Shown here piece by piece: positions 1 through 64,000 of a DNA stretch of 64,000 nt; position 1 is the first letter of the stretch, and every line of letters starts with the position of its first letter. The notes under the pieces are model-generated. The model ran no database searches, was not told where the DNA came from, and saw only the letters and a program-made list of their open reading frames with translations. The stretch comes from Candidatus Anammoxibacter sp. (GTDB taxonomy: Bacteria > Planctomycetota > Brocadiia > Brocadiales > Anammoxibacteraceae), in the NCBI GenBank assembly GCA_021777055.1, contig JAIQZO010000046.1:1-64000 (forward strand), in the 5' to 3' direction. The position numbers and the translations under genes are program-made.

Positions 1-218
1 TCGTTGGACTAAAAAGCTAATTGACGTCATACGAGAAACACAGAAATCAAATCAAATAATAGACCTAAATATAACAATATTTACTGCAGGATATGTAGCT
101 TAAAAATTCAAGAAATCAGTCTTGACATTGGGTCCACTTTATCCATCATGTTTTCACTCATTCTGCTAGCTACTGTTTCATTTCTTGGTAGCCCAGAAAA
201 TGCGAAGGAGGTAATACC
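1..218. other. Gap before first gene; no gene seen
   Basis: I see no supported gene here. A TTGACA hexamer at 122-127 could be a -35 element for the gene at 219. A short frame opening at 148 has a signal-like start, but it runs into the coding sequence of the next gene in another frame and is not supported. Confidence 0.4.
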
Positions 219-749
219 ATGTTTGGACAAGATTTTATCGGTTCTGATTCCTCAGACTATTTTGTTCGCGTTACATGCGAACTCGCGAACAAGTTCGAGG
301 GAAAGGTCTTTATCGGGAAAAGAAAAAAAGAAAAAGAAGAAAAAACATTCTTCAAAAGGAGAAAGAACGTTCTTCAAAAGAAGAAAAAAAAACATTCTTC
401 AGAAAAAGAAGAAAAAGCATTCGCAATAATTGGAAAAGGATCTTCTTTTAATGGAAAACTAGACAAACTAAGACAAATATCATTATTTTCAATAGAAAAT
501 AAGCCTAAAGTTAAAGATGTTGATCGTCAAGCGATCCAGATTTTAGGAGAAAATACGCTTGAATTTGAAGATATTGATCGTCAAGCAGTCCAGATTCCAA
601 TAGAAAGGATGCCTGAATTTAGAGTTTCTTTTTTTCAAATGATCCCTATAAGGAGTGAGACGAGATTTCTTGTTAACATAGAGAATTCTTGTATCCAGGA
701 CCCTGAGTTTGTTAGAAAACGTATCAAGGGCGGTAATTCAAGCATGTGA
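219..749 (+). CDS. Lysine-rich low-complexity hypothetical protein
   Basis: I do not recognise this 176-residue protein. The ATG follows a strong GGAGG ribosome binding site at 5-9 bases, which supports expression. Residues about 33-67 are a lysine-rich low-complexity tract encoded by three to four imperfect 22-24-bp repeats (about 338-425, core CATTCTTC). A second repeat follows: two 18-residue units with the motif D(V/I)DRQA(I/V)QI around residues 99-130. A clear hairpin terminator follows the stop, so the gene is a complete single-gene unit. The repeats suggest replication slippage, and length could vary between strains. It could be a decayed gene whose frame has survived by chance. Confidence 0.5.
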   Translation: MFGQDFIGSDSSDYFVRVTCELANKFEGKVFIGKRKKEKEEKTFFKRRKNVLQKKKKKHSSEKEEKAFAIIGKGSSFNGKLDKLRQISLFSIENKPKVKDVDRQAIQILGENTLEFEDIDRQAVQIPIERMPEFRVSFFQMIPIRSETRFLVNIENSCIQDPEFVRKRIKGGNSSM

Positions 750-775
750 ATGTACCGTCCGTGCTATTAACAACA

Positions 776-810
776 AAGGGAGTCGTTTTTACGACTCCCT
801 TACTTTTATT
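776..810 (+). terminator. Rho-independent terminator
   Basis: An 11-bp perfect stem (AAGGGAGTCGT at 776-786 with its complement at 791-801) closes a TTTT loop and is followed by ACTTTTATT. It lies 27 bp after the stop of the gene at 219-749. Confidence 0.85.
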
Positions 811-837
811 AAGAAAGGGAAAGCCTTGGGTCGGGGC

Positions 838-920
838 AAGCCTAGGGCCATAGCTTAATTATTAAGAACTGAAAAAACATTCTAACCTTTTCATTCAGCC
901 GACCACAGAAACGTGGCGGG
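838..920 (+). repeat. R1 dispersed repeat, copy 1
   Basis: This copy has the R1 core AAGCCTAGGGCC, then AACATTCTAACC, then a small hairpin at 899-919 (CCG-CCAC pairing with GTGG-CGG across an A/C mismatch). It ends just upstream of the DUF2806 gene. Further copies lie near 1798, 1979, 2832, 4515, 4977, 7376, 7419, 7899 and 9411. Confidence 0.7.
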
Positions 921-948
921 TGATTACTTCGTTCGGTGAGGAAATAAA

Positions 949-1809
949 ATGCCAGATGATAATTCGATGTCTATCGTAAACCTTGGAAAGCTCTCCATAC
1001 CAGCCGACACTTTGATTAAAAAGGTGTCATCTGCTATTGGCGGCATCTTTGAACCGTGGCAGATAAAACGGGTCGCAAAGGCCGAAGCAGAAGCAAGCCT
1101 AATAAAAGCGAAAACGGATATCGAGATTACAGATTTGCATCGCCGGGCAATACATCGCTTTATCGAAGAAGAAGCCAACCGACAAGAGAACATGGAAGAG
1201 ATTACAAAGAAAGCGTTCCCACTGTTAGAAAGTGAATCAGATCCAAATAGGCTCGAAGATGACTGGATTACTAACTTTTTTGACAAATCACGGATCATTT
1301 CTGACAACGATATGCAAGATCTATGGGCACGAGTCTTGGCAGGTGAGTCTAACTCGCCAGGCACATATTCGAAGAGAACAGTGAACTTTCTTGGGGATCT
1401 CGATAAAGAAGATGCAGAATTGTTTCAGGTTTTATGCCGATTTGGTTGGATCGTCAACAGCTTCACCCCTTTGATATTTGATATTAATGCTCCTATCTAC
1501 AATGATAATGGACTTAACTTCAATACATTGGCCCATTTGAATAGCATTGGTCTTATCCAACTTGAAAATCTCACAGGGTTTTGTAAACAAGGTCTACCAA
1601 AGACATTCACGGTGTCATATTGTACGCAACCTTTGGTCCTAACGTTTGAAAATGATAAAGACAATAAACTCTCTATTGGAAAGGTCATGCTTACCCAAGT
1701 TGGAATGGAACTGGCTACCATATGTAGAACCCCGGGTGTCGATGGGTTTATTGATTACGTCAAAGAGAAGTGGAAAGAAAATCTCTTAGAAAATAAAGGG
1801 CAAGCCTAG
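949..1809 (+). CDS. DUF2806 family protein
   Basis: The 286-residue sequence matches the DUF2806 family as I know it: a helical region rich in Glu/Ala (FEPWQIKRVAKAEAEA near residue 37), an RRAIHRFIEEEANRQEN segment near residue 64, then DDWI..FFDKSR..SD.DMQ.LWARVLAGE and SPGTYSKRT. No biochemical function is established. The family is accessory and sporadic. The ATG at 949 has GAGG eight bases upstream. The gene stands alone between two R1 repeats, with the stop running directly into the next repeat core. The protein appears full length. It is likely cytoplasmic because I see no signal peptide or membrane segment. Confidence 0.8.
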   Translation: MPDDNSMSIVNLGKLSIPADTLIKKVSSAIGGIFEPWQIKRVAKAEAEASLIKAKTDIEITDLHRRAIHRFIEEEANRQENMEEITKKAFPLLESESDPNRLEDDWITNFFDKSRIISDNDMQDLWARVLAGESNSPGTYSKRTVNFLGDLDKEDAELFQVLCRFGWIVNSFTPLIFDINAPIYNDNGLNFNTLAHLNSIGLIQLENLTGFCKQGLPKTFTVSYCTQPLVLTFENDKDNKLSIGKVMLTQVGMELATICRTPGVDGFIDYVKEKWKENLLENKGQA

Positions 1810-1835
1810 GGCGGCATTTCAATCATTAACTATAA
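1798..1835 (+). repeat. R1 dispersed repeat, copy 2 (core only)
   Basis: GGGCAAGCCTAGGGCGGC followed by ATCATTAAC overlaps the 3' end of the DUF2806 gene. The last codons and stop of that gene are contributed by the repeat edge. Confidence 0.6.
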
Positions 1836-1908
1836 ATTACTATAATTGCTAAATTTTTCTAAAGGTCTGAAACTTGTCATTTACTATTTTTATATTCAGG
1901 AGAGATAA

Positions 1909-2258
1909 TTGAAAATTTTATCCAAATTGATATTTTTGGTTTGTTTTATAGGATCAACGAATGTTTCTGGAAGGGTCATAGGGTCAGGCCTTGAAATCAG
2001 AATATGGCAAGCCTTGGCCTCACCTTATTATTAACTATTGAGCCCCGAATAAAGAGCAATATCGCGCATTCTCAAGGGGAGGGTAATACAGCTTGTGATA
2101 TTAAAGTAATTGATTTGATTGATACCATGAGGCCATTCTGGATATCTGATGAAGCTTACCCGGGTGATCCGTATAATCATAATCTATTTAAGCAGTATTA
2201 TTCGGATCATCATCCTGTGGAGTTTAGGATGGTACTTTCTGGTGGGGATGATGATTAG
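1909..2258 (+). pseudogene. Remnant of secreted endonuclease/exonuclease-type protein
   Basis: Two pieces of what looks like one secreted gene are separated by an R1 copy. The 5' piece starts at TTG 1909 behind AGGAGA and encodes a signal-peptide-like sequence (LKILSKLIFLVCFIGSTNVSG), then runs into repeat sequence at about 1979. The 3' piece, in a different frame (about 2085-2258, reached by an ORF opening at 2004), ends in YYSDHHPVEFRM. That resembles the C-terminal SDHxPV motif of the endonuclease/exonuclease/phosphatase superfamily. The catalytic body, normally about 200 residues, is absent. I infer deletion plus repeat insertion. The 3' piece could instead be a small independent gene. 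Confidence 0.5.
1979..2045 (+). repeat. R1 dispersed repeat, copy 3
   Basis: Contains GGGTCAGGCCTTGAAATCAG and GCCTTGGCCTC, a diverged R1 core. It sits between the signal-peptide piece and the C-terminal piece of the remnant at 1909-2258. Confidence 0.6.
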
Positions 2259-2405
2259 AGATTGATTAAAGGAGAAACTTTATAAACTTTAAATCTTTTC
2301 ATGGAAAGATGAAATCGTGAGTTTAACCTTGTAGTAACTTCAGAAAAAAGCAGTTGGCAAAAAATACTATCCGTTATTTTTCATTATACTTTGCAAAAAA
2401 TCAAT

Positions 2406-2822
2406 ATGAATGAAGTCGAGATAACACAATTTACTCAGTTCTATTATCCCGAATTAAAAGATTTACTGTTAAAATTTCTTACTTTGGTAACCACGGTATT
2501 TACCTTGTCTATGGTTTTTGCTGAAAAATTTGTAATTGGAAATCAAAGATTTTCAAGCAAGCATACCCCAATTCTACTTTCATGGATTTTATTCTTTTTT
2601 GCAATTGCAGCTGGTGGATACGCTTTATACCAATTATTTATTGCAGCTGAAATTGCACACGGAGAGGTTATTTATAAATACAATATGGATTTAAAAGACC
2701 TCGTGCGGTCTGTTTATAGGTATTCGGACATTGGAGGTCTTAGCTTTGGATTTGGTTTGATTGGTTTAGCAATAAGTGCATTTGTTAAATTGTTAACAGT
2801 AAAAAAAGTCAAGATGGAATAA
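2406..2822 (+). CDS. Small integral membrane protein, unknown function
   Basis: A 138-residue hypothetical protein. I chose ATG 2406 over an in-frame TTG at 2391. Three hydrophobic segments are visible: residues about 22-40 (FLTLVTTVFTLSMVFA), about 57-82 (ILLSWILFFFAIAAGGYALYQLF) and about 110-130 (GGLSFGFGLIGLAISAFVKLL). The last is followed by a basic tail, KKVKME. It is not recognised as a named family. It lies between R1-like repeats and is transcribed like its neighbours. No strong ribosome binding site is visible, so expression is uncertain. Confidence 0.55.
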   Translation: MNEVEITQFTQFYYPELKDLLLKFLTLVTTVFTLSMVFAEKFVIGNQRFSSKHTPILLSWILFFFAIAAGGYALYQLFIAAEIAHGEVIYKYNMDLKDLVRSVYRYSDIGGLSFGFGLIGLAISAFVKLLTVKKVKME

Positions 2823-2831
2823 TATAATAAT

Positions 2832-2930
2832 GGTAATTCAGCCTACCACAAAACGTGGCGGCTAATAGAAATATAATTTAAAATTAAGCTGTAATATTAA
2901 AATGTGCAAGCCTAGGAAAACATTTTAAAT
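2832..2930 (+). repeat. R1 dispersed repeat, copy 4 (two fragments)
   Basis: TTCAGCCTACCACAAAACG with the hairpin partner GTGGCGGC at about 2839-2863, then GCAAGCCTAGG and AAAACATTTTAA at about 2905-2930. The order of the two R1 pieces is reversed relative to copy 1. Confidence 0.55.
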
Positions 2931-2966
2931 TTTAAGTATGAATAATTTACGAAAAAGTTAAACATT

Positions 2967-3743
2967 ATGGAAGTTGTTTATGTTATTTTAGGGTGGTTGT
3001 TCGGCCTGCTTGGTCCATCAATAGTGGACAGAATCAAAAAATCATATACAAAAAAGGATTTGTTTGGCGGTATAAAAACAGAGCTTAGTGAATGTCAATA
3101 TAGTATGGTAAATTATGCCTGCAGATTAGGTATGAGAGCCGGAAAATATGATAGGGAATTTCTTGAATGGGTTTTGCCTTATTTTGAGAAATATCAAGGT
3201 TCTGAGGTTGAATCAAAAAAAAATCTGATTAAACTTATAAAAACTCTTCTTGAAAATGAAGATGAAGTACTTGAAAAAATCGTTACTTCAGATAGAGAAG
3301 AAAAGAAGGGATATTCTCTAAGTTTAAAGACAATTCATTTACCATTTCTTATGTCAAAAATTAGCGAGTTATCTCTTTTTTGTATTGAACTGCAAAAAAT
3401 TATTTATGAAATAATATCACGGTTGAAACTTATTAACGAAGAGATTGATTCTGCAATCAAATATCATTACATGACATTTGACTCTGCTATTTCAGATGAT
3501 AATCATGATATCATTAGAAATGAATTGGATGAAAAGTATAGAGGTTTACAATCTCAGTTACTCGAGAGTGGCGAGTTCTTCTTTCATAATTGCCAAATAA
3601 ATCGCCGCTATTATAATAGATTTGCAAATCAATTCTACGCTTTTTACTTCTTGTTTTCATCTTTCGCTAATCTCATTTGCAAACGTGAAAATTCAATAGA
3701 CAAATCAATCCACAATTCTATCAACTTCTTGAACGACTTATAA
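2967..3743 (+). CDS. Membrane-anchored hypothetical protein with foreign 3' end
   Basis: A 258-residue protein that I do not recognise. It has one N-terminal membrane segment (MEVVYVILGWLFGLLGPSIVD) followed by a charged, mostly helical cytoplasmic domain. From about residue 226 onward (nt 3644-3743) the reading frame is the exact antisense of the DUF6788 gene on the other strand. The real C-terminus has therefore probably been lost to insertion of that IS-associated segment, and the last 30 or so residues are incidental. I regard it as a truncated gene that may still be translated. R1 pieces flank it upstream. Confidence 0.5.
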   Translation: MEVVYVILGWLFGLLGPSIVDRIKKSYTKKDLFGGIKTELSECQYSMVNYACRLGMRAGKYDREFLEWVLPYFEKYQGSEVESKKNLIKLIKTLLENEDEVLEKIVTSDREEKKGYSLSLKTIHLPFLMSKISELSLFCIELQKIIYEIISRLKLINEEIDSAIKYHYMTFDSAISDDNHDIIRNELDEKYRGLQSQLLESGEFFFHNCQINRRYYNRFANQFYAFYFLFSSFANLICKRENSIDKSIHNSINFLNDL

Positions 3744-3967
3744 TTTTTTGTCTGGTTCTTTATATCTTCTAAAAATACCGGTCGGATATATTCTGTCCTA
3801 CTCTTCATCTTATGTGTATAGCTAAGTTGATAGTACTCTCCCTTTTTCATTACAGGGTCTTTGTACTGCTTACTTAGTGTTCCTGGCCGCATCTCTGCGA
3901 TTAGTGCCAGTTCCTTTTTAATCTTTTCTATCCTTTTCTCTATTTGAGCTAGCTTTTTTCTTGTCAT
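3644..3967 (-). CDS. DUF6788-like transposon-associated protein
   Basis: This 107-residue protein starts at the MTRKKLAQIEKRIEKIKKEL segment; an upstream in-frame ATG at 3982 adds only MYAIY. A coiled-coil N-terminus is followed by RPGTLSKQY and then a short basic core ending in EFSRLQM. That matches the DUF6788 type of small proteins found beside transposase genes. It is divergent from the transposase fragment at 4027, with a 60-bp intergenic region containing a perfect palindrome. Its function in transposition is unknown. The 3' end overlaps the disrupted gene at 2967. Confidence 0.6.
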   Translation of the reverse strand: MTRKKLAQIEKRIEKIKKELALIAEMRPGTLSKQYKDPVMKKGEYYQLSYTHKMKSRTEYIRPVFLEDIKNQTKNYKSFKKLIELWIDLSIEFSRLQMRLAKDENKK

Positions 3968-3993
3968 ATATATAGCATACACTTGCTATATAT
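3968..3993. promoter_or_regulatory. Palindrome between divergent IS genes
   Basis: ATATATAGCA (3968-3977), a 6-nt spacer, and TGCTATATAT (3984-3993) form a perfect 10-bp inverted repeat between divergently oriented genes. It could be an operator or a divergent promoter element. There is no direct evidence. Confidence 0.4.
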
Positions 3994-4026
3994 ATATTTC
4001 AAGAAAATTTATAGAAGGAGATTGTT

Positions 4027-4512
4027 ATGCAACTTTGGGCTCAGTGGTGGAAGATTGTTCAGCAACTACGACCAGCATGTTCCAGGTTAAGAAACTTTTT
4101 ATGGTTTGCGACTGTTTTAGCTGGATTCACTCTTAGACCGGATCTTTTGGGAGTGACAAGCATTGTTCGTGCCTTAGGACTTCAGGGATCATATTATGGT
4201 AACCTTTTGCGATTCTTTCATAGTAACGCATTAAACTTGGACAAATTAACAAAACTTTGGACGATGCTCATTATTAAAATACATCCAGGTACTATTCATA
4301 TCAACGGGAAACTTGCTTTATGTGCAGATGGTCTTAAAGTTGCAAAGGAAGGAAAAAAGATGCCGGCTGTCAAAGCACTACATCAAGAGTCTGAATCAAA
4401 TACCAAAGCTGAATATATTATGGGCCAATCTTGCCAAGTTGTTTCCCTTTTAGTTGGCGCCGCGAAAAGTTTCTTTGCTATTCCTCTGGCCGGTAGAATA
4501 CATGAAGGCAAT
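4027..4512 (+). pseudogene. Truncated DDE transposase
   Basis: The first 160 or so residues resemble a DDE transposase. There is an N-terminal helical region (MQLWAQWWKIVQQLRPACSR) and an ADGLKV segment carrying what is probably the first catalytic Asp, followed by EGKKMPAVKALHQESESNTK and YIMG.SCQVVSLLV. The start at 4027 follows a good AAGGAG site. Homology ends at about 4512 (AGRIHEG). The frame then continues to a stop at 4632 through repeat R1, producing a meaningless tail (GSDLENRISLGPYS...). The remaining catalytic domain and the IS right end are missing, so it cannot be active. I cannot name the IS family with confidence. Confidence 0.75.
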
Positions 4513-4514
4513 TT

Positions 4515-4630
4515 AGGGTCAGACCTTGAGAACAGAATAAGCCTAGGGCCGTATAGTAATTATCAACTATTTAAAACAGAAAACATTCTACCCTTTTTAT
4601 TCAACCGACCACAGAAACTTGGAGGAAGAT
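4515..4630 (+). repeat. R1 dispersed repeat, copy 5 (long form)
   Basis: The best-preserved long copy: AGGGTCAGACCTTGAGAACAG, AAGCCTAGGGCCGTATAG, ATTATCAAC, AAACATTCTACC, then CCGACCACAGAAAC-TTGGAGG (4605-4625). In this copy the 3' arm of the hairpin reads GGAGG and could act as a Shine-Dalgarno sequence for the yggL-like gene, although it is 23 bases from the ATG. It truncates the transposase fragment. Confidence 0.75.
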
Positions 4631-4648
4631 AAAACCGTTTGAACGAAA

Positions 4649-4969
4649 ATGAATAAGAGACTACGAAAAAAGAAACACCTAGGTGAATTCACAGAATGGG
4701 GATGTCAACTTGTCATTTCACGGAATCGAAAAGACAGATTTGATGAGTTCCTTGATTCATTTATAGAGGAAGCGATTGAAGCCAATAACTGCTTTTGTGG
4801 TGGAAGTGAAAAGGATGACAAACTTGACGTAATAGTAGAACTTGGCCGCATGGTTGATAATCCAGATGGCAAACTGGGTAAAGTAACAGCATGGTTAGAC
4901 CAGAGAATGGATGTTGCTGGTTACAAGACTGGCGAAATGTTTGATTTATGGCACGGTGCATTTTCTTGA
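4649..4969 (+). CDS. YggL family (DUF469) protein, copy 1
   Basis: A 106-residue protein resembling Escherichia coli YggL, a 50S-associated protein of DUF469. The shared pattern is N-terminal RLRKKKHLGEF.E.G, then FLDSFIEEAIEANNCFCGGS, then a C-terminal MFDLWHG resembling the YggL ELFDVW end. The role is probably ribosome-associated, known only from family members. It follows a long R1 copy, and its stop is followed by a MITE and a leader. A second copy lies at 7569-7871 with about 90 percent identity by eye. Carriage in a repeat-bounded island is unusual for a ribosome-associated protein. Confidence 0.75.
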   Translation: MNKRLRKKKHLGEFTEWGCQLVISRNRKDRFDEFLDSFIEEAIEANNCFCGGSEKDDKLDVIVELGRMVDNPDGKLGKVTAWLDQRMDVAGYKTGEMFDLWHGAFS

Positions 4970-4986
4970 TACCTGGGTCAAGCCTA

Positions 4987-5268
4987 GTACAGCGTCAACG
5001 TTCTAGTGACGGGTATGATTTCTTAAGTCTTGTCCGTTGTTAACTACTCAGGTGGATAGACTGAAGGCTGAAGACTGAAGGTGAAAGCATAAAGTATAAA
5101 ACATAAAACATTTTAGGTTGCCAGGCTAAAGGCAAAAAGCAAAAGAAACAGTCTTTTGCCTTTAAGCGTTACCTTCAACCTTCAGCCTATCTACCTAAGT
5201 AGTTGCTATCTGTTAACAAAAAGAGTTTAGATCACATGGCTATCGCTAATACAATATAGACGTTGTAC
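4987..5268. mobile_element. MITE, copy A (282 bp)
   Basis: A non-coding element whose ends are imperfect inverted repeats beginning GTACA(G/A)CGTC. The flanks read CCTAG at the left and CTAGGG at the right. The corresponding unoccupied site, CCTAGGG, is present after yggL copy 2 near 7905. This gives a target duplication of TA or CTAG; the two alternatives cannot be separated because the ends are palindromic. Internal sequence is palindromic around the centre (GGATAGACTGAAGG against CCTTCAGCCTATC). A second copy in the opposite orientation lies at 57664-57918. It encodes no transposase. Confidence 0.85.
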
Positions 5269-5483
5269 TAGGGCCGCATCCTAATCATTAACCATTTAGA
5301 ACCGATAAAAACATTTTAAGTTAATTATCACTATAATTTTAGAAACAAAACGCATATCTAAAGTAGTAAAATACCTGCTAGAAAAACTATAGCGATATTC
5401 CACGTGTCAGAGTATAATTAACTTAATTAATTTGGTTGAATAAGACTTTGAAGGTTGGTTAAAATATTATCTGAGAAGGATGA
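5269..5483 (+). promoter_or_regulatory. Conserved leader upstream of darTG
   Basis: About 200 bp here are closely similar to 7904-8110 upstream of the hicBA module. Both start GGGCCGCATCCTAATC and contain GTATAATTAACTTAATTAA and a (T/A)GGTTGGTTA segment. A TATAAT hexamer at 5413-5418 is kept in both (8048-8053 in the other copy), and I suggest it is the -10 element. No clear -35 is visible. Confidence 0.55.
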
Positions 5484-6128
5484 ATGACAATACCAGTACC
5501 TCCACAGCCTAAGATTTACCATATTGTGCATTTGGATAAATTACATGCAATTCTATCAACTGGCGCATTGCTTTGTGATAGAGAGATAATTCGTAGGGAT
5601 CCAACTGGAACAACAATAGGAATGGGGAAGATTAAACTGCGTCGCCTTTCTCTGCAACTGAACAGCCGCAAAGGATTGATGGTTGGAGATTGCGTCCCTT
5701 TTTATTTTTGTCCACGTTCTGTAATGCTTTATATGTTCCATAAGGATAATCACGAAGAGATTGATTATCACGGTGGTCAGGAGTCAATTGTTCATCTTGT
5801 CGCAGACTTACATCAAACAGTACAATGGGCAAATACTAATAACAAAAGATGGGTTTTTACTTTGTCTAATGCTGGAGCTTTTTATTTTGAAGATAGGGCT
5901 GACCTTTCACAATTGAACGAGATAAACTGGGATGCTATTCAAACAACCTATTGGTCAGGATGCCGGGATGCAAAACAGGCAGAATTTTTAATAGAAGAGC
6001 AATTCCCTTGGACACTAGTTGAGCGAATTGGTGTCTACTCAAATGAACAACAGCTCCAAGTGAATAGTATAATCGGCAATGTCAATCATTGCCCCACTGT
6101 ACAGACGATGCGTAACTGGTACTATTAA
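5484..6128 (+). CDS. darT: DarT-type DNA ADP-ribosyltransferase toxin
   Basis: The 214-residue protein fits DarT (DUF4433), which ADP-ribosylates single-stranded DNA using NAD+. Visible family landmarks are the N-terminal YHIVHLDKLHAIL, the segment KIKLRR, the characteristic VPFYFCPRSVMLYMF, and the later QAEFLIE that carries the expected catalytic Glu before FPW. Length is normal. The GAAGG site at 5474-5478 supports ATG 5484. It is 16 bp upstream of the macrodomain antitoxin gene, a typical darTG operon. Expression probably comes from the conserved leader at 5269-5483. The role could be phage defence or plasmid/island maintenance, both known for the family. Confidence 0.9.
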   Translation: MTIPVPPQPKIYHIVHLDKLHAILSTGALLCDREIIRRDPTGTTIGMGKIKLRRLSLQLNSRKGLMVGDCVPFYFCPRSVMLYMFHKDNHEEIDYHGGQESIVHLVADLHQTVQWANTNNKRWVFTLSNAGAFYFEDRADLSQLNEINWDAIQTTYWSGCRDAKQAEFLIEEQFPWTLVERIGVYSNEQQLQVNSIIGNVNHCPTVQTMRNWYY

Positions 6129-6144
6129 AGTCGAGGTATATAAT

Positions 6145-7209
6145 ATGATTAAATATAAAACTGGGAATCTATTAACAGAAGATGTGCATGCTATCGTCAA
6201 TACAGTTAACTGTGTTGGGGTTATGGGACGAGGAATCGCCCTGCAATTTAAAAAGACGTTCCCCGACAATTTTAAAGCCTATGCGGCAGCTTGCAAACGT
6301 AACGAAGTTATACCCGGCAAAATGTTTGTCTTTGAGACGCGTACCGTTACCAATCCGAAGTTTATAATTAACTTTCCAACAAAACGACACTGGCGTGGAA
6401 AAAGCCGAATGGAAGATATTGAGTCTGGCCTTGAGGATCTCGTTCAAGTTATTACTGAGTATGGAATTACTTCAATAGCTCTACCTCCACTTGGTAGTGG
6501 TCTCGGTGGACTTGACTGGGTTGACGTTCGTGAAAGAATTGAAGCTTGCCTTGCTCCATTACAGAATGTTCAGGTAATTGTTTTTGAACCTAAGGGTGCA
6601 CCAGTGGCAGAGAAGATTGTTAAAAACCGTGAAGTTCCTAAAATGACACCCGGAAGAGCGGCATTGATTGAACTGGTTCACAGCTATCTTGGTGGACTGT
6701 TAGATCCTTTTATTACTCTTCTTGAGGTGCATAAGCTAATGTACTTCCTTCAGGAAAGCGGTCAACAGCTAAGGTTAAACTATACTAAATCTATATATGG
6801 TCCCTACGCTAAAAATTTACGCCACGTGCTCAACACAATTGAAGGATATTTCCTTTCTGGCTATGCTGATGGCGGAGATAATCCTAACAAAGAGCTAAAA
6901 TTGGTTCCCGGTGCTTATGATGATGCTACAAAGTTTCTTCAGACCCACAATGACACAACAAGGCATTACGACCGTGTCACCGATCTTGTTGAAGGGTTTG
7001 AGTCTCCATTTGGCCTCGAACTTTTGTCAACTGTTCATTGGATTGTAAAAAAGGATGGAAAAGCTCATACGACTCAAGAGGTAATCGACCAAACCTATCG
7101 TTGGAACGACCGTAAAAAGCAATTCACCACGCGCCAGATTAAGTTAGCTCTTTCGGTTCTTGCTAAAAAGGAGTGGATATCTAAAGAGCCGTGGGAGTCA
7201 CAGTTATAG
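6145..7209 (+). CDS. darG: DarG-type macrodomain antitoxin
   Basis: I start this 354-residue protein at ATG 6145 (MIKYKTGNLL) because GAGGT lies eight bases upstream and the macrodomain begins there; an in-frame ATG at 6079 lies inside darT. Residues 1-155 are a macrodomain: GNLLTEDVHAIVNTVN, then GVMGRGIALQFKK, and later PPLGSGLGGLDW. This domain removes ADP-ribose from DNA. The C-terminal part (about 170-354) is the helical DarG domain that binds and blocks DarT. Both catalytic and binding parts appear present, so the pair is probably functional. Confidence 0.9.
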   Translation: MIKYKTGNLLTEDVHAIVNTVNCVGVMGRGIALQFKKTFPDNFKAYAAACKRNEVIPGKMFVFETRTVTNPKFIINFPTKRHWRGKSRMEDIESGLEDLVQVITEYGITSIALPPLGSGLGGLDWVDVRERIEACLAPLQNVQVIVFEPKGAPVAEKIVKNREVPKMTPGRAALIELVHSYLGGLLDPFITLLEVHKLMYFLQESGQQLRLNYTKSIYGPYAKNLRHVLNTIEGYFLSGYADGGDNPNKELKLVPGAYDDATKFLQTHNDTTRHYDRVTDLVEGFESPFGLELLSTVHWIVKKDGKAHTTQEVIDQTYRWNDRKKQFTTRQIKLALSVLAKKEWISKEPWESQL

Positions 7210-7418
7210 AATTCATCCTGACAGGAAGGAGAATCATTCTTAATAGATATGAAATGCGACACAATGATCGTAGACTATGAAGATAGATTCAACCTGAATA
7301 TCTCGACTGGCTAAAGCTCCTCAGGGCCCCATCAAGAGACTTAAAGTTTCTTAACTATAACAAAATGAAGAAGTCAGGGTCAGACCTTGAAAACAGAATA
7401 AGCCTATATGAAGAAGTC
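7210..7418. other. Gap after darTG; short remnant and R1 tandem piece
   Basis: A 22-codon frame at 7249 (MKCDTMIVDYEDRF) may be a gene remnant. A short R1 piece (7376-7408) is duplicated in tandem with the next copy, with a period of about 42 bp (GAAGAAGTCAGGGTCAGACC). No supported gene. Confidence 0.4.
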
Positions 7419-7550
7419 AGGGTCAGACCTTGAAAACAGAATAAGCCTAGGCCGTATAGTAATTATCAACGTAAGAAGTCAGGGTCATATTTAAAACCGA
7501 AAACATTCTACCTTTTTTATTCAACCAACCACAGAAACTTGGAGGAAGAT
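7419..7550 (+). repeat. R1 dispersed repeat, copy 6 (long form)
   Basis: Matches the copy at 4515-4630. It carries an extra short segment (GTAAGAAGTCAGGGTCAT) between ATCAAC and ATTTAAAAC, which itself repeats the R1 start. It ends in CCAACCACAGAAACTTGGAGG, with GGAGG at 7541-7545. Confidence 0.75.
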
Positions 7551-7568
7551 CAAACCGTTCGAACGAAA

Positions 7569-7871
7569 ATGAATAAGCGACTACGAAAAAAGAAACGCCT
7601 AGGTGAATTCACAGAATGTGGATGTCAACTTGTCATTTCACTGAACCGAAAGGACAGAGTTGATGAGTTCCTTGATTCATTTATAGAGGAAGCGATTGAA
7701 GCCAATAACTGCTTTTGTGGTGGAAGTGGAAAGGATGACAAACTTGACGTAATAGTAGAACTTGGCCGCATGGTTGATAATCCGGATGGCAAACTGGGTA
7801 GAGTAACAGCATGGTTAGACCAGAGAATGGATGTCGCGGGTTACAAGACTGGCAATATGTTTGATTTATGA
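7569..7871 (+). CDS. YggL family (DUF469) protein, copy 2, C-terminally truncated
   Basis: A near-identical paralogue of the gene at 4649, 100 residues long. The codon TGG in copy 1 (FDLWHGAFS) is TGA here, so the protein ends at MFDL and loses the last six residues, including the conserved tryptophan. An in-frame downstream stop matches the copy 1 stop, so the difference is a single nonsense substitution. Other changes are scattered, such as W to C near residue 18. It is preceded by a long R1 copy and followed by an R1 core and the hicBA leader. Function may be impaired or unaffected; the sequence cannot tell. Confidence 0.7.
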   Translation: MNKRLRKKKRLGEFTECGCQLVISLNRKDRVDEFLDSFIEEAIEANNCFCGGSGKDDKLDVIVELGRMVDNPDGKLGRVTAWLDQRMDVAGYKTGNMFDL

Positions 7872-7898
7872 CACAGTGTTTTTTCTTGATACCTGGGT

Positions 7899-8134
7899 AA
7901 AGCCTAGGGCCGCATCCTAATCATTAACCATTTAGAACCGATAAAAACATTTTAAGTTAATTATCACGCAATTATAGAAAGAAAACACGGACATAAAGTA
8001 GTAAGATAACGACAAGAAAAACTATAGTTATATTTCAAGAGTCAGGGTATAATTAACTTAATTAATTGGTTGAATATTACTTTGATGGTTGGTTACAATG
8101 TTATACAAAAAAATATTTAGAAAGGAAACGCTAA
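7899..8134 (+). promoter_or_regulatory. R1 core plus conserved leader upstream of hicBA
   Basis: AAGCCTAGGGCCGCATCC (7901-7918) is the uninterrupted equivalent of the MITE target at 4984-5271. The rest parallels the darTG leader down to GGTTGGTTACAA near 8097. TATAAT lies at 8048-8053, and AAAGGA at about 8120-8125 is the ribosome binding site for the GTG at 8135. Confidence 0.55.
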
Positions 8135-8350
8135 GTGCAATCAATAACAATAAACATTAATAATAATAAATTAGCAGATAAAGTTACCTGGCTTCTGGAA
8201 CATTTCAAAGACGATGGTTTAGAGATTGCATCAAAAGAAGATATGGATGACTTGAAATTATTAAAAGCTACAAGGGGGGAAGATTCTATCCCTGCTGTGA
8301 ATATTAAATGTCAATACGCAAACGAAATCCCAAAGGCACAAAATGAGTAG
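8135..8350 (+). CDS. Small antitoxin-like protein
   Basis: A 71-residue acidic protein with a GTG start and an upstream AAAGGA site. The start ITININNNKLADKVTWLLEHF followed by EDMDDLKLLKATRGEDSIP resembles small antitoxins that usually precede a RelE/ParE-type toxin. I cannot assign a named family. No cognate toxin follows; instead a HicB/HicA pair begins 40 bp downstream. It may be an orphan antitoxin or a third component of this operon. Confidence 0.55.
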   Translation: MQSITININNNKLADKVTWLLEHFKDDGLEIASKEDMDDLKLLKATRGEDSIPAVNIKCQYANEIPKAQNE

Positions 8351-8389
8351 TAGTCAAGATTGGTGATAAATAACGAAACGGAGAATAAA

Positions 8390-8593
8390 ATGAAGATCAA
8401 AGTTTGCCTTGAAACTAGCGATGAAGGGGGATATACAATATTTGCTCCTTCATTGCCTGGCTGTATATCTGAAGGAAGCACTAAAGAGGAAGCTATAAAA
8501 AATATTAGAGAAGCTATTGAACTTTATTTGGAACCAATAGAAGATGATCTCTTAGCTGGCTCTAACGTTGAAGAATTAGAATTGGCAATATGA
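8390..8593 (+). CDS. hicB: HicB family antitoxin
   Basis: A 67-residue protein starting at ATG 8390 with GGAG seven bases upstream. It shows the HicB fold signature: MKIKVCLE, then GGYTIFAPSLPGCISEGSTKEEAI, then NIREAIELYLE. That is the partial RNase-H-like domain that neutralises HicA. No C-terminal DNA-binding domain is present, so autoregulation would need another factor, perhaps the protein at 8135. Its stop overlaps the hicA start by four bases (ATGA), indicating translational coupling. Here hicB precedes hicA, the less common order. Confidence 0.88.
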   Translation: MKIKVCLETSDEGGYTIFAPSLPGCISEGSTKEEAIKNIREAIELYLEPIEDDLLAGSNVEELELAI

Positions 8594-8817
8594 GCAAAAT
8601 CCCCAGTTTAAATTACGATAAGGTAATCAAAGCGTTGCAGCGAGATGGATGGGTTGTCGTTAGACAACGCGGTTCACATATCAGATTACAAAAGCACATT
8701 ATAAATGAAGTTCTGAAAATAATAGTACCTGCGCACAAGCCAATTAAACGATCAACTCTATCTCATATACTGAAACAGAGCCGGATATCTCTGGATGAAT
8801 TTCTAAAGAAATTATAA
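8590..8817 (+). CDS. hicA: HicA family mRNA interferase toxin
   Basis: A 75-residue protein with the HicA dsRBD-like pattern: a KVIKALQRDGWVVVRQRGSH core containing the catalytic His in GSHIRLQK, then VPAHKPIKRSTLSHILKQ. HicA cleaves mRNA and is blocked by HicB. Length is normal and the active-site His is present, so it is likely functional. It is the last gene of the operon, and the island changes strand immediately after it. Confidence 0.88.
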   Translation: MSKIPSLNYDKVIKALQRDGWVVVRQRGSHIRLQKHIINEVLKIIVPAHKPIKRSTLSHILKQSRISLDEFLKKL

Positions 8818-8840
8818 TTACGCTAACTAACTTCAATGGT

Positions 8841-9332
8841 TCATTGAGATGATAATAGTAGCGAGCGAGCAATGTCAGTAGAGAAATTGACGAAAGGATC
8901 TCCTGTACCGATTTTCCTAAAATCCCATTTATAAGCTCCTGGTGTCTTGTTAATAACATGAGGTTCAAAGCAGACATATCCCTGATTTATTAATGTTATC
9001 GGAGATTCTTTCTTTTCGGAAAAGAAAAGTTCCCCTGAATTACTCGAACTCCCTTTTCCGGCAATTTTCACTATCATTCCACTGGAGCCATAAACGACGA
9101 TATAGGCAACTTTAGTAATTGACGATTGTGGGTCAACCCCATTATTAACTGTTAAAGATACATCATATATGCCTGGTATAGTATAATCATGCACCGGATT
9201 TTGCGCTGATGACCCAGTCATATCTTCAAAACCCCATAACCACGAATTAGCAGGGGTATCTCCTAAGGATTGGTCTGTAAATTGTACATATAAAGTTGAA
9301 AATTTTATATTCAGTGCGGCTAGTAATCCCAA
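8841..9332 (-). pseudogene. Fragment of PKD-domain surface protein
   Basis: A 163-residue frame containing one PKD domain: VQFTDQS.GDTPANSWLWGFED, then NPVHDYTIPGIYDVSLTVNN. A C-terminal domain ending in YKWDFRKIGTGDPFVNF is unrecognised. PKD domains occur in large secreted proteins, but this frame has no signal peptide. Its 5' end lies about 80 bp from an R1 repeat broken by the IS1182 element, so I infer it is the 3' part of a larger gene cut by repeat-mediated rearrangement. Confidence 0.55.
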
Positions 9333-9410
9333 ATTCTCGTCACAAAAACCGTCACCTTCTCGCCTTCTAGTAAAGGCGCTACTAACTTTAATCTTTTATG
9401 TCAAAATTTG

Positions 9411-9424
9411 GGGTCAGACCTTGA
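9411..9424 (+). repeat. R1 repeat, left part, interrupted by IS
   Basis: GGGTCAGACCTTGA immediately abuts the left end of the IS. The right part resumes at 11297 with TTGAAAACAGAATAAGCC, so joining the two restores the usual R1 sequence. Confidence 0.85.
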
Positions 9425-11296
9425 CAGGCTGTCCGAGAATGTCAGATGGAGAAATCACACCCCAGTCAGTCAAATTAATAGAAGGCCCAGATAATTAATG
9501 ATATAATTACCTTTAATGAATTCCCAGAAAAGAACTAAATATAAGCAATTTATACTAGTTCCAAAATCATATTTAATTCCATCAGAAGAAGCAAGTAAGC
9601 GCCCAACGGATAGGCTAGAAATATGTAGTAATGATAAAAGGAGAATTAACCAAATGTCCAAATTTAAAGCACTACATGAATTTCAAAAGCCCCTGCAATG
9701 TTTAACGCCAGAATCATTTCTAGATTATGTAAATGGAGTAATACCGCAAGATCATTTATGCCGATTGGTCAAAGAGATAGTATGGACATTAGATACAGTA
9801 TCAGTAGAAGAGAAATATTCATTTTTAGGCCAAAGGACATATCATCCCAAACTATTATTAAGTTTACTGTTTTATGGTTACGCAACGGGAACACGTAGTA
9901 GCCGTAAGCTAGAAGAGAAGTGTCTAAGCGATCATAATTACATATTCTTAATGCGATGTTATAAGCCAGATCATAGAACAATAAGTGATTTTCGCAAAAA
10001 TAGTCTAAAAGAGATAGAAAGCTGTTTTGTAGAAATAGTACGAATATTTCAGAAACTAGGATTTACAAATGTAGGAAAGATATATATAGATGGAACAAAG
10101 ATAAAAGGTAGTGCCTCAGCAAAACGCACAAAGGATAGGGAGGGATTTTCTAACTGGTTAACAAAAATAGAGGAAGAGATATCAGGCCTATTAGAGGAGG
10201 CAGAAGCGATAGACGATGAGGAGGACAAGAGATGCAAATCAGTAGAGTCAGAAGAGTTGTTAAAGAAGAAGTTGTCAAAGCGAACCTATTTAAAGTCTAA
10301 GATAAAAGCAGCTCTGGAAGTGATGGAAGAGGAGAATCTAACTAAGTTGAATTTAACAGATCATGATGCGCATCATATGAAAGCGGGAGGGAGCAAAGAT
10401 ATCCGTCCAGGTTACAACTGTCAATCATCAGTGACAGAAGATGGAGTAATAATTGCAGCAGAGGCATCAACAGACCCAAACGATTGTAACCAATTAAAAC
10501 CAATAATAGAAAAGAGCAGATCAAACACCCAGGAGGCAGTAAAAGAAGCAACTGCAGATAGTGGTTACGGTAATTACACCAATTATGAATATTTAGAAGA
10601 GGAAAATATAGAGGGATATGTGCCAGATAGATTCTTCCATCAATACAAAACAGGGGAATACGAAAAAGAAAAGAATCGTTATCACTATACGAACTTCAAA
10701 TATGATTCATCAACAGAGAGCTATATATGCCCAGAAGGCAAGAGACTAGAATACTGGAAAACGCGTAAGAACAAGAGCAAAACGAGGCAATGGAATCATA
10801 AGGTTTATAAAGGAAGAGGTTGTGCAAGTTGTACCAAGCGAGCGTTATGCACAAAATCTAAAGAACGAGAATTATTAATTGATATAAGAGAACCCTTGTT
10901 ACAAAAGATGCGCAAAAAGTTAATGACAGAAGAAGGCAAAGCAAAATATTATAAACGACAGTATACAATTGAACCAATATTTGGTCATATAAAATTTAAC
11001 ATTGGCTATAGATCCTTTCTGCTGCGTGGCAAAGAAAAAGTAAATGGCGAATTTAAGTTAATGAGTATTGGCTGGAATTTGAAAAAGTTATTACAAATGA
11101 AAGCAAAAGCCGCATAAGGTATAAAATATAAGATATTCTTACCTTATTAATACTACAAACGGCATATAATGTATTAAATTATTTTCAATACCAAGAAGTT
11201 AGGCAACCATGTCAAGATGGGAAGAAAGTCTAGCAAATTGTCCAGTAAATATCCACCAAATCCTTTGTCATTCTATAATCATTCTCGGACAACCTG
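9425..11296 (+). mobile_element. IS1182-type insertion sequence, intact
   Basis: The element is 1,872 bp. The left end (9425-9441) and the inverse of the right end (11280-11296) both read CAGG(C/T)TGTCCGAGAATG, with 16 of 17 bases matching. The 4-bp target duplication TTGA lies at 9421-9424 and 11297-11300. One transposase gene on the + strand fills it. It inserted into an R1 repeat, and perfect ends suggest a recent event. Confidence 0.92.
9654..11117 (+). CDS. IS1182 family transposase
   Basis: A 487-residue transposase. I start at ATG 9654 (MSKFKALHEF) because AAGGAG lies upstream at 9638-9643; the frame is open further upstream. The N-terminal DUF772-type domain includes YHPKLLLSLLFYGYATG and RSSRKLEEKC. 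The catalytic core has IYIDGTKIKGSASAKR (first Asp), then TADSGYGNY (second Asp), and the C-terminal YTIEPIFGHIKFNIGYR.FLLRG (Glu). A cysteine cluster, C-x2-C-x5-C, lies before the third motif. All catalytic residues appear present. Confidence 0.9.
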   Translation: MSKFKALHEFQKPLQCLTPESFLDYVNGVIPQDHLCRLVKEIVWTLDTVSVEEKYSFLGQRTYHPKLLLSLLFYGYATGTRSSRKLEEKCLSDHNYIFLMRCYKPDHRTISDFRKNSLKEIESCFVEIVRIFQKLGFTNVGKIYIDGTKIKGSASAKRTKDREGFSNWLTKIEEEISGLLEEAEAIDDEEDKRCKSVESEELLKKKLSKRTYLKSKIKAALEVMEEENLTKLNLTDHDAHHMKAGGSKDIRPGYNCQSSVTEDGVIIAAEASTDPNDCNQLKPIIEKSRSNTQEAVKEATADSGYGNYTNYEYLEEENIEGYVPDRFFHQYKTGEYEKEKNRYHYTNFKYDSSTESYICPEGKRLEYWKTRKNKSKTRQWNHKVYKGRGCASCTKRALCTKSKERELLIDIREPLLQKMRKKLMTEEGKAKYYKRQYTIEPIFGHIKFNIGYRSFLLRGKEKVNGEFKLMSIGWNLKKLLQMKAKAA

Positions 11297-11330
11297 TTGA
11301 AAACAGAATAAGCCTATGGCCGTATTGAGA
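11297..11330 (+). repeat. R1 repeat, right part after IS
   Basis: TTGAAAACAGAATAAGCCTA continues the R1 copy broken at 9424. It ends GGCCGTATTGAG, after which similarity to R1 fades. Confidence 0.8.
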
Positions 11331-11431
11331 ATTGAGATAGGTAGAGTCTTACATCGAAAAGACCGCTACAAATAAAGGTAATTCCGTCAAATTGCTGCGT
11401 AAGTAAGTATGTACAGAAAACTTAAAGCTTC

Positions 11432-11700
11432 TTAACTATGACGAACGGCTTCTCCGTGTCGTTTGCATTGCATGTACCCCCCCGAGGCCCAAACTTCAAG
11501 ATTTATATCATATTTAACTGTAGCTGGATTATCTACTATATCAGCAATTAATTCCTCAGTAAATATATCCGGAGCGGCGGAAGGATGTTTCGGTTACTTT
11601 TGCGGCTGGCCCAAAGAGGATTGGCCTACCTCGATCACCATTAATAAACCCCATAGTACCACGAGCGACAATACCTGCGTTTCGTCTTTGTTCCTAAGCT
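11432..11700 (-). pseudogene. Decayed coding remnant, unidentified
   Basis: On the minus strand a 57-codon stretch ending at 11432 reads like protein (PDIFTEELIADIVDNPATVK, then INLEVWASGG). A different frame just upstream gives GFINGDRGRPILFGPAAKV. Together they suggest a frameshifted gene remnant. I cannot identify the family, and it could be chance. The rest of 11,331-12,108 shows no supported feature. Confidence 0.3.
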
Positions 11701-12108
11701 GATAAACGGATAGGCCTTGACCTTCCTTCGTTTCAGACACAATAGTAAACTTTTCTGCAAAATCATTGTAACTTACATTCTCCGCTAAGAAATTTTATAA
11801 GATCATTCATATTTGTATTTATATCATTAAAACTGATACATCAATAAACTCTGTGTTTATATTAGAAGAAAATTGAAGCTGTTTTATGCCTCAACCTCCG
11901 CCACAAACACCAGTAACATCTATAGAATATTAATATTTATGTTTAGCTAGCATTAAAATCACAATCTTGGCTCAATACTTTATTATCACATTTACCACTA
12001 AAGATCAACTGTAAGCCCCCCCTATTAATATTCCCTTTGCAACAAATTCTAGACATCTTATAATATGTGCAACGTTAATGATCTCAGTTTTATATAGAAA
12101 CCCCTGTA

Positions 12109-12293
12109 ATTTTTATGGAATACAGGACACAGGAGTCAAAAGCCAGAATAATAGAAAACATGATTCCGGAAGTGAATACAAATTTACAATTAATAACTCT
12201 ATTGCAAAACAAGAACAAATCTATGCTTTATTCTGCATTCTGACTCCTGACTCCAGTATTTTGTATTTTGGTTGAGGCTTTGCCGTACTATGT
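12109..12293 (+). repeat. R2 palindromic dispersed element, copy 1
   Basis: Outer arms are complementary: GGAATACAGGACACAGGAGTC near 12118 pairs with CTGACTCCTGACTCCAGTATT near 12240. The middle ATTTACAATTAATAACTC is shared by all copies, and the right end GGTTGAGGCTTTGCCG corresponds to the hairpin GCGGC-TTT-GCCGC of other copies. A partial left end is repeated at about 12296-12380. Other copies: 14660, 19420, 25398, 28172 and 56066. Confidence 0.8.
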
Positions 12294-12413
12294 TATAGTA
12301 TTATCTTATTAAAACTTCTTTTTCTTAAAGATTTTGTAGTTTTTATGTAATTAAGAATCCAGGAGTTAAAAGCTAGAAAATTAGACGCATTCAATAGGTG
12401 TTTAAATACTGAG

Positions 12414-12462
12414 TAAAGTAAAGTAAAGTAAAGGAAAGGAAAGGAAAGGAAAGCAAAGGAAA
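12414..12462 (+). repeat. Pentanucleotide tract at ankyrin gene RBS
   Basis: About four AAAGT units are followed by about five AAAGG units, ending 8 bp before the ATG at 12469. The AAAGG units form or space the ribosome binding site, so copy number could affect translation. Confidence 0.75.
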
Positions 12463-12468
12463 ATAATA

Positions 12469-14100
12469 ATGTCATTAAAAAACAAAAAGCTCCGCTCTTT
12501 TTGGGTAGTTCTGTTCGTATCAATTGTAATAGCAGTATTTGTAGATAATGGTTTGTTTGCACAAGGAGAATCTTCCAGTTCAGAGGCAACATCGAAGCTT
12601 AAGATTCTATCAGGGTCAACGGAGGCAGATGAGATTACCGAAATAAGAAGACTTATAGAAGCGGGTGCTAATGTTAATATTATTAATATATGGGGAGAAA
12701 CTCCCCTTTGGAGAGCTTCGGAAAAAGGCCAGGCCGAGGTTGTTAAGATGCTGCTGGAGGCTAATGCGCATGTGAATGCTGGTGTGAATAAAGCCGATCG
12801 TAAAGGAATTACGCCATTATGGATAGCATCGGAAAAAGGCCACATAGAAGTTGTAAAGATGCTGCTGGAGGCCAATGCAGATGTAAATGATGCCTACACG
12901 ACAACAGACGGTATAACCCCACTATTTATAGCGTCGAAATTTGGGCAAGTGGAAGTTGTAAAGATCCTACTAGAAGCTGGAGCTGATGTGAATAAAGCCG
13001 ACATAGTGAACGGCTATACTCCACTCTCGATCGCGTTGGAAAAAGGTCACACCGATATTGGTAAGCTGCTGCTGCAAGCCGGTGCGGATGTGAATAAAGC
13101 TGATCATAAAGGAATTACTCCATTATGGCATGCATCATGGGATGTACAACCCGAAGTCGTTAAGCTGCTGCTGGAAGCCGGGGCTGATGTGAATCTGGCT
13201 GAAGCTACAAAAGGAATTACTCCGCTATGGATGGCGTCGGAGATTGGGCAATCCGACATCGTCGAGCTGCTACTGGAAGCCGGGGCTGATGTGAATATAT
13301 CGGAAACTACAAAAGGTATTACACCGTTATGGATAGCAACGCAAAATGGGCAAGCCGAAGTAGTTAATCTGCTGCTGAAAGCCAAAGCTGATGTGAATCA
13401 AGCTAGAACAAAAGACGGAATTACACCGCTTTATATAGCATCGCAAGAAGGCCATACGCAAATCATCAAACTTCTATTAGAAGCAAGTGCAGATGTAAAT
13501 ATGGCCGAAACAACAGACGGCGTTACTCCGCTATGGATAGCGACTCAAAATGGTCAAACCGACGTTGTTAAGTTACTATTGGACGCCAACGCCAACGTGA
13601 ATCAGGCGGAAACAACATACGGTCGTACTCCGCTATACAAAGCGTCGCAAAATGGTAACACCGAAGTCGTTAAGCTGCTCCTGGAAGCCAGTGCTGATGT
13701 AAACCAGGCCAAAGATAAAGGAGTTACTCCGTTATGGATAGCGACACAAAATGGCCAAACCGAGGTCGTTAAGTTACTATTGGACGCTAAAGCCGATGTG
13801 AATCAGGACAGAACAAAAGACGGAAGTACTCCGCTATTAATAGCGGCGCTGAATGACCAAACCGAAATTGTTAAGTTACTATTGGCAGCCAAGGCTGATG
13901 TGAATAAAGCCGATAAAGACGGCGAGACTCCACTATTCATCGCATCGTGGAAAGGTCATACCGAAGTCGTAAAACTACTCCTGGAAGCCAATGCGGATTT
14001 TAGTATAGCTGATAAAAACGGCGCTACTCCGCTAGACATAGCGTCGCAAGAGGGCCAAGCCGAAGTTGTCAAGCTGTTACAGGAAGCAAAGCAGATGTAA
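12469..14100 (+). CDS. Secreted ankyrin-repeat protein, frameshifted 3' end
   Basis: A 543-residue protein with an N-terminal signal peptide (hydrophobic FWVVLFVSIVIAVFV, probable cleavage after LFA). It is followed by a partial N-terminal repeat and 14 ankyrin repeats of about 33 residues, each with the G-x-TPL-x-IA core and a VVKLLL(E)A(G/N)ADVN end. Ankyrin repeats bind partner proteins; a periplasmic or secreted role is inferred, the partner unknown. Near 14085-14090 the sequence gaagcaaagcag seems to lack one base. In the next frame it would read ADVNKADKGDETPL before a stop, so the current end EAKQM is a frameshift product. A MITE with a target duplication begins immediately after. The repeats are alike and prone to recombination. 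Confidence 0.85.
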   Translation: MSLKNKKLRSFWVVLFVSIVIAVFVDNGLFAQGESSSSEATSKLKILSGSTEADEITEIRRLIEAGANVNIINIWGETPLWRASEKGQAEVVKMLLEANAHVNAGVNKADRKGITPLWIASEKGHIEVVKMLLEANADVNDAYTTTDGITPLFIASKFGQVEVVKILLEAGADVNKADIVNGYTPLSIALEKGHTDIGKLLLQAGADVNKADHKGITPLWHASWDVQPEVVKLLLEAGADVNLAEATKGITPLWMASEIGQSDIVELLLEAGADVNISETTKGITPLWIATQNGQAEVVNLLLKAKADVNQARTKDGITPLYIASQEGHTQIIKLLLEASADVNMAETTDGVTPLWIATQNGQTDVVKLLLDANANVNQAETTYGRTPLYKASQNGNTEVVKLLLEASADVNQAKDKGVTPLWIATQNGQTEVVKLLLDAKADVNQDRTKDGSTPLLIAALNDQTEIVKLLLAAKADVNKADKDGETPLFIASWKGHTEVVKLLLEANADFSIADKNGATPLDIASQEGQAEVVKLLQEAKQM

Positions 14101-14137
14101 ATAAAGCTGACAAAGGCGATGAAACTCCACTATAAGT

Positions 14138-14312
14138 GAGCATTGTCCGACATGAAGTGCCTAAAGTGCCTAAAGTGCCTAAAATTATAGAAATTTATTA
14201 TTAATAAAAAACAAGGCTATAAACTTTAGGTGCTTTTTTGCATCATGATGTTGCAAAATGTTCATAAATATGGAACATTATCGAACTGCAAAAGGCTAAC
14301 CGTACAATGCTG
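14138..14312. mobile_element. R3 MITE, copy a, with 9-bp target duplication
   Basis: A 175-bp non-coding element with short inverted ends (GAGCATTGTCCG at the left, CGTACAATGCTG at the right). It is flanked by the direct repeat ACTATAAGT at 14129-14137 and 14313-14321. It contains a three-unit tandem repeat GTGCCTAAA and a conserved AATTTATTATTAATAAAAAA segment shared with copy b near 22507. Confidence 0.85.
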
Positions 14313-14321
14313 ACTATAAGT

Positions 14322-14841
14322 ACCTATATTTAGCTTAGGCACTTATAGTAATTCTAATATTCATCTTTAAGCTATCTCTATATAGTATTATCCTGTAAAA
14401 ATCTCTTTTTTAGAAAGAAATCTCTAACAGTTTTGGTTAAGTTGATCGGAGTGCAAAATTTATTTTGCTAGAGATTCAATTGTACAAATGGAAGATGCTA
14501 GATTCAAATTAACAATTTCAACCAGATGTGATTCAATCATCTTATAATGATTTGGAGAGACATGTAATGCAGGTAATGATTAATCTTGGTAGAAAACCTA
14601 TTATTAAGATTGTATTACTATCTGATTTTAGCAAGATAAATCTTGCACTCCGTATATTTCTACAATTTGATGCTTTATTCTGAATTCTGTCTCCTGTATT
14701 CTGTATTCGCAATTTTGTTGCGGCTTTGCCGCTTTATGTTATTCACTAACTTATTTTACGACAAATCTTTAATACCCGTAATCAGATAATCAATTACTGA
14801 AATAATTTCACTTATAAAATGATAAATAGGAACAGGTCGAC
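14322..14841. repeat. Gap with partial R2 element
   Basis: No gene seen. An R2 right half (about 14660-14747) includes TTCTGTCTCCTGTATTCTG and the hairpin TTGCGGCTTTGCCGC. The sequence GAACAGGTCGAC just before 14842 holds a weak AGG site for the hydrolase gene. Confidence 0.6.
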
Positions 14842-15657
14842 ATGAATACATTTACCTTAGATTCAAAAACTATGCATTATCTGGACAAAGGAGACGGTCC
14901 CCTATTGGTTTTTGGCCACAGTTATCTGTGGGACAGCGAAATGTGGGCACCTCAGGTAGAGGTATTAAGTAAGCAGTACCGTTGTATTGTCCCCGATTTA
15001 TGGGCACATGGTCAGTCAGATGCTGCACCAGCGAAAACGCGTACCCTTAAAGATTATGCCTGCGACGTGATGAGTTTGATGGATTACATTGATATTGACA
15101 CTTTTTCATTAATAGGACTGTCTGCAGGTGGTATGTGGGGAGCAGAACTAACGGCGTTAGCCCCTTCACGTGTGAAGTCTTTAGTGATGATGGATACATT
15201 TGTCGGTCTTGAACCTGAAGTAACCCATAAGAAATATTTCGGTATGCTTGACGCGATTGAAGCCGCTCAGCATATTCCTGCGCCGTTAGTTGATATCATT
15301 ACCCCTATGTTTTTTGCACGTAATGCTGAGCAGGTTAACCCTGAACTAATAGCAGGATTCAGATCCAGGCTGACGTCTTTTAAAGGACAACAAGCGATTG
15401 AAATCACAAAAATTGGTCGCATGATCTTTGGTCGTCGTGATGCATTTGATGAGTTAGAAAGTTTCACTTTGCCAACACTGATAATGGTTGGCGATCAAGA
15501 TATGCCACGTCCACAGCAGGAAGCACAATTGATGCAAAGTGCAGTTAAAGGCAGTGAATTGGTGATTGTGCCGGATGCTGGCCATATTAGTAACTTGGAG
15601 CAACCCGCTTTTGTTTCTGAAAAACTGCTTTGCTTCCTTGAGAAGGTTCACGCTTAG
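14842..15657 (+). CDS. Alpha/beta-fold hydrolase
   Basis: A 271-residue alpha/beta hydrolase. The nucleophile elbow is GLSAGG (Ser about 95), the acid is in VGDQDMPRP (Asp about 220), and the His is in DAGHISNLEQP. The oxyanion region is VFGHSYLWDSEMW. The substrate cannot be deduced; small esters or C-C-cleaved products are typical. No signal peptide, so probably cytoplasmic. It reads like a gammaproteobacterial protein from memory and sits in a repeat-rich stretch without operon partners, so lateral transfer is plausible but untested. Confidence 0.85.
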   Translation: MNTFTLDSKTMHYLDKGDGPLLVFGHSYLWDSEMWAPQVEVLSKQYRCIVPDLWAHGQSDAAPAKTRTLKDYACDVMSLMDYIDIDTFSLIGLSAGGMWGAELTALAPSRVKSLVMMDTFVGLEPEVTHKKYFGMLDAIEAAQHIPAPLVDIITPMFFARNAEQVNPELIAGFRSRLTSFKGQQAIEITKIGRMIFGRRDAFDELESFTLPTLIMVGDQDMPRPQQEAQLMQSAVKGSELVIVPDAGHISNLEQPAFVSEKLLCFLEKVHA

Positions 15658-15689
15658 CTGGTAAATTCTTCACTGGAAAAAAACGTTAT

Positions 15690-15770
15690 TTTCCGTTGAT
15701 TGTTGATTATAGATTTGAAAGATAAATGCGGTCAACTACTATGTAAGAATCTAAATGTAAGAATCTAAAC
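15690..15770 (+). repeat. R5 dispersed repeat, copy 1
   Basis: TTGATTATAGATTTGAAAG, then GATAAATGCGGTC and TGTAAGAATCTAAA. Related copies: an inverted one at about 18125-18205 and a direct one at about 27335-27400. The word TGTAAGAATCTAAA is doubled here. Confidence 0.6.
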
Positions 15771-15820
15771 AGAAGAAACTCGGCTTATTTTGTGGCAGCT
15801 CCTTACATTGGAACTGCTCT

Positions 15821-17878
15821 TTATCTTCTAAACTTTTTGGCAAATGCGTTAAAGCTGTAATTGCGGCCTAGAAAATCCTTTACCAACTCTTCTGCTGGTT
15901 TTATACCGCCCTTAGATAAAACAGTTTTACGATAATGGTTTGCAACCACTTTATTTCGTATCCCATATTTTTCAAATTCACTAAACATGTCTGTTGCAAT
16001 AACCTTCGACCATAGATAGGTATAGTAGATAGCTGAGTAATTTTTCAAATGACCGAAGTTTGCAAAAAAGTAACTATCTTCCAGATGGGGATACATTGAA
16101 TAGAGTGATTCAACCTCTAACATCTTTTCCATGATATCGAAATTTGCAGGATCCTCCAGGTGATACTGCAGCGAGAGTGCGGACATGTAGAGCTGCCCAA
16201 TATTGAAAGCGCCTTTACCAAACATTTTTGTCTGGTTCATCTTTTCTACCAATTCTGCAGGAATGGGTTCACCTTGCGCATTCACAGCAAAGGTTTGTAA
16301 TGTCTCTAAATCCCATATCCACTCCTCAAGCATTTGTGATGGGGTTTCAACAAAATCCCTTTCCGTTTTAATACCAGAGATTCTTTCCCAGTGATAGTGA
16401 CCGGCAAAAAGCGCGTGTAACAGGTGACCAAATTCATGAAGAAATGTCTTCACCTGTTTATGTTCCATGAGCTCTTCAGGATCTTCTTCTCCGGGAAAAT
16501 TACATACCAATGTGTGAATAGGATTCTGTCTACCCGCAATGCCAGCTTTGGTGGTAAATCCTGCCGCATGCTGGAATTTGCCTTCACGTGGGTGCATATC
16601 CAAGTAAAAAAGGCCTATTTGTCTGCCCCCCTGCAACATTTTGTAAGATTCCACACTGGGGTGCCAGACCTCAGTTATCCATGGTTGAATTTCAACATCA
16701 AACAGATCACGAACCAGCTGAAAAATTCCATCTCTTACATTATTATATGAGAAGTATTTTCGCACTTCCTTAGCGTTTAATTTATATTTATCTTTTCGAA
16801 TCTTTTCCTTCAAGTATCGTATCTGCCACAAGTTTACCTCTTTTGCATTGGGATCTATTTCCTGAAGTTTTGACAATAGTTCGCTTATCTCATCTTCCGC
16901 AGCGGGCTTTACCAATGCATAAAGCTTATCAATAAATTGCGCGGCATTTTCAGGTGCACGGACCATCGTATCCGCTGTTACAAGTTCAGCGTAATTTCTG
17001 TAACCAAGAAGGATTGCTAATTCATGTCTTTTCTCCAGTAAATTACGCAATACCTCTTCATTTTGTGGATATCCTCTTGACTTCCATGCTATGTAATGCT
17101 TCCGTCGCACATCATCATTTTCAGCAAAGGTCAAAACCGGGAATAAGTCCGTATGGTGTGTTGTCAGGGTAATTAAGCCGTCAATGTCTACTTTACGGTT
17201 GGTAATAAAATCTTCCGGTAACCCGGTCAACTCTTCCGCAGTTACCTTGATAGTCGTCACTTCTTCCTGGATATTTCGGTTAAACTTCTGACCAATTTCT
17301 GCAATTTCTTCATTTAGTTGACTAATTCTTTCACGTATAACACTGTCTTTATGAACACCTGATTGCATAAAGTCCCGCATCTTTAAGAAATGGTAACGGC
17401 GAGTTGGGAGATCTGCCTGACTTACATCTACTTTGCTAACGGCCTCGTAAACAGGCCTGGACAGGTCTAACAAGCTTCTGATTTTACTGTATTCAATGGT
17501 GCAGTTTGCCGCCACTTCACGAATAGTTGAATCAGGATGTACGGATTCCATCAAATGTGATTTACGATAACCATTATTCAGGAGAATCTCAAAATCGTTT
17601 AAGGGCTCCAGTACGCTCTTAACATTAAATGGAACATTGATATTTTCAAGGTTTGTAAGTAAAGAGTTAAGTGTATCAATTGTTTGTATGCATTCGTCTT
17701 GATAAACAATTGCCTCTTTTGGTATTATTGGTTCTTGCATTGTTTCAGATTCTGCATTCTCAGTTTTCTTTTCTTCTACGGATAAAACATTCGTATCCCA
17801 GTAATTTATACCGCAAATTACAAGGACAGAGAGCACCAGAAAAGGCATTAATATTATACTGGGCCGATTCAAATTCAT
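15821..17878 (-). CDS. M3 family oligopeptidase, membrane-anchored or exported
   Basis: A 685-residue zinc metallopeptidase of the M3 (thimet oligopeptidase/oligopeptidase A) type. The zinc motif HEFGH is at residues 481-485, followed by LLHALFAGHYHW, and a downstream glutamate (ETPSQMLEEW) supplies the third ligand. The N-terminus has one hydrophobic segment (ILMPFLVLSVLVICGI), indicating export or anchoring, unlike the cytosolic E. coli enzymes. Full length for the family. It probably degrades short peptides in the cell envelope. It is monocistronic, convergent with the hydrolase gene at 14842. Confidence 0.9.
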   Translation of the reverse strand: MNLNRPSIILMPFLVLSVLVICGINYWDTNVLSVEEKKTENAESETMQEPIIPKEAIVYQDECIQTIDTLNSLLTNLENINVPFNVKSVLEPLNDFEILLNNGYRKSHLMESVHPDSTIREVAANCTIEYSKIRSLLDLSRPVYEAVSKVDVSQADLPTRRYHFLKMRDFMQSGVHKDSVIRERISQLNEEIAEIGQKFNRNIQEEVTTIKVTAEELTGLPEDFITNRKVDIDGLITLTTHHTDLFPVLTFAENDDVRRKHYIAWKSRGYPQNEEVLRNLLEKRHELAILLGYRNYAELVTADTMVRAPENAAQFIDKLYALVKPAAEDEISELLSKLQEIDPNAKEVNLWQIRYLKEKIRKDKYKLNAKEVRKYFSYNNVRDGIFQLVRDLFDVEIQPWITEVWHPSVESYKMLQGGRQIGLFYLDMHPREGKFQHAAGFTTKAGIAGRQNPIHTLVCNFPGEEDPEELMEHKQVKTFLHEFGHLLHALFAGHYHWERISGIKTERDFVETPSQMLEEWIWDLETLQTFAVNAQGEPIPAELVEKMNQTKMFGKGAFNIGQLYMSALSLQYHLEDPANFDIMEKMLEVESLYSMYPHLEDSYFFANFGHLKNYSAIYYTYLWSKVIATDMFSEFEKYGIRNKVVANHYRKTVLSKGGIKPAEELVKDFLGRNYSFNAFAKKFRR

Positions 17879-18341
17879 TCTCCTATTTACCTAAAGTATT
17901 AAAAATCATTTTCAAATGCATAGCAGGAATTTTCAATATGGGTTTTCAAATATAAACTCCCTTTAAGTATTATCGTCACAATAAGATGAAATTTACGCAT
18001 TTTAGAGAAAGATTGTTACATTTGCTATAAAAAAACTTAAAAAATATAAAGTTGCATAAAGTTAGTTATAATAAAGTTTATAAGCTCTATTTAGAAACGG
18101 TTCCGTGTTGTTTATCGAAACTGTTATGCGTGATAATAGATTCTTACACCATAATTGAGTAAATTTATCTTTCAAATTTATAATCAACTGACAATAAAGT
18201 TTTTTTCTAATTCACGGTTCAAAGGTTAAATACAATGAAACAAAAAGATCGTTGAACCTTTAAACCACAAAAACTTCAAATATTTTTGACTCGTGTTGAC
18301 CAAAGAAATGCGAGTAATCTTTCCTAAATGGGTGGTTATAA
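17879..18341. repeat. Divergent gap with inverted R5 copy
   Basis: No gene. An inverted R5 repeat lies at about 18125-18205. A small palindrome follows at about 18212-18260 (GGTTCAAAGGTTAAAT against GAACCTTTAAACC), also found near 27262-27320. The gap separates the divergent M3 peptidase and DUF3541 genes and should carry both promoters; I could not pin them down. Confidence 0.5.
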
Positions 18342-19418
18342 ATGAGATTATTTATACTAATTGTTTTACCATGGATTTTAATACATTCAAATAGTGTTGA
18401 TGCGCAAATAGATTATAGTAAGGATGCAGATCTTATTCGAAGCTATTATGAACAAAGAGCCTTTGAGCTACCACCTTCAAAAGCTGGTCATATGGGATGT
18501 CGTTTATATCGCCAGTATGGAGATAAGCGTTACAAGTTCTTAATTTTGCAAGATATAAAGAATATCGATCAAAGATTTAGAAGTATTAAGGGAAAGGGCT
18601 TAGACCCTGCAAGTTTGTTGAAAATCAGCAGGCAAGAAATAAAGGATTATAATAAATCTGACAATGAACGTTATGTACGTAGACGTAAAACGTTTGATAG
18701 TTATCCTACCTATAGGCTTATTGCAGTAAGTATCCTTGGCGGACTAGCCAAACTCAATAATTATGGTTTAAAGTGTGCAGATGAAGATTTATTTCGTAAG
18801 GTAATACATGGCTATAACTTTAAACATGTATTTAGAGATCCTGTGATGATACGTGCGTGGGGAGCACAGCTTGCTAACCAGGTTTATTGGCTAAAACAGT
18901 TAGGAGAAAGGGATCTTTCACACACGTTTTCTCAAGCTGTCAGAAGAACTTATCCTAACAGTAAAGACCATTTGCTTAGCCAACAGCAGTTTACCAACAA
19001 AATATATACATTGACTCATATTATTATTAGTGCTTCAGAATACTATCAAAAACCGGTAAATGCGGTTGAATTTAGTTGGATCTTGGACTATTTTAGCGCT
19101 AATCTAAGTACTATCATTAAGCGTTGCAATGTAGATGTCATCGCTGAGGTTGGGCTTTCATATCTGTTGGCGGAAAAAGAAGATGCATCGGAAGTGGAAA
19201 TAATAAGGGCATTTGTTAGTTCTTCAATTAATAAGGATGCGAGCATGATACCATCATCAAAAGGTGGTACTGATTTCGTCTATGGCGAGCATAGAAATAT
19301 ATTGGCTGTTATGTTATTAGATTGGCAAGGTACTACACGACGGCCTTACACAAAGGAAATTCCTGAGTTAAAAGATCACCTCCCCACCAGTTTAGTATTT
19401 GATAAAAGTGTTCAATAA
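18342..19418 (+). CDS. DUF3541-type exported protein, paralogue 1
   Basis: A 358-residue protein with a signal peptide (MRLFILIVLPWILIHSNSVDA). The mature part fits DUF3541: HMGCRLYRQYGDKRY, a DP.MI.AWGAQLANQVYWLKQLGE segment, TNKIYTLTHIII.AS.YYQ, and DVIAEVGLSYLLAE. The family is found mainly in marine gammaproteobacteria, and its function is unknown. Alpha-helical repeats like those of glycan-binding proteins are likely. A paralogue follows 460 bp downstream. Both have GEHRN near the C-terminus, a conserved polar motif that may be functional. Confidence 0.75.
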   Translation: MRLFILIVLPWILIHSNSVDAQIDYSKDADLIRSYYEQRAFELPPSKAGHMGCRLYRQYGDKRYKFLILQDIKNIDQRFRSIKGKGLDPASLLKISRQEIKDYNKSDNERYVRRRKTFDSYPTYRLIAVSILGGLAKLNNYGLKCADEDLFRKVIHGYNFKHVFRDPVMIRAWGAQLANQVYWLKQLGERDLSHTFSQAVRRTYPNSKDHLLSQQQFTNKIYTLTHIIISASEYYQKPVNAVEFSWILDYFSANLSTIIKRCNVDVIAEVGLSYLLAEKEDASEVEIIRAFVSSSINKDASMIPSSKGGTDFVYGEHRNILAVMLLDWQGTTRRPYTKEIPELKDHLPTSLVFDKSVQ

Positions 19419-19419
19419 C

Positions 19420-19600
19420 AAAATACAGAATACAGGAGACAGGAGACAGCATAGATTTGTGATTGTCTTATAATAGAGTTATTAATTGTAAATTTGTATT
19501 CACTTCCTGAATCATGTTTTCTATTATTCAGGATCCTGGATTCCGTATTCCATAAAAGCTACAAAATCTTTTACAAAAAAAGGAGTTTTTATAAAGTAGT
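19420..19600 (-). repeat. R2 palindromic element, inverted copy
   Basis: CAGAATACAGGAGACAGGAG follows the stop of the first DUF3541 gene. The centre, GAGTTATTAATTGTAAAT, is the reverse of the other copies, and the far end carries the AAAATCTTTTACAAAAAAAGG flank. It lies between the two paralogues. Confidence 0.75.
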
Positions 19601-19824
19601 ACTATATAGGACTAAAAAGGAATCAAATTTCAGCACATAAGATGAACCACATACCACATATAAGAACAATCTGCATATTTCTGTAAAATTTTTTGAGTAA
19701 AGTCAGCAGAGACGATAATTCCAAAAAAGTAGTTGTATTTTACGGCCTGTTTTTCTACGATTAGATTTCTTTCAAAAGTAATTGCCCTTCATCAGAAAAA
19801 TTAGCTTGCGAATAGAGTTTCTTT

Positions 19825-20981
19825 ATGAAAGTCGGTAAACAATTACTAAAAAAAACGTGCTATAGTTTTTCTTTTTAGTTTTGCTAACAGGCAATATCCA
19901 TTTACTTTCTGAGCAGTTTGCTGCTGACGTACCAGTGCAAATTATTCCAACACTGACTGATGCCGATGTTGTTCAAGGTATACAGCAGACCTTTGAACAG
20001 AATCTTTTTCAATTACCTCCACGTATTCAGGGACATTACGGTATTCGTTTGTATCGCTTGACCGGAATGGTTAAGTATCTGCATGCCGCCCTTTATGATT
20101 ATTTCGCGGTGGCGGATCAGTTAAATGCTATATTGCCATATATTAACAACCCTGCGCATATTAATACTCTGTCAAAATCATTGGCTGCCCTGTTATCAAA
20201 AAATGAACGGGGCAAGGCTAGAAGCCAAACGCTCAGGAAATATCCTGATTTCATTTTTTATGCCGACGCTTTACTCCGTTATGCTTCACGCTTGGATGAG
20301 TTTGGGGTTCGAGTACCGGATAAAGTACTTAAAGTACTATCCAGTTATGATTTTAAGTCCGCAATAACAAATAAAGCCATGATACATGCCTGGGCGGCTC
20401 AATTGGCAAATTATGCTTATTGGCTGAAACAACTTGGCATTGCTGATTATGTAGAGGCAACTCGATTGGCTTTCCTTACCGCTTATCCAGACGAAGAGGA
20501 TACGAAACTATCCAAATGGGAATATAATAACAAACTATACGGGTTAACACATTATGTTCTTGCCGCTAGTGGCTACTATCAGCATAGTTTGGAGAAGGAA
20601 GAGTTTAACTGGGCTCTGGATTATTTTGTTAATAATCTAGAACGTATCTTTGCAACTGCAAGTGCGGATATTATTGCTGAAATCGGCATTAGCTTTTTGC
20701 TAACCGGGCAAGGAAACCATGATCTAGTTGCTCAGGCAAAAGACAAGATTATCCGTTCATATAATAATGATCACGGCATGATACCTTCGGTGAATGGAAA
20801 GTTCGACTTAGCTACAGGTGAGCATAGAAATGTTCTGGCCTTGATGTTATTAAGCTGGCCTAACACTCTCTATCCTGGGCCTTATTTTCACCAGATTAAA
20901 TCCATAAGCAAGTATCTTCCCAAATCGCCTAGCCATTGGCTAACAACAGAAAGTCCGCTTAAGCTGGACAGCAAAAACTGA
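19825..20981 (+). pseudogene. DUF3541-type protein, paralogue 2, frameshifted in signal peptide
   Basis: The body, open from TTG 19881 (366 codons), aligns along its length with the gene at 18342: GHYGIRLYRLTG, AWAAQLANYAYWLKQLG, NNKLYGLTHYVLAASGYYQ, ADIIAEIGISFLL and TGEHRNVLALMLL. A signal-peptide start lies at ATG 19825 (MKVGKQLLKKTCYS) in another frame that stops at 19876. Adding one T to the run at 19866-19870 joins it to FFFLVLLTGNIHLLSEQFAADVP, a complete signal peptide. The gene is therefore interrupted by a 1-base deletion in a homopolymer, or is phase-variable, or reflects a sequencing error. Without the fix, the protein would lack an export signal. Confidence 0.75.
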
Positions 20982-20994
20982 GATTAGAATTATT

Positions 20995-21035
20995 GATGGG
21001 TTTCACTACCGCTCAACCCATCCTACATTTTAACT
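20995..21035 (+). repeat. Half of a palindromic repeat (R6)
   Basis: GATGGGTTTCACTACCGCTC followed by AACCCATCCTAC resembles one arm of the full palindrome at 61389-61473. The rest of 20,982-21,219 contains no supported gene. Confidence 0.5.
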
Positions 21036-21219
21036 CAAAACAAATACAATAGTTACATCTTGGCTCTAAAAGAACGTATTCATCCCGAAATGGGAATTCC
21101 TATATCCTATACTATCACGTTCTTCTCCTCCACCTATACTAAAGCAGATAACAGGAGCCTCGAAATTTTTCACTTTTATAATCCAGGTAGCAATAAAACA
21201 ACTGGTATAATTTTTATCA

Positions 21220-22461
21220 TTACTTGGTCAAACTTTTTGATGCCACCAGGCGCTCAAGGGTCAAACCCTGTACAAGAATAGAAAACACAACTATTATATA
21301 GGTTACTGTCAACAATGTCTCCCGTTCAGGCCCGCTTGGGATGGATAGGGCCAGTGCCACTGATATTCCTCCACGCAGGCCACCCCATGTCATGATCTTT
21401 ACAGCATTAGGGCTAAAATCCATTAAACGCCTCATAAACGTGACAGGTAAACCCACACTAATAAAGCGTACTAACAGTACAACTGGAATCATCACTATAC
21501 CGGCAACCAAATATTTTACATTAATGGTAAGGACTAATAGCTCTAAACCAATTAACAGGAAAAGGACAGCGTTTAGTATTTCATCCATTAACTCCCAGAA
21601 AGAATCTAGATGTTCCCTGGTTTTCTCACTCATCGCCATAATACGTCCTTTGTTTCCTATTAATATTCCGGCAACAACCATGGCAATGGGACCGGAGACA
21701 TGGATGGCGTGTGCAAAGGCATAACCACCCATAACCAAGGCAATGGTGAGCAATACCTCCACCTGATAATTATCCACACTCTTAAGCATCCAGTAGGCCG
21801 ACCACCCTATGGCTAACCCGAATAACATCCCTCCAACAGCTTCTTCCAGGAACAAAAGCATTATGTGTCTGGCGGTAACGTCATGCCCACCAGTAGCAAT
21901 CTCCATAATTACCAGAAATACAACTACCGCAATACCATCATTAAATAGACTTTCACCCGTAATCTTGGTTTCCAAACTTTTAGGAACGCCAGCTTTCTTT
22001 AGAATACCTATCACGGCAATAGGGTCTGTTGGAGCTATAACCCCACCAAACAATAAGCAATAAATAAAAGGCAATTTGATCCCTACAGACCAGAAAACTA
22101 TCCAGGAAATGCCGCCAACCATAAACGTGGTCACCACCACTCCAAATGTGGACAATATCATAATGATCCATTTGTGCTTGGCCAAGTCCTCAAGATTTAC
22201 GTGCAATGCTCCGGCAAATAAGAGAAAGCTCAACATACCATGCATCAGAGCTTTATTAAAATCAATGCTCTCCAACACGGCGGTTGCTTTATTGTGAACA
22301 CCTTCGAAACCAAAGAAGCCGAATGCCACCAGGCACACAGATATAAGCATCGCTATCAGCATGATCCCTATGGTTGTGGGAAGCTTGATAAAGCGAAAAT
22401 TAATGTAACTGAAAATAGCAGCAAGGCTTAACAGTAATGCGGCGAGATCTAGTAACTCCAT
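21220..22461 (-). CDS. Na+/H+ antiporter, CPA1/NhaP type
   Basis: A 413-residue integral membrane protein with about 12 hydrophobic segments. Diagnostic motifs are present: GGVIAPTDPIAV with the paired Asp region, then GESLFNDGIAVV carrying the ion-binding Asn-Asp, and WGGLRGGISVALALSIP. It exchanges cytoplasmic Na+ (or K+) for H+ across the cytoplasmic membrane, for pH and salt homeostasis. No cytoplasmic C-terminal regulatory domain follows, so it is a short form. A single gene with its own promoter region to the right. Confidence 0.92.
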   Translation of the reverse strand: MELLDLAALLLSLAAIFSYINFRFIKLPTTIGIMLIAMLISVCLVAFGFFGFEGVHNKATAVLESIDFNKALMHGMLSFLLFAGALHVNLEDLAKHKWIIMILSTFGVVVTTFMVGGISWIVFWSVGIKLPFIYCLLFGGVIAPTDPIAVIGILKKAGVPKSLETKITGESLFNDGIAVVVFLVIMEIATGGHDVTARHIMLLFLEEAVGGMLFGLAIGWSAYWMLKSVDNYQVEVLLTIALVMGGYAFAHAIHVSGPIAMVVAGILIGNKGRIMAMSEKTREHLDSFWELMDEILNAVLFLLIGLELLVLTINVKYLVAGIVMIPVVLLVRFISVGLPVTFMRRLMDFSPNAVKIMTWGGLRGGISVALALSIPSGPERETLLTVTYIIVVFSILVQGLTLERLVASKSLTK

Positions 22462-22844
22462 AATCTGTTACTCTCCATATGGCATTTTTGAAAGATTGAA
22501 AGGTTAAATGCCTAAAATGCCTAAAATGCCTAAAATGCCTAAAATGCGCTAAAATTATAGAAATTTATTATTAATAAAAAACAAGGCTATTAACTTTGAG
22601 AGTTTTTTTTACAGCATGATCTTGTAAAATGTTCATAAATATGAAAAATTTTTCACTGCAAAAGGCTAACTGGACAATGCTGAAAGTGACCGGGAATTCG
22701 ACATTTAACGATCTATCTTTCAACTATCTTTGAATGTTATTTTCTCATGCATTCCTTGAAATCGCGAAGGCGGCACAGGTGGTAGAGCTCAATAATAAAA
22801 TACCGGTCTAACCAAAACATAAATCACTAAATGTCAAACCCTAA
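22462..22844. repeat. Gap with R3 copy b and 9-bp tandem repeat
   Basis: Copies of ATGCCTAAA repeat about five times at 22507-22553, followed by the R3 body with AATTTATTATTAATAAAAAA and an end TGGACAATGCTGA near 22672-22685. The left inverted end seen in copy a is absent. No gene. Confidence 0.7.
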
Positions 22845-24305
22845 TCACTTTGAATATAATGGAGTTGTTTTATGGTTATTAGATGCATCAGAATTGGCTA
22901 CTACTTTTGGGAATAATTTTTGCAGTTTTTCTGCAAGCTGTTTCGCAGATTCGGATTGTTTAAATGAAAGGTAATAGGTCGCAAGCATTTCTGGTAGGTT
23001 ATATTTTAATTCATTACAATATCCTCTACTCGGTTTTACACTCTTCAGAATACCTAAATCCAGACAACCAGCCATGCATTGGGGAAGAACTTTACAATCG
23101 CAGCATTCACTAAGGTCTTCTATATGCCAATTCATCCAGCTATCAAGGTTTACTTTCATTTTTGGAGTCTCTATTTCAGTATTAAGGTTTAAAACTGCTT
23201 TTTCCGGTTGGGTAACGTGGTTCCAGCACTTGTATACCAAGCCATTTGCACCGAAAACCCAACTATTAACATTATCAGCAACACATACATTAGGAAGGGA
23301 TTTAGGCAAAACCGGCATTCCATAACCCCGCTTATAAGCCGCAAACTGGAGTTGTGTATGTAGCTTTGACCATGTCTCTTTTACAAATAAGCATGAACCT
23401 ACTGTGTTTGCACACACATCAGTGTATGCAGTAACAGGAGCGAAATAAGTACCAATTTTACCTCGTAGCCCGGCTTCGTCAAGCTGATCAAAAATCTCAG
23501 GAACTATTTTCTTAATATTTCTTTTGTCCACATTTACGCGAACTGTTATCCCCAACCTTGGATCAGAAAGAGACAGATTATTTAGTATTTTATCAAAGGT
23601 TGGAGCCGCAATCAGATACGGACGGCGGCTGTTATGCACATCTCGTGGGCCATCAAGAGTAATCTGGCACTGCTTTACACCCAAGTCTACAAGCAATTTA
23701 CTAACTGATTTATTTAGTAACCAACCATTTGTTACTATTGTAGCATCGTATTTAATGTCACCATTATCGATATTCACAAAACGTTTTGAAAGGTCTTTTA
23801 TAACTGAAAGAGCCAAAAGAGGCTCGCCACCAAACCATGTCACAGAAAGTGATTTGACTTTAGGTTTTCTAGTTTCAATAAATTTAACAATCCTGTCTTG
23901 AATATCCCGTGGCATTATGCCAGGTAAATGGTCTTCATAACAGTAAATACATCGAAAATTACAATCTAAAGTAGGGCAAATGGTTAGATTGATATGTTCT
24001 GAAGGGGTAAAGCGAGCAATTTTGTTGCTGTTGTTAAAGAGTGCAACCTCATCCAATTCCTCTGGTACAAGAATACCTTGATCTTGAAACAGTTTCAGAA
24101 TATTAGATTCTCTACAATTATTAAGGTTCGGTTCAGAAAGTATTTCTTCCGCTTCTTTACGATAAGCTTCCGGTATCTCAACAAGCCTGCCAGCTAGACC
24201 GCCAAAAAGTAAAAGAACACCAATATCTTGTAAATTTACCTTAGTTACATAGCGTGATACTTTCCAGCGGTCTGAAAGTTTACTACTGTATTGCAGAGTC
24301 ATCAT
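22845..24305 (-). CDS. Radical SAM/SPASM peptide-modifying enzyme
   Basis: A 486-residue radical SAM protein. The 4Fe-4S motif is C115-x3-C119-x2-C122 in PTLDCNFRCIYCYED, followed by WFGGEPLL, TNGWLL and QITLDGPRDVHN, all typical of SPASM-family peptide maturases. The C-terminal third has the auxiliary-cluster cysteines: CWNHV, then CCDCKVLPQCMAGC and a late Cys. Residues 1-105 form an N-terminal extension that could bind a precursor. The start overlaps the 3' end of the upstream cysteine-rich Tat protein gene by 23 bp, so the two are translationally coupled. That makes the neighbour the likely substrate. I cannot place it in a named subfamily. Confidence 0.88.
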   Translation of the reverse strand: MMTLQYSSKLSDRWKVSRYVTKVNLQDIGVLLLFGGLAGRLVEIPEAYRKEAEEILSEPNLNNCRESNILKLFQDQGILVPEELDEVALFNNSNKIARFTPSEHINLTICPTLDCNFRCIYCYEDHLPGIMPRDIQDRIVKFIETRKPKVKSLSVTWFGGEPLLALSVIKDLSKRFVNIDNGDIKYDATIVTNGWLLNKSVSKLLVDLGVKQCQITLDGPRDVHNSRRPYLIAAPTFDKILNNLSLSDPRLGITVRVNVDKRNIKKIVPEIFDQLDEAGLRGKIGTYFAPVTAYTDVCANTVGSCLFVKETWSKLHTQLQFAAYKRGYGMPVLPKSLPNVCVADNVNSWVFGANGLVYKCWNHVTQPEKAVLNLNTEIETPKMKVNLDSWMNWHIEDLSECCDCKVLPQCMAGCLDLGILKSVKPSRGYCNELKYNLPEMLATYYLSFKQSESAKQLAEKLQKLFPKVVANSDASNNHKTTPLYSK

Positions 24306-25206
24306 ATAAATTTCTGCCTATGTAATGTTCTACCGCATTAAAAAATTGTCTAGGATTAGATATTTCGAAAAATTCGAATAATTCTTGAACAAATGGATGG
24401 TTTATATTTGCTTCGATTTCTGATGCCGCAGTGTCAACAAATGTCACATGTGTATCACAACTAAATTGTGAAGAATCGTCAAAAACACCACACGTATTAT
24501 TAACACATTTATATGAGCTTTCAAGTGAACCTTCAGATACACCTGAATCAGGTACTCTTGTAATCGTATTTACAGCACAATGGTCTTGGCCACAAGTTGT
24601 AACTATATTAGGACTGCATTCTACTTTCCCCCTACAACCAATGTGAACAACGCAATCTAAACCTTCACAACGAATACGAATACATAATCCCGTAGAAATT
24701 TCAACTGAATCACCCTCTATATTTATGTTACCAAATCCTAAAGATGTATAAACATTTGTTTCATTTCCACCAACTACACCTGGTGCGGGAGAAGCCGAAA
24801 ATATTTCATGGGAAGCAGTAGGCATATTTTCCCATTCATCTGTACGCGTTAATATTTGCCTTACTGTATCTAAAAAGGTGCCCTCCTGTACTTGAACAAA
24901 GGGCTGACTTAACGCTTCTGATGAAAGTTTTAGAGTGGGGCTTACTGGTGGTTTGTTACGCACGGGAAAATAAATATTGCCATCTCTGTTCCTCCGATTA
25001 TTTCTCTGGGCATAAGCAGTACTTGATGAATTCCCTTCAGAAACTAATTGAGTGGCTGCTATTGCAGCGCCACTTACAGCAACGTCCTTAAAGAAACGAC
25101 GCCTTGATGAATTTCCTTCTGATTCATTTTTACATATATCAGTGGAAGTTTTGGTTTCAACATCTGTGCTAGTTTGTTTGCATTCTTTTTCTTTCTTCGT
25201 ACTCAT
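24283..25206 (-). CDS. Tat-signal cysteine-rich protein, putative rSAM substrate
   Basis: A 307-residue protein that I do not recognise. It has a Tat motif SRRRFFK (34-40) before a weakly hydrophobic stretch (DVAVSGAAIAATQLV) and an AYA cleavage site at about 66. A hydrophilic region follows, then a cysteine-rich core at 175-250 with ten Cys: C175, C180, C185, C191, C197, C205, C210, C234, C239, C250. Spacings are 4, 4, 5, 5, 7, 4, 23, 4 and 10 residues. A helical acidic C-terminus follows (FVQELFEFFEIS). Export through Tat implies folding or modification in the cytoplasm before export, consistent with the coupled radical SAM gene. The sequence does not show whether the cysteines are modified, bind metal or form disulfides. 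The ribosome binding site AGGAGG lies upstream of the ATG at 25206. Confidence 0.8.
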   Translation of the reverse strand: MSTKKEKECKQTSTDVETKTSTDICKNESEGNSSRRRFFKDVAVSGAAIAATQLVSEGNSSSTAYAQRNNRRNRDGNIYFPVRNKPPVSPTLKLSSEALSQPFVQVQEGTFLDTVRQILTRTDEWENMPTASHEIFSASPAPGVVGGNETNVYTSLGFGNINIEGDSVEISTGLCIRIRCEGLDCVVHIGCRGKVECSPNIVTTCGQDHCAVNTITRVPDSGVSEGSLESSYKCVNNTCGVFDDSSQFSCDTHVTFVDTAASEIEANINHPFVQELFEFFEISNPRQFFNAVEHYIGRNLYDDSAIQ

Positions 25207-25653
25207 ACAATTCCTCCTTTTTATAAGAGATTATAAGAAGTTACTTTCTAGAAATGAATTACAATTAACAAATTAGTAGATCCACGTCAAGTTAAAAGTT
25301 TCCTTCAAGCTTAAACAACATTTATTTGCATGTTATTTATTTTCTGCAAGGCATGAATCTATCGCCACCGAGTCAGAAGTAACGAAGAAAGAGATAATAG
25401 TATTACTTTATAAAAACTTCTTTTTTTTAATGATTTTGTGGTTTTTGTTGAATACAGAATACAGGAGTCAGAAGTCAGTACAACAAAAAGCACGAGTTGA
25501 AAAACCAACTTAATTCGTATCTATTTCCATTAATTAACAGAGCAAAATAACTAGAAATCTACGCTTTATTCTGAATTCTGAATTCTAAATTCTGCATTTG
25601 GTTGCGGCGTTGCCGCGATATGTGATATAAATTAAGGAAAGCCTAACTGTGCG
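25207..25653. repeat. Gap with R2 element (25398-25625)
   Basis: The R2 copy is complete. It has a left flank TATTACTTTATAAAAACTTC, a left arm AATACAGAATACAGGAGTCA, a right arm TTCTGAATTCTGAATTC and the end hairpin TTGCGGCGTTGCCGC. The promoter of the Tat-protein/rSAM operon should lie in 25,207-25,390. No gene. Confidence 0.75.
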
Positions 25654-27159
25654 TTAACTCCTCTTCTCTATCTCTTTAACCATATCACTAAAAATAAAAG
25701 CATGGCTTGGCAAAAAGAGATACCAATAAAGTTTTCCAAAAATAGTGGTAGTATGGTAATACGCTTTAACTGAAAGGATATTTTTGACGTTTCCCCGATC
25801 TATGTTAAACTGCAGCCATCCCATTCCCGGTAACTTCATTTCGGCTCTTAATAGTAGTAATTTATCAGGTTTGAGTTCCTCTACTCGCCAGAAATCTATT
25901 ACATCATTGATCCTTAATGTATCAGAACGCTTTCTACCCCTTGAGGTACCCACTCCCATTAAAATCCTATCAAACAATCCACGAATCCTCCATAACCAAT
26001 TACTGTTAAACCACCCTTCGTATCCACCTATTTTACAAATTACATTAAAAATGGACGATGCGCTTTTCTCTGTTTGAATCGAATAGGAACTTTGATAAAT
26101 TGGTAAGTGAGGCAGGTCTCTAAGCCTTACAGCTAACTCATGAGCAGGAGGATAAGCATCTGACCACCGTGTAGAGACCTTTGCATTCTTTTCCTTATCC
26201 ATAGCCCGCAATATAAATTCATTAAATCCGGAAGGTTCAAACGGTAGCACCTTTTTAATAGTACTTTCATTACAAACTATATCATTCTTACAGGAATCCA
26301 TGATGCATTTAATAATAGCGGCAGGTACAGGCGTGAGGAAGCTGGCCAGATAAGCGTAATAATTTACATTGGAAGCAGATGAAAGAAGAAACAACCTCTT
26401 CTTGCCAATGTGGGCAGCAACAATCTTCATCATCTTCTCAAAACTAACTATATCCTTGCCGCCAATATCAAATGATCTTCCAATGGATTCCGGCATTTCT
26501 AGGACTCCCACAAGGTACTTTATTAAATCCCTTATGCCGATTGGTTGACACTTTTTTCTTGCCCAGTATGGGATAAAGATTATAGGCGATGCCATTACCA
26601 CATTTTTTATGACTTCATAAGTTGCGCTACCGGATCCGATAATCATTGGAACGCGCAAAATAGTTACAGGCACTTTAGACTGCTGAAAATAGTGCGCTAC
26701 CTTCATCCTGTTCTTTAAGTATGGAGAACCGGTACTCATAGAATCTGCAAGGCCGCCCAGATAGATAATCCTTTTAATCTTTGTCCTTTCAGCTATATTC
26801 TTGAAATTTACTGCGGTTTTTAGGTCAGACAGTTCATACCTTTCTTGCCCAATAAGTAGAGAGTGAATAAGATAATAAGCGGTATGAACACCTTCCATTG
26901 CATCCTTTAACTTCTCAATATCCAATCCATCTGCTTCAATTATCTCAGCACCAGGCCATCTATCCTTATGCTCAGGTGAAGCACACCTAACCATTACTCT
27001 GACCATATATCCCCTTGCCAGCAGTTCGGGAACAAGAAGTCCACCAATGTATCCTGTTCCTCCGGTTACAAGTATCCTGCCAATATCATGGTTGGGATGG
27101 GAAGGTAGGTCTTTGCAGAAAAGATTATCATTGTTCCGGTATGTGGTGTTGATGTTCAC
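25654..27159 (-). CDS. SDR-type oxidoreductase with DUF2867 domain
   Basis: A 501-residue protein with an N-terminal NAD(P)-binding fold (ILVTGGTGYIGGLLVPELLARGY, residues 30-52) and an atypical SDR body. A C-terminal DUF2867 domain follows from about residue 340, including WWRVEELKPDKLLLLRAEMKLPGMGWLQF-like sequence and the terminal SHAFIFSDMVKEIE. The pairing of these two domains is a known architecture of unknown substrate. Cytoplasmic, possibly membrane-associated. The active-site YxxxK is not clear, so it may be an NAD(P)-binding scaffold. Confidence 0.85.
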   Translation of the reverse strand: MNINTTYRNNDNLFCKDLPSHPNHDIGRILVTGGTGYIGGLLVPELLARGYMVRVMVRCASPEHKDRWPGAEIIEADGLDIEKLKDAMEGVHTAYYLIHSLLIGQERYELSDLKTAVNFKNIAERTKIKRIIYLGGLADSMSTGSPYLKNRMKVAHYFQQSKVPVTILRVPMIIGSGSATYEVIKNVVMASPIIFIPYWARKKCQPIGIRDLIKYLVGVLEMPESIGRSFDIGGKDIVSFEKMMKIVAAHIGKKRLFLLSSASNVNYYAYLASFLTPVPAAIIKCIMDSCKNDIVCNESTIKKVLPFEPSGFNEFILRAMDKEKNAKVSTRWSDAYPPAHELAVRLRDLPHLPIYQSSYSIQTEKSASSIFNVICKIGGYEGWFNSNWLWRIRGLFDRILMGVGTSRGRKRSDTLRINDVIDFWRVEELKPDKLLLLRAEMKLPGMGWLQFNIDRGNVKNILSVKAYYHTTTIFGKLYWYLFLPSHAFIFSDMVKEIEKRS

Positions 27160-27460
27160 TCTATTATAACGGATTTACCCACCTATCCTATATATTGATG
27201 CAATCTCATCCATGCCAGAAATACATGCATTTAGATCTTTGAAATTTTTGGGATTTAAAGGTTCAAAGTTCAACGTTTTCTTTGTTTCTGTATATTTAAC
27301 CTTTGAACCTTGAACCATGAACTTGAAAAAAACTTTATTTTCAGTGGATTATAAAATGTACGAGATAAATTCCCACAATTACGGTGTAAGAATCTAAACC
27401 CAATATGTACAACTTATTTCTAGATACCTCCTAATAATAAAACGGCTTGTCATGTATTTA
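27160..27460. repeat. Gap with R5 copy and short palindrome
   Basis: A palindrome GGTTCAAAGTTCAACG against TTAACCTTTGAACCTTGAAC lies at about 27262-27320, and an R5 copy at about 27335-27400 (AATTACGGTGTAAGAATC). No gene. Confidence 0.5.
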
Positions 27461-27637
27461 GGGCTGATGCAAAAATAACTTGGTCTTCTATGCGATGGAT
27501 TGAGTAACCTTTGCTCAAGTGTCAATCATTAAATCCTCAAAGTAGCTTAGGAGATGCTTTAGATTTGCCTCAATCTCCTTTAATAAATCTAACCTAAGAC
27601 TGAGCACTAAAAGAGCAAGTTATTTTTGCTTGAACCC
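27461..27637. mobile_element. MITE-like element with 27-bp inverted ends
   Basis: A 177-bp non-coding element. The left end GGGCTGATGCAAAAATAACT and the inverse of the right end GGGTTCAAGCAAAAATAACT match over most of 27 bases. A target duplication is not obvious (flanks TTTA and ATAG). The interior contains CTTAGGAGATGCTTTAG. I do not recognise a parent transposon in this window. Confidence 0.6.
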
Positions 27638-27672
27638 ATAGATCAAAACCTGTTTCCAGTCAAAACAGGCCA

Positions 27673-28101
27673 TTAAGCCTTTTTTACTCCGACATAATTG
27701 CCTATAAGCTTGGAGTACCTGATTTCTGCTTCATCAAACAGACTAACAACTATTTTAATCGAAAGATTACCATTCGACTTACGGATAACCTCTTTTACCA
27801 GGGACGCCCTTGTAACGCAATCCGATGTAACAGGTCTTGCAAATTGAGTCTTAGATCCCTTCACAACGACATCGTATTGAAAGCCATCATTATGGCAGAT
27901 TTGTTTGGCAAGCAGCCATCCTGTCAATACCATTGCGGAAAAAATCGACCCTGCAAACATTGTATTTTTATCATTCCGGTTATTATCCAATTTTATTTTT
28001 ATCGACGCACTCTCATCTGAACAATCAATCAGACTCATATTCAGGGTAGAAAAAGGATCAATTTTTTTTAACTCTTCTAGATTGTTTAAACTTTTTGTCA
28101 T
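27673..28101 (-). CDS. YiiD C-terminal-type thioesterase
   Basis: A 142-residue hotdog-fold protein. The segment NDKNTMFAGSIFSAMVLTGWLLA fits the helix and surrounding motif of the YiiD_C thioesterase family, followed by VVVKGSKTQFARPVTSD. These are acyl-CoA or acyl-carrier thioesterases with unknown physiological substrate. It is the free-standing domain, without the GNAT acetyltransferase part found in E. coli YiiD. No upstream partner. Confidence 0.75.
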   Translation of the reverse strand: MTKSLNNLEELKKIDPFSTLNMSLIDCSDESASIKIKLDNNRNDKNTMFAGSIFSAMVLTGWLLAKQICHNDGFQYDVVVKGSKTQFARPVTSDCVTRASLVKEVIRKSNGNLSIKIVVSLFDEAEIRYSKLIGNYVGVKKA

Positions 28102-28494
28102 TTAGTGGGTTCCCTTCTGGCCAACCAGAATGTAAATGGTTTATTTTCCCCTTGCATCTCCTTCCACAGGGGCGTTATAGCATTACTTTATAAAAACTTC
28201 TTTTATGGAATACAGAATCCAGGAGTCAGAAGCCAAAACAATAGAAAACATGATTTTGAAAATGCATACTAACCTTACGATTAAAAACATTGTAAAATGA
28301 TTACAAACCTATGATTTATTCTGAATTCTGACTCCTGGATTCTATATTCCCAATTTTGGTTGCGGCTTCGCCGCACCATGTTCATATATTGGCAAATTTA
28401 TAATTTAATTTTATGCCATTTTAGCATTTTCATGCATTGAAGCATGGTAATATTTATACAGATTGTAAAGTCATAATTAATCCGCAAATTTCTT
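28102..28494. repeat. Gap with R2 element (28172-28385)
   Basis: A complete R2 copy: GCATTACTTTATAAAAACTTC, AATACAGAATCCAGGAGTC, the ATTCTGACTCCTGGATTC arm and the hairpin TTGCGGCTTCGCCGC. No gene. Confidence 0.75.
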
Positions 28495-29256
28495 TTATAC
28501 ATGCACGTTATTACATTCCAATTTTTTATTCAAAGCCACCTTTGTTGACATTCGTGCCTTTTCATAAGCAAGTTTACCAGACTCCAGTTTTCCCGGACTT
28601 ACTCTAGGTAATTCATCAATGGATAATGACACAAGGCCATCTATTACCGGAATTTGAAGAGCAGGGCTGTTCCTTGACCTCCATGGCGATTTGCTCATTA
28701 TATGATGATAAAAAACACGTTGGCAGTCCTGTGCACCAGCCAATCCAGGTCTGTCTTTCAAACCTCCATCCAGGTAATAATGTCCATCAATCCGAATAGG
28801 TTGAAACAAAAACGGAACCGCACACGTAGCATAAACCGCATCCGCCAATGACCCGGTATTTAATACATGAGTTTTTCTTGAAATTATGTCAAAAACAGAC
28901 ACAGATACAGGTGTCGGACAATCCTCCAACAGCCTTATAGTGATAAAGTCGTTAATCAGTCTTCGAAACAGTTTACCTTTTAGTAATCCAAGCCCAAGTG
29001 AAGGATCCCAAAAATCTGCTTTTGATAATCTAAAAAGCCTATTTCTTATGGTTTCCGTAGAAAGACCTGATGCGCTGCATACTCCAATCAAAGCACCAGC
29101 ACTTGATCCCGTAATCATCGATGGCATTAAATATTCGTCTTCCAATACAGACAACATCCCACAATGGGCAAAAAAGCTAAAAAACCCTGATGACATAGTC
29201 AATGTAAATGGGCCTTTTTTTAACCACTCTTTAAGCGTTTCATTATTTTCAGGCAT
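28495..29256 (-). CDS. Patatin-like phospholipase
   Basis: A 253-residue patatin-family lipase or acyl hydrolase. The nucleophile motif GSSAGALIG (Ser about residue 49) and the DGG(L) motif of the catalytic dyad (YYLDGGLKDRPG) are both visible. The oxyanion glycine loop expected near the N-terminus (usually GGGxxG) is replaced by MSSGFFSFFAHCG, so the fold is divergent. No signal peptide. Divergent from the hydrolase gene at 29568. Confidence 0.85.
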   Translation of the reverse strand: MPENNETLKEWLKKGPFTLTMSSGFFSFFAHCGMLSVLEDEYLMPSMITGSSAGALIGVCSASGLSTETIRNRLFRLSKADFWDPSLGLGLLKGKLFRRLINDFITIRLLEDCPTPVSVSVFDIISRKTHVLNTGSLADAVYATCAVPFLFQPIRIDGHYYLDGGLKDRPGLAGAQDCQRVFYHHIMSKSPWRSRNSPALQIPVIDGLVSLSIDELPRVSPGKLESGKLAYEKARMSTKVALNKKLECNNVHV

Positions 29257-29567
29257 TTTTACGGTACGAGAATGGCATAGACGGCAACTTTACCTGCAGA
29301 TATTGGCTGGTTTTGCAATTTGGAAGATATCAAAATCATAAATTTAGTAAAGATACATTTCGAAAACTAATAATATTACCACAGCTTGCGAGGTAATTTC
29401 CCAAGCCTTTTCTAAACATCAGCTTTCTGAGAAACAAAACATCTCTAAAATTATAATATTTTAAATGAATCTTGCCAATTCTTTTATAAGTTTTCTATAA
29501 TATTTAAACCACACTATTTGTACAAAAATGTAAGCAATGTCTATATCATACATTAAAAGGGATCTTT
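29257..29567. other. Divergent intergenic region, 311 bp
   Basis: Lies between patatin (minus) and esterase (plus). AAAGGGA at 29557-29563 is the ribosome binding site of the esterase gene. Otherwise AT-rich sequence without recognisable operators. Confidence 0.45.
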
Positions 29568-30863
29568 ATGAATGTAAGTTATTGTGGCAGCAGGTTAATA
29601 TCTATAATATGTACTGTCTGCATTCTTTTGATTCCTGCCAAATATACACTGGCTGATGATAACAATATTTTACAAAAAAACAGGCTCCAGGTTAAACAGT
29701 TAATAGAAAACTATTTAGAGAATGAAGATCTTGGTGTTAAAGATGGTATAATAGGCCATTTAAAGGATTTAAGTGGTAATTCTCCCAAAGCATTGAAAAG
29801 ATTTCTTAAAGAGTCATTCCCATATACAGAGGCCAAACATGCCATATATCAAAAAAAGATCTTAATCAATGGTCTGCAAAAGAAATATTTTCTTTATGTA
29901 CCTAAAGGGTATAGTCCTGAAAAGCAGACACCTGCAATTGTAAGTCTACATGGTGTTGGTGAAAGTGGAGCGGCATTTATGAAACTGTGGTTAAAATACT
30001 CTACGCATAAAAACAGATATATTTTTATCTGCCCCAACTATAATAACGCCTACTGGTGGCAACCAAATGGTGAAAAGTTATTGATGGAGATATTAAAAGA
30101 GGTAAGCATTGAATATAACATAGACAGTAATAGAGTCTATTTAACCGGATTTTCAAGTGGCGCACACGGAGTCTGGTTCAATGCCATACGCCACCCGGAT
30201 CTTTTCGCTGCAGCTGTAGTTATGGCAGGAGAATGCCCCATACCTTCACAACTTGCAAACCTACAAAACGTACCGATCTATATTATCCACGGATCAAGTG
30301 ACGGAACCATACCTGTAGAAGCCGCCAGGGATGCAAAAAAAAGGCTTGAAGATCTCAGCTACAAATTTGACTATATGGAACTACCAGAAATGCGTCATGC
30401 ATATCCACTACAAAAGTTTAATACCATCCTTGATTGGTTAAGTAAAAAAGAGAGGACCCAAAACCCACATACCGTTAAATATACTGGTAACGTTCAAAGT
30501 GCACAATCTGTTTACTGGTTAAGAATAGATGAAGCTATAAATGTTTTCGGTCTTCCGGATGAAAAAGAGATAAAGAAAGATGTATTACAGACCGAAAAGT
30601 ATACGGATGGCGATGATCTGCCAACGATTGAAGGAGAGATTAACGGCAACGATGTAAATGTTACCTGCAGTGGAATAAAAAAGTTTTCTCTGCTTTTTGA
30701 TGATGAGTCATTTGCTACCAATGGGCCTATCAATGTATTTGTAAACAAGCAGTTAAAATTCTCTGGCAACCTAACACCAGACATTAGTAATATTCTTAAA
30801 TCAATGAACAATACTTTTGATCGTAACAGGCTCTATACAATGTCAATAGATATTGAAATGTAA
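29568..30863 (+). CDS. Secreted alpha/beta hydrolase, esterase type
   Basis: A 431-residue exported protein. The signal peptide is SIICTVCILLIPAKYTLA. The catalytic domain at residues 95-300 has SLHGVGESGAAFM (oxyanion loop), GFSSGAHG (nucleophile Ser), GSSDGTIPVE (Asp) and MRHAYP (His). That fits carbohydrate-esterase or PHB-depolymerase-like hydrolases. The C-terminal 120 residues carry QSVYWLRIDEAI and a beta-rich tail, an accessory domain seen in secreted planctomycete-type hydrolases. The substrate is unknown. Confidence 0.82.
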   Translation: MNVSYCGSRLISIICTVCILLIPAKYTLADDNNILQKNRLQVKQLIENYLENEDLGVKDGIIGHLKDLSGNSPKALKRFLKESFPYTEAKHAIYQKKILINGLQKKYFLYVPKGYSPEKQTPAIVSLHGVGESGAAFMKLWLKYSTHKNRYIFICPNYNNAYWWQPNGEKLLMEILKEVSIEYNIDSNRVYLTGFSSGAHGVWFNAIRHPDLFAAAVVMAGECPIPSQLANLQNVPIYIIHGSSDGTIPVEAARDAKKRLEDLSYKFDYMELPEMRHAYPLQKFNTILDWLSKKERTQNPHTVKYTGNVQSAQSVYWLRIDEAINVFGLPDEKEIKKDVLQTEKYTDGDDLPTIEGEINGNDVNVTCSGIKKFSLLFDDESFATNGPINVFVNKQLKFSGNLTPDISNILKSMNNTFDRNRLYTMSIDIEM

Positions 30864-31067
30864 GTGTACAAACCGATTTCAGAAACAATTAATATCTGTT
30901 ACCGGTTTTACTCGTTATTTAAATATGCTTAATGTTTTCCGAAACTGGTTTGAACTTACAAATCAAATAATATATCCAAATTTACACTCAACGAGAGTAG
31001 GAATGAGACATTTATACTCCCGTTGCGTATATTTCAAACATTAATAACTCTTTAGAAAAGTATAAAA

Positions 31068-34000
31068 ATGAAATATTTAAGAAAAACACTATTAATAATA
31101 GCATACATATTTTTAGGATATAACATCATAGGCCTTTTTATAATACCACCGGTAACCCGGAGTATTATGGAAAAACAGATCAAAAGCCAGTTAGGCCGTA
31201 CAGCAGAGATAGAAATCTTTATGTTTAACCCATATACCCTGTCCACTACCATTAAAGGGTTCCATATCAAGGAACAAGACGGTATTACAGATTTTGTTAC
31301 CATTAATGATCTCTATCTGAATATAGAAAGTATCTCTGCCCTGAAATTCGCGCCCGTTGTCAAGGAAGTGAGGGTTGAAGGACCATTTATCAGAGCCGTT
31401 AGATATACTGAAGAAAGTTTTAGTTTTTCTGATATTTTAACTCTTTTGACTCAAGACACAACAGAAAGCCATAATACTCAGGAAGAGGAGACTTCAACAG
31501 CAGAAATGTTTAAGTTTGAAGTACAAAATATTTCCATTACAGGTGGCGGAGCAGAAATAGTTGACCAGCACATGAACAAAACACATAGTCTTAAGGACTT
31601 AAATATCACAATCCCACTACTTTCAAACATAACGGATATTAACACATCTGCCGAAATAGACCTTAACGCCTTGTTTAACGATTCAAAAGTGCTTTTAAAA
31701 TGCGATAGCAAGCCGTTTTCTAAGACTGTAGATAGTACTGTTGAACTCAGTGTTAAAGGTATCGACCTCCCATTCTATTATGATTATGTCCCCATGGATT
31801 ATGATATCAAGTTAGTAGGCGGAAAGATGGACATGGAGACAAACCTTACTTTTAAATTATCCGATAAAAATGAGCCTGATGTATCAGTATCAGGTAATAT
31901 GTCACTTGAAGGTTTATCTGTTATTGATGGTTTAGAAAATCCCATAGCAGACATGAAAAGCTTTAGATTAAACATTGCTCCGTCAGAGGTTATGAAAGGT
32001 ACTATTCATCTGAAAAAAATAGAGATGGATTCGTCAAAGATAGAGATTACCCGTAATAAAAACGGTGATATAAATCTCTATTCCATGTTCCTTATGCCTG
32101 CGACGGAAACTTCTGGTGCGGGTACTGCCACTACAGAATCCGAAGCTATGGCACTTAATAACATAGTTGTAGATATAATAGACATAAAAGATAGCTCCGT
32201 CTATTTTTCAGATAATTATAAATTGGCAGATGGTAACACTCCTGCAAAAAGTGAACTTTTAAAAATGCCTTCCATTTCGATAAAAGAGACTTTTGTTGAT
32301 ATGGCAAAGAGCGAAGTTAAAGTGTCCAATATTGATCTAAAGAACGGCTCAACCACTATTCAAAGATTACCTAGCGGAGAACTTATAATAGAACCATTGT
32401 CAGACTTTGGCACAATTGAAGAGACTAGTCAGAAAACTGCACAAAGTGATATAGTTTGGAATGTGGTAATAGCAAACCTGAATGTGGAAGACTTTAGCAT
32501 GTATGGTAATAATCTGGCACTGGAAAGTGATGATAAAATAGTTGTTGATGAAATTAATTTGAAAGCGGCAAATCTGTCAACAATGCAAGACGAGAAAAGC
32601 AAAATCAACTTTTCATGCAAACTAAACAAAACTGCTTCTATTTCTTATGAAGGGGAGTGCTCAATTTTCCCGGTTACAGCAGATATGCAGATCAAGCTTG
32701 AAAACATGAATCTGGCATGGGCCCAACCATTTTTCCTAAACAACTCAGGGATTATTATCTCCAATGGACTATTTTCAACCACTGGTGGTGTTCAGGCAGA
32801 ACTTAACAGTGATATGACTGAAGTTAAGGCAGTTTTTAAAGGATCCGTATCAATGGACAAATTTAAATGTGTTGATGAAGAACACGGTACAGACCTGGTA
32901 AGTTGGGAACGATTTAACATCGAAGGTTTGGAAGCAGGGGCAGAACCTATGTACGCCAACATAGCGCAGATAACCTTTGATGGTCTTAACAGCCATGCGA
33001 CTTTAAATCCGGACTGGACAATAAATTTCTTAAATATCATTGATAAAGCTATGAACAGTTTCGGATACTCCATGACAAAAACTGATGAAACGTCTAGTGT
33101 TACACAGAAAGCCACAGATGCAGAAGGCACCACTGAAACGTTCCCTATAGAGGTTGGCAAGGTTGGTAAGGCTGCACAGAAAATCATAGAGTCAGAAGTA
33201 GCCACTGGTATGTTATCTGTAAATATAGACAAATTTGAAATGAAAAAAGGTAGTGTGGTATTTACAGACAAATCAATAGAACCGAATTATGTTGCCAATG
33301 TAGATGATATCAACTGTACGGTAAGCAATCTCTCTACGGACGTTACAACGATGGCTGATATAACCGTGGATGCCAAATTTGGCGGATATTCCACTGTACA
33401 TATAACCGGAGTAACAAATCCATTTAGAGAGGAAATGCTTGTAGACGTGAATGTTCAATTAAATAATATGGATATGAGCCCTCTAGGAGGATACACAGGT
33501 AAACATATTGGCTACGAGATAGAAAAAGGAGACCTGACTTTAGACCTGGATTATAACATAAAAGGCAATCTGCTGGATTCCATAAATGATTTTGCAATAG
33601 ATCAATTTACATTAGGAAACAAGGTAGAGAGCAAAGATGCAATAAATGCTCCATTCAAACTAGCCATCTCTATGTTAAAAGACAGAAAAGGAATGATAAA
33701 TATTAATACACCAGTAAATGGAAGGATAGATGATCCAGAATTCAAGGTTGCAAAGATTGTAATGAAAACCATCCTTAACTTAGTTGTAAAAGCCGCAACA
33801 AAACCTTTCTCTTTCATTGCATCTATGTTTGGTAAAGATGGATACAGTGGCGATGACATAAATCATATTGAATATAATCCCGGGAGTCTACAGTTAGCAA
33901 AGACATCGAAATCAAAATTGGAAACCCTTGAAAAGGCACTTTTCGAGCGTCCAGGAATTAACTTGAAGGTTACTGGATATGCGGACATAAAGAATGATAG

Positions 34001-34430
34001 ATTGGAAATGATTGCAGAAAAGCTGGACAAACTTGTTACAATAAAAGAGCATACCACTTCGGATAATGGCCAAGGCCTAATTTTTAACTCACGGCAAAAC
34101 AGTGTCAAAGGGGCACCAATTGATCGTAAAAAATATATTAATATGGCATTGAAAGCATCTGAAACCGGCAGTTATAAGTTCCTTGATAATATGTATAAAG
34201 AAAACCCCTCTGTTATAGAATCAGAGAAGGCTGTCTTAGAAAACATTAAAGTTCCCGAAAGTGAGCTAAAGGCAATGGCACAAGAAAGGGCAAAATTCGT
34301 AAAGAATTTTCTGCTGCGCAATAAAGAAATAGCAGCGGAAAGGATTCAACTGAAAGAGGCTACATCCTTAATGCCGGAAAAAGTTAAAGGAGTGGAAGAC
34401 AGCAGGGTAGTATTAGATGTAAACGAATAG
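31068..34430 (+). CDS. DUF748 (AsmA-like) envelope protein
   Basis: A 1,120-residue protein anchored by an N-terminal membrane segment (TLLIIAYIFLGYNIIGLFII) with a large beta-rich extracytoplasmic body. The N-terminal pattern PYTLSTTIKGFHIKE and the later LTLDLDYNIKGNLLDSINDFAIDQFTLGNKVESKDA are characteristic of DUF748. These proteins are thought to act in envelope lipid transport or outer membrane assembly, like AsmA/TamB. A C-terminal segment (LETLEKALFERPGINLKVTG) precedes a helical tail with repeated heptads. Full-length, single gene. Confidence 0.85.
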   Translation: MKYLRKTLLIIAYIFLGYNIIGLFIIPPVTRSIMEKQIKSQLGRTAEIEIFMFNPYTLSTTIKGFHIKEQDGITDFVTINDLYLNIESISALKFAPVVKEVRVEGPFIRAVRYTEESFSFSDILTLLTQDTTESHNTQEEETSTAEMFKFEVQNISITGGGAEIVDQHMNKTHSLKDLNITIPLLSNITDINTSAEIDLNALFNDSKVLLKCDSKPFSKTVDSTVELSVKGIDLPFYYDYVPMDYDIKLVGGKMDMETNLTFKLSDKNEPDVSVSGNMSLEGLSVIDGLENPIADMKSFRLNIAPSEVMKGTIHLKKIEMDSSKIEITRNKNGDINLYSMFLMPATETSGAGTATTESEAMALNNIVVDIIDIKDSSVYFSDNYKLADGNTPAKSELLKMPSISIKETFVDMAKSEVKVSNIDLKNGSTTIQRLPSGELIIEPLSDFGTIEETSQKTAQSDIVWNVVIANLNVEDFSMYGNNLALESDDKIVVDEINLKAANLSTMQDEKSKINFSCKLNKTASISYEGECSIFPVTADMQIKLENMNLAWAQPFFLNNSGIIISNGLFSTTGGVQAELNSDMTEVKAVFKGSVSMDKFKCVDEEHGTDLVSWERFNIEGLEAGAEPMYANIAQITFDGLNSHATLNPDWTINFLNIIDKAMNSFGYSMTKTDETSSVTQKATDAEGTTETFPIEVGKVGKAAQKIIESEVATGMLSVNIDKFEMKKGSVVFTDKSIEPNYVANVDDINCTVSNLSTDVTTMADITVDAKFGGYSTVHITGVTNPFREEMLVDVNVQLNNMDMSPLGGYTGKHIGYEIEKGDLTLDLDYNIKGNLLDSINDFAIDQFTLGNKVESKDAINAPFKLAISMLKDRKGMININTPVNGRIDDPEFKVAKIVMKTILNLVVKAATKPFSFIASMFGKDGYSGDDINHIEYNPGSLQLAKTSKSKLETLEKALFERPGINLKVTGYADIKNDRLEMIAEKLDKLVTIKEHTTSDNGQGLIFNSRQNSVKGAPIDRKKYINMALKASETGSYKFLDNMYKENPSVIESEKAVLENIKVPESELKAMAQERAKFVKNFLLRNKEIAAERIQLKEATSLMPEKVKGVEDSRVVLDVNE

Positions 34431-34998
34431 AACTAAACTCACAAGTTACAACTTAACGTTTAATAAAACAACAGATGAAAAATGACCCAACAGAGTAAGA
34501 GAAGAAAATATGCTCTGATAAAGTATCTTTTATTTGATCCATTAAATCATGAATAGACCTTGTAAGGAGAGGATTAAACATCCAGGTGTTTTTCCGCCAT
34601 TCAAGAAATGTTTTAATACTCTAACATAACTTATAAATACATACCCTATCACCACTCCAAGATTTATATAAACTTGTTGCAACTCAATAATGAAAAAACG
34701 AGCAGCTCTATAATTCATTAAACTTTGATAATATTAGAGCTTTCTTTAATTGGCCTATCGCACGGGACATCAACATTACGTCTTTACACCCAAAAGCTAA
34801 TACAGAATTCTACTTTAGGAAGTCAAAAAGGAAAACACCATCAAGTGAAAATAATTTTTGGTCTATACACGATGCAAATAGCTAACCAAACAACACAGGC
34901 TCCACCCGCATTCCGTAAAACTAAATTAAAATGGGCAGAGCCAAGCAGATTTTCTTAATTTTATGCAGAGCTAAAAAAGGAATAGGTGTATTAGAGAT
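34431..34998. other. Gap, 568 bp, no gene seen
   Basis: AT-rich. A weak hairpin with arms AGCTCTA and TAGAGCT near 34705-34743 could end the DUF748 transcript. Small open frames here have no coding signature. Confidence 0.45.
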
Positions 34999-35325
34999 TT
35001 ATTCCCTTCTATTTTTTCTAAGCCTTCTATTATTAAACTCCTCCATAGATATATACCCATTACCATCTTTGTCCAAAATACTAAAGAATCTGTCAGGGGT
35101 TCTTTTACCTTGGGAATCTCTTTTCTTGAAATTAGAATTTTTCTTCATCTGAGAAACTTTTTCCTGAAACTCTTGTAATGATATATTTCCATCCTTATTG
35201 GTATCAAGATCTTCAAACGAAACAATTTTCCCCTGCGGTCGTGTATTCTCTGGAGAAGCATATACATTAATACTGATCAAGGTCATCACAAATAATGATA
35301 GTATTAAAACTGATAATTTTTTCAT
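34999..35325 (-). CDS. Small secreted EF-hand protein
   Basis: A 108-residue protein with a signal peptide (LSVLILSLFVMTLISINVYA). Two EF-hands follow: DTNKDGNISLQEF (loop positions 1, 3, 5, 12 acidic or polar) and DKDGNGYISMEEF. Both loops are canonical, so Ca2+ binding is likely. A basic linker and tail (FNNRRLRKNRRE) suggest binding to an acidic partner. It is the third of a group of small secreted proteins ending the sigma-factor region. Confidence 0.82.
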   Translation of the reverse strand: MKKLSVLILSLFVMTLISINVYASPENTRPQGKIVSFEDLDTNKDGNISLQEFQEKVSQMKKNSNFKKRDSQGKRTPDRFFSILDKDGNGYISMEEFNNRRLRKNRRE

Positions 35326-35582
35326 TAGTTTTGGTCCAATTCTAAATAAATTTGTAAATTAAAACATATAATAATCACAGTTAAACTTATCTTATGTAGA
35401 TACGTAAATAGGTATTAGTATTTGATACAGGAAAAATTAAAAATGGTTATTGATTAATATCCATTCCTTAGTAAATATCCCCAATCAAAAGATGTAACGC
35501 AACAGAAAATCTAATAACTAGAATTCCTGTTTATTCAATCGTTAATAATCAGAACCCATTTCCCACCACTGTGTATTAGATA

Positions 35583-35900
35583 TTAATCCCTTCTGTCTTT
35601 TCTGCGTTTTCTATTATTAAACTCTTCTGCTGATATCTGTCCATTACTATTGTTATTAAAAATATTAAAGAACTTGTTAGGAGTCATTTCATCATGAGAA
35701 GCTCTTTTTTTTAACTTAGAATTTTTCTTAATATGTGAAACATCATTCCGGAACTCTTGGAATAATATATTTCCATTAAAGTCACCTATCCCACCACGTT
35801 TAAGTCTACCATTATAGTGTTCACCTCTTTCAGCAAAAGAATAAGGAGTTGCAATTGACAGACCTACCATAACCATTAGTACAAAAAACACACTTTTCAT
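35583..35900 (-). CDS. Secreted EF-hand-like protein with degenerate loops
   Basis: A 105-residue paralogue of the protein at 34999, started at ATG 35900 because AAGGAGAAG lies just upstream; an in-frame ATG at 35939 ignores it. The first loop is reduced to IGDFNGNILFQEF and the second to FNNNSNGQISAEEF, so key Asp residues are lost (positions 1 and 3) and Ca2+ binding is doubtful. The C-terminus, EFNNRKRRKDRRD, resembles its paralogue. The signal peptide (FFVLMVMVGLSIATPYSFA) and upstream leader are nearly identical to those of the unrelated protein at 36150. Confidence 0.75.
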   Translation of the reverse strand: MKSVFFVLMVMVGLSIATPYSFAERGEHYNGRLKRGGIGDFNGNILFQEFRNDVSHIKKNSKLKKRASHDEMTPNKFFNIFNNNSNGQISAEEFNNRKRRKDRRD

Positions 35901-36070
35901 TAATCTTCTCCTTGAAATAAAATAAAAATAAAGGAACATGAGTCATCCATATTCCATAAACCTAAAATCGCAACAAATAATAATAAAGACTCCTGTTCCC
36001 AACCAAAAAAACTTTTATCATATTTTGATGATAAACTAAAAATTTGTTATAATTTATACCTGCACTGTAA

Positions 36071-36155
36071 ATTTAGCAGGGAGGCTATTGATTCTTTATC
36101 CACAAAATAAAGAAGCCTTTCCACTGCAAAGTTAGGCAATGACTCCCTGCTAAAT
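36071..36155. other. Long-range perfect 13-bp inverted repeat
   Basis: ATTTAGCAGGGAG (36071-36083) pairs with CTCCCTGCTAAAT (36143-36155), the latter overlapping the stop of the gene at 36150. With a 59-nt loop it could protect or terminate that transcript. Confidence 0.55.
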
Positions 36156-36824
36156 TTCTATTTTTGACTCAATTGTACCGTTAAAGTCAATAATATAGAG
36201 GAAAGATTTTATATCCTGATTGATCTCATCAAGATTATCGTCTTCAATATCATCCTGATTCAGGTTAACATCCTTTGCTATTAGATAAATTTGGCGATTA
36301 TCATTAAAGATTGATGGTATGGAGACAATCTCTTCTTCCAATTCAACTTTTAATGCCTCTGCACCTTCAACAAATGGCAGATTAACTATATATAATAAAG
36401 TTTGTTCCGAATCTGATAAATGAGCTGTTGCCGCTAATACAGTATTATCTTCAGATATAACCGGCCTCCTTAATATCTTACCATCCAAAAACATTATTGT
36501 CTTTTCTCCGGAAGGAGTTATATTAACCAGTTTTGTCTGTATAGAAGGGTTATCAAAACGACGACTTCCTTCTGCATTCTCAAGCCCCTCCAGTACAACT
36601 TCATATTCAATAATATACGCTGACCCATCATCTACTATAAACGGAGGCATTACTTTCCTTAAATTATTACTATTGGAGTGACCTACCCCACCACCTCTAT
36701 CAAAGCTACCTCTCCCCCCTCCTCCAAATCCGCCATTAAAGTTTCCTGCTCTTTGGGCAAAAGAATAAGGGGTTACTATTGACAAACAAAACATAACCAT
36801 AAGGACAAAAAAAAGCTTTTTCAT
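36150..36824 (-). CDS. Secreted glycine-rich hypothetical protein
   Basis: A 224-residue secreted protein. Signal peptide FFVLMVMFCLSIVTPYSFA is nearly the same as at 35583. The mature N-terminus is glycine-rich and disordered (GGFGGGGRGSFDRGGGVG), followed by a beta-rich domain that is unrecognised (VMPPFIVDDGSAYIIEYEVV, then RRPVISEDNTVLAATAHL) and an acidic C-terminal stretch (DDIEDDNLDEIN). AAAGGAGAAG upstream supports ATG 36824. Probably periplasmic or surface-attached. Confidence 0.7.
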   Translation of the reverse strand: MKKLFFVLMVMFCLSIVTPYSFAQRAGNFNGGFGGGGRGSFDRGGGVGHSNSNNLRKVMPPFIVDDGSAYIIEYEVVLEGLENAEGSRRFDNPSIQTKLVNITPSGEKTIMFLDGKILRRPVISEDNTVLAATAHLSDSEQTLLYIVNLPFVEGAEALKVELEEEIVSIPSIFNDNRQIYLIAKDVNLNQDDIEDDNLDEINQDIKSFLYIIDFNGTIESKIEI

Positions 36825-36943
36825 AGCACTTCTCCTTTAAATAAAATATGAAAAAAGATACAAACAAGGGAACAGGAGTCAACCATATTCCATAAATTCA
36901 AAATCGTAACAAACATAAAAGTAAGGTTATGATTATTTATCCG

Positions 36944-38287
36944 CTACTGCTGCAGCAGTGCAGCTGACGCATCAAGCACCCCCCATCCGAAGAGATTATC
37001 TTTTCCCTCACGGCCTAAATCCTTGGAAGTTGACGTTATACGTTCCTTAACCTCATCAGGGGTCAACGACGAATCATTTGAGAGTATTAACGCGGCAACC
37101 CCGGAAACATGTGGGCAAGAAAAAGAGGTCCCCTGAAACCTGAAAAGATCCCACATTTCGTCATTTCTCCTGAAGAAAAACCCCATTCTGAATGTTTCCT
37201 GAAGTATGCCATCGTCAAAACCGTCATCATTCTGGTCGACATTCAGATCCCCTCCCGGCGCAACTACATCTATTTCCGGTCCGAAATTGGAGAAATAGGA
37301 AAGACCTTCATCAAATCGTACAGACCCTACTGCTATAACCTTCTCAAATGCCGCGGGAAAGACAACTTCCCCACCTTCGTTCCCGGCTGCGGCCACCACG
37401 ACAACACCTTTATCATGTGCATCATTTACAGCACTTTCGAGAATTCGCGATCTTCCATTCCCACCAACACTAAGATTAATAACATGGGCTCCATTATCCA
37501 CTGCCCACCTAATTCCGTCTGCGATGGATGAGATATTACCAAACCCACGCCGGTCCAACACTTTAACTGCCATGATTGTCGCGTTAAAAGCAACAGCAGC
37601 GACTCCATCGTTATTATTAGTGGACTGTCCAATTATTCCAGCGACATGGGTACCATGTCCATTATCATCCGTAGAATCATTATCTCTGTTCTCAAAATCA
37701 CGCCCTTGAATCACATCACATGTAAATCCGTCAATACCATTAGGGTTGACACCGGAATCAACAACTGCAACAACAATCCCGTCCCCACTGCTTATATCCC
37801 ATGCTCTTTCACAATTTATCTGTTTCATATTCCACTGAAGGTCAAAGAATTCATCGTTTGGGGTAAATAGGGCTTTATAAATATAATTCGGTTCGGCAAA
37901 CTCCACAACTGCAGCCCTGGAATAAGCATCTATCATTCTTTTAACATGGCCGTCTTGACACCTTACTTTGTAATATTGATTGCCGTACGAGTTAAGAAAA
38001 GATCTTACTCCTAATCTTTTATGGAGTTTTGCTTTATCTTCCTCAGTTACGTAATCTTTAAATTTTACAATAACTTCATTTTCTACAAAATTAGCAATTG
38101 TATCTTCTATCGTCTTTCTAGATGCACCACAGGCAGTAGGCTGACGAAATTGAATTAATAAAACAGAAAAAGACAAAACCAGACCTAAGAATATAAGCTT
38201 AAAAACAAAATCTCTCGGTTCGTACATCAGCCTTACAAACTTATATTTACGGCTAACAACCTGTAAACAATTTTTATTATTTAACAT
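36944..38287 (-). CDS. S8 family subtilisin-like serine protease
   Basis: A 447-residue subtilase. Catalytic triad: Asp177 (VVAVVDSGVNP), His211 (NGHGTHVAG), Ser388 (GTSFSCPHVSG). The oxyanion Asn is in AAAGNEGGEV. A membrane or signal segment lies at residues 28-47 (FVFKLIFLGLVLSFSVLLI). A propeptide of about 80 residues follows (NEVIVKFKDY and VEFAEPNYIY), a fervidolysin-like fold. All active residues are present. AGAGGT upstream supports ATG 38287; a start at 38227 is also possible. It is downstream of the sigma/anti-sigma/Spy genes and may be part of that envelope stress unit. Confidence 0.9.
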   Translation of the reverse strand: MLNNKNCLQVVSRKYKFVRLMYEPRDFVFKLIFLGLVLSFSVLLIQFRQPTACGASRKTIEDTIANFVENEVIVKFKDYVTEEDKAKLHKRLGVRSFLNSYGNQYYKVRCQDGHVKRMIDAYSRAAVVEFAEPNYIYKALFTPNDEFFDLQWNMKQINCERAWDISSGDGIVVAVVDSGVNPNGIDGFTCDVIQGRDFENRDNDSTDDNGHGTHVAGIIGQSTNNNDGVAAVAFNATIMAVKVLDRRGFGNISSIADGIRWAVDNGAHVINLSVGGNGRSRILESAVNDAHDKGVVVVAAAGNEGGEVVFPAAFEKVIAVGSVRFDEGLSYFSNFGPEIDVVAPGGDLNVDQNDDGFDDGILQETFRMGFFFRRNDEMWDLFRFQGTSFSCPHVSGVAALILSNDSSLTPDEVKERITSTSKDLGREGKDNLFGWGVLDASAALLQQ

Positions 38288-38346
38288 AACCAGATGACCT
38301 CTAAAAAGTTAAGAAAGTATCAATAAAGATACTGGGTTTAATTATC

Positions 38347-38841
38347 TCAAGGGCCCATAAATCCCCCCATCCCTTTTCTCATTCCTTTTCTAACCCCTTT
38401 TCTCATCTCACGGATACTCTCCCTGAATTTCTTAAATTGTTCATATGTAAGTATTTTTTTCATTGAAATAAAAGACTCTATTCTTATGTCAAAGAGTTTT
38501 CCCCTTAATTTCTTTATCTCTTCCCCGGTCTTATATATCTCTTTTAAATCTGTTTCCTGTTTTCCAAATTCGTCCATAAAATATTTCATCTTGTTCATTA
38601 ATTCATTTCTAATACTCTTTGTCTTTGCATCAAAAATTTTCTGATGATTTTTCATCTGCTCTTTTTGTTTAGTAGTTAATCCAAGTTCTGCTAATATCTT
38701 CTCTCTCATCATTTTCCTTCGCTCATGCATTTCTGGAGACCCCTTAAATGCAAAAGCAGAACCGGCAAATCCCACCAACATGATGCTAATTAATAAAACA
38801 TAAAGAATTAGTATTCTTAAATCTTTATTTAATTTACTCAT
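38347..38841 (-). CDS. Spy/CpxP-like periplasmic protein
   Basis: A 164-residue exported helical protein with a signal peptide (VLLISIMLVGFAGSAFA). The region from residue 40 has the LTTKQKEQMK pattern with repeated charged helices and LTYEQFKKFRESI at the end. That fits the LTxxQ motif of the Spy/CpxP/heavy-metal-sensor class of periplasmic chaperones and stress sensors. The C-terminus is basic with Met and Gly (RKGMRKGMGGFMGP). It sits between anti-sigma factor and protease, so it may modulate the ECF response. Confidence 0.8.
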   Translation of the reverse strand: MSKLNKDLRILILYVLLISIMLVGFAGSAFAFKGSPEMHERRKMMREKILAELGLTTKQKEQMKNHQKIFDAKTKSIRNELMNKMKYFMDEFGKQETDLKEIYKTGEEIKKLRGKLFDIRIESFISMKKILTYEQFKKFRESIREMRKGVRKGMRKGMGGFMGP

Positions 38842-38865
38842 AATATTATCTTCTTAATAAAAAAA

Positions 38866-39366
38866 TCAGTTAAAGAAAAAACCAAATTCCATACTTGATT
38901 CATCGGAAAGGTCTTCATCGTTAAGGCTAGATCCGGTAAGAAATGTTATATTATTCTCTAAATAATTGTTCAAATCCTCATCTGTATCAAATTTCTGGCT
39001 TAAAGGTAATACTGCAAAATAAATCCCAAATAAACAGGCAATTATAATGCTCATAAAAACAAAAGCAGGCTTTCTAAAGGAAAATAGAGGACCTATTCTT
39101 TGCTTCAAATAATTAATGTTTAGATCGTTCTGACCTGTTTTTTCATCTTCTATTCTATTTTTTATACCGTACCAGACTGTTTCAGGTAGTTCAATTTCAT
39201 CTGATTCTGTAGATGGAGTATTGACTGTTGCTCTTAAATCTTGTTCTAATCGTCTGCAATTTTCACAATTAGTAAGATGATTCTTAACTTTTTCTAATAA
39301 CTTGTGATCTAACTCATCATCTATATAATCTGTAAAAAGCAGGCCTTCTACTTTCGCACAATTCAT
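38866..39366 (-). CDS. Zinc-finger anti-sigma factor
   Basis: A 166-residue anti-sigma factor. The zinc-binding ZAS motif has Cys3, His30, Cys34 and Cys37 (HLTNCENC) and binds the cognate ECF sigma. A single membrane segment at about residues 105-127 (FVFMSIIIACLFGIYFAV) and a periplasmic tail follow. The start overlaps the sigma factor stop by four bases (ATGA), typical of a cognate pair. Periplasmic sensing through a Spy-like or protease partner is plausible. Confidence 0.9.
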   Translation of the reverse strand: MNCAKVEGLLFTDYIDDELDHKLLEKVKNHLTNCENCRRLEQDLRATVNTPSTESDEIELPETVWYGIKNRIEDEKTGQNDLNINYLKQRIGPLFSFRKPAFVFMSIIIACLFGIYFAVLPLSQKFDTDEDLNNYLENNITFLTGSSLNDEDLSDESSMEFGFFFN

Positions 39367-39923
39367 AATAAACTGCCTCCATGTCTTTTTAGACTTATGA
39401 TAGATTGTCTTGCCCTTTTCAACCGTGAACGAACAGCATTAACATTAATATTTAACGTTTTTGCTATCTCTTTATAAGTTAACCCTTCTATTTCCCTCAA
39501 ATGCAAACATATCCTCTGGTCTGGTGTAAGTCTTTTTAAAAATAGTGATAAAACTGATTTTTTATCCTCTGTCTCGATATTTTTATTTACTGCATCTTCC
39601 ATTTGAGGAGCCGATTGTATTACAACATCGTAATCAACCTTTTTATCCTCCTCTTTCGATCTTTTTGAAATAGCATCAATTGCAGTATTAACAGAGATTT
39701 TATATACCCAGGTTTTAAAAGATGACTTAAAATTAAAAGATTGAAGTTTATTATAGATTTTAACAAAAACATCCTGAGTAACATCCTGGGCATCATGTTC
39801 ATTATTGATAATTTGATAAACAACCCTATAGACGTAAGGAGAGATAATCCTGTATATCTGCTCAAAGGCCTCCATATTCCCTAAAGATGAATCTTTAATC
39901 AGATTGTTATCTATCTCCTGCAT
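39363..39923 (-). CDS. ECF RNA polymerase sigma factor
   Basis: A 186-residue sigma-70 family ECF factor. Region 2 is at residues 15-90: NMEAFEQIYRIISPYVYR, DAQDVTQDVFVKIYNKL, then SFKTWVYKISVNTAID. Region 4 has RICLHLREIEGLTYKEIAK and the recognition helix NAVRSRLKRARQS. It lacks a clear Shine-Dalgarno before the ATG, so translation may be from a short leader. It starts the operon of anti-sigma, Spy-like and subtilase genes, and it should autoregulate. Confidence 0.92.
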   Translation of the reverse strand: MQEIDNNLIKDSSLGNMEAFEQIYRIISPYVYRVVYQIINNEHDAQDVTQDVFVKIYNKLQSFNFKSSFKTWVYKISVNTAIDAISKRSKEEDKKVDYDVVIQSAPQMEDAVNKNIETEDKKSVLSLFLKRLTPDQRICLHLREIEGLTYKEIAKTLNINVNAVRSRLKRARQSIISLKRHGGSLL

Positions 39924-40286
39924 ATATAATTTAGAATGTTTTTTTTATAGAATTCTATTGTTTAACCCTTTACTTATATTAGACGATTCTAATTACTGAA
40001 AAGTTACTCAAAAAATTTTTCTCAAAAAATATTTAAGAAAATATATGAAAGAAATGAAGAGTGTGTATATTAGTAGATATCTTATGTGGTTTTATGTAAC
40101 GGAATGGAAAGTGTGAAACATTAGGAAGAAATACAATAAACAGAGAAATACTATATTTTTTTTATAGTAACATTCAGGATAAGAAAGAATAGAAATACAA
40201 TTGCAGTATGAAGATGTGTTATAATTAATTTGCTGTCTTTATATCAGCCTAACCAGCCATGAGTATGTCGTTAGATTGCCCATTTA

Positions 40287-40325
40287 TATCGTTAAGTGGA
40301 GACTTAATGTAACCACTTAACGATA
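40287..40325. other. Perfect 13-bp hairpin between DUF4412 and sigma operon
   Basis: TATCGTTAAGTGG (40287-40299) and its complement (40313-40325) enclose a 13-nt loop. The hairpin is in the 437-bp intergenic region downstream of DUF4412 and upstream of the sigma gene. No T-run follows on either strand, so it may be a regulatory or structural element. Otherwise no gene lies between 39,924 and 40,360. Confidence 0.5.
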
Positions 40326-40360
40326 ATATAAGTAATTAGTTCATTTGTTCTGAGAGAAGT

Positions 40361-41197
40361 TCATCTATTAAAAGGCATTTTCATATCGCGTTTTTTGTAT
40401 CCTTCCGGCGGATCGAAGAGTAAGGGATCAACATTAGTTTTAACTACAGAACTAAAAGTGGTCTCCCCCACAATAGCCCCGTTAAAGAAATTGACTGTTT
40501 TAACCGGAAATCCATCTAATTTGCGAAGTTGTTTGAAAATACCCTTTTCTGACGGCATGGAAGATCCGATAAATTTCGGACGATTTGCAAATGTCTTTCG
40601 CCATTCATCCATAAAATCACCCATTCCTAACATTACACTCGAAATCTCACTACCACCATCAATATTCTTCCACCTTGTTACGTAATGGAGCCTAACCATT
40701 TCATCACCTCTATAGGTCTCATATTTTGTACATTTATAACCGTCAATTTTTTCAAATCCTACCTTCTTTAACACCGGTTCTTCAATATGAGGGGTTTGCA
40801 TCGCACCAAGGCGGCCTTTCATCATCCTTTCCATCATTGCCCTCTGCTCAGGAGGGGCATTCTTTAAAGCATCCTTCATTTTTGACATCGCCTGATTTAT
40901 ATTCCCAGCCATAGAGTTCATGGACTCTTTGTTCATAACAAAATAGCTCTTGCCTGTATGATTAAGAAAAATCAGCTCTTCCCGATCACCCAAAAATATC
41001 ATGGAATTACCACTCTTATTTCCATTATGGTAAAAATCCATCCTTAAGTTGTTTCCTTTAATCGAAACGTCTGTTTTGTCAGAAGATTGTGCATCCCCAC
41101 CCTTAAAATCCCATTCAAAAATAACATCAGCAAACGAACAACAACTAATAAAAAGAAAAAAACTTAAGCTTAATATAAAAAAAAAGTTCTTAAACAT
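40361..41197 (-). CDS. DUF4412-type secreted protein
   Basis: A 278-residue exported protein. Signal peptide ends near residue 23 (FLFISCCSFA), with CC suggesting possible lipidation. The mature domain has SIKGNNLRMDFYHNGNKSGN, then a helical Met-rich region (MSKMKDALKNAPPEQRAMME), and GFEKIDGYKCTKYETYRGD, the DUF4412 pattern. Function is unknown. Its last third fits a beta-rich periplasmic fold. Transcribed alone toward the hairpin at 40287. Confidence 0.72.
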   Translation of the reverse strand: MFKNFFFILSLSFFLFISCCSFADVIFEWDFKGGDAQSSDKTDVSIKGNNLRMDFYHNGNKSGNSMIFLGDREELIFLNHTGKSYFVMNKESMNSMAGNINQAMSKMKDALKNAPPEQRAMMERMMKGRLGAMQTPHIEEPVLKKVGFEKIDGYKCTKYETYRGDEMVRLHYVTRWKNIDGGSEISSVMLGMGDFMDEWRKTFANRPKFIGSSMPSEKGIFKQLRKLDGFPVKTVNFFNGAIVGETTFSSVVKTNVDPLLFDPPEGYKKRDMKMPFNR

Positions 41198-41232
41198 CGA
41201 ATCCCCTCTTATAAAATTGTTAGAAAAGTAAC

Positions 41233-42888
41233 TCAGCCATCTACCAGCTTAAGATAATGGTCTATCTCTTCAGATGCCTTTCTGGCAGTTTCCATGCCAC
41301 CGTCTCTCTCTTCCCTATAGTCTTTTATAATATCTTCTGTCCCTGATGCCCGTTTGAGAACCCAAACACCCTTTTCTAGAACTACTTTTATACCATCACC
41401 GATGGCCAACCTTTCAATACTGAGACCGGCAATTTTCTTACCATGTAACAGAGATTTAACTTCATCCGGATTAGCAGATAAAGTCATCAACCGTGCCTTT
41501 TTTGAAGCAGTTGCTTCGGCATCTATGCGTTCATACTGATGTATACCATACTTTGATTCAAGTTCTGCGTATAATGTTCCTATATCTTTACCAGTATGAG
41601 CAATTATCTCCATTATTAATAAAAGAGCAGCAATACCATCTTTCTCCGTAACCCACAACGAGCCGTCCAGTCGGGGAAAAGACATACCCGAACTCTCTTC
41701 ACCAGCAATAACATACTCTCCGTTCTTTAACCCTTCCACATACCATTTAAACCCCACATCCACCTCTTTTACCGGCCTGCTGTAATCTGCAGCAATGAGA
41801 TCAAGCATATGGGTAGTACCGATACTCCTGCCAATTCCCATTTTTTGATCAAACCCTCTGTTTTTTGCAAGATAATCAAAGACAACACAAAGTACATGAT
41901 TGGGATTTAGAATACCGGTTAGATCCTCACCGCCAAACCTATCAGCGTCGTTATCATTTGCCCCGACAAAAGAGACCCCAAGCTTTTGCAAAAACCCCTG
42001 CACCGCCATCATTACATACTTGGATGATGGGTCGCCCCGCAATTTCCCGTCCCAATCAAACGTCTTCATTGCCGATGCAGGATCTGGATCAGGTAATAGG
42101 ACCTCTATCTGTGTTTCATATTTACTATTAATCGCTTCATAGTATCCGTTGGCAGAACCGCCAAGGGGTGTGGCAGCAAAACGCATCCCCTTAACAATGT
42201 CCATCATGACCACATTGGCAAGATCATCAACATAAGGAGTAAGCATATCTACCTCTTTTATCAGTCCCTGCTCCATAGCAATGTCAAAATCAATACGCTT
42301 TATTTCATCACTGTTCTTGAGATATCTGTTTGCAGATTCGTCAATAGGTTTAGTTCGTGTGTTTGGCCCTCCATCGCATCCGTTGCTTTTGTATCCAGCA
42401 TCTTCTGGCGGATTGTGTGAAGCTGTTATTGCAACCCCTTCGACATTTTCTCCTTTTGCATTTCTACTAATTATCTGATGAGAAACAACCGGGGTAGGTG
42501 TGCTCCTGTCCCCTTTTTGAATAATAACAGTCATCCCGTTTCCAGCAAATACCTCTGCCGCAGTCCTTTGAGCAAGGTCAGATGTAAACCGGACATCCTT
42601 GCCCATAATAACAGGTCCGGCAACATTTTTCTCGGATGTTAAGTCAGGTCCAAATGTACCTCTCTCTCCCCTGATATCTGCAAGGGCTTGAGTTATAGCC
42701 GCGACATGATTTTCAGAAAAACCATTACCGGTCTTACCCCTGTGACCTGAAGTACCATTTTTTACAGGTATTAGTTCACCTTCCGGATGAAAATATAACT
42801 TCTCCATATCCTCTTTTTTTTTAAGATGAGATGGCTCTGGTCTTTTACCTGCTAAAGGATGAATGCTTTTACCCATTTTTTGCTCCAT
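41233..42888 (-). CDS. pgm: Phosphoglucomutase (alpha-D-glucose specific)
   Basis: A 551-residue enzyme, the usual length. The phospho-serine loop is TASHNPPEDAGYKSNGCDGG, the metal-binding loop is DNDADRFGG, the sugar-binding loop is GEESSGMSF, and RASGTEDIIKDY is the phosphate-binding end. It interconverts glucose-1-phosphate and glucose-6-phosphate in glycogen and sugar-nucleotide metabolism, in the cytoplasm. An N-terminal HPLAGKRP motif is typical of Pgm. Monocistronic. Confidence 0.95.
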   Translation of the reverse strand: MEQKMGKSIHPLAGKRPEPSHLKKKEDMEKLYFHPEGELIPVKNGTSGHRGKTGNGFSENHVAAITQALADIRGERGTFGPDLTSEKNVAGPVIMGKDVRFTSDLAQRTAAEVFAGNGMTVIIQKGDRSTPTPVVSHQIISRNAKGENVEGVAITASHNPPEDAGYKSNGCDGGPNTRTKPIDESANRYLKNSDEIKRIDFDIAMEQGLIKEVDMLTPYVDDLANVVMMDIVKGMRFAATPLGGSANGYYEAINSKYETQIEVLLPDPDPASAMKTFDWDGKLRGDPSSKYVMMAVQGFLQKLGVSFVGANDNDADRFGGEDLTGILNPNHVLCVVFDYLAKNRGFDQKMGIGRSIGTTHMLDLIAADYSRPVKEVDVGFKWYVEGLKNGEYVIAGEESSGMSFPRLDGSLWVTEKDGIAALLLIMEIIAHTGKDIGTLYAELESKYGIHQYERIDAEATASKKARLMTLSANPDEVKSLLHGKKIAGLSIERLAIGDGIKVVLEKGVWVLKRASGTEDIIKDYREERDGGMETARKASEEIDHYLKLVDG

Positions 42889-43128
42889 TTATTCGTATCT
42901 AATCCGTGCCCACATTAAACACCCCGTCTGCTACTCTGCCACCCCTCTTTCCAGAGGGGATTACACTGCATACACTTTTAATTTATAATAAATCCTCTCT
43001 AAAAAGAGTGGATATAGGGTGTGTTACTGAATTTCCATGAATAGATACATTTAATCGAAAAAAGATTTATAAACCTTAAACATTTTCATACATTTATACT
43101 CGAAGTGATTAGTATTTCGAGTATATTA
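42889..43128. repeat. Gap with R7 hairpin
   Basis: CCCCTCTTTCCAGAGGGG (42942-42959) is a 7-bp stem hairpin (R7) flanked by ACACCCC and GGGTGTG. Similar hairpins occur at about 53858-53873 and 53968-53987. No gene. Confidence 0.55.
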
Positions 43129-44256
43129 TTATATCGCATCTTTAAGTGCGGTGATCAACCTAATATTTTCCTCCCGTTTTCTTACCGCAATCCTAAAATA
43201 TTTCTCTGAAAGTGCAACAAAATTTGAACAATTCCTTATTATAATACCAGACTTAATCATCCTATCAAACAAATCAGAAGCAGTTAACGTCATATCCAGG
43301 ATTTTAATTAAGATAAAGTTTACTGAGGGTTTAAAAGAGTATATGCCTTCTATTTTTGACAATTCGTTAAACAGGAAATCTTTCTCTATGTTTGTATACG
43401 CCCTGCTCTCAGTGACAAATTTCGTATCATCTACCGCAACAGTGCCAGCAAACTGTGCAAATGAGTTTACACTCCACGGCTCTTTCTGTAACAACAATTT
43501 GTCAGTTATGTTTTTATTTGCGACAAGAAATCCTAATCTAATTCCTGGAATTCCATAGAGTTTTGTTAAAGACCGGACAACAATAAGATTATCGGCTTTT
43601 GCGGCAAGATCTATAACGCTATATCTTTCAGGATCAGAAGTAAGATCCATAAATGCCTCATCAATAACGATCAATGCATCTGGATAATTCTGTGTCAGAT
43701 CAATTATATCATCTTTTTCAATTAAATGCCCCGTAGGGTTATTAGGGTTGCAAAGAAAGATTATATTCTTAAAAGAGGAAGGTAGACCTTGTGAATTTGT
43801 TTCTTGTACAGGAGATTTATCTATATAATTACTAAGACAATTAGTTTCTATCTTAAACAAATCGTCATCGCGACAAATAATCTCTTCAATGGAAACGCCC
43901 GCACACTTGAGGGCTCTGGGAAATTCTGTAAATGTCGGCTGAAATACAAAGCCACGTTCAGGTGATACCGCTCTGGGAATGAGATAAAAGAGTTCCGTAG
44001 ATCCATTGCCCATAACAATATTTGATTCCTTACAATCATACTTCAAAGCAAGCTTCTTTTTAAGCTCACAGCAGTTGGGATCAGGATAATGGAGAATGGC
44101 ATTTATATTAGAGCAAATCGCGTTTTCAATTTCAGCAGGAAATCCCAAAGGGTTTATATTAGCACTAAAATCAACAACTTCTTCCGGCTGCAGACCATAT
44201 GCGGAACATATCTTTCCTATATTTCCTCCGTGGGTATCTTGCATGTTTAGACTCAA
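43129..44256 (-). CDS. cobD: Threonine-phosphate decarboxylase (CobD)
   Basis: A 375-residue fold type I PLP enzyme. It reads DTHGGNIGKICSAYGLQPEE near the N-terminus, then VDFSANINPLGFP, FLCNPNNPTGHL, and the PLP lysine in SLTKLYGIPGIRLGF. This is CobD, producing (R)-1-aminopropan-2-ol phosphate, the linker for adenosylcobinamide. The DFSANINPLG pattern separates it from HisC. Alternative: HisC-like. A cobT gene lies 3.6 kb away on the same strand, supporting a cobalamin role. Confidence 0.88.
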   Translation of the reverse strand: MSLNMQDTHGGNIGKICSAYGLQPEEVVDFSANINPLGFPAEIENAICSNINAILHYPDPNCCELKKKLALKYDCKESNIVMGNGSTELFYLIPRAVSPERGFVFQPTFTEFPRALKCAGVSIEEIICRDDDLFKIETNCLSNYIDKSPVQETNSQGLPSSFKNIIFLCNPNNPTGHLIEKDDIIDLTQNYPDALIVIDEAFMDLTSDPERYSVIDLAAKADNLIVVRSLTKLYGIPGIRLGFLVANKNITDKLLLQKEPWSVNSFAQFAGTVAVDDTKFVTESRAYTNIEKDFLFNELSKIEGIYSFKPSVNFILIKILDMTLTASDLFDRMIKSGIIIRNCSNFVALSEKYFRIAVRKREENIRLITALKDAI

Positions 44257-44296
44257 AGATTAACTGCTTTATTGTATTGATTTATACAAAATGATA

Positions 44297-44860
44297 TTAT
44301 TCATAATATTTATCATCCAACCACATTGCCGGATTATTCATTATGTATTCAGAAATTTCATAATACGATCGTTCATTCCTGATAACATGTTCATAATAAT
44401 TGCGCTGCCATACATTAAAAACTTTCTTATTCTGGCGAAACCATTTTGTTACCCCAACTTTAAATCCCCGAATAATTGATCCGATAGAACCGGGAATTAT
44501 TTTTTGATATTTATTTTGTAGGGGTTCGAAATTTTGAACCCTTACCTTGGGTTTATTTTTGGGTTCAAGATCTTGAACCCCTACGGTCTCTTTATAGATT
44601 TGAATGATCCCGTGTACATGATTTGGCATAACCACGTATTCATGTAATTTGCTATCCGGATAATGTTCTGGTATACATAACCAACATTGCCTCGTAATTC
44701 TCCCGGCATCAGTTAAGACCATTTCACCTTCAACTATTTCTCCAAAAATGCACTCACTGTTTCTAGTGCAAATGGTAATAAAATATAATCCGTTTTGTGA
44801 ATAATCGTATTCTTTTAGCCTTATTGACCGGCGATGGCGATAGTTGGAATTATTTCCCAT
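44297..44860 (-). CDS. REP-associated tyrosine transposase (RAYT), with REPs inside
   Basis: A 187-residue IS200-like transposase. The HUH pair is H81-x-H83 in VVMPNHVHGII, and the C-terminal motif ERSYYEISEYIMNNPAMW contains the candidate catalytic Tyr172. This type mobilises or amplifies REP palindromes. Residues about 92-115 (VGVQDLEPKNKPKVRVQN then FEP) are encoded by two in-frame REP palindromes (44561-44584 and 44518-44545). This places the target repeat inside the coding sequence while keeping the frame. Intact HUH and tyrosine suggest activity is possible. The REPs lie directly upstream too. Confidence 0.85.
   Translation of the reverse strand: MGNNSNYRHRRSIRLKEYDYSQNGLYFITICTRNSECIFGEIVEGEMVLTDAGRITRQCWLCIPEHYPDSKLHEYVVMPNHVHGIIQIYKETVGVQDLEPKNKPKVRVQNFEPLQNKYQKIIPGSIGSIIRGFKVGVTKWFRQNKKVFNVWQRNYYEHVIRNERSYYEISEYIMNNPAMWLDDKYYE
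44518..44584. repeat. Two REP palindromes inside RAYT coding sequence
   Basis: 44518-44545 and 44561-44584 share GGGTTC(A/G)A and TTGAACCC around the centre, with GTAGGGG or CCCTAC outer bases. They have the same sequence as the extragenic REPs at 44936, 44974 and 45997. Confidence 0.85.
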
Positions 44861-44935
44861 GTTTCACCGTGATTATACAACTTCATGTCTTTTTCGAATC
44901 AGATAATATTTGACAAATTATAATACGTTAAGATT

Positions 44936-45033
44936 GTAGGGGTTCAATATTTTGAACCCAAATAACACATTAGGTAAGGGTTCAATATATTGAACCCCTA
45001 CGGTTTCATTTTAGGGTTCAAAATGTATGAACT
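44936..45033. repeat. REP cluster upstream of RAYT
   Basis: Two good palindromes, GTAGGGGTTCAATATTTTGA and complement (44936-44959) and 44974-45001, followed by a degenerate one (about 45013-45033). All lie within 110 bp of the RAYT start. Confidence 0.85.
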
Positions 45034-45041
45034 ATACCCAT

Positions 45042-45956
45042 TCAAGTAATCCCTTTTTCCCTTAACAAATTAATACCATTAAACAGCTCATCTCTTGTTA
45101 CTCTCGGATGGATCTCTATAATTTTTATTGTTTCAGGCTTTAGATATTTTGCTATAACAGAAAAATCTATATCACCCATCCCCGGAGCATTATGATCAGA
45201 GTAACCTTTAGCATCATGGAGATGGACTCCAAGTAGACACTCTCCATACTCCTTAAGGAACATTTCCGCCCCTATTATACCAAGGTTTTGATTCACCTGA
45301 GCATGTCCGGTATCATGCCAATAACCCAGCCTACCGCCTTTGAACTTGTTAAAGATGTAACCTATCTCTTCAAAATCGGGATACTCTCTGAAATAGTATC
45401 TATTCTCTATTCCCAAATCAATTCCATATCTGTCCGCAGCGCTCAGCAACTCTTCAACACTTAAAAGTAGTGGATCAAAGCTTTTCAGCTTTGCTTCAGC
45501 CCTAATGGATTTAAACCTTTTCATGGCAGCCACGTACTCTTTGGAGCCAATCATTTTATTGTCATAGAATTCGTAAAGTTCATATTTAATAGACTCCATT
45601 TGAACTCGACCAAGGTGAAGAACTACCACTTTTGCCCCTAAATCACTTGCCATCTGAATAGTATTGATTGTGTGTTTCACGGCCCTTTTTCTTTCATCCC
45701 TATCGTCAGAAGATAGTAGAAAGAGATCTCCGTTTCCTTTACCATCAGGTACACCGGCAGGAACGGGAAAGAAGTTATGGACACTGAAAATCTTTGTCTT
45801 GTTTTCGTGCAATGTGGGCATCATCTCGCCCAACATCTTTTTAGTGATCCGGTATTCCAGTTCCAGCCCGTCAAGTTCCAGATCCAGAATCTCTTTGATT
45901 AACGTCTTGCCATCGCGGAGAACCTTGGATCTCCAAACAGTAGATATACCTAACAA
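45042..45956 (-). CDS. TIM-barrel sugar isomerase/epimerase-like protein
   Basis: A 304-residue protein of the xylose-isomerase-like TIM-barrel (AP endonuclease 2) superfamily. Visible features: N-terminal LGISTVWRSK, KVVVLHLGRVQM, LGIENRYYFREYP, YWHDTGHAQ and GVHLHDAKGYSDHNAPGMGDIDF, giving His, Asp and Glu metal ligands. TTG start at 45956 with AGAGAT upstream. The substrate is unknown. It lies between REP repeats and an alpha/beta hydrolase; no operon partner is clear. Confidence 0.8.
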   Translation of the reverse strand: MLGISTVWRSKVLRDGKTLIKEILDLELDGLELEYRITKKMLGEMMPTLHENKTKIFSVHNFFPVPAGVPDGKGNGDLFLLSSDDRDERKRAVKHTINTIQMASDLGAKVVVLHLGRVQMESIKYELYEFYDNKMIGSKEYVAAMKRFKSIRAEAKLKSFDPLLLSVEELLSAADRYGIDLGIENRYYFREYPDFEEIGYIFNKFKGGRLGYWHDTGHAQVNQNLGIIGAEMFLKEYGECLLGVHLHDAKGYSDHNAPGMGDIDFSVIAKYLKPETIKIIEIHPRVTRDELFNGINLLREKGIT

Positions 45957-45996
45957 ATCTCTTTTACTCCCATTTCAAAGTGCTACAACATCTTAT

Positions 45997-46023
45997 GTAA
46001 GGGTTCAAGTCTTGAACCCCTAC
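45997..46023. repeat. REP palindrome
   Basis: GTAAGGGTTCAAGTCTTGAA then CCCCTAC, the same type as the RAYT-associated REPs. Confidence 0.8.
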
Positions 46024-46036
46024 AATATTAATCTAT

Positions 46037-46837
46037 TCATAAATCCAAGAAACCACTAATTTTCACCCAAAAAGCTTTATCTGCAACTACGTGTACATCG
46101 TTATGACCGGCATTTTCAACAGGGTAAAACTCTTTCGGATCGTTAGCTGCATCAAACAGCTTTTTACCATGTGAAAATGGAACTGTCCCGTCTTCAGTAC
46201 CATGAATTATAAGATATGGCATACGAAGCGCGGCAATTTTCTTAACATTATTATACTTATCTGCCACTGTATACTGAAATGGAATCACTGGAACAAAACC
46301 CTTTGCCATCTCCTTAATAGATGCAAAAGCTCCTTCAGTTATTAATCGATAACAACCGGTTCGAGCTGCAACATCTATTGCAATCCCACCACCCAACGAT
46401 CGCCCATAAAAGACAATACGTTCAGGATCAACGTCAGCCCTGCTTCTAACATAACCATATGCCGCAAGTCCATCTTCATATGTACCTTGCTCAGTGGGAT
46501 TTCCCTGGCTTCTACCATACCCTTGATAGTCAAAATAGAATACATTTAAACCAAGATCAACCAGCATTTTTATGAAATCAAGTCTATCGCCCACATTTTC
46601 CGCATTACCATGAAACAGGATCATTGTCATCCTTGCGTCAGGTGCAGGGAAGAAGAGCCCGTTTAACTTTAAACCGTTAGAAGATGAAAAATATATATCT
46701 TCGGACTTTAGCCCAAACTCCTGAGGCATAAACTCTACTGTTCTACTTGGATGATACAGCATCCACTGAACAAATAAATTAATACATATCTTACCAAGAA
46801 CTATTACGGCAATAGCAATTATTATAAATTTAATCAA
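46037..46837 (-). CDS. Membrane-anchored alpha/beta hydrolase (BEM46-like)
   Basis: A 266-residue hydrolase with an N-terminal membrane segment (FIIIAIAVIVLGKICINLFV). The fold is the ABHD13/BEM46 type: LFHGNAENVGDRL, FDYQGYGRS, then GRSLGGGIA (nucleophile Ser), IHGTEDGTVPF (Asp) and GHNDVHV (His). Substrate unknown, often lipid or peptide esters. It is the gene downstream of cobT with a 56-bp gap; a shared operon is possible. Confidence 0.85.
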   Translation of the reverse strand: MIKFIIIAIAVIVLGKICINLFVQWMLYHPSRTVEFMPQEFGLKSEDIYFSSSNGLKLNGLFFPAPDARMTMILFHGNAENVGDRLDFIKMLVDLGLNVFYFDYQGYGRSQGNPTEQGTYEDGLAAYGYVRSRADVDPERIVFYGRSLGGGIAIDVAARTGCYRLITEGAFASIKEMAKGFVPVIPFQYTVADKYNNVKKIAALRMPYLIIHGTEDGTVPFSHGKKLFDAANDPKEFYPVENAGHNDVHVVADKAFWVKISGFLDL

Positions 46838-46893
46838 TACAACTCTCCCGTTAAATTCTCAAAAGGTCGCAGAAACTATATATGTCAAATAAT

Positions 46894-47961
46894 TTATTCG
46901 TTATTGGGATTAGTAACTTTTGCATGTGAAAACGATGCCATTTGAGTAAAAAGTTTCATAGCCGCGTCAACCATAGAGATTCCCAATGCAGCACCAGTCC
47001 CTTCTCCTAAGCGCATATTAAGGTCCAGCAAAGGAAGTTTTCTCATCTTTTCCAGATAAAATGTATGCCCCTTCTCTTCTGACTTATGGGAAGCAATAAT
47101 GTAATTTGACGTCTTGGGCTCTAATTTACAAGCAATGTAAGCCCCTGCAGTAGATATGAACCCATCTATAACAACCGGCACCCTTTTGCGAGCAGAAGCA
47201 AGACATAGGCCTGCGATTCCTCCAATTTCATACCCCCCTACTTTAGACAGAACATCTATGGGATCATTAGAATCAGGCCTGTTAACAGCCAAAGCCCTTT
47301 TTACAACATTTATTTTATGCGCAAGTGCGGAGTCTTTAATGCCAGTCCCACGTCCGGTAATATGTTCCGCATCAACATCTTCAAATGAAGCGATAATTGC
47401 ACTGCTAGGTGTGGTATTTGCAATCCCCATATCACCAGTACCAATAATATCTATCCCGCCCCCATCATTAAACTCTTCATTAAACGCTTCCATTCCGGCC
47501 TCTATAGACCTTTCTGCATCCCTTCTACTCATTGCCGGACCTTTTGTTATATTTTGAGTCCCCTTACCTATCTTCTTTATTTTAAGGCCACATAAAGGCT
47601 CAAATTCTTTTTTAACGCCACAGTCCACAACGATTACCTTAGCACCAATATGCTGTGCAAGTATATTTACTGCCGCACCTTTATTAAGAAAGTTATTCAC
47701 CATCTGCCCGGTTACTTCTTGCGGAAACGCACTTACACCTTCTTCAGCCACACCATGATCGCCAGCCATAGTAAAGATTACCTTTTTCTTAATCTCCCTA
47801 AAGAAATCGTCGGTAATCGATACATATATAGTTGCTAACTCTTCCAGTCTTCCCAGGCTGCATGCAGGAATGGCAAATTTATCTATGTACTCCCGTATCT
47901 CTCCTCGGGGATCAATATCTACATGCTTAATATCCCTTATGGTTTCCTCTAATAGTGACAT
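46894..47961 (-). CDS. cobT: Nicotinate-nucleotide-dimethylbenzimidazole phosphoribosyltransferase
   Basis: A 355-residue CobT. Characteristic motifs are GKLEELA-like N-terminus (SLGRLEELATIYVSI), FTMAGDHGVAEEGVSAFPQEVT, GTGDMGIANTTPSSAI, GGYEIGGIAGL, and the C-terminal LNMRLGEGTGAALGI with the catalytic Glu. It makes alpha-ribazole phosphate, activating the lower ligand for cobalamin. Nine bp downstream of the CoaB-like gene, so probably co-transcribed. Confidence 0.95.
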   Translation of the reverse strand: MSLLEETIRDIKHVDIDPRGEIREYIDKFAIPACSLGRLEELATIYVSITDDFFREIKKKVIFTMAGDHGVAEEGVSAFPQEVTGQMVNNFLNKGAAVNILAQHIGAKVIVVDCGVKKEFEPLCGLKIKKIGKGTQNITKGPAMSRRDAERSIEAGMEAFNEEFNDGGGIDIIGTGDMGIANTTPSSAIIASFEDVDAEHITGRGTGIKDSALAHKINVVKRALAVNRPDSNDPIDVLSKVGGYEIGGIAGLCLASARKRVPVVIDGFISTAGAYIACKLEPKTSNYIIASHKSEEKGHTFYLEKMRKLPLLDLNMRLGEGTGAALGISMVDAAMKLFTQMASFSHAKVTNPNNE

Positions 47962-47970
47962 AATCTAAAT

Positions 47971-48675
47971 TCAGTTGCAGTTGCAGTTGCAATTGTTATG
48001 CAATCTCTTTGTTATCAGATCAATCAGGCCAGATGCAATCTCATCTTTTGTATTGTAATGCCCTTCAATCTCGGAATATTTGTTTACTAACAATGCTTTA
48101 TGCATATCGTTCTTTATACCATGCAGATCATTAGCCAGGACGTAATCTGCATCACTTTCGGTTAAAAGCTGTTCAGCCTTTTCTAAAAGCCCTTTTTCTG
48201 TCTTACTAACCTCCAGTTTGAAACCAACCAAGAGAGCATGAGCCCATACCTTTCTAATCAATTTTATCACTTTTGGAAATTTTATCAATTTAATTGACCA
48301 TTCAAGATTACTAGACGGCGTTTTACCGTCCGCTACCTTTTCAGGTATAAAGTCAAGAACTGCCATAGCATGGATTACAACATCAAAACTAACGCTACTT
48401 AACCTATTTTCTATAACATTTAAGAGATCATCGTTTGTTTCAATTCTTATGAGCGTCAGTTTTTCGTCAAACTCCTTTTCCAAGTGACTTATATCTGGAG
48501 TATCACTACCTGCACCATAAACCATGGTCACCTCCGCACCGGATGTCAACGCCTTTACTGCTATCTTACACCCAAGCCTCCCTGTAGATCTATTACCAAT
48601 GTATCTAATAGAATCCAGATTACATTTGGTAGGGCCTGATGTAATAAGTATATGTTTTCCTTTTAACCGCAGCAT
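47971..48675 (-). CDS. CoaB-type phosphopantothenate-cysteine ligase domain
   Basis: A 234-residue free-standing CoaB domain: HILITSGPTKCNLDSIRYIGNRSTGRLG, then VIHAMAVLDFIPEKVADGK and LLVGFKLEVSK. The CoaC decarboxylase half of CoaBC is absent, so it either acts with a separate CoaC or has another role. The end of the protein (NNCNCNCN) is encoded by a short TGCAAC repeat (47970-47995). It overlaps no gene and is 9 bp upstream of cobT. Confidence 0.8.
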   Translation of the reverse strand: MLRLKGKHILITSGPTKCNLDSIRYIGNRSTGRLGCKIAVKALTSGAEVTMVYGAGSDTPDISHLEKEFDEKLTLIRIETNDDLLNVIENRLSSVSFDVVIHAMAVLDFIPEKVADGKTPSSNLEWSIKLIKFPKVIKLIRKVWAHALLVGFKLEVSKTEKGLLEKAEQLLTESDADYVLANDLHGIKNDMHKALLVNKYSEIEGHYNTKDEIASGLIDLITKRLHNNCNCNCN

Positions 48676-48958
48676 TATTTTTTAATTGTGTTGTCGATAT
48701 TGTTCACTAAAGTAGAAAAAATAATATTAACATAAACCGTTAATAATACAAATCCTAAAAATTGTGTAGCAAAAAATATTCAGCTTAAATGTATATTTAA
48801 TTTCATACCACATTAACCACCAATGTTTTTTTATGAAACTGTTGCTTTTTGATGATTCTTTTAATAGTATTTAGAGATCATTATAAAGACTTTTGATCAT
48901 ATTGCGGTTTTAGTAATTATTTTTATAAATCTAAAATTAGTAGAGGAAGGGATAGCCA
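48676..48958. other. Divergent gap between coaB and P-II genes
   Basis: AT-rich, 283 bp. GAGGAAGGGA at 48943-48952 is the ribosome binding site for the P-II gene. No sigma-54 -24/-12 site was recognised. Confidence 0.5.
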
Positions 48959-49333
48959 ATGAAACTAATAAAAGTTATACTCAAACCTGAAAGAGCAATT
49001 GTGCTTAAAGATGAACTGCAGAGTATGGGGTTCCATGGTATTACTAGTAAAGAGAGCCATGGATTCGGAGAAACAAAGGTAATAAAAAAGCAGATATACA
49101 GGGGACGTGTTTACGAAGAGAGAGCTGATGCAGTAAAGAGAGTTGAATTGGAACTTGTAGCACCAGACGAAAGATTAGAGGATGTAAAAAAAATAGTTGA
49201 AGATATAGGAAAGACCGGAACTGGTGGAGACGGTCGTTTATATATTTCTACGCTGGATGAGGCACTTCATATTCATTCAGGTACAACACATTTTGGTGAT
49301 TCCAGCGAAGAAGAGACAGTAGAAGACATTTAA
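48959..49333 (+). CDS. P-II family nitrogen regulator
   Basis: A 124-residue GlnB/GlnK-type signalling protein. N-terminus MKLIKVILKPERAIVLKDEL, the T-loop region with YRGRVY, and the B-loop GKTGTGGDGRLYISTLDEA are visible. The T-loop is short and basic, resembling NifI-like or atypical P-II more than canonical GlnB. A C-terminal extension (HFGDSSEEETVEDI) is acidic. It binds ATP/ADP and 2-oxoglutarate to regulate nitrogen metabolism targets. No amtB gene adjoins, unusual for GlnK. Confidence 0.85.
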   Translation: MKLIKVILKPERAIVLKDELQSMGFHGITSKESHGFGETKVIKKQIYRGRVYEERADAVKRVELELVAPDERLEDVKKIVEDIGKTGTGGDGRLYISTLDEALHIHSGTTHFGDSSEEETVEDI

Positions 49334-49436
49334 GCTTTAGGAAGACGTTTAAGCTTTAAATAGAATACTTACCGCAATATGACTTGATTTATAATTAATT
49401 CTAAAATTTTGCATTTAAACATTCTAAAATCAATAA

Positions 49437-49805
49437 ATGGACAGAAAAAGAGTAGAGAATAGAACATCTACACGTCAAATAGCACAACTCCCAGTAAGCC
49501 TTAAAGGTCTGGTATGGGAGCAAATGCAGGCAAAAACGCTAAACATGAGTGAAGGCGGTGCATATTGCAATATAAACCATTTTATAGCACCAATGACAAA
49601 GATGATGGTCACATTGGTTTTACCGTTACATAAAAAAAATGATGACATCCATGAAGAGACGATAAAATGTGAAGCTGTAGTTGTGCATATTAACCCGGAA
49701 GAAGAATCAAAGAGCACAAAAAATTATGAGGTGGGACTCTGGTTTTCAAACCTGAGAAATGGTGATAAAAAGAAGATCAAGCGCTATTTGGAAAATACAG
49801 TTTAA
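49437..49805 (+). CDS. PilZ-like c-di-GMP binding protein
   Basis: A 122-residue protein with an N-terminal R-x-x-x-R-like RKRVENRTSTR and the NMSEGGAY segment, matching the (N/D)xSxxG motif of PilZ domains that bind cyclic di-GMP. A beta-barrel part with LWFSNL follows. Free-standing PilZ proteins act on motility, secretion or biofilm. No good ribosome binding site is seen. Lies 103 bp after the P-II gene. Confidence 0.72.
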   Translation: MDRKRVENRTSTRQIAQLPVSLKGLVWEQMQAKTLNMSEGGAYCNINHFIAPMTKMMVTLVLPLHKKNDDIHEETIKCEAVVVHINPEEESKSTKNYEVGLWFSNLRNGDKKKIKRYLENTV

Positions 49806-49848
49806 TTTGTAAGAATAGCAATCAGCACAAACAATATTTTCAACAATA

Positions 49849-51693
49849 TTACTTCAGATACTGTAGCTGATAAAGGTTATAATAGATCCCTTTCTTACTC
49901 AAGAGCTCTTCATGCTTCCCCCACTCAGTAACCTTACCGTTTTGTAACACTATTATTTTGTCCACTTCTTTAATAGTGGATAACCTATGTGCTACTATAA
50001 TTGATGTACGTCCTTTTATAAGCTTATTTAACGCGTCTTTAATCAGCAGTTCAGATTCAGTATCCACACTGGAAGTTGCCTCGTCAAGTATTAGGATCTT
50101 GGGATCATAAGCCAACGCCCTAGCAAATGCCAGCAATTGTTTCTGCCCCTGCGAGAAATTCTTCCCTCTCTCATAAACCTCCTGGTGGTAATTGTTCTGC
50201 AGTTTTGAAATAAAGCCATCCGCGTTAGCGTAAGTTGCAGCCTCTTTTACCTTTGAAAAAGGGATATCATCATTACCTATAGTTATATTATATTCAATGT
50301 CACCGGAGAAAAGAAATACATCCTGCAGCACAATCCCTATATTTCTGCGCAACTCATACTTATCCATCTCCTTAATATCAATTCCGTCAATCAAAATACT
50401 ACCGTCCTGAATATCATAAAATCGGCACAGAAGGTTTATAATTGACGTCTTACCAGACCCTGTTGCACCAACAATCGCAACACTCTCTCCAGGATTCAGG
50501 TGAAAAGATATATCTTTAAGTATATAATCCTCCTCTTCTTCAGGCCTAGTATCAGATTGGACGCAGGCCTCATTCAATTCTGTTTCTACGTTACCGGACT
50601 GTTTATACGAAAACCACACTTTATCAAACCTGATATCGCCCTGCAAGTTACGAATACGACGAGGCGATTCCGTATTAATCATATCTTCAGGAGTATCCAA
50701 GAGTTTAAATATCCTCTCCGACGAAGCCATTGCCGACTGCATAATATTATACTTCTCCGTAAGATCACGAATCGGCTTAAAGAACCGCTGCAGATATTGT
50801 ATAAATGCAACCAGCACTCCGGGCATAATAACCCCTTTTATTACTCCACCTCCACCATACCAGATAATCAAGCTGATGGATATGGCGGTAAATACCTCAA
50901 CAGTTGGAAAAAAGACCGCATTGCAAAATACTGATCGCAGTTGGGTCTTACAGTTATCCAGATTAGCCTGTTCAAACTTATTAAAATTATCCGTCTCTTT
51001 CCCAAATGCCTGAACAGTTATCATTCCTGAAATATTTTCATGTAAATTTGAGTTCAGCTTTGCAAGGTTCAGCCTGGTGTCCCTATAAGCACTTCTCGCC
51101 TTCTCCCTATAAAGCCTCGCAGCATATAGCAGCAGAGGTAAGACACAAAAAGAGATCAGAGCCAGCCTCCAATCAAGCAGAAAAAGCGTTACGGTAATAC
51201 CCAAAAGTATAAAAAAGTCACCAAATACAACCACAAGCCCCGACGTAAAGAGCTGGTTCAGCACCTCAACGTCATTTACAATCCTAGTCATTAAACGTCC
51301 AACCGGGTTTCTGTCAAAAAAGGAAAGCGACATCTTTTGTATATGAGAAAATAGTTGAACCCTTAGATCATACATTACACGCTGCCCCGTTATCCTCATC
51401 ACATACATCTGCCCGTACTGTAAAGCAAAGATTGAGGTCAAAACAATAATATAGAGAAATCCTATACTGTTTATCCCTTCCCAACTACCAACAAGAATAT
51501 GATCATCTATCACAATCTTGGTCAGATAAGGGCCAACCAACTGAAGGGCTGAGATTGCCATCAAAAAGATAATTGACAATATTACCTTAATCTTATGTGG
51601 CCATAAATATTTGATGAGCCGTTTAATTAACCTGGAATCATAGGCTTTTCCAACAATCTCATCTTCTAAAAAACTTGTAGAATCTGGTCTCAT
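49849..51693 (-). CDS. ABC exporter half, catalytic-glutamate subunit
   Basis: A 614-residue fused membrane and ATPase half-transporter. Six membrane helices at residues 35-330, then Walker A GATGSGKTS, Q-loop VLQDVFLFSG, signature FSQGQ (noncanonical), Walker B with ILDEATSSVD and His in VAHRLSTI. It keeps the catalytic Glu but has a degenerate signature. Together with the gene at 52003, whose features are opposite, it should form a heterodimer like TM287/288. Substrate unknown, probably a drug or lipid. Confidence 0.9.
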   Translation of the reverse strand: MRPDSTSFLEDEIVGKAYDSRLIKRLIKYLWPHKIKVILSIIFLMAISALQLVGPYLTKIVIDDHILVGSWEGINSIGFLYIIVLTSIFALQYGQMYVMRITGQRVMYDLRVQLFSHIQKMSLSFFDRNPVGRLMTRIVNDVEVLNQLFTSGLVVVFGDFFILLGITVTLFLLDWRLALISFCVLPLLLYAARLYREKARSAYRDTRLNLAKLNSNLHENISGMITVQAFGKETDNFNKFEQANLDNCKTQLRSVFCNAVFFPTVEVFTAISISLIIWYGGGGVIKGVIMPGVLVAFIQYLQRFFKPIRDLTEKYNIMQSAMASSERIFKLLDTPEDMINTESPRRIRNLQGDIRFDKVWFSYKQSGNVETELNEACVQSDTRPEEEEDYILKDISFHLNPGESVAIVGATGSGKTSIINLLCRFYDIQDGSILIDGIDIKEMDKYELRRNIGIVLQDVFLFSGDIEYNITIGNDDIPFSKVKEAATYANADGFISKLQNNYHQEVYERGKNFSQGQKQLLAFARALAYDPKILILDEATSSVDTESELLIKDALNKLIKGRTSIIVAHRLSTIKEVDKIIVLQNGKVTEWGKHEELLSKKGIYYNLYQLQYLK

Positions 51694-52002
51694 ATAACTA
51701 GTGCATACGGAAAATTTTTAACTGTTAAACTCTTAATCTTAATCGTAGTGTGTGAATTAAGATTAGGAGTATAATAATTGTATATTCAAACTGGTTCTCA
51801 AAAATCATCTCCCCGATAGTGGCAAAAGAAGTTAGCCCACTGCGTTAGCTGTGGGTATAGGGTAATGTCCTGATCCAAATAAGCTCCTTTAGGGGCGACA
51901 GAAATATTTCGTTACTAAGATATCCTGAATATATTTTTAACATGCATCTTTCTGTCGCTCCTAAAGGAGCGAAATATACTTACAAGTTGAATTTATGAAA
52001 TC
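51694..52002. repeat. Gap between ABC genes with two inverted repeats
   Basis: An R4 element (CTCTTAATCTTAAT near 51728 against ATTAAGATTAGGAG near 51757) is followed by a 22-bp inverted repeat: GCTCCTTTAGGGGCGACAGA (51883-51902) pairs with 51951-51970. The two ABC genes may still be one transcript. Confidence 0.65.
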
Positions 52003-53808
52003 TCAATACATCACTCCCATATCCATTGCAAGCATCTGATTCTTGTATATCTTATAATAGGCCCCTTCCAGATCAACCAGTTCCTGATGAGTTCCCCTTT
52101 CGATGATCTTTCCCTTGTCAAATACTATAATCATGTCTGCAGACTTAACTGTGGAGATTCTGTGTGATATTATTATCGTTGTTATACCTTTAACCTTCTG
52201 TTCTAACCTTTTAAAGATCTCATTTTCAGTTCCTGTATCAAGGCTGGAAAATGCATCATCCAGGATTAATACCTTTGATTTTCCTAGCAGTGCACGAGCA
52301 ATTGCGACTCTCTGTTTCTGCCCTCCTGATAAGGTGACTCCCCTTTCTCCTATACGGGTATCAATGCCGTCAGGAAACGACAGCAAATCCTTTTCCAACC
52401 CGGCAGTAACAGCCGCATCCCATACGCTATCAAAGTCCTCACTCTCACATTGCGATTGCTGCCCAGAATTGTAACCAAAAACTATATTCTCCCTGATAGT
52501 ATCCGAAAAGAGGAAAGGGTCCTGGTCCACATATCCTATATTTTGACGAATGGTTTGAATCGGTATCTTTTTAATATCTATCCCCCCTATGGTGATTTGC
52601 CCAGCACCCACATCGTAGTTCCTTAAAATTAACCTCCCTATAGTACTCTTACCTGAGCCAACTTGCCCCACTATCCCCACACTACTACCCTCGTTAACAG
52701 TAAATGTAACATTGGATAGAGATTTCGTATCGGCGTCAGTGTACGCAAACTCCACATCATTAAGCGCGATATCCCATCTCCCCGGGATAAAGCTCTCTTT
52801 CTCCTCATCAACAGCTGGCAGGTAATCACAAATTTCAGGTTCCACATTCATGATTGATTCAATCCTTGACATAGATGCCGCACCTCTTTGTATAAGGTTT
52901 ACCATAAACCCTATGGCCATCATTGGCCATGTAAGCATGGCCAGATATCCGTTAAATCCTACAAACGACCCCAAGGTCATCTTTCCGGCAATCACATCCT
53001 TACCACCAAGCCATAAAACAGCTGCAGCACTTATACCGGACATAAATGTAAGCATGGGAAACAACACGCCGGACACCTTTACAAGTTGTAAATTTTTGTT
53101 AATGTACTCTTTGTTCAGCACCTCAAATCTCTTCCTCTCGCTGTTTTCCTGCACATATGCCTGTACAACCCGTATACCTGATATACTTTCCTGCACCATT
53201 GCACTTATCTTTGATATCTGAGCCTGCACCCCCATATATCTTTTTCTGATAAGTTTTCCAAACTTCATTACCAACATACAGATAATTATCATGGGAAGCA
53301 GCGCGACAAAGGTTAACCGCGCGTTTATATAGAACATCATCCCCAAACTTGCAGAAATAGTAACAATAGTATCTACAATGATCATTGCTCCCATACCAAG
53401 GAATTCCCGAACGGCATTCATGTCGTTAGTAGCACGGGACATTAAATCTCCTGTCTTTGTACGTGCAAAAAACGAGGCAGAAAGGCATTGAAGATGACGA
53501 AAATAGTCATTTCTCAGATCATACTCAACCAACCTTGACAAACCGAAAAGATACTTTCTCCAGAAAAATCTGAAAACCGCCTGAATGAACACCACACCCA
53601 CAATTAATATGGCATATTTCAACAGTAAGTCTGATCCCTTTATATTCTTAAACGAATCAATAGCACATTTGATCAGCCACGGTGTACACAATCCCAGCAA
53701 ATCTGTAATAACTAAAGCAACAATCCCTAATATAAGCTGTCTTTTATATTTTTTTATATATTTTGATAATTTTCTTAGAGTATTAATGGTATATCTCCAA
53801 TTTACCAC
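52003..53808 (-). CDS. ABC exporter half, degenerate-glutamate subunit
   Basis: A 601-residue ABC half-transporter. Walker A is GQVGSGKST, signature LSGGQ is canonical, and the Walker B is VLILDDAFSSLD, where Asp replaces the catalytic Glu. This residue change, matched with the noncanonical signature in the other subunit, gives one degenerate and one complete nucleotide site, as in BmrCD or TM287/288. It is upstream of the gene at 49849 and on the same strand. Confidence 0.9.
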   Translation of the reverse strand: MVNWRYTINTLRKLSKYIKKYKRQLILGIVALVITDLLGLCTPWLIKCAIDSFKNIKGSDLLLKYAILIVGVVFIQAVFRFFWRKYLFGLSRLVEYDLRNDYFRHLQCLSASFFARTKTGDLMSRATNDMNAVREFLGMGAMIIVDTIVTISASLGMMFYINARLTFVALLPMIIICMLVMKFGKLIRKRYMGVQAQISKISAMVQESISGIRVVQAYVQENSERKRFEVLNKEYINKNLQLVKVSGVLFPMLTFMSGISAAAVLWLGGKDVIAGKMTLGSFVGFNGYLAMLTWPMMAIGFMVNLIQRGAASMSRIESIMNVEPEICDYLPAVDEEKESFIPGRWDIALNDVEFAYTDADTKSLSNVTFTVNEGSSVGIVGQVGSGKSTIGRLILRNYDVGAGQITIGGIDIKKIPIQTIRQNIGYVDQDPFLFSDTIRENIVFGYNSGQQSQCESEDFDSVWDAAVTAGLEKDLLSFPDGIDTRIGERGVTLSGGQKQRVAIARALLGKSKVLILDDAFSSLDTGTENEIFKRLEQKVKGITTIIISHRISTVKSADMIIVFDKGKIIERGTHQELVDLEGAYYKIYKNQMLAMDMGVMY

Positions 53809-54057
53809 CTAAATTATGGATCAATTCCGTATAATTGAATAACACACCCCTAAATCCCCTCTTATAAGAGAGGACCTGTTAAACTTCGTACTGGCATAAA
53901 CTGGATATTCTAGTATCAAATTGATACCCGTACAAAGTTTAGTTAATAATACCTGATCCGGTTAATTCCCCTCTAAAAAAAGAGGGGTGGATACGTGAGC
54001 AAACGGGGTCTGTAAAGGACTCTAAACAGAGGTAACATTAGATCTCTATACATCTTC
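53809..54057. repeat. Gap with R7 hairpins
   Basis: CCCCTCTTATAAGAGAGG (about 53856-53873) and CCCCTCT-AAAAAA-AGAGGGG (53968-53987), the same family as at 42942. They lie between moeB and the ABC gene and may end the moeB transcript, but no T-run follows on the minus strand. Confidence 0.55.
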
Positions 54058-55101
54058 CTACTCCCCTATATATTTCGCATAAATATTCTTTGCCGTTATC
54101 TGATCATTAGTACCAAATACAATAGACCTTCCATCGTTAAACAGGGTTATTTCATACCCGCCAGTCTTAAACTTTAACATATGTTCATTAAAACGCACAT
54201 CACCTATACATGCAAGTCTCTGAGCCACATCTTTAAAATTAATATGTTTATCCTCTTTATATCTGATTTGCACCGCATTTCGTCCGCATAGCGTGGCAGT
54301 CAAAGAGTCCAAGCCCCCTGCAAGAAAATCAAACCTTCCCTCTTTGCACACAGGGCAATTCCCTATGAGCCTTGCATTTTCAATGTTTATTTTGTCATAC
54401 TTTACATACCAGACATCGATACTAATAAGCTTTTTGTTCAGCTGTCCAACGTTGCCGGTAAGTATCTTAAATACCTCCGCCGTCTGTATAGAAGCAATAA
54501 TATTTACAATAGGAGCGATCACTCCACTGGTATCACATGTTGGGGATGAACCAGGTGAAGGAATTGTCTCAAAAACACAACGCAGGCATGGTGTTAAACC
54601 GGGTATGATATTCATAGACAAACCAACGCTACCAACACAGGCACCATAGATCCATGGTATTTTTGATTTTACGCAATAATCGTTAATCAAAAATCTGGTC
54701 CCAAAGTTATCTAACCCGTCAATAACAATATCTGCCCCGCTTATCAGTTCGTCAATATTATCTGAATTTATATCAGTGACAAATGGGACCACATTAACAT
54801 TGGAATTTATTTTCCTTAATTTTCTCTCTGCTGCAACAGCCTTCGGAAGATCATCTTTCACGTCATCCTCATCAAAGATCACTTGCCGTTGGAGATTAGA
54901 TTCTTCAACAAAATCCCTGTCTATGATCCTTATAGTGCCCACACCCGCACGGACAAGAGAATCTGCAATTACACTACCTAGGGCTCCACATCCGGCCACA
55001 ACAACAACCCCTTTATTTAATCTCTCCTGCCCTTCAGCTCCAATACCTTTAAAAAGAACCTGCCTTGAGTACCGTTGAGAAACATTATTATTGATTGTCA
55101 T
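54058..55101 (-). CDS. MoeB/ThiF family adenylyltransferase
   Basis: A 347-residue E1-like enzyme. ATP-binding GCGALGSVIADSLVRAGVG, R finger (IIDRDFVEESNLQRQ), DGLDNFGTR, and zinc cysteines in CLRC and CPVC. It adenylates the C-terminus of MoaD, ThiS or a similar ubiquitin-like protein, in molybdopterin, thiamine or thiocarboxylate sulfur transfer. The rhodanese domain of some MoeB proteins is absent. No moaD or thiS lies in the window, so the specific pathway cannot be assigned. Confidence 0.87.
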   Translation of the reverse strand: MTINNNVSQRYSRQVLFKGIGAEGQERLNKGVVVVAGCGALGSVIADSLVRAGVGTIRIIDRDFVEESNLQRQVIFDEDDVKDDLPKAVAAERKLRKINSNVNVVPFVTDINSDNIDELISGADIVIDGLDNFGTRFLINDYCVKSKIPWIYGACVGSVGLSMNIIPGLTPCLRCVFETIPSPGSSPTCDTSGVIAPIVNIIASIQTAEVFKILTGNVGQLNKKLISIDVWYVKYDKINIENARLIGNCPVCKEGRFDFLAGGLDSLTATLCGRNAVQIRYKEDKHINFKDVAQRLACIGDVRFNEHMLKFKTGGYEITLFNDGRSIVFGTNDQITAKNIYAKYIGE

Positions 55102-55560
55102 TTGTCTTTAATTTATTGATGATACTTAACGAGGCTCAAGTGAGACATTTATGACCCCATATAGTAAGGTATGATTCTATAAAATAGGTTTGGATATTCT
55201 GATTAAGGAAAGGAAATTTAATAAATTGCCTGGTTAACGATCAGATTAACGTTAGATTTATCCAAAGCTCAAACACGCCACCTAATGTGGGAGTTCAAGA
55301 TCTTGAGCTTCCACATTAGGCAATCTGATAACGCGAAAGAAACATGTAATTTATGTAATACCATCTTCCATAGACATAAGAATGGGCATATAATAAATTA
55401 CTCATGTCACACAAATCTTCTATATTATCTTTCCCCTAACTTTAATAGCCAAATCCTCTACACGGTAAAGGCCTCACTTCTGGTTTGGTTCATCAGCTTG
55501 AACAAATCGAACATAAATCAGAGGGCCACATGTACAATTTATTAAATGCTTATCACATAA
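55102..55560. repeat. Gap with REP-like 40-bp palindrome
   Basis: CCTAATGTGGGAGTTCAAGA and its near-perfect complement (55281-55320, 18 of 20 pairs) contain the same GTTCAAGATCTTGA centre as the RAYT REPs, with different outer arms. No gene. Confidence 0.7.
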
Positions 55561-55627
55561 AAAAGGCCGAAAATACCTAAAATGGGTATCCATCAAACAC
55601 CCAGGTATTTTCAGCCTTTTATTATTT
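55561..55627 (-). terminator. Bidirectional rho-independent terminator
   Basis: An 18-bp stem with one mismatch, AAAAGGCCGAAAATACCT (55561-55578) with 55603-55620, followed by a T-run on both sides. It ends the transcript of the NifU-domain gene at 55752. Confidence 0.8.
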
Positions 55628-55751
55628 AACATGCCATCTTTATAGAAGTTTACAATACTGACATCTTCTAATTCTCTGATTTATCAACTATCTCCACGTT
55701 TACGATCGTATCCAATTCAGGTTTGTAAACTACACTCACGTCTCTATGCAG

Positions 55752-55970
55752 CTATGCAGCTTCTACACTTACAACCTCCGGAACAGCTTCTTTCAACCTG
55801 GCCTCAACTCCATGCTTTAAGGTCATAAGTGCACTGGGGCAAGATCCACATGCACCTTTCAGTTTAACCTTTACAACGCCACCTTCTATACTAACCAACT
55901 CAATATCACCACCATCTGCCTGTAAAGCAGGTCTTATGCTTTCAAGCGCTTTCTCTACTCTTTCTTTCAT
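55752..55970 (-). CDS. NifU C-terminal domain (Nfu-type) Fe-S protein
   Basis: A 72-residue Nfu/NifU_C protein. I start at ATG 55970 because GGAG lies seven bases upstream; an earlier in-frame ATG lacks this. The domain has LESIRPALQADGGDIELVSI and the ACGSCPSA CxxC motif that carries a labile Fe-S cluster, then TLKHGVEARL. It delivers Fe-S clusters to apo-proteins in the cytoplasm. Single gene, terminator at 55561. Confidence 0.92.
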   Translation of the reverse strand: MKERVEKALESIRPALQADGGDIELVSIEGGVVKVKLKGACGSCPSALMTLKHGVEARLKEAVPEVVSVEAA

Positions 55971-56000
55971 GCAAATCTCCTTCAAAAAAAATGTCGTCAT

Positions 56001-56610
56001 AAAAACAATACTGATTCTAAACGCATCTCATTAATATACTACAAGTATAAGTATCGTCTTACGTTATAAAAACTTCTCTAAAAAAAAGTTGTAGTCTTTA
56101 TGGAATACAGAATACAGTAGACAGAAGTCAGAAGTCAGAAGTCAGAATAAAAGAAAACATGACTCAGGAAGTGAATAGAAATTTACAATTAATAACTCTA
56201 CTGTAAAACAAGCACCAAACTATGTTTTATTCTGTATTCTGGTTGCGGATTCGCCACACTATGGATTCTGGTTGTAACTTTGCCGCATTCTGTTATATAA
56301 AGTAAATAAATAAAGGATTTTTGTCAATATTAAACTATGGTACACTGTGAAAATCCCAAATATTATAGTATTCTCTAGTAGAATCATGTTTTTTGAGAAC
56401 AGATATTTACATCGCGCAGTTAAGTTATTTGCAGAGGTATAGTTACTGGATATAGGATGTTCTATAACCAGTTTGGTAACTTTAATAATGTTACATTTTT
56501 AGTTAAAGAATAACTACTTGACAGAAATGCACAACATCTGATAGCATTACACATTAGTGTTACAACTATTTTTGCTATAAAAACCACATCTGATTAATAA
56601 ATTATATCTC
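56001..56610. repeat. Gap with R2 element (56066-56300)
   Basis: An R2 copy with AATACAGAATACAGTAGAC, tripled GTCAGAA, ATTTACAATTAATAACTC and hairpin remnants. A TTGACA at 56518-56523 might be part of the promoter of the gene at 56611. No gene. Confidence 0.7.
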
Positions 56611-57063
56611 ATGACTACTTGCTCAAAAAAAAAAAACATAGATTTAGATGATTTTAAGTATACATCTACTCATGAATGGTTATATGTAGAAGGAAACCTG
56701 ATTACTATTGGTGTTACGGAAGTTGTCACAAAAAAACTCGGATCAATTATCTATCTTGACCTGCCGGACATAGATGACGAAATATTAACCATTGTACCGT
56801 TTGGTGAAATCGAGAGCGTTGATGATACTTATGATGTAAATTGCCCTGTAGAAGGAGAAACCACTGAAGTAAATGAAACATTAATGAACAAGCTCGACAT
56901 TCTGGATACCGACCCATATAAAAAAGGATGGCTAATAAAACTTTACGCAGAAGATGTCACGGCAATCTCAGAACTGATGACTAGAGATGAGTATGAACAG
57001 AAATTTGATATCAATCTAAACTCGCGAAAAAGAAAGACAAAATTAAACGGAAGCAGGAAGTAA
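56611..57063 (+). CDS. GcvH-like protein lacking the lipoyl lysine
   Basis: A 150-residue protein with the glycine cleavage H-protein fold: FKYTSTHEWLYVEGN, ITIGVTEVVTKKLGSIIYLDLP and the ESV..PVEGE motif. The lipoyl lysine expected in ESVKAASD is replaced by Asp71 (ESVDDTYDVNCPVEGE), so it cannot be lipoylated there. A basic C-terminal tail (RKRKTKLNGSRK) extends beyond the usual fold. It therefore is not a standard GcvH; it may be a noncatalytic adaptor. No gcvT or gcvP lies nearby. Poor ribosome binding site. Confidence 0.82.
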   Translation: MTTCSKKKNIDLDDFKYTSTHEWLYVEGNLITIGVTEVVTKKLGSIIYLDLPDIDDEILTIVPFGEIESVDDTYDVNCPVEGETTEVNETLMNKLDILDTDPYKKGWLIKLYAEDVTAISELMTRDEYEQKFDINLNSRKRKTKLNGSRK

Positions 57064-57137
57064 ATGATAGGACAAAACATCTCCGACGATCTTAGAAATA
57101 GTTTCTAAGACCGCCGAAGATAAAAAAGACACCATCA

Positions 57138-57521
57138 TTAATAGTGTAATTTCTGTATCGCTTTTGGCATTTTCTTCCTCTGTCCGGAAGGCAGCAGTAC
57201 CCGCACATAATGGACCAGCGCCTTTATCTCTTCACTGTTATAAGTCTTTCCCCAGCTTGGCATCTTGTTTTTACCATTAGTAATAGATTTAAACATCTCT
57301 TCATCTGTTATTGATTTCTGCCAATCTATATTTTTAAAGTTTTGCGCACTTAATCCCTTTCCCCTCTTGGTTGGCCTGCCATCCAAACCGTGGCATTTAG
57401 CACAACTACGGGCATAATTCTTTTTGGGATCTGCATTCGCACTAGAAACAAACAGTGTTAACATAATCATAACAGCCACAAACACAGGCAAAACTACAAA
57501 CCTTCCTGAAACATTTTTCAT
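57138..57521 (-). CDS. Monoheme cytochrome c
   Basis: A 127-residue periplasmic protein. Signal peptide FVAVMIMLTLFVSSANA, heme motif CAKCH, and a likely axial Met in KNKMPSWGK. It is a small class I cytochrome c that should shuttle electrons in the periplasm or paryphoplasm. The tail (GQRKKMPKAIQKLHY) is basic. AGGAGGTAG upstream supports ATG 57521. It is convergent with the GcvH-like gene. Confidence 0.9.
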   Translation of the reverse strand: MKNVSGRFVVLPVFVAVMIMLTLFVSSANADPKKNYARSCAKCHGLDGRPTKRGKGLSAQNFKNIDWQKSITDEEMFKSITNGKNKMPSWGKTYNSEEIKALVHYVRVLLPSGQRKKMPKAIQKLHY

Positions 57522-57663
57522 ACTCTACCTCCTGTTTATAAAGATGTAAATATTAAGATATTTTAGCTTTCTTTGGCAGAAAGCTTTATATACAATTACA
57601 TACTCTTACTTATTTAATTTTAATCTATAAAGTATAAAAAATACAACACTATATTTTGGACTA

Positions 57664-57918
57664 GTACAACGTCTATGTTCTATTGGCGATAGCCATGCGA
57701 TCTAAATTCTTTTTGTTAACAAATAGTACCTACTCAGGTAGATAGGCTGAAGGCTAAAGGTAAAACTTAAAGGCAAAAATCCTGAGGCTTTTACTTTTTA
57801 ACATTAGCCTGGAGACCTAAAAAGGCTTAATGCTTTTACCTTCAACCTATCCACCTGAGTAGGTATAACGGATAAGGCTTAAGAAATCATACCCGTTATT
57901 AGAACAATGACGCAGTAC
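57664..57918. mobile_element. MITE, copy B (255 bp), opposite orientation
   Basis: The same element as at 4987-5268, in inverse orientation. It starts GTACAACGTC at 57664 and ends GCGTC's complement before GTAC at 57918. CTAG flanks the left and CTCG the right, so the target duplication is imperfect. The interior is shorter than in copy A. No coding sequence. Confidence 0.82.
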
Positions 57919-58171
57919 TCGTATTTGGTATTAAACCTGAAGCGCTTTATTTTTATTAGTAAATTACACATTTCGGGTGTGCCTTTTTTAGCCTGGTGGT
58001 ATCAAAATTTCCATTTAAATCAGTTGTAAATTATAAATAATATAAGGTGGGGATTGCCGAGCAAAAACCACTATAATCTTAATCTTAACCTTAATTAACC
58101 CACTGAAATTAAGATTAAGATTATAAATTTAGTATTAACTTAAAAACAAAAAGTCCGCCAAAGGCATTAAC
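57919..58171. repeat. Gap with R4 palindrome upstream of cca
   Basis: AATCTTAATCTTAA and AATTAAGATTAAGATT face each other at about 58076-58125, an R4 copy. The gap has no gene. The cca start is a TTG at 58172. Confidence 0.6.
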
Positions 58172-59533
58172 TTGAGACATAACAAAAAAGATACAAAACT
58201 TTTTAAGTCCGCCCTACAAATAGTATCGCATCTAAGAGACAAAGGATACTCCGCTTTCTTTGCAGGAGGATGTGTTCGTGACATGGTAATGGATATTGCC
58301 CCGGTAGATTATGACATTGCCACCAGCGCAACGCCTGATGAGGTAATGTCTTTGTTCAGGAGATCAATCCCTGTAGGAGCTAAATTCGGTGTGGTAAATG
58401 TTCTTGAAGACGAATTTCAATTTGAGATTGCTACGTTCAGGTCTGACGGAACATACAGTGATGGAAGAAGGCCAGATAGCATCAATTTTTGTGATGCTGA
58501 AGGGGACGTAAAGAGAAGGGATTTCACCATAAATGGTATGTTATTTGATCCTCTTGAGGAGAAAATACTGGATTACGTCGGAGGAAAAAATGATATTAAG
58601 GCATGTGTAATCAGAACCATAGGAGATCCATTGGAAAGATTTGCGGAAGATCACTTGCGAATGATAAGGGCAGTTAGGTTCTCCGCCAGATTTTCATTTA
58701 AGATTGAGCAGGACACAAAGAGTGCCATTAAAAAATTAGCCGCAAAAATATTAACTGTAAGCGCGGAAAGGATTCGTGAGGAACTTGAAAAAGGATTAAC
58801 CGCTTCAAATCCCCATGAATTTGTCCGACTATTAGATGAATTAGGGCTTGCAGAACAAATACTCCCAGAGATCTCTGGAATGAAAGGAGTGGAACAACCA
58901 GAGAATTTTCATCCGGAAGGAGATGTCTTTGTCCACACACTTATCGCTGTCTCAATGCTTGTGAAACCATCATGGGAACTTGCAATGGGAATACTGTTGC
59001 ATGATATAGGAAAGCCAGCTGCTTTCTTTAAAGAAGTTAATGATAAGGGAGAAGTGGAGAAGATCAGATTTTATCAACATGATAATATAGGTGCAAGGAT
59101 GGCAGGCAAGATATGCAACCGGTTAAAGACATCTACATTCACAAAAGAGAGAATTATGTGGCTGGTAAAGAAACATCTGATAATTAAAGACGTACAAAAT
59201 ATGAGAAAAAGTACCTTAAAAAAACTCTTTGCTGATCCCGGATTCCCTGAGCTGTTAGAACTATTCCGGATTGATACCCTGTCAAGTACAAAAGATTTAA
59301 CAAACTATGATTTCTGCAAAGAAAAGTTTGAAACAATGGATGAAGATGAAGTAAAACCTGCACCACTGGTTACAGGGCACGATCTTATCAATATGGGGCT
59401 TAAACCTGGACCAGACTATGGAAAAATATTGTCATTTATGATGGAAGAACAGCTTGAGGAGAGAATAACCAGCAGAGAAGAGGCATTAGATCTTGTAAAA
59501 AATATTATAGTATTACCAGTCAAAAAGAGTTAA
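58172..59533 (+). CDS. cca: CCA tRNA nucleotidyltransferase / polyA polymerase family
   Basis: A 453-residue class II nucleotidyltransferase. The GGCVRD motif, VDYDIAT with the DxD metal ligands, and RRDFTINGM are present. An HD domain follows (ILLHDIGKP) with the second His in H-D of YQHDNIG. It repairs or adds the 3' CCA of tRNA. The HD region suggests phosphatase or phosphodiesterase activity. The start is TTG, with no upstream ATG. It may be in an operon with the nucleotidyltransferase and HepT-like genes that follow 18 bp and beyond. Confidence 0.9.
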   Translation: MRHNKKDTKLFKSALQIVSHLRDKGYSAFFAGGCVRDMVMDIAPVDYDIATSATPDEVMSLFRRSIPVGAKFGVVNVLEDEFQFEIATFRSDGTYSDGRRPDSINFCDAEGDVKRRDFTINGMLFDPLEEKILDYVGGKNDIKACVIRTIGDPLERFAEDHLRMIRAVRFSARFSFKIEQDTKSAIKKLAAKILTVSAERIREELEKGLTASNPHEFVRLLDELGLAEQILPEISGMKGVEQPENFHPEGDVFVHTLIAVSMLVKPSWELAMGILLHDIGKPAAFFKEVNDKGEVEKIRFYQHDNIGARMAGKICNRLKTSTFTKERIMWLVKKHLIIKDVQNMRKSTLKKLFADPGFPELLELFRIDTLSSTKDLTNYDFCKEKFETMDEDEVKPAPLVTGHDLINMGLKPGPDYGKILSFMMEEQLEERITSREEALDLVKNIIVLPVKKS

Positions 59534-59551
59534 TAAATCTATACTATAAAT

Positions 59552-59959
59552 ATGAAACCAAAGGAAAAAATAACAGAACAAGGGATAAAGGATAAACTTT
59601 CTCCTCTTTTTCATGAAAAAGATTTAAGGCTCGTAATATTGTTTGGATCAACTGCGACGGGTAATCGTCATAATACAAGCGATATTGACCTTGGATTCTT
59701 ATTTGATAATCAGGTTGATATTCTGGAACTGACAAACAGGGTGATACAACTTCTAAAACGTGATAACATCGATGTTGTAGATTTAAATCGTACAAGTCCG
59801 CTATTAAGGTTTTCGGCGGTAAAAAAGGGCAAGCTTCTCTACGAAAAAGAACCAGGGCAATTTAATGAATTTGCCTCCTTAGCATTTCGGATCTATGTGG
59901 ATACAAAGAAGTTGCGTAGTGCAAGGGCGAAATCAATAAAAAATTTTCTGATGAAATGA
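59552..59959 (+). CDS. MntA-type nucleotidyltransferase antitoxin
   Basis: A 135-residue MNT-type minimal nucleotidyltransferase. LVILFGSTATGNRHNTSDID has the GS-x10-DxD motif, with Asp in SDIDLGF. The MntA antitoxin AMPylates (polyAMPylates) HepT. A HepT-like gene follows 7 bp downstream, so the two form a typical pair, in the order mntA then hepT. The start ATG 59552 has no strong ribosome binding site. Confidence 0.83.
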   Translation: MKPKEKITEQGIKDKLSPLFHEKDLRLVILFGSTATGNRHNTSDIDLGFLFDNQVDILELTNRVIQLLKRDNIDVVDLNRTSPLLRFSAVKKGKLLYEKEPGQFNEFASLAFRIYVDTKKLRSARAKSIKNFLMK

Positions 59960-59966
59960 GTACTTA

Positions 59967-60392
59967 ATGAGTCCACTGGAAAAAGAGGTAATAAGAAGAA
60001 AGATTGCAGTTATCATAGAAAATCTTAACCTCCTTAAACCTATCAAAAATATGACACAAGTAGAGTATATTGATGATATATATAAAAGAAAGGCAACTGA
60101 GCGTCTATTACAGGAATTAATTGAAGCGGCAATTGATATAAATACACATATAATAACTCAAACAAAGAATATGGTCCCTGACGATTATTATGAGAGTTTT
60201 ATTAAAATGGGAGAACTTAGAATAATACCCAGACTGATAGCTGAAAAATTGGCTCCATCAGCAGGATTAAGAAACAGATTGGTGCACGAGTATGACACAT
60301 TAGAACATCATATAATCCTTAATGCAGTTAAGACTGCCGAAGGACTTTACACTGAATACATAAAAGCCCTTGAATTTTATATCTCGGAATGA
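59967..60392 (+). CDS. HepT-like ribonuclease toxin (DUF86)
   Basis: A 141-residue helical HEPN protein. The R-x4-6-H motif is RNRLVHEY near residue 108, followed by the modified-Tyr of the HepT motif (HEYD). It should cleave RNA and be silenced by AMPylation from MntA. GAGT and the spacing to the previous gene support ATG 59967. Together they form a toxin-antitoxin pair unrelated to those in the first 9 kb. Confidence 0.85.
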   Translation: MSPLEKEVIRRKIAVIIENLNLLKPIKNMTQVEYIDDIYKRKATERLLQELIEAAIDINTHIITQTKNMVPDDYYESFIKMGELRIIPRLIAEKLAPSAGLRNRLVHEYDTLEHHIILNAVKTAEGLYTEYIKALEFYISE

Positions 60393-60426
60393 GACATAAT
60401 GATAAATCCTTAATTCTGTAGATTTC

Positions 60427-61188
60427 CTACAACACCTTCCTTCCGTCACGTCCATCAAACATTAAAAACTTCCGGAGATTCCATTTTTGAATCAAAAACT
60501 TACCACTGGTAACCATTACTCCAAAGGAATAAACAACGCTAGCCCTGAAACCGATTGATGAAGATTCATTTGTGTATTGTGACGGAGAGGTAACCTCTCC
60601 GATTCTGTAACCAAAGTAGACAGCTTGCGCAAGCATCTGGTTATCAAACACAAAATCGTCGGAATTTTCCATTATTGGCATGGACGCAATAACCTCCCTT
60701 GAAAATGCCCTGTAACCGGTATGATACTCGGAAAGATTCCGCCCCAACATTATATTCTCTATAAATGTAAGGATCTTGTTAATAACATATTTAAAAAATG
60801 GCATGCCACCAGTGCGGGCCATGCCATTTAATACCCTTGTTCCCAAGACCACATCAAACACCTCTAAAGATATTAAACTTGCCATGGCAGGTATCAATTT
60901 CGGGGGATATTGGTAATCAGGATGGAGCATGATAATAATATCCGCCCCTTTCTCAAGGGCAAGTTTATAACATGTCTTCTGGTTTGCCCCATACCCTTTA
61001 TTCTTATCATGAATATGCACGTCAAGCCCTAATCCCCTTGCCACCTCAGCAGTCCTGTCCATGCTATAATCATCAGTAAGGATCACACTATCCACCACAT
61101 CCTTTGGTACCTCGTCAAATGTTTTTCTTAACGTCTTCTCCGCATTATAAGCAGGCATGACAACAATTATCTTTTTTCCATTCAACAT
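60427..61188 (-). CDS. Glycosyltransferase family 2 (DPM-like)
   Basis: A 253-residue GT2 enzyme: VVMPAYNAEKTLRKTFDEVP, LTDDYSMDRTAE (nucleotide-binding Asp), IMLHPDYQYPPKLIP (DxD-like in HPDYQYP) and QTHTGYRAFSREV-like sequence. It resembles polyprenyl-phosphate mannosyl or glucosyltransferases. There is no C-terminal membrane domain, so it is probably peripheral. Convergent with hepT. GGAAAAAAG before ATG gives weak support. Confidence 0.83.
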   Translation of the reverse strand: MLNGKKIIVVMPAYNAEKTLRKTFDEVPKDVVDSVILTDDYSMDRTAEVARGLGLDVHIHDKNKGYGANQKTCYKLALEKGADIIIMLHPDYQYPPKLIPAMASLISLEVFDVVLGTRVLNGMARTGGMPFFKYVINKILTFIENIMLGRNLSEYHTGYRAFSREVIASMPIMENSDDFVFDNQMLAQAVYFGYRIGEVTSPSQYTNESSSIGFRASVVYSFGVMVTSGKFLIQKWNLRKFLMFDGRDGRKVL

Positions 61189-62088
61189 GTTTGAATTAGC
61201 ACCTACGACGGACTAAAGTCTCCAACGAGGCACGTCTCCTATCGCAAACAAACATCTCTACCCGTACATCATCGAGGCTAAAGCCTTGAGTTACGAAATG
61301 TAGCTCATACCTTTAGGTTTGAGTCAATTCTTAACAGTAATAACGAAAACAATTTCAATTATCTGCGACACACAATATTTTGTAAATAGTAGGTTGGGTT
61401 AAGCAGTAGCGAAACCCAACAATTATTCGTCACGCTCTGTTGGGTTTCGCTACCGCTTAACCCAACCTACACCTTAACTCATAGAAAATAGAGGCGTTAC
61501 ACCGTAACACTAACAGAAGAAACGTATTCGGCCCAAAATGAAAATTCCTATACTATTTAATTAGCACCTACGGTGGACATTTAGCTTTTAACTTCTTAAT
61601 CCTAATCGTACTCTTAATCTTAATCCACATAATACGATTATGATTATGGGCACCATTCATAATTGACTAAAAGTAGTTTACTCTTCTCTTTTTGAACTGC
61701 AGAACAGCAGAACAAGGAACCGCAGAATTATGAGGTTTTAATCCTTCATAATTCTGCAGTTCCTTGTTCTGCTGTTCGATATTCAAGAAAAACTAACAGA
61801 GAAAAGGTTTTTGGTGGGCCATGTCGCACCCAACATTAATAATAATTTGCAACTATTTCTCGGATAAGGAATTAAAATGAGAATTACTATACAATTGAAT
61901 TATAACAACCTTTTCATTTAAATTACAAACATTGAATTGCAGGGCGGGTCAAGATTTTACCCTCTGTATATTGGAGTACTAAAATGGAAAAACATAAGGC
62001 AGCTCAAGACAGTTATACCGTATAACCTGACCACCGGCTACACGGTATAACGGTTATACTTGTTTGTAATACCGTTTTTGTTAAGTTG
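61189..62088. other. 900-bp gap with several palindromes, no gene
   Basis: A full R6 palindrome at about 61389-61473 (GTAGGTTGGGTTAAGC and AACCCAACCTAC), an R4-like stretch at about 61593-61652, a long hairpin at 61702-61777 and a GTTATACCGTATAACC inverted motif at about 62011-62060. No open frame has support. Confidence 0.65.
61702..61777. repeat. Long near-perfect hairpin
   Basis: A stem of about 34 bp (GAACAGCAGAACAAGGAAC and its complement, one mismatch and one bulge) with a TTTTAAT loop. It may be a small inverted-repeat element or a processing hairpin. Confidence 0.75.
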
Positions 62089-63234
62089 TTAAATAGTGAA
62101 AGGCATGAAGAATGAAAGGTTTTCTATCGCTTTTCGAAATGGTGTGTATCTCACAAATCGTTGAGTATCTGCATTACTAATCTTATCATTCATCCGAAAT
62201 ATCTTTTTTATCATATATAGTTTTGCCCTGGTGGACGCTTCACCTCCAGGGGCAACATCCGTCACAAAATCCATTGCAACCTGCGTATTATCAAAAACTT
62301 GAGTTGTCATCTTTCTACCAAGCTTAGTGTTGCCAATTGTGGCATCCGGAATTGTTTCTACCAGATTTAACCCCGCAAACAATACGTCTTCACCTATGTT
62401 AAGTGCACTCTGTGGTAAATCTACAACAAGATCCTTACCTATGGCCTTGACAAAGACGCTCTTAAAAAGGTGTTTAAACCTTGCTCCAATCCCAACTGGC
62501 TTCTCTGTTTCTTCTGGTGTATAGGCACCTAAACTGAGACCACTAGCAATATTTTTTGTAAAATTACCTACCGTTTTAAGAAAACCTATCTTTTTTCTGG
62601 TTTTAAGAACCCCATTGGTATCCATGTATTTTACCTCACTGCCACTTCCCAAATCTTTTGCAAGGTTTTTTATGTTGCTAAAAGCATCAAACAGGTCTTT
62701 GCCCACTCTACTAGCAAATTTATCATGAGAATACTCATTGTCGATCACACCAGTTGACCTTTCAAGGAAATATTTGTCCCCTCCAGGATTAGACAATAAC
62801 TGATCTTCTTTATATTTTTTTATCTGATGCATAAAACCACGATCAGCTTTATCTATTTCAACAACATCATTTCGGCTTAGTACCCTATCTTCATTATTTA
62901 ATCTACTGTTGATTTTTTCATTACCAGCCATCTGATTCTGTATATTTTTACGCGGATACGCTTTTCCTAACGGAACCGGACGAAATGACTTTGAATATCT
63001 CTTGAGGTGCATCCCTGGTCTCATGGTATCTCTGCTGCTTACCTTTACTCCAGAATCTCTTTGTTTATTTATACTATTATCTGTTTCTATAACTCTCTTA
63101 CTCTCACCAGCATTTGTTTCATTGTATAGGATGTTGGTAAACTTTATATCACGATTTCCACTATTTTCAGTTTTTGTTTCTGATGTCCCTTGTAAAGAAA
63201 AGCCAGTTGTACCTACTGCATTTAGAGCTTCCAT
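62089..63234 (-). CDS. Hypothetical protein with hydrophilic N-terminus
   Basis: A 381-residue protein I do not recognise. Residues 1-190 are polar, rich in Asn, Lys and Ser, with motifs such as KRYSKSFRPVPLGKAYPR. The C-terminal half has amphipathic segments (KSVFVKAIGKDLVVDLP, then LNIGEDVLFAGLNLVETIP) and no clear membrane helix. No signal peptide. Possibly a secreted or structural protein, but nothing in the sequence assigns it. No strong ribosome binding site. Confidence 0.55.
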   Translation of the reverse strand: MEALNAVGTTGFSLQGTSETKTENSGNRDIKFTNILYNETNAGESKRVIETDNSINKQRDSGVKVSSRDTMRPGMHLKRYSKSFRPVPLGKAYPRKNIQNQMAGNEKINSRLNNEDRVLSRNDVVEIDKADRGFMHQIKKYKEDQLLSNPGGDKYFLERSTGVIDNEYSHDKFASRVGKDLFDAFSNIKNLAKDLGSGSEVKYMDTNGVLKTRKKIGFLKTVGNFTKNIASGLSLGAYTPEETEKPVGIGARFKHLFKSVFVKAIGKDLVVDLPQSALNIGEDVLFAGLNLVETIPDATIGNTKLGRKMTTQVFDNTQVAMDFVTDVAPGGEASTRAKLYMIKKIFRMNDKISNADTQRFVRYTPFRKAIENLSFFMPFTI

Positions 63235-63840
63235 GCCAATGCCTCTTGTATTTAATAATTTATTTTAGATTATATTGAGTTAACAAACAACTTAACGCAA
63301 ACATAATGCCAATTATAGAGAGACCATATATATCTTTCTGTTTCCTTTACCAAGAATCAGAACGGCGTAGTACAAAAAGACATAAACCACAAACATAATA
63401 TCACTTACAAACACAAACAATGGCTGTCATCCTTCTCATTATAGATTACTAGCATACAAACAAGAATATGCTCCCCCGGATTAATACGGAAAGATTTACA
63501 TTTTGCAAGTAAACCTTTCCCATTTTCAAAATTATCCTGTATATATAAGGGCTGATTTTATATTATTATATTTATTTATCTAAAAAAAATAATTGCTAGT
63601 TAAATTGGAGAGCAGTTCCTATCACACCTTAATATGGAAGAAATATATGTTTCATAAAGGCATTATGCTTAAACGTACTAAAAATCTGGCATCTATTGAT
63701 GCACATTTCAAATATCATAGATTATCATACATCTAGGATCTAGGAACAAGTAACCTGTAACTATTTAATAACAAATAGCTTAAACAATGCATTGCAACAC
63801 TTCTTTTTAAAAACAAGTTTTTACAGGGCAATACTATAAT
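63235..63840. other. 606-bp divergent gap, no gene seen
   Basis: AT-rich. It lies between the divergent genes at 62089 and 63841. I see no clear palindrome or promoter. Confidence 0.45.
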
Positions 63841-64000
63841 ATGGAAAATTTTAAGCTGACAATATTAGGATCAGGCACGGCAATACCATCAAAAAACAGG
63901 GGAAATTCCGGGTATCTTATTGAAATCGGAGATGAAAAGATACTCCTTGACTCTGGTGCAGGCGCCATTCGTAAATTACCGTTTCAGGAAATACCTGTTT
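63841..64000 (+). CDS. MBL-fold hydrolase / RNase Z-like, 5' part only
   Basis: The first 53 residues of a metallo-beta-lactamase fold protein, cut by the window end. It reads MENFKLTILGSGTAIPSKNR, then NSGYLIEIGDEKILLDSGAG. The LGSGTA and LDSGAG motifs fit the RNase Z or phosphonate-hydrolase-like MBL superfamily; the HxHxDH metal motif lies beyond the window. The start ATG 63841 is supported by frame and motif, though no strong ribosome binding site is seen. Confidence 0.75.
   Translation, partial: MENFKLTILGSGTAIPSKNRGNSGYLIEIGDEKILLDSGAGAIRKLPFQEIPV

Follow-up and report, generated by a model that had tools for sequence, protein, structure and literature searches.

A Cys-rich protein with a putative Tat signal encoded together with a radical SAM/SPASM maturase in an anammox bacterium

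To our knowledge, radical SAM thioether chemistry is established mostly in short peptides and in one enzyme subunit, QhpC. The structure 5wgg represents CteB, a thioether-forming ranthipeptide synthase (PMC7876137; PMC8326336), PapB accepts Cys-Xn-Asp with n = 0 to 6 (PMC9413430), and work on QhpD indicates that Cys-to-Asp/Glu stapling ahead of export is possible (PMC7876137). RiPPs that carry a signal peptide have so far been described with MNIO enzymes (PMC12452194); for the bufferins, preliminary results suggest that the signal peptide belongs to the recognition sequence. Here, we describe a gene pair in a 64,000-nucleotide stretch of DNA (hereafter, the window) in which a radical SAM/SPASM maturase overlaps the gene for a Cys-rich protein bearing a Tat-type signal. 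The pairing of the two proteins is well supported; the thioether chemistry, the order of events, the location, and the function of the Cys-rich protein are what we infer.

The gene pair and its surroundings

The upstream gene (CDS 24283..25206, minus strand) encodes a 307-aa Tat-signal, Cys-rich protein, the candidate substrate; apart from the signal, it matched no family in Pfam or NCBIfam. The downstream gene (CDS 22845..24305, minus strand) encodes a 486-aa radical SAM/SPASM maturase of the Clo7bot/TIGR04463/CefB group. An ORF check confirmed both reading frames as given by the first-pass annotation, with their coordinates, their order on the minus strand, and their 23-bp overlap (24283..24305). 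The Cys-rich gene starts 6 nt past a strong Shine-Dalgarno site, AAGGAGG (25213..25219, minus strand), whereas no comparable ribosome site was found for the maturase start (ATGATG, inside the Cys-rich gene). Together, the overlap and the lack of such a site suggest that the maturase is translationally coupled to the Cys-rich gene and that substrate is made in excess of enzyme. The GC content of the two genes (37 to 38%) matches that of the window (37%), and composition thus gives no sign of recent transfer.

In a Pfam search, the flanking genes were identified as a Na/H exchanger and an NAD-binding protein; no MNIO gene adjoins the pair, and the immediate operon contains neither a protease nor a dedicated transporter gene. 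Inspection of the window near the maturase revealed no further short ORF that is both Cys-rich and preceded by a ribosome site, and a hidden short precursor close to the maturase was rejected on these grounds. In a synteny comparison, the neighboring Na/H exchanger was not found in a genome of the same family. Several other features of the window were recorded. Tandem arrays with a 9-bp unit lie at 22506-22555, between the maturase and the Na/H exchanger, and at 14155-14183 (AAATGCCTA and AAGTGCCTA, respectively). Two adjacent plus-strand genes (18342-19418 and 19881-20981; 376 and 385 bits) belong to the uncharacterized family DUF3541 and are apparently a tandem duplicate. Tandem repeats of 102 bp at 12469-14100 (plus strand) have, by eye only, an ankyrin-like reading (LLLEAGADVN...TPLWMA).

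Homologues of the Cys-rich protein were found neither in its own genome (besides itself), 197 related genomes, plasmids, and viral contigs nor among 392 genomes sampled across the phylum. The weak matches from the phylum search were rejected as homologues: one is a stop-interrupted fragment that reads like a nucleoside phosphorylase, another protein reads like Cas1, and the rest are chance matches. Because no second example of the pair was found, the substrate status of the Cys-rich protein rests on adjacency.

Placement of the maturase and the partners of its relatives

The maturase is complete. It contains the CxxxCxxC motif as CNFRCIYC (C115, C119, and C122; 23940..23963, minus strand) and a full set of SPASM cysteines (C341, C360, C401, C404, C410, C414, and C430; 23016..23285, minus strand), all invariant in alignment with relatives, and scores 46.6 bits against Pfam Radical_SAM (cut-off, 29.5). 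At its N terminus, the TIGR04334 profile aligns from position 1 and the CefB profile from near its first position; the region at the start of the TIGR04334 alignment (residues 15-101; 24003..24263, minus strand) is presumed to be a leader-binding, RRE-like domain.

Across the family profiles, the maturase scored 283.9 bits against TIGR04334 (Clo7bot; cut-off, 600), 261 against TIGR04463 (cut-off, 525), 206.5 against CefB (cut-off, 600), 184 against the geopeptide maturase profile (cut-off, 400), 172 against FlmE/OhkG (cut-off, 500), and 106 against PapB (cut-off, 340). The best scores thus fall in the Clo7bot/TIGR04463/CefB group yet all lie far below cut-off, which places the maturase in this group as a member of none of its families. 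These profiles, the invariant motif, and the SPASM cysteines support the initial proposal of a RiPP-type radical SAM/SPASM enzyme; the accompanying remark that no named family was recognized needs correcting, since the profiles put it with Clo7bot, TIGR04463, and CefB. The nearest sequences are 33 to 37% identical, with at most 37% identity to anything found, and in trees the maturase is a lone deep branch whose placement between the Clo7bot maturases and those of a planctomycete family (f39) shifts with sampling. When a profile of the maturase group was compared with solved structures, the top match was CteB. No enzyme of the group was detected elsewhere in the class of the host at E ≤ 1e-40 among 75 genomes. 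AlphaFold models computed from single sequences, with no alignment for the Cys-rich protein, had mean pLDDT values of 36 (maturase) and 31 (Cys-rich protein) and were set aside; they gave no support for the folded-looking C terminus that the first-pass annotation ascribed to the Cys-rich protein. The host genome (G000) as a whole contains 78 Radical_SAM matches, several of them clustered (e.g., C52:44823-64128 and C78:140536-142687).

The genes adjoining related maturases were also read. In Paraclostridium, a Clo7bot maturase lies downstream of nine small ORFs, seven of which are annotated as Clo7bot peptides, most starting with MKFIKKP. In Methylomagnum, a TIGR04463 maturase lies downstream of a 679-aa CefA protein that contains lectin and crystallin domains and ends in a CGADA repeat; the earlier view that a large precursor would exceed the known range is thus not supported. 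In the planctomycete genome G394, the maturase has two CefA-like neighbors (225 and 244 aa) that carry a GG motif and a CxxxxC tail, and in family f39, peptides of 32 to 36 residues with the pattern MKF[IV]...CxxCSExPxxC occur near every maturase read. The closest readable relatives therefore adjoin Cys-containing precursors, either peptides of 32 to 53 aa, the 225- and 244-aa CefA-like proteins, or the 679-aa CefA; within the closer group, a maturase usually adjoins a Cys-containing substrate, and some substrates are long. No clear Cys-rich partner was seen beside the remoter plasmid relatives of the maturase.

Two of these loci have features of their own. At the G394 locus, the CefA-like genes (L022:7954-8688 and 8823-9500) place the GG motif immediately ahead of a short CxxxxC core and are accompanied by a TIGR04463-like maturase and a gene resembling a B12-binding radical SAM enzyme. 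The f39 peptides (L019:11727, 12122, and 12446; L020:11720; L021:11474 and 11860; L038-L043) have an MKF[IV][VK]xP leader and a CxxCSExPxxC core, are present in one to three copies near a Clo7bot-like maturase, and, judged by these sequences, look like an unnamed RiPP family. One of three tested scored 15.4 bits against TIGR04333 (cut-off, 31), and the other two did not match. A gene of ~280 aa was present in all three fully read f39 loci; its copy in G347 had no Pfam or NCBIfam match.

The cysteine core, the export signal, and possible functions

The Cys-rich core (residues 175-250; 24457..24684, minus strand) contains ten Cys in exactly 76 residues, as first noted. At the window Cys frequency of 1.2%, the binomial probability of at least 10 Cys in 76 residues is 3e-8, and the ORF ranks first among 40 window ORFs in local Cys density. 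The gaps between Cys are 5, 5, 6, 6, 8, 5, 24, 5, and 11; six of the nine are 5 or 6 (random placement, p = 0.0026). The near-regular spacing originally described therefore holds within the first seven Cys and for a single pair further on but not for the remainder (gaps of 24 and 11). Together with the gene overlap and the Cys-containing neighbors of related maturases, this density supports the initial assignment of the Cys-rich protein as the likely substrate; given its adjacency, it is most likely the substrate of the maturase.

Features of known substrates were sought in the Cys-rich protein. CX3D/E is not repeated, an acid being present at +4 for 2 of the 10 Cys, and the CefA repeat model NF038108 gave no match at E ≤ 10. 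No Clo7bot-type leader was found with a position-specific scoring matrix: the best score was 2.3, compared with 9 to 22 in known leaders, and 91% of shuffled sequences equaled it. By the same comparison with shuffles, the segment GNIYFPVRNKP after the Tat cleavage site was rejected as a Clo7bot-like leader.

The Tat-type signal region (residues 1-66; 25009..25206, minus strand), delimited by sequence, TIGR01409, and hydrophobicity, has an unusually long n-region of 33 residues ahead of the twin-arginine motif SRRRFFK (residues 34-40; 25087..25107, minus strand), together with a weakly hydrophobic h-region (best 13-mer Kyte-Doolittle value, 1.56), and a predicted cleavage site between STAYA and Q. 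The NCBIfam Tat model TIGR01409 scored 15.3 bits, just short of its cut-off of 16.7. The signal is thus good but subthreshold in the curated model, with the features of a Tat substrate present, and the motif, the weak h-region, the cleavage site, and a genomic TatC bear out the original call. This TatC is encoded by a 446-aa frame in the host genome (L058, G000:C91) and has a long C-terminal extension with a by-eye likeness to the TatC-FecR fusion reported in Kuenenia (PMC2881027). A hydrazine synthase alpha gene (97.5 bits) in the same genome identifies the host as an anammox bacterium. In Kuenenia, which is another genus, the Tat system is predicted to lie in the anammoxosome membrane (PMC2881027). 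Literature searches turned up no radical SAM RiPP that is exported by Tat, and none of the partners of related maturases was seen with a recognized Tat signal; the first-pass view that Tat export of a maturase substrate is unusual thus stands.

We propose that the two genes form a modification cassette in which the Cys region would be thioether cross-linked in the cytoplasm before Tat export, a reading to which we give slightly better than even chances. The Cys-rich protein would be synthesized in the cytoplasm and bound by the coupled maturase, probably through its N-terminal RRE-like domain. The maturase would join several Cys sulfurs within residues 175-250 to nearby side-chain carbons, in ranthipeptide-like fashion and with a loss of 2 Da per link. 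Tat would then export the stapled product, whose signal would be cut between AYA and Q. Beyond the cytoplasm, and possibly within the anammoxosome, the protein may serve as a stable Cys domain that is redox-inert or binds metal. Tat moves folded, often cofactor-bearing proteins and would therefore suit a substrate that is modified first. The best matches of the maturase are maturases of Cys-rich RiPP precursors, which favors this cassette; the family scores far below cut-off, the failure to find a second example of the pair, the absence of the leader motif, the CX3D/E repeat, and the CefA repeat, and the subthreshold Tat score count against it. More tentatively, the product may be a radical SAM-stapled folded protein and not a peptide natural product, sent by Tat to the anammoxosome or envelope, with thioethers that replace disulfides or shape a metal site.

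The scarcity of CX3D/E motifs would also fit modification of the neighbor by a different chemistry (C-C cyclophane formation, epimerization, or a sactionine alpha-thioether), which would leave most Cys free for disulfides or metal, and SPASM maturases of similar sequence do perform several chemistries (PMC8326336). We nevertheless consider this unlikely, as the closest families all have Cys-containing substrates and a thioether synthase heads the solved structures matched by the group profile. Alternatively, the Cys-rich protein might be a Tat substrate in its own right, folding in the cytoplasm around a metal or an Fe-S cofactor, with the maturase acting elsewhere and the overlap reflecting operon packing. 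The kind of cargo that Tat carries, ten Cys that could bind metal, and the many radical SAM matches in the genome are compatible with this idea, which we judge quite unlikely: a Cys substrate consistently lies beside the closer maturases, no alternative substrate is visible nearby, and Pfam and NCBIfam searches matched the Cys-rich protein to no known metal-site or Fe-S family. A strict RiPP precursor, from which a short cross-linked peptide would be freed after export as a signal or toxin towards neighbors, is improbable: although short products are released from many precursors of radical SAM RiPPs and the Cys core is a compact segment, the immediate operon has no protease or dedicated transporter gene, and small secreted RiPPs resemble neither the Tat route nor a mature part of 240 residues.

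Comparison with described systems

If the thioether cassette is correct, a cell could staple a protein that then folds and is exported intact, and the idea of signal-peptide RiPPs would extend from MNIO enzymes to radical SAM maturases. Anammox bacteria, about whose organelle proteome little is known, would then also offer a modified protein open to testing; the interest of the pair would rise if modification and Tat export were both shown. Enzymes of this kind are known already, and annotated examples of large substrates exist. The present pair stands apart in its Tat signal, in the irregular core, which has no CefA repeats, and in the absence of a Clo7bot-type leader.

The Clo7bot system (TIGR04334/TIGR04333) provides the best maturase match, with 31 to 33% identity to the Paraclostridium enzyme, and likewise has a SPASM enzyme directly downstream of Cys-rich substrates, but those are short peptides that carry an MKFIxKP leader and lack a Tat signal. 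The TIGR04463/CefA-CefB (Cys-every-fifth) systems share a maturase of the same group adjoining a large Cys-rich protein; the CefA core consists of C-terminal CGADA-type repeats, preceded in G394 by a GG motif, whereas the present core is irregular and internal and follows a Tat signal. The PapB/freyrasin and CteB/SCIFF ranthipeptide systems have the same enzyme architecture but short precursors, and PapA has six CX3D/E motifs, a repeat not seen here. QhpD, like the maturase proposed here, is a radical SAM/SPASM enzyme that staples a protein-sized substrate in the cytoplasm prior to export (PMC7876137), but it is only a remote relative (46 bits), and QhpC has a leader of 28 residues that is cleaved off and leaves through an ABC exporter rather than by Tat. 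Bufferins resemble the proposed product in that a Cys-rich precursor with an export signal is modified in the cytoplasm and works outside it (PMC12452194), and, by analogy, the signal peptide could form part of the maturase recognition sequence in the present pair. They differ in using Sec, an MNIO enzyme, and thiooxazole chemistry, where the present pair combines a Tat signal with a radical SAM maturase.
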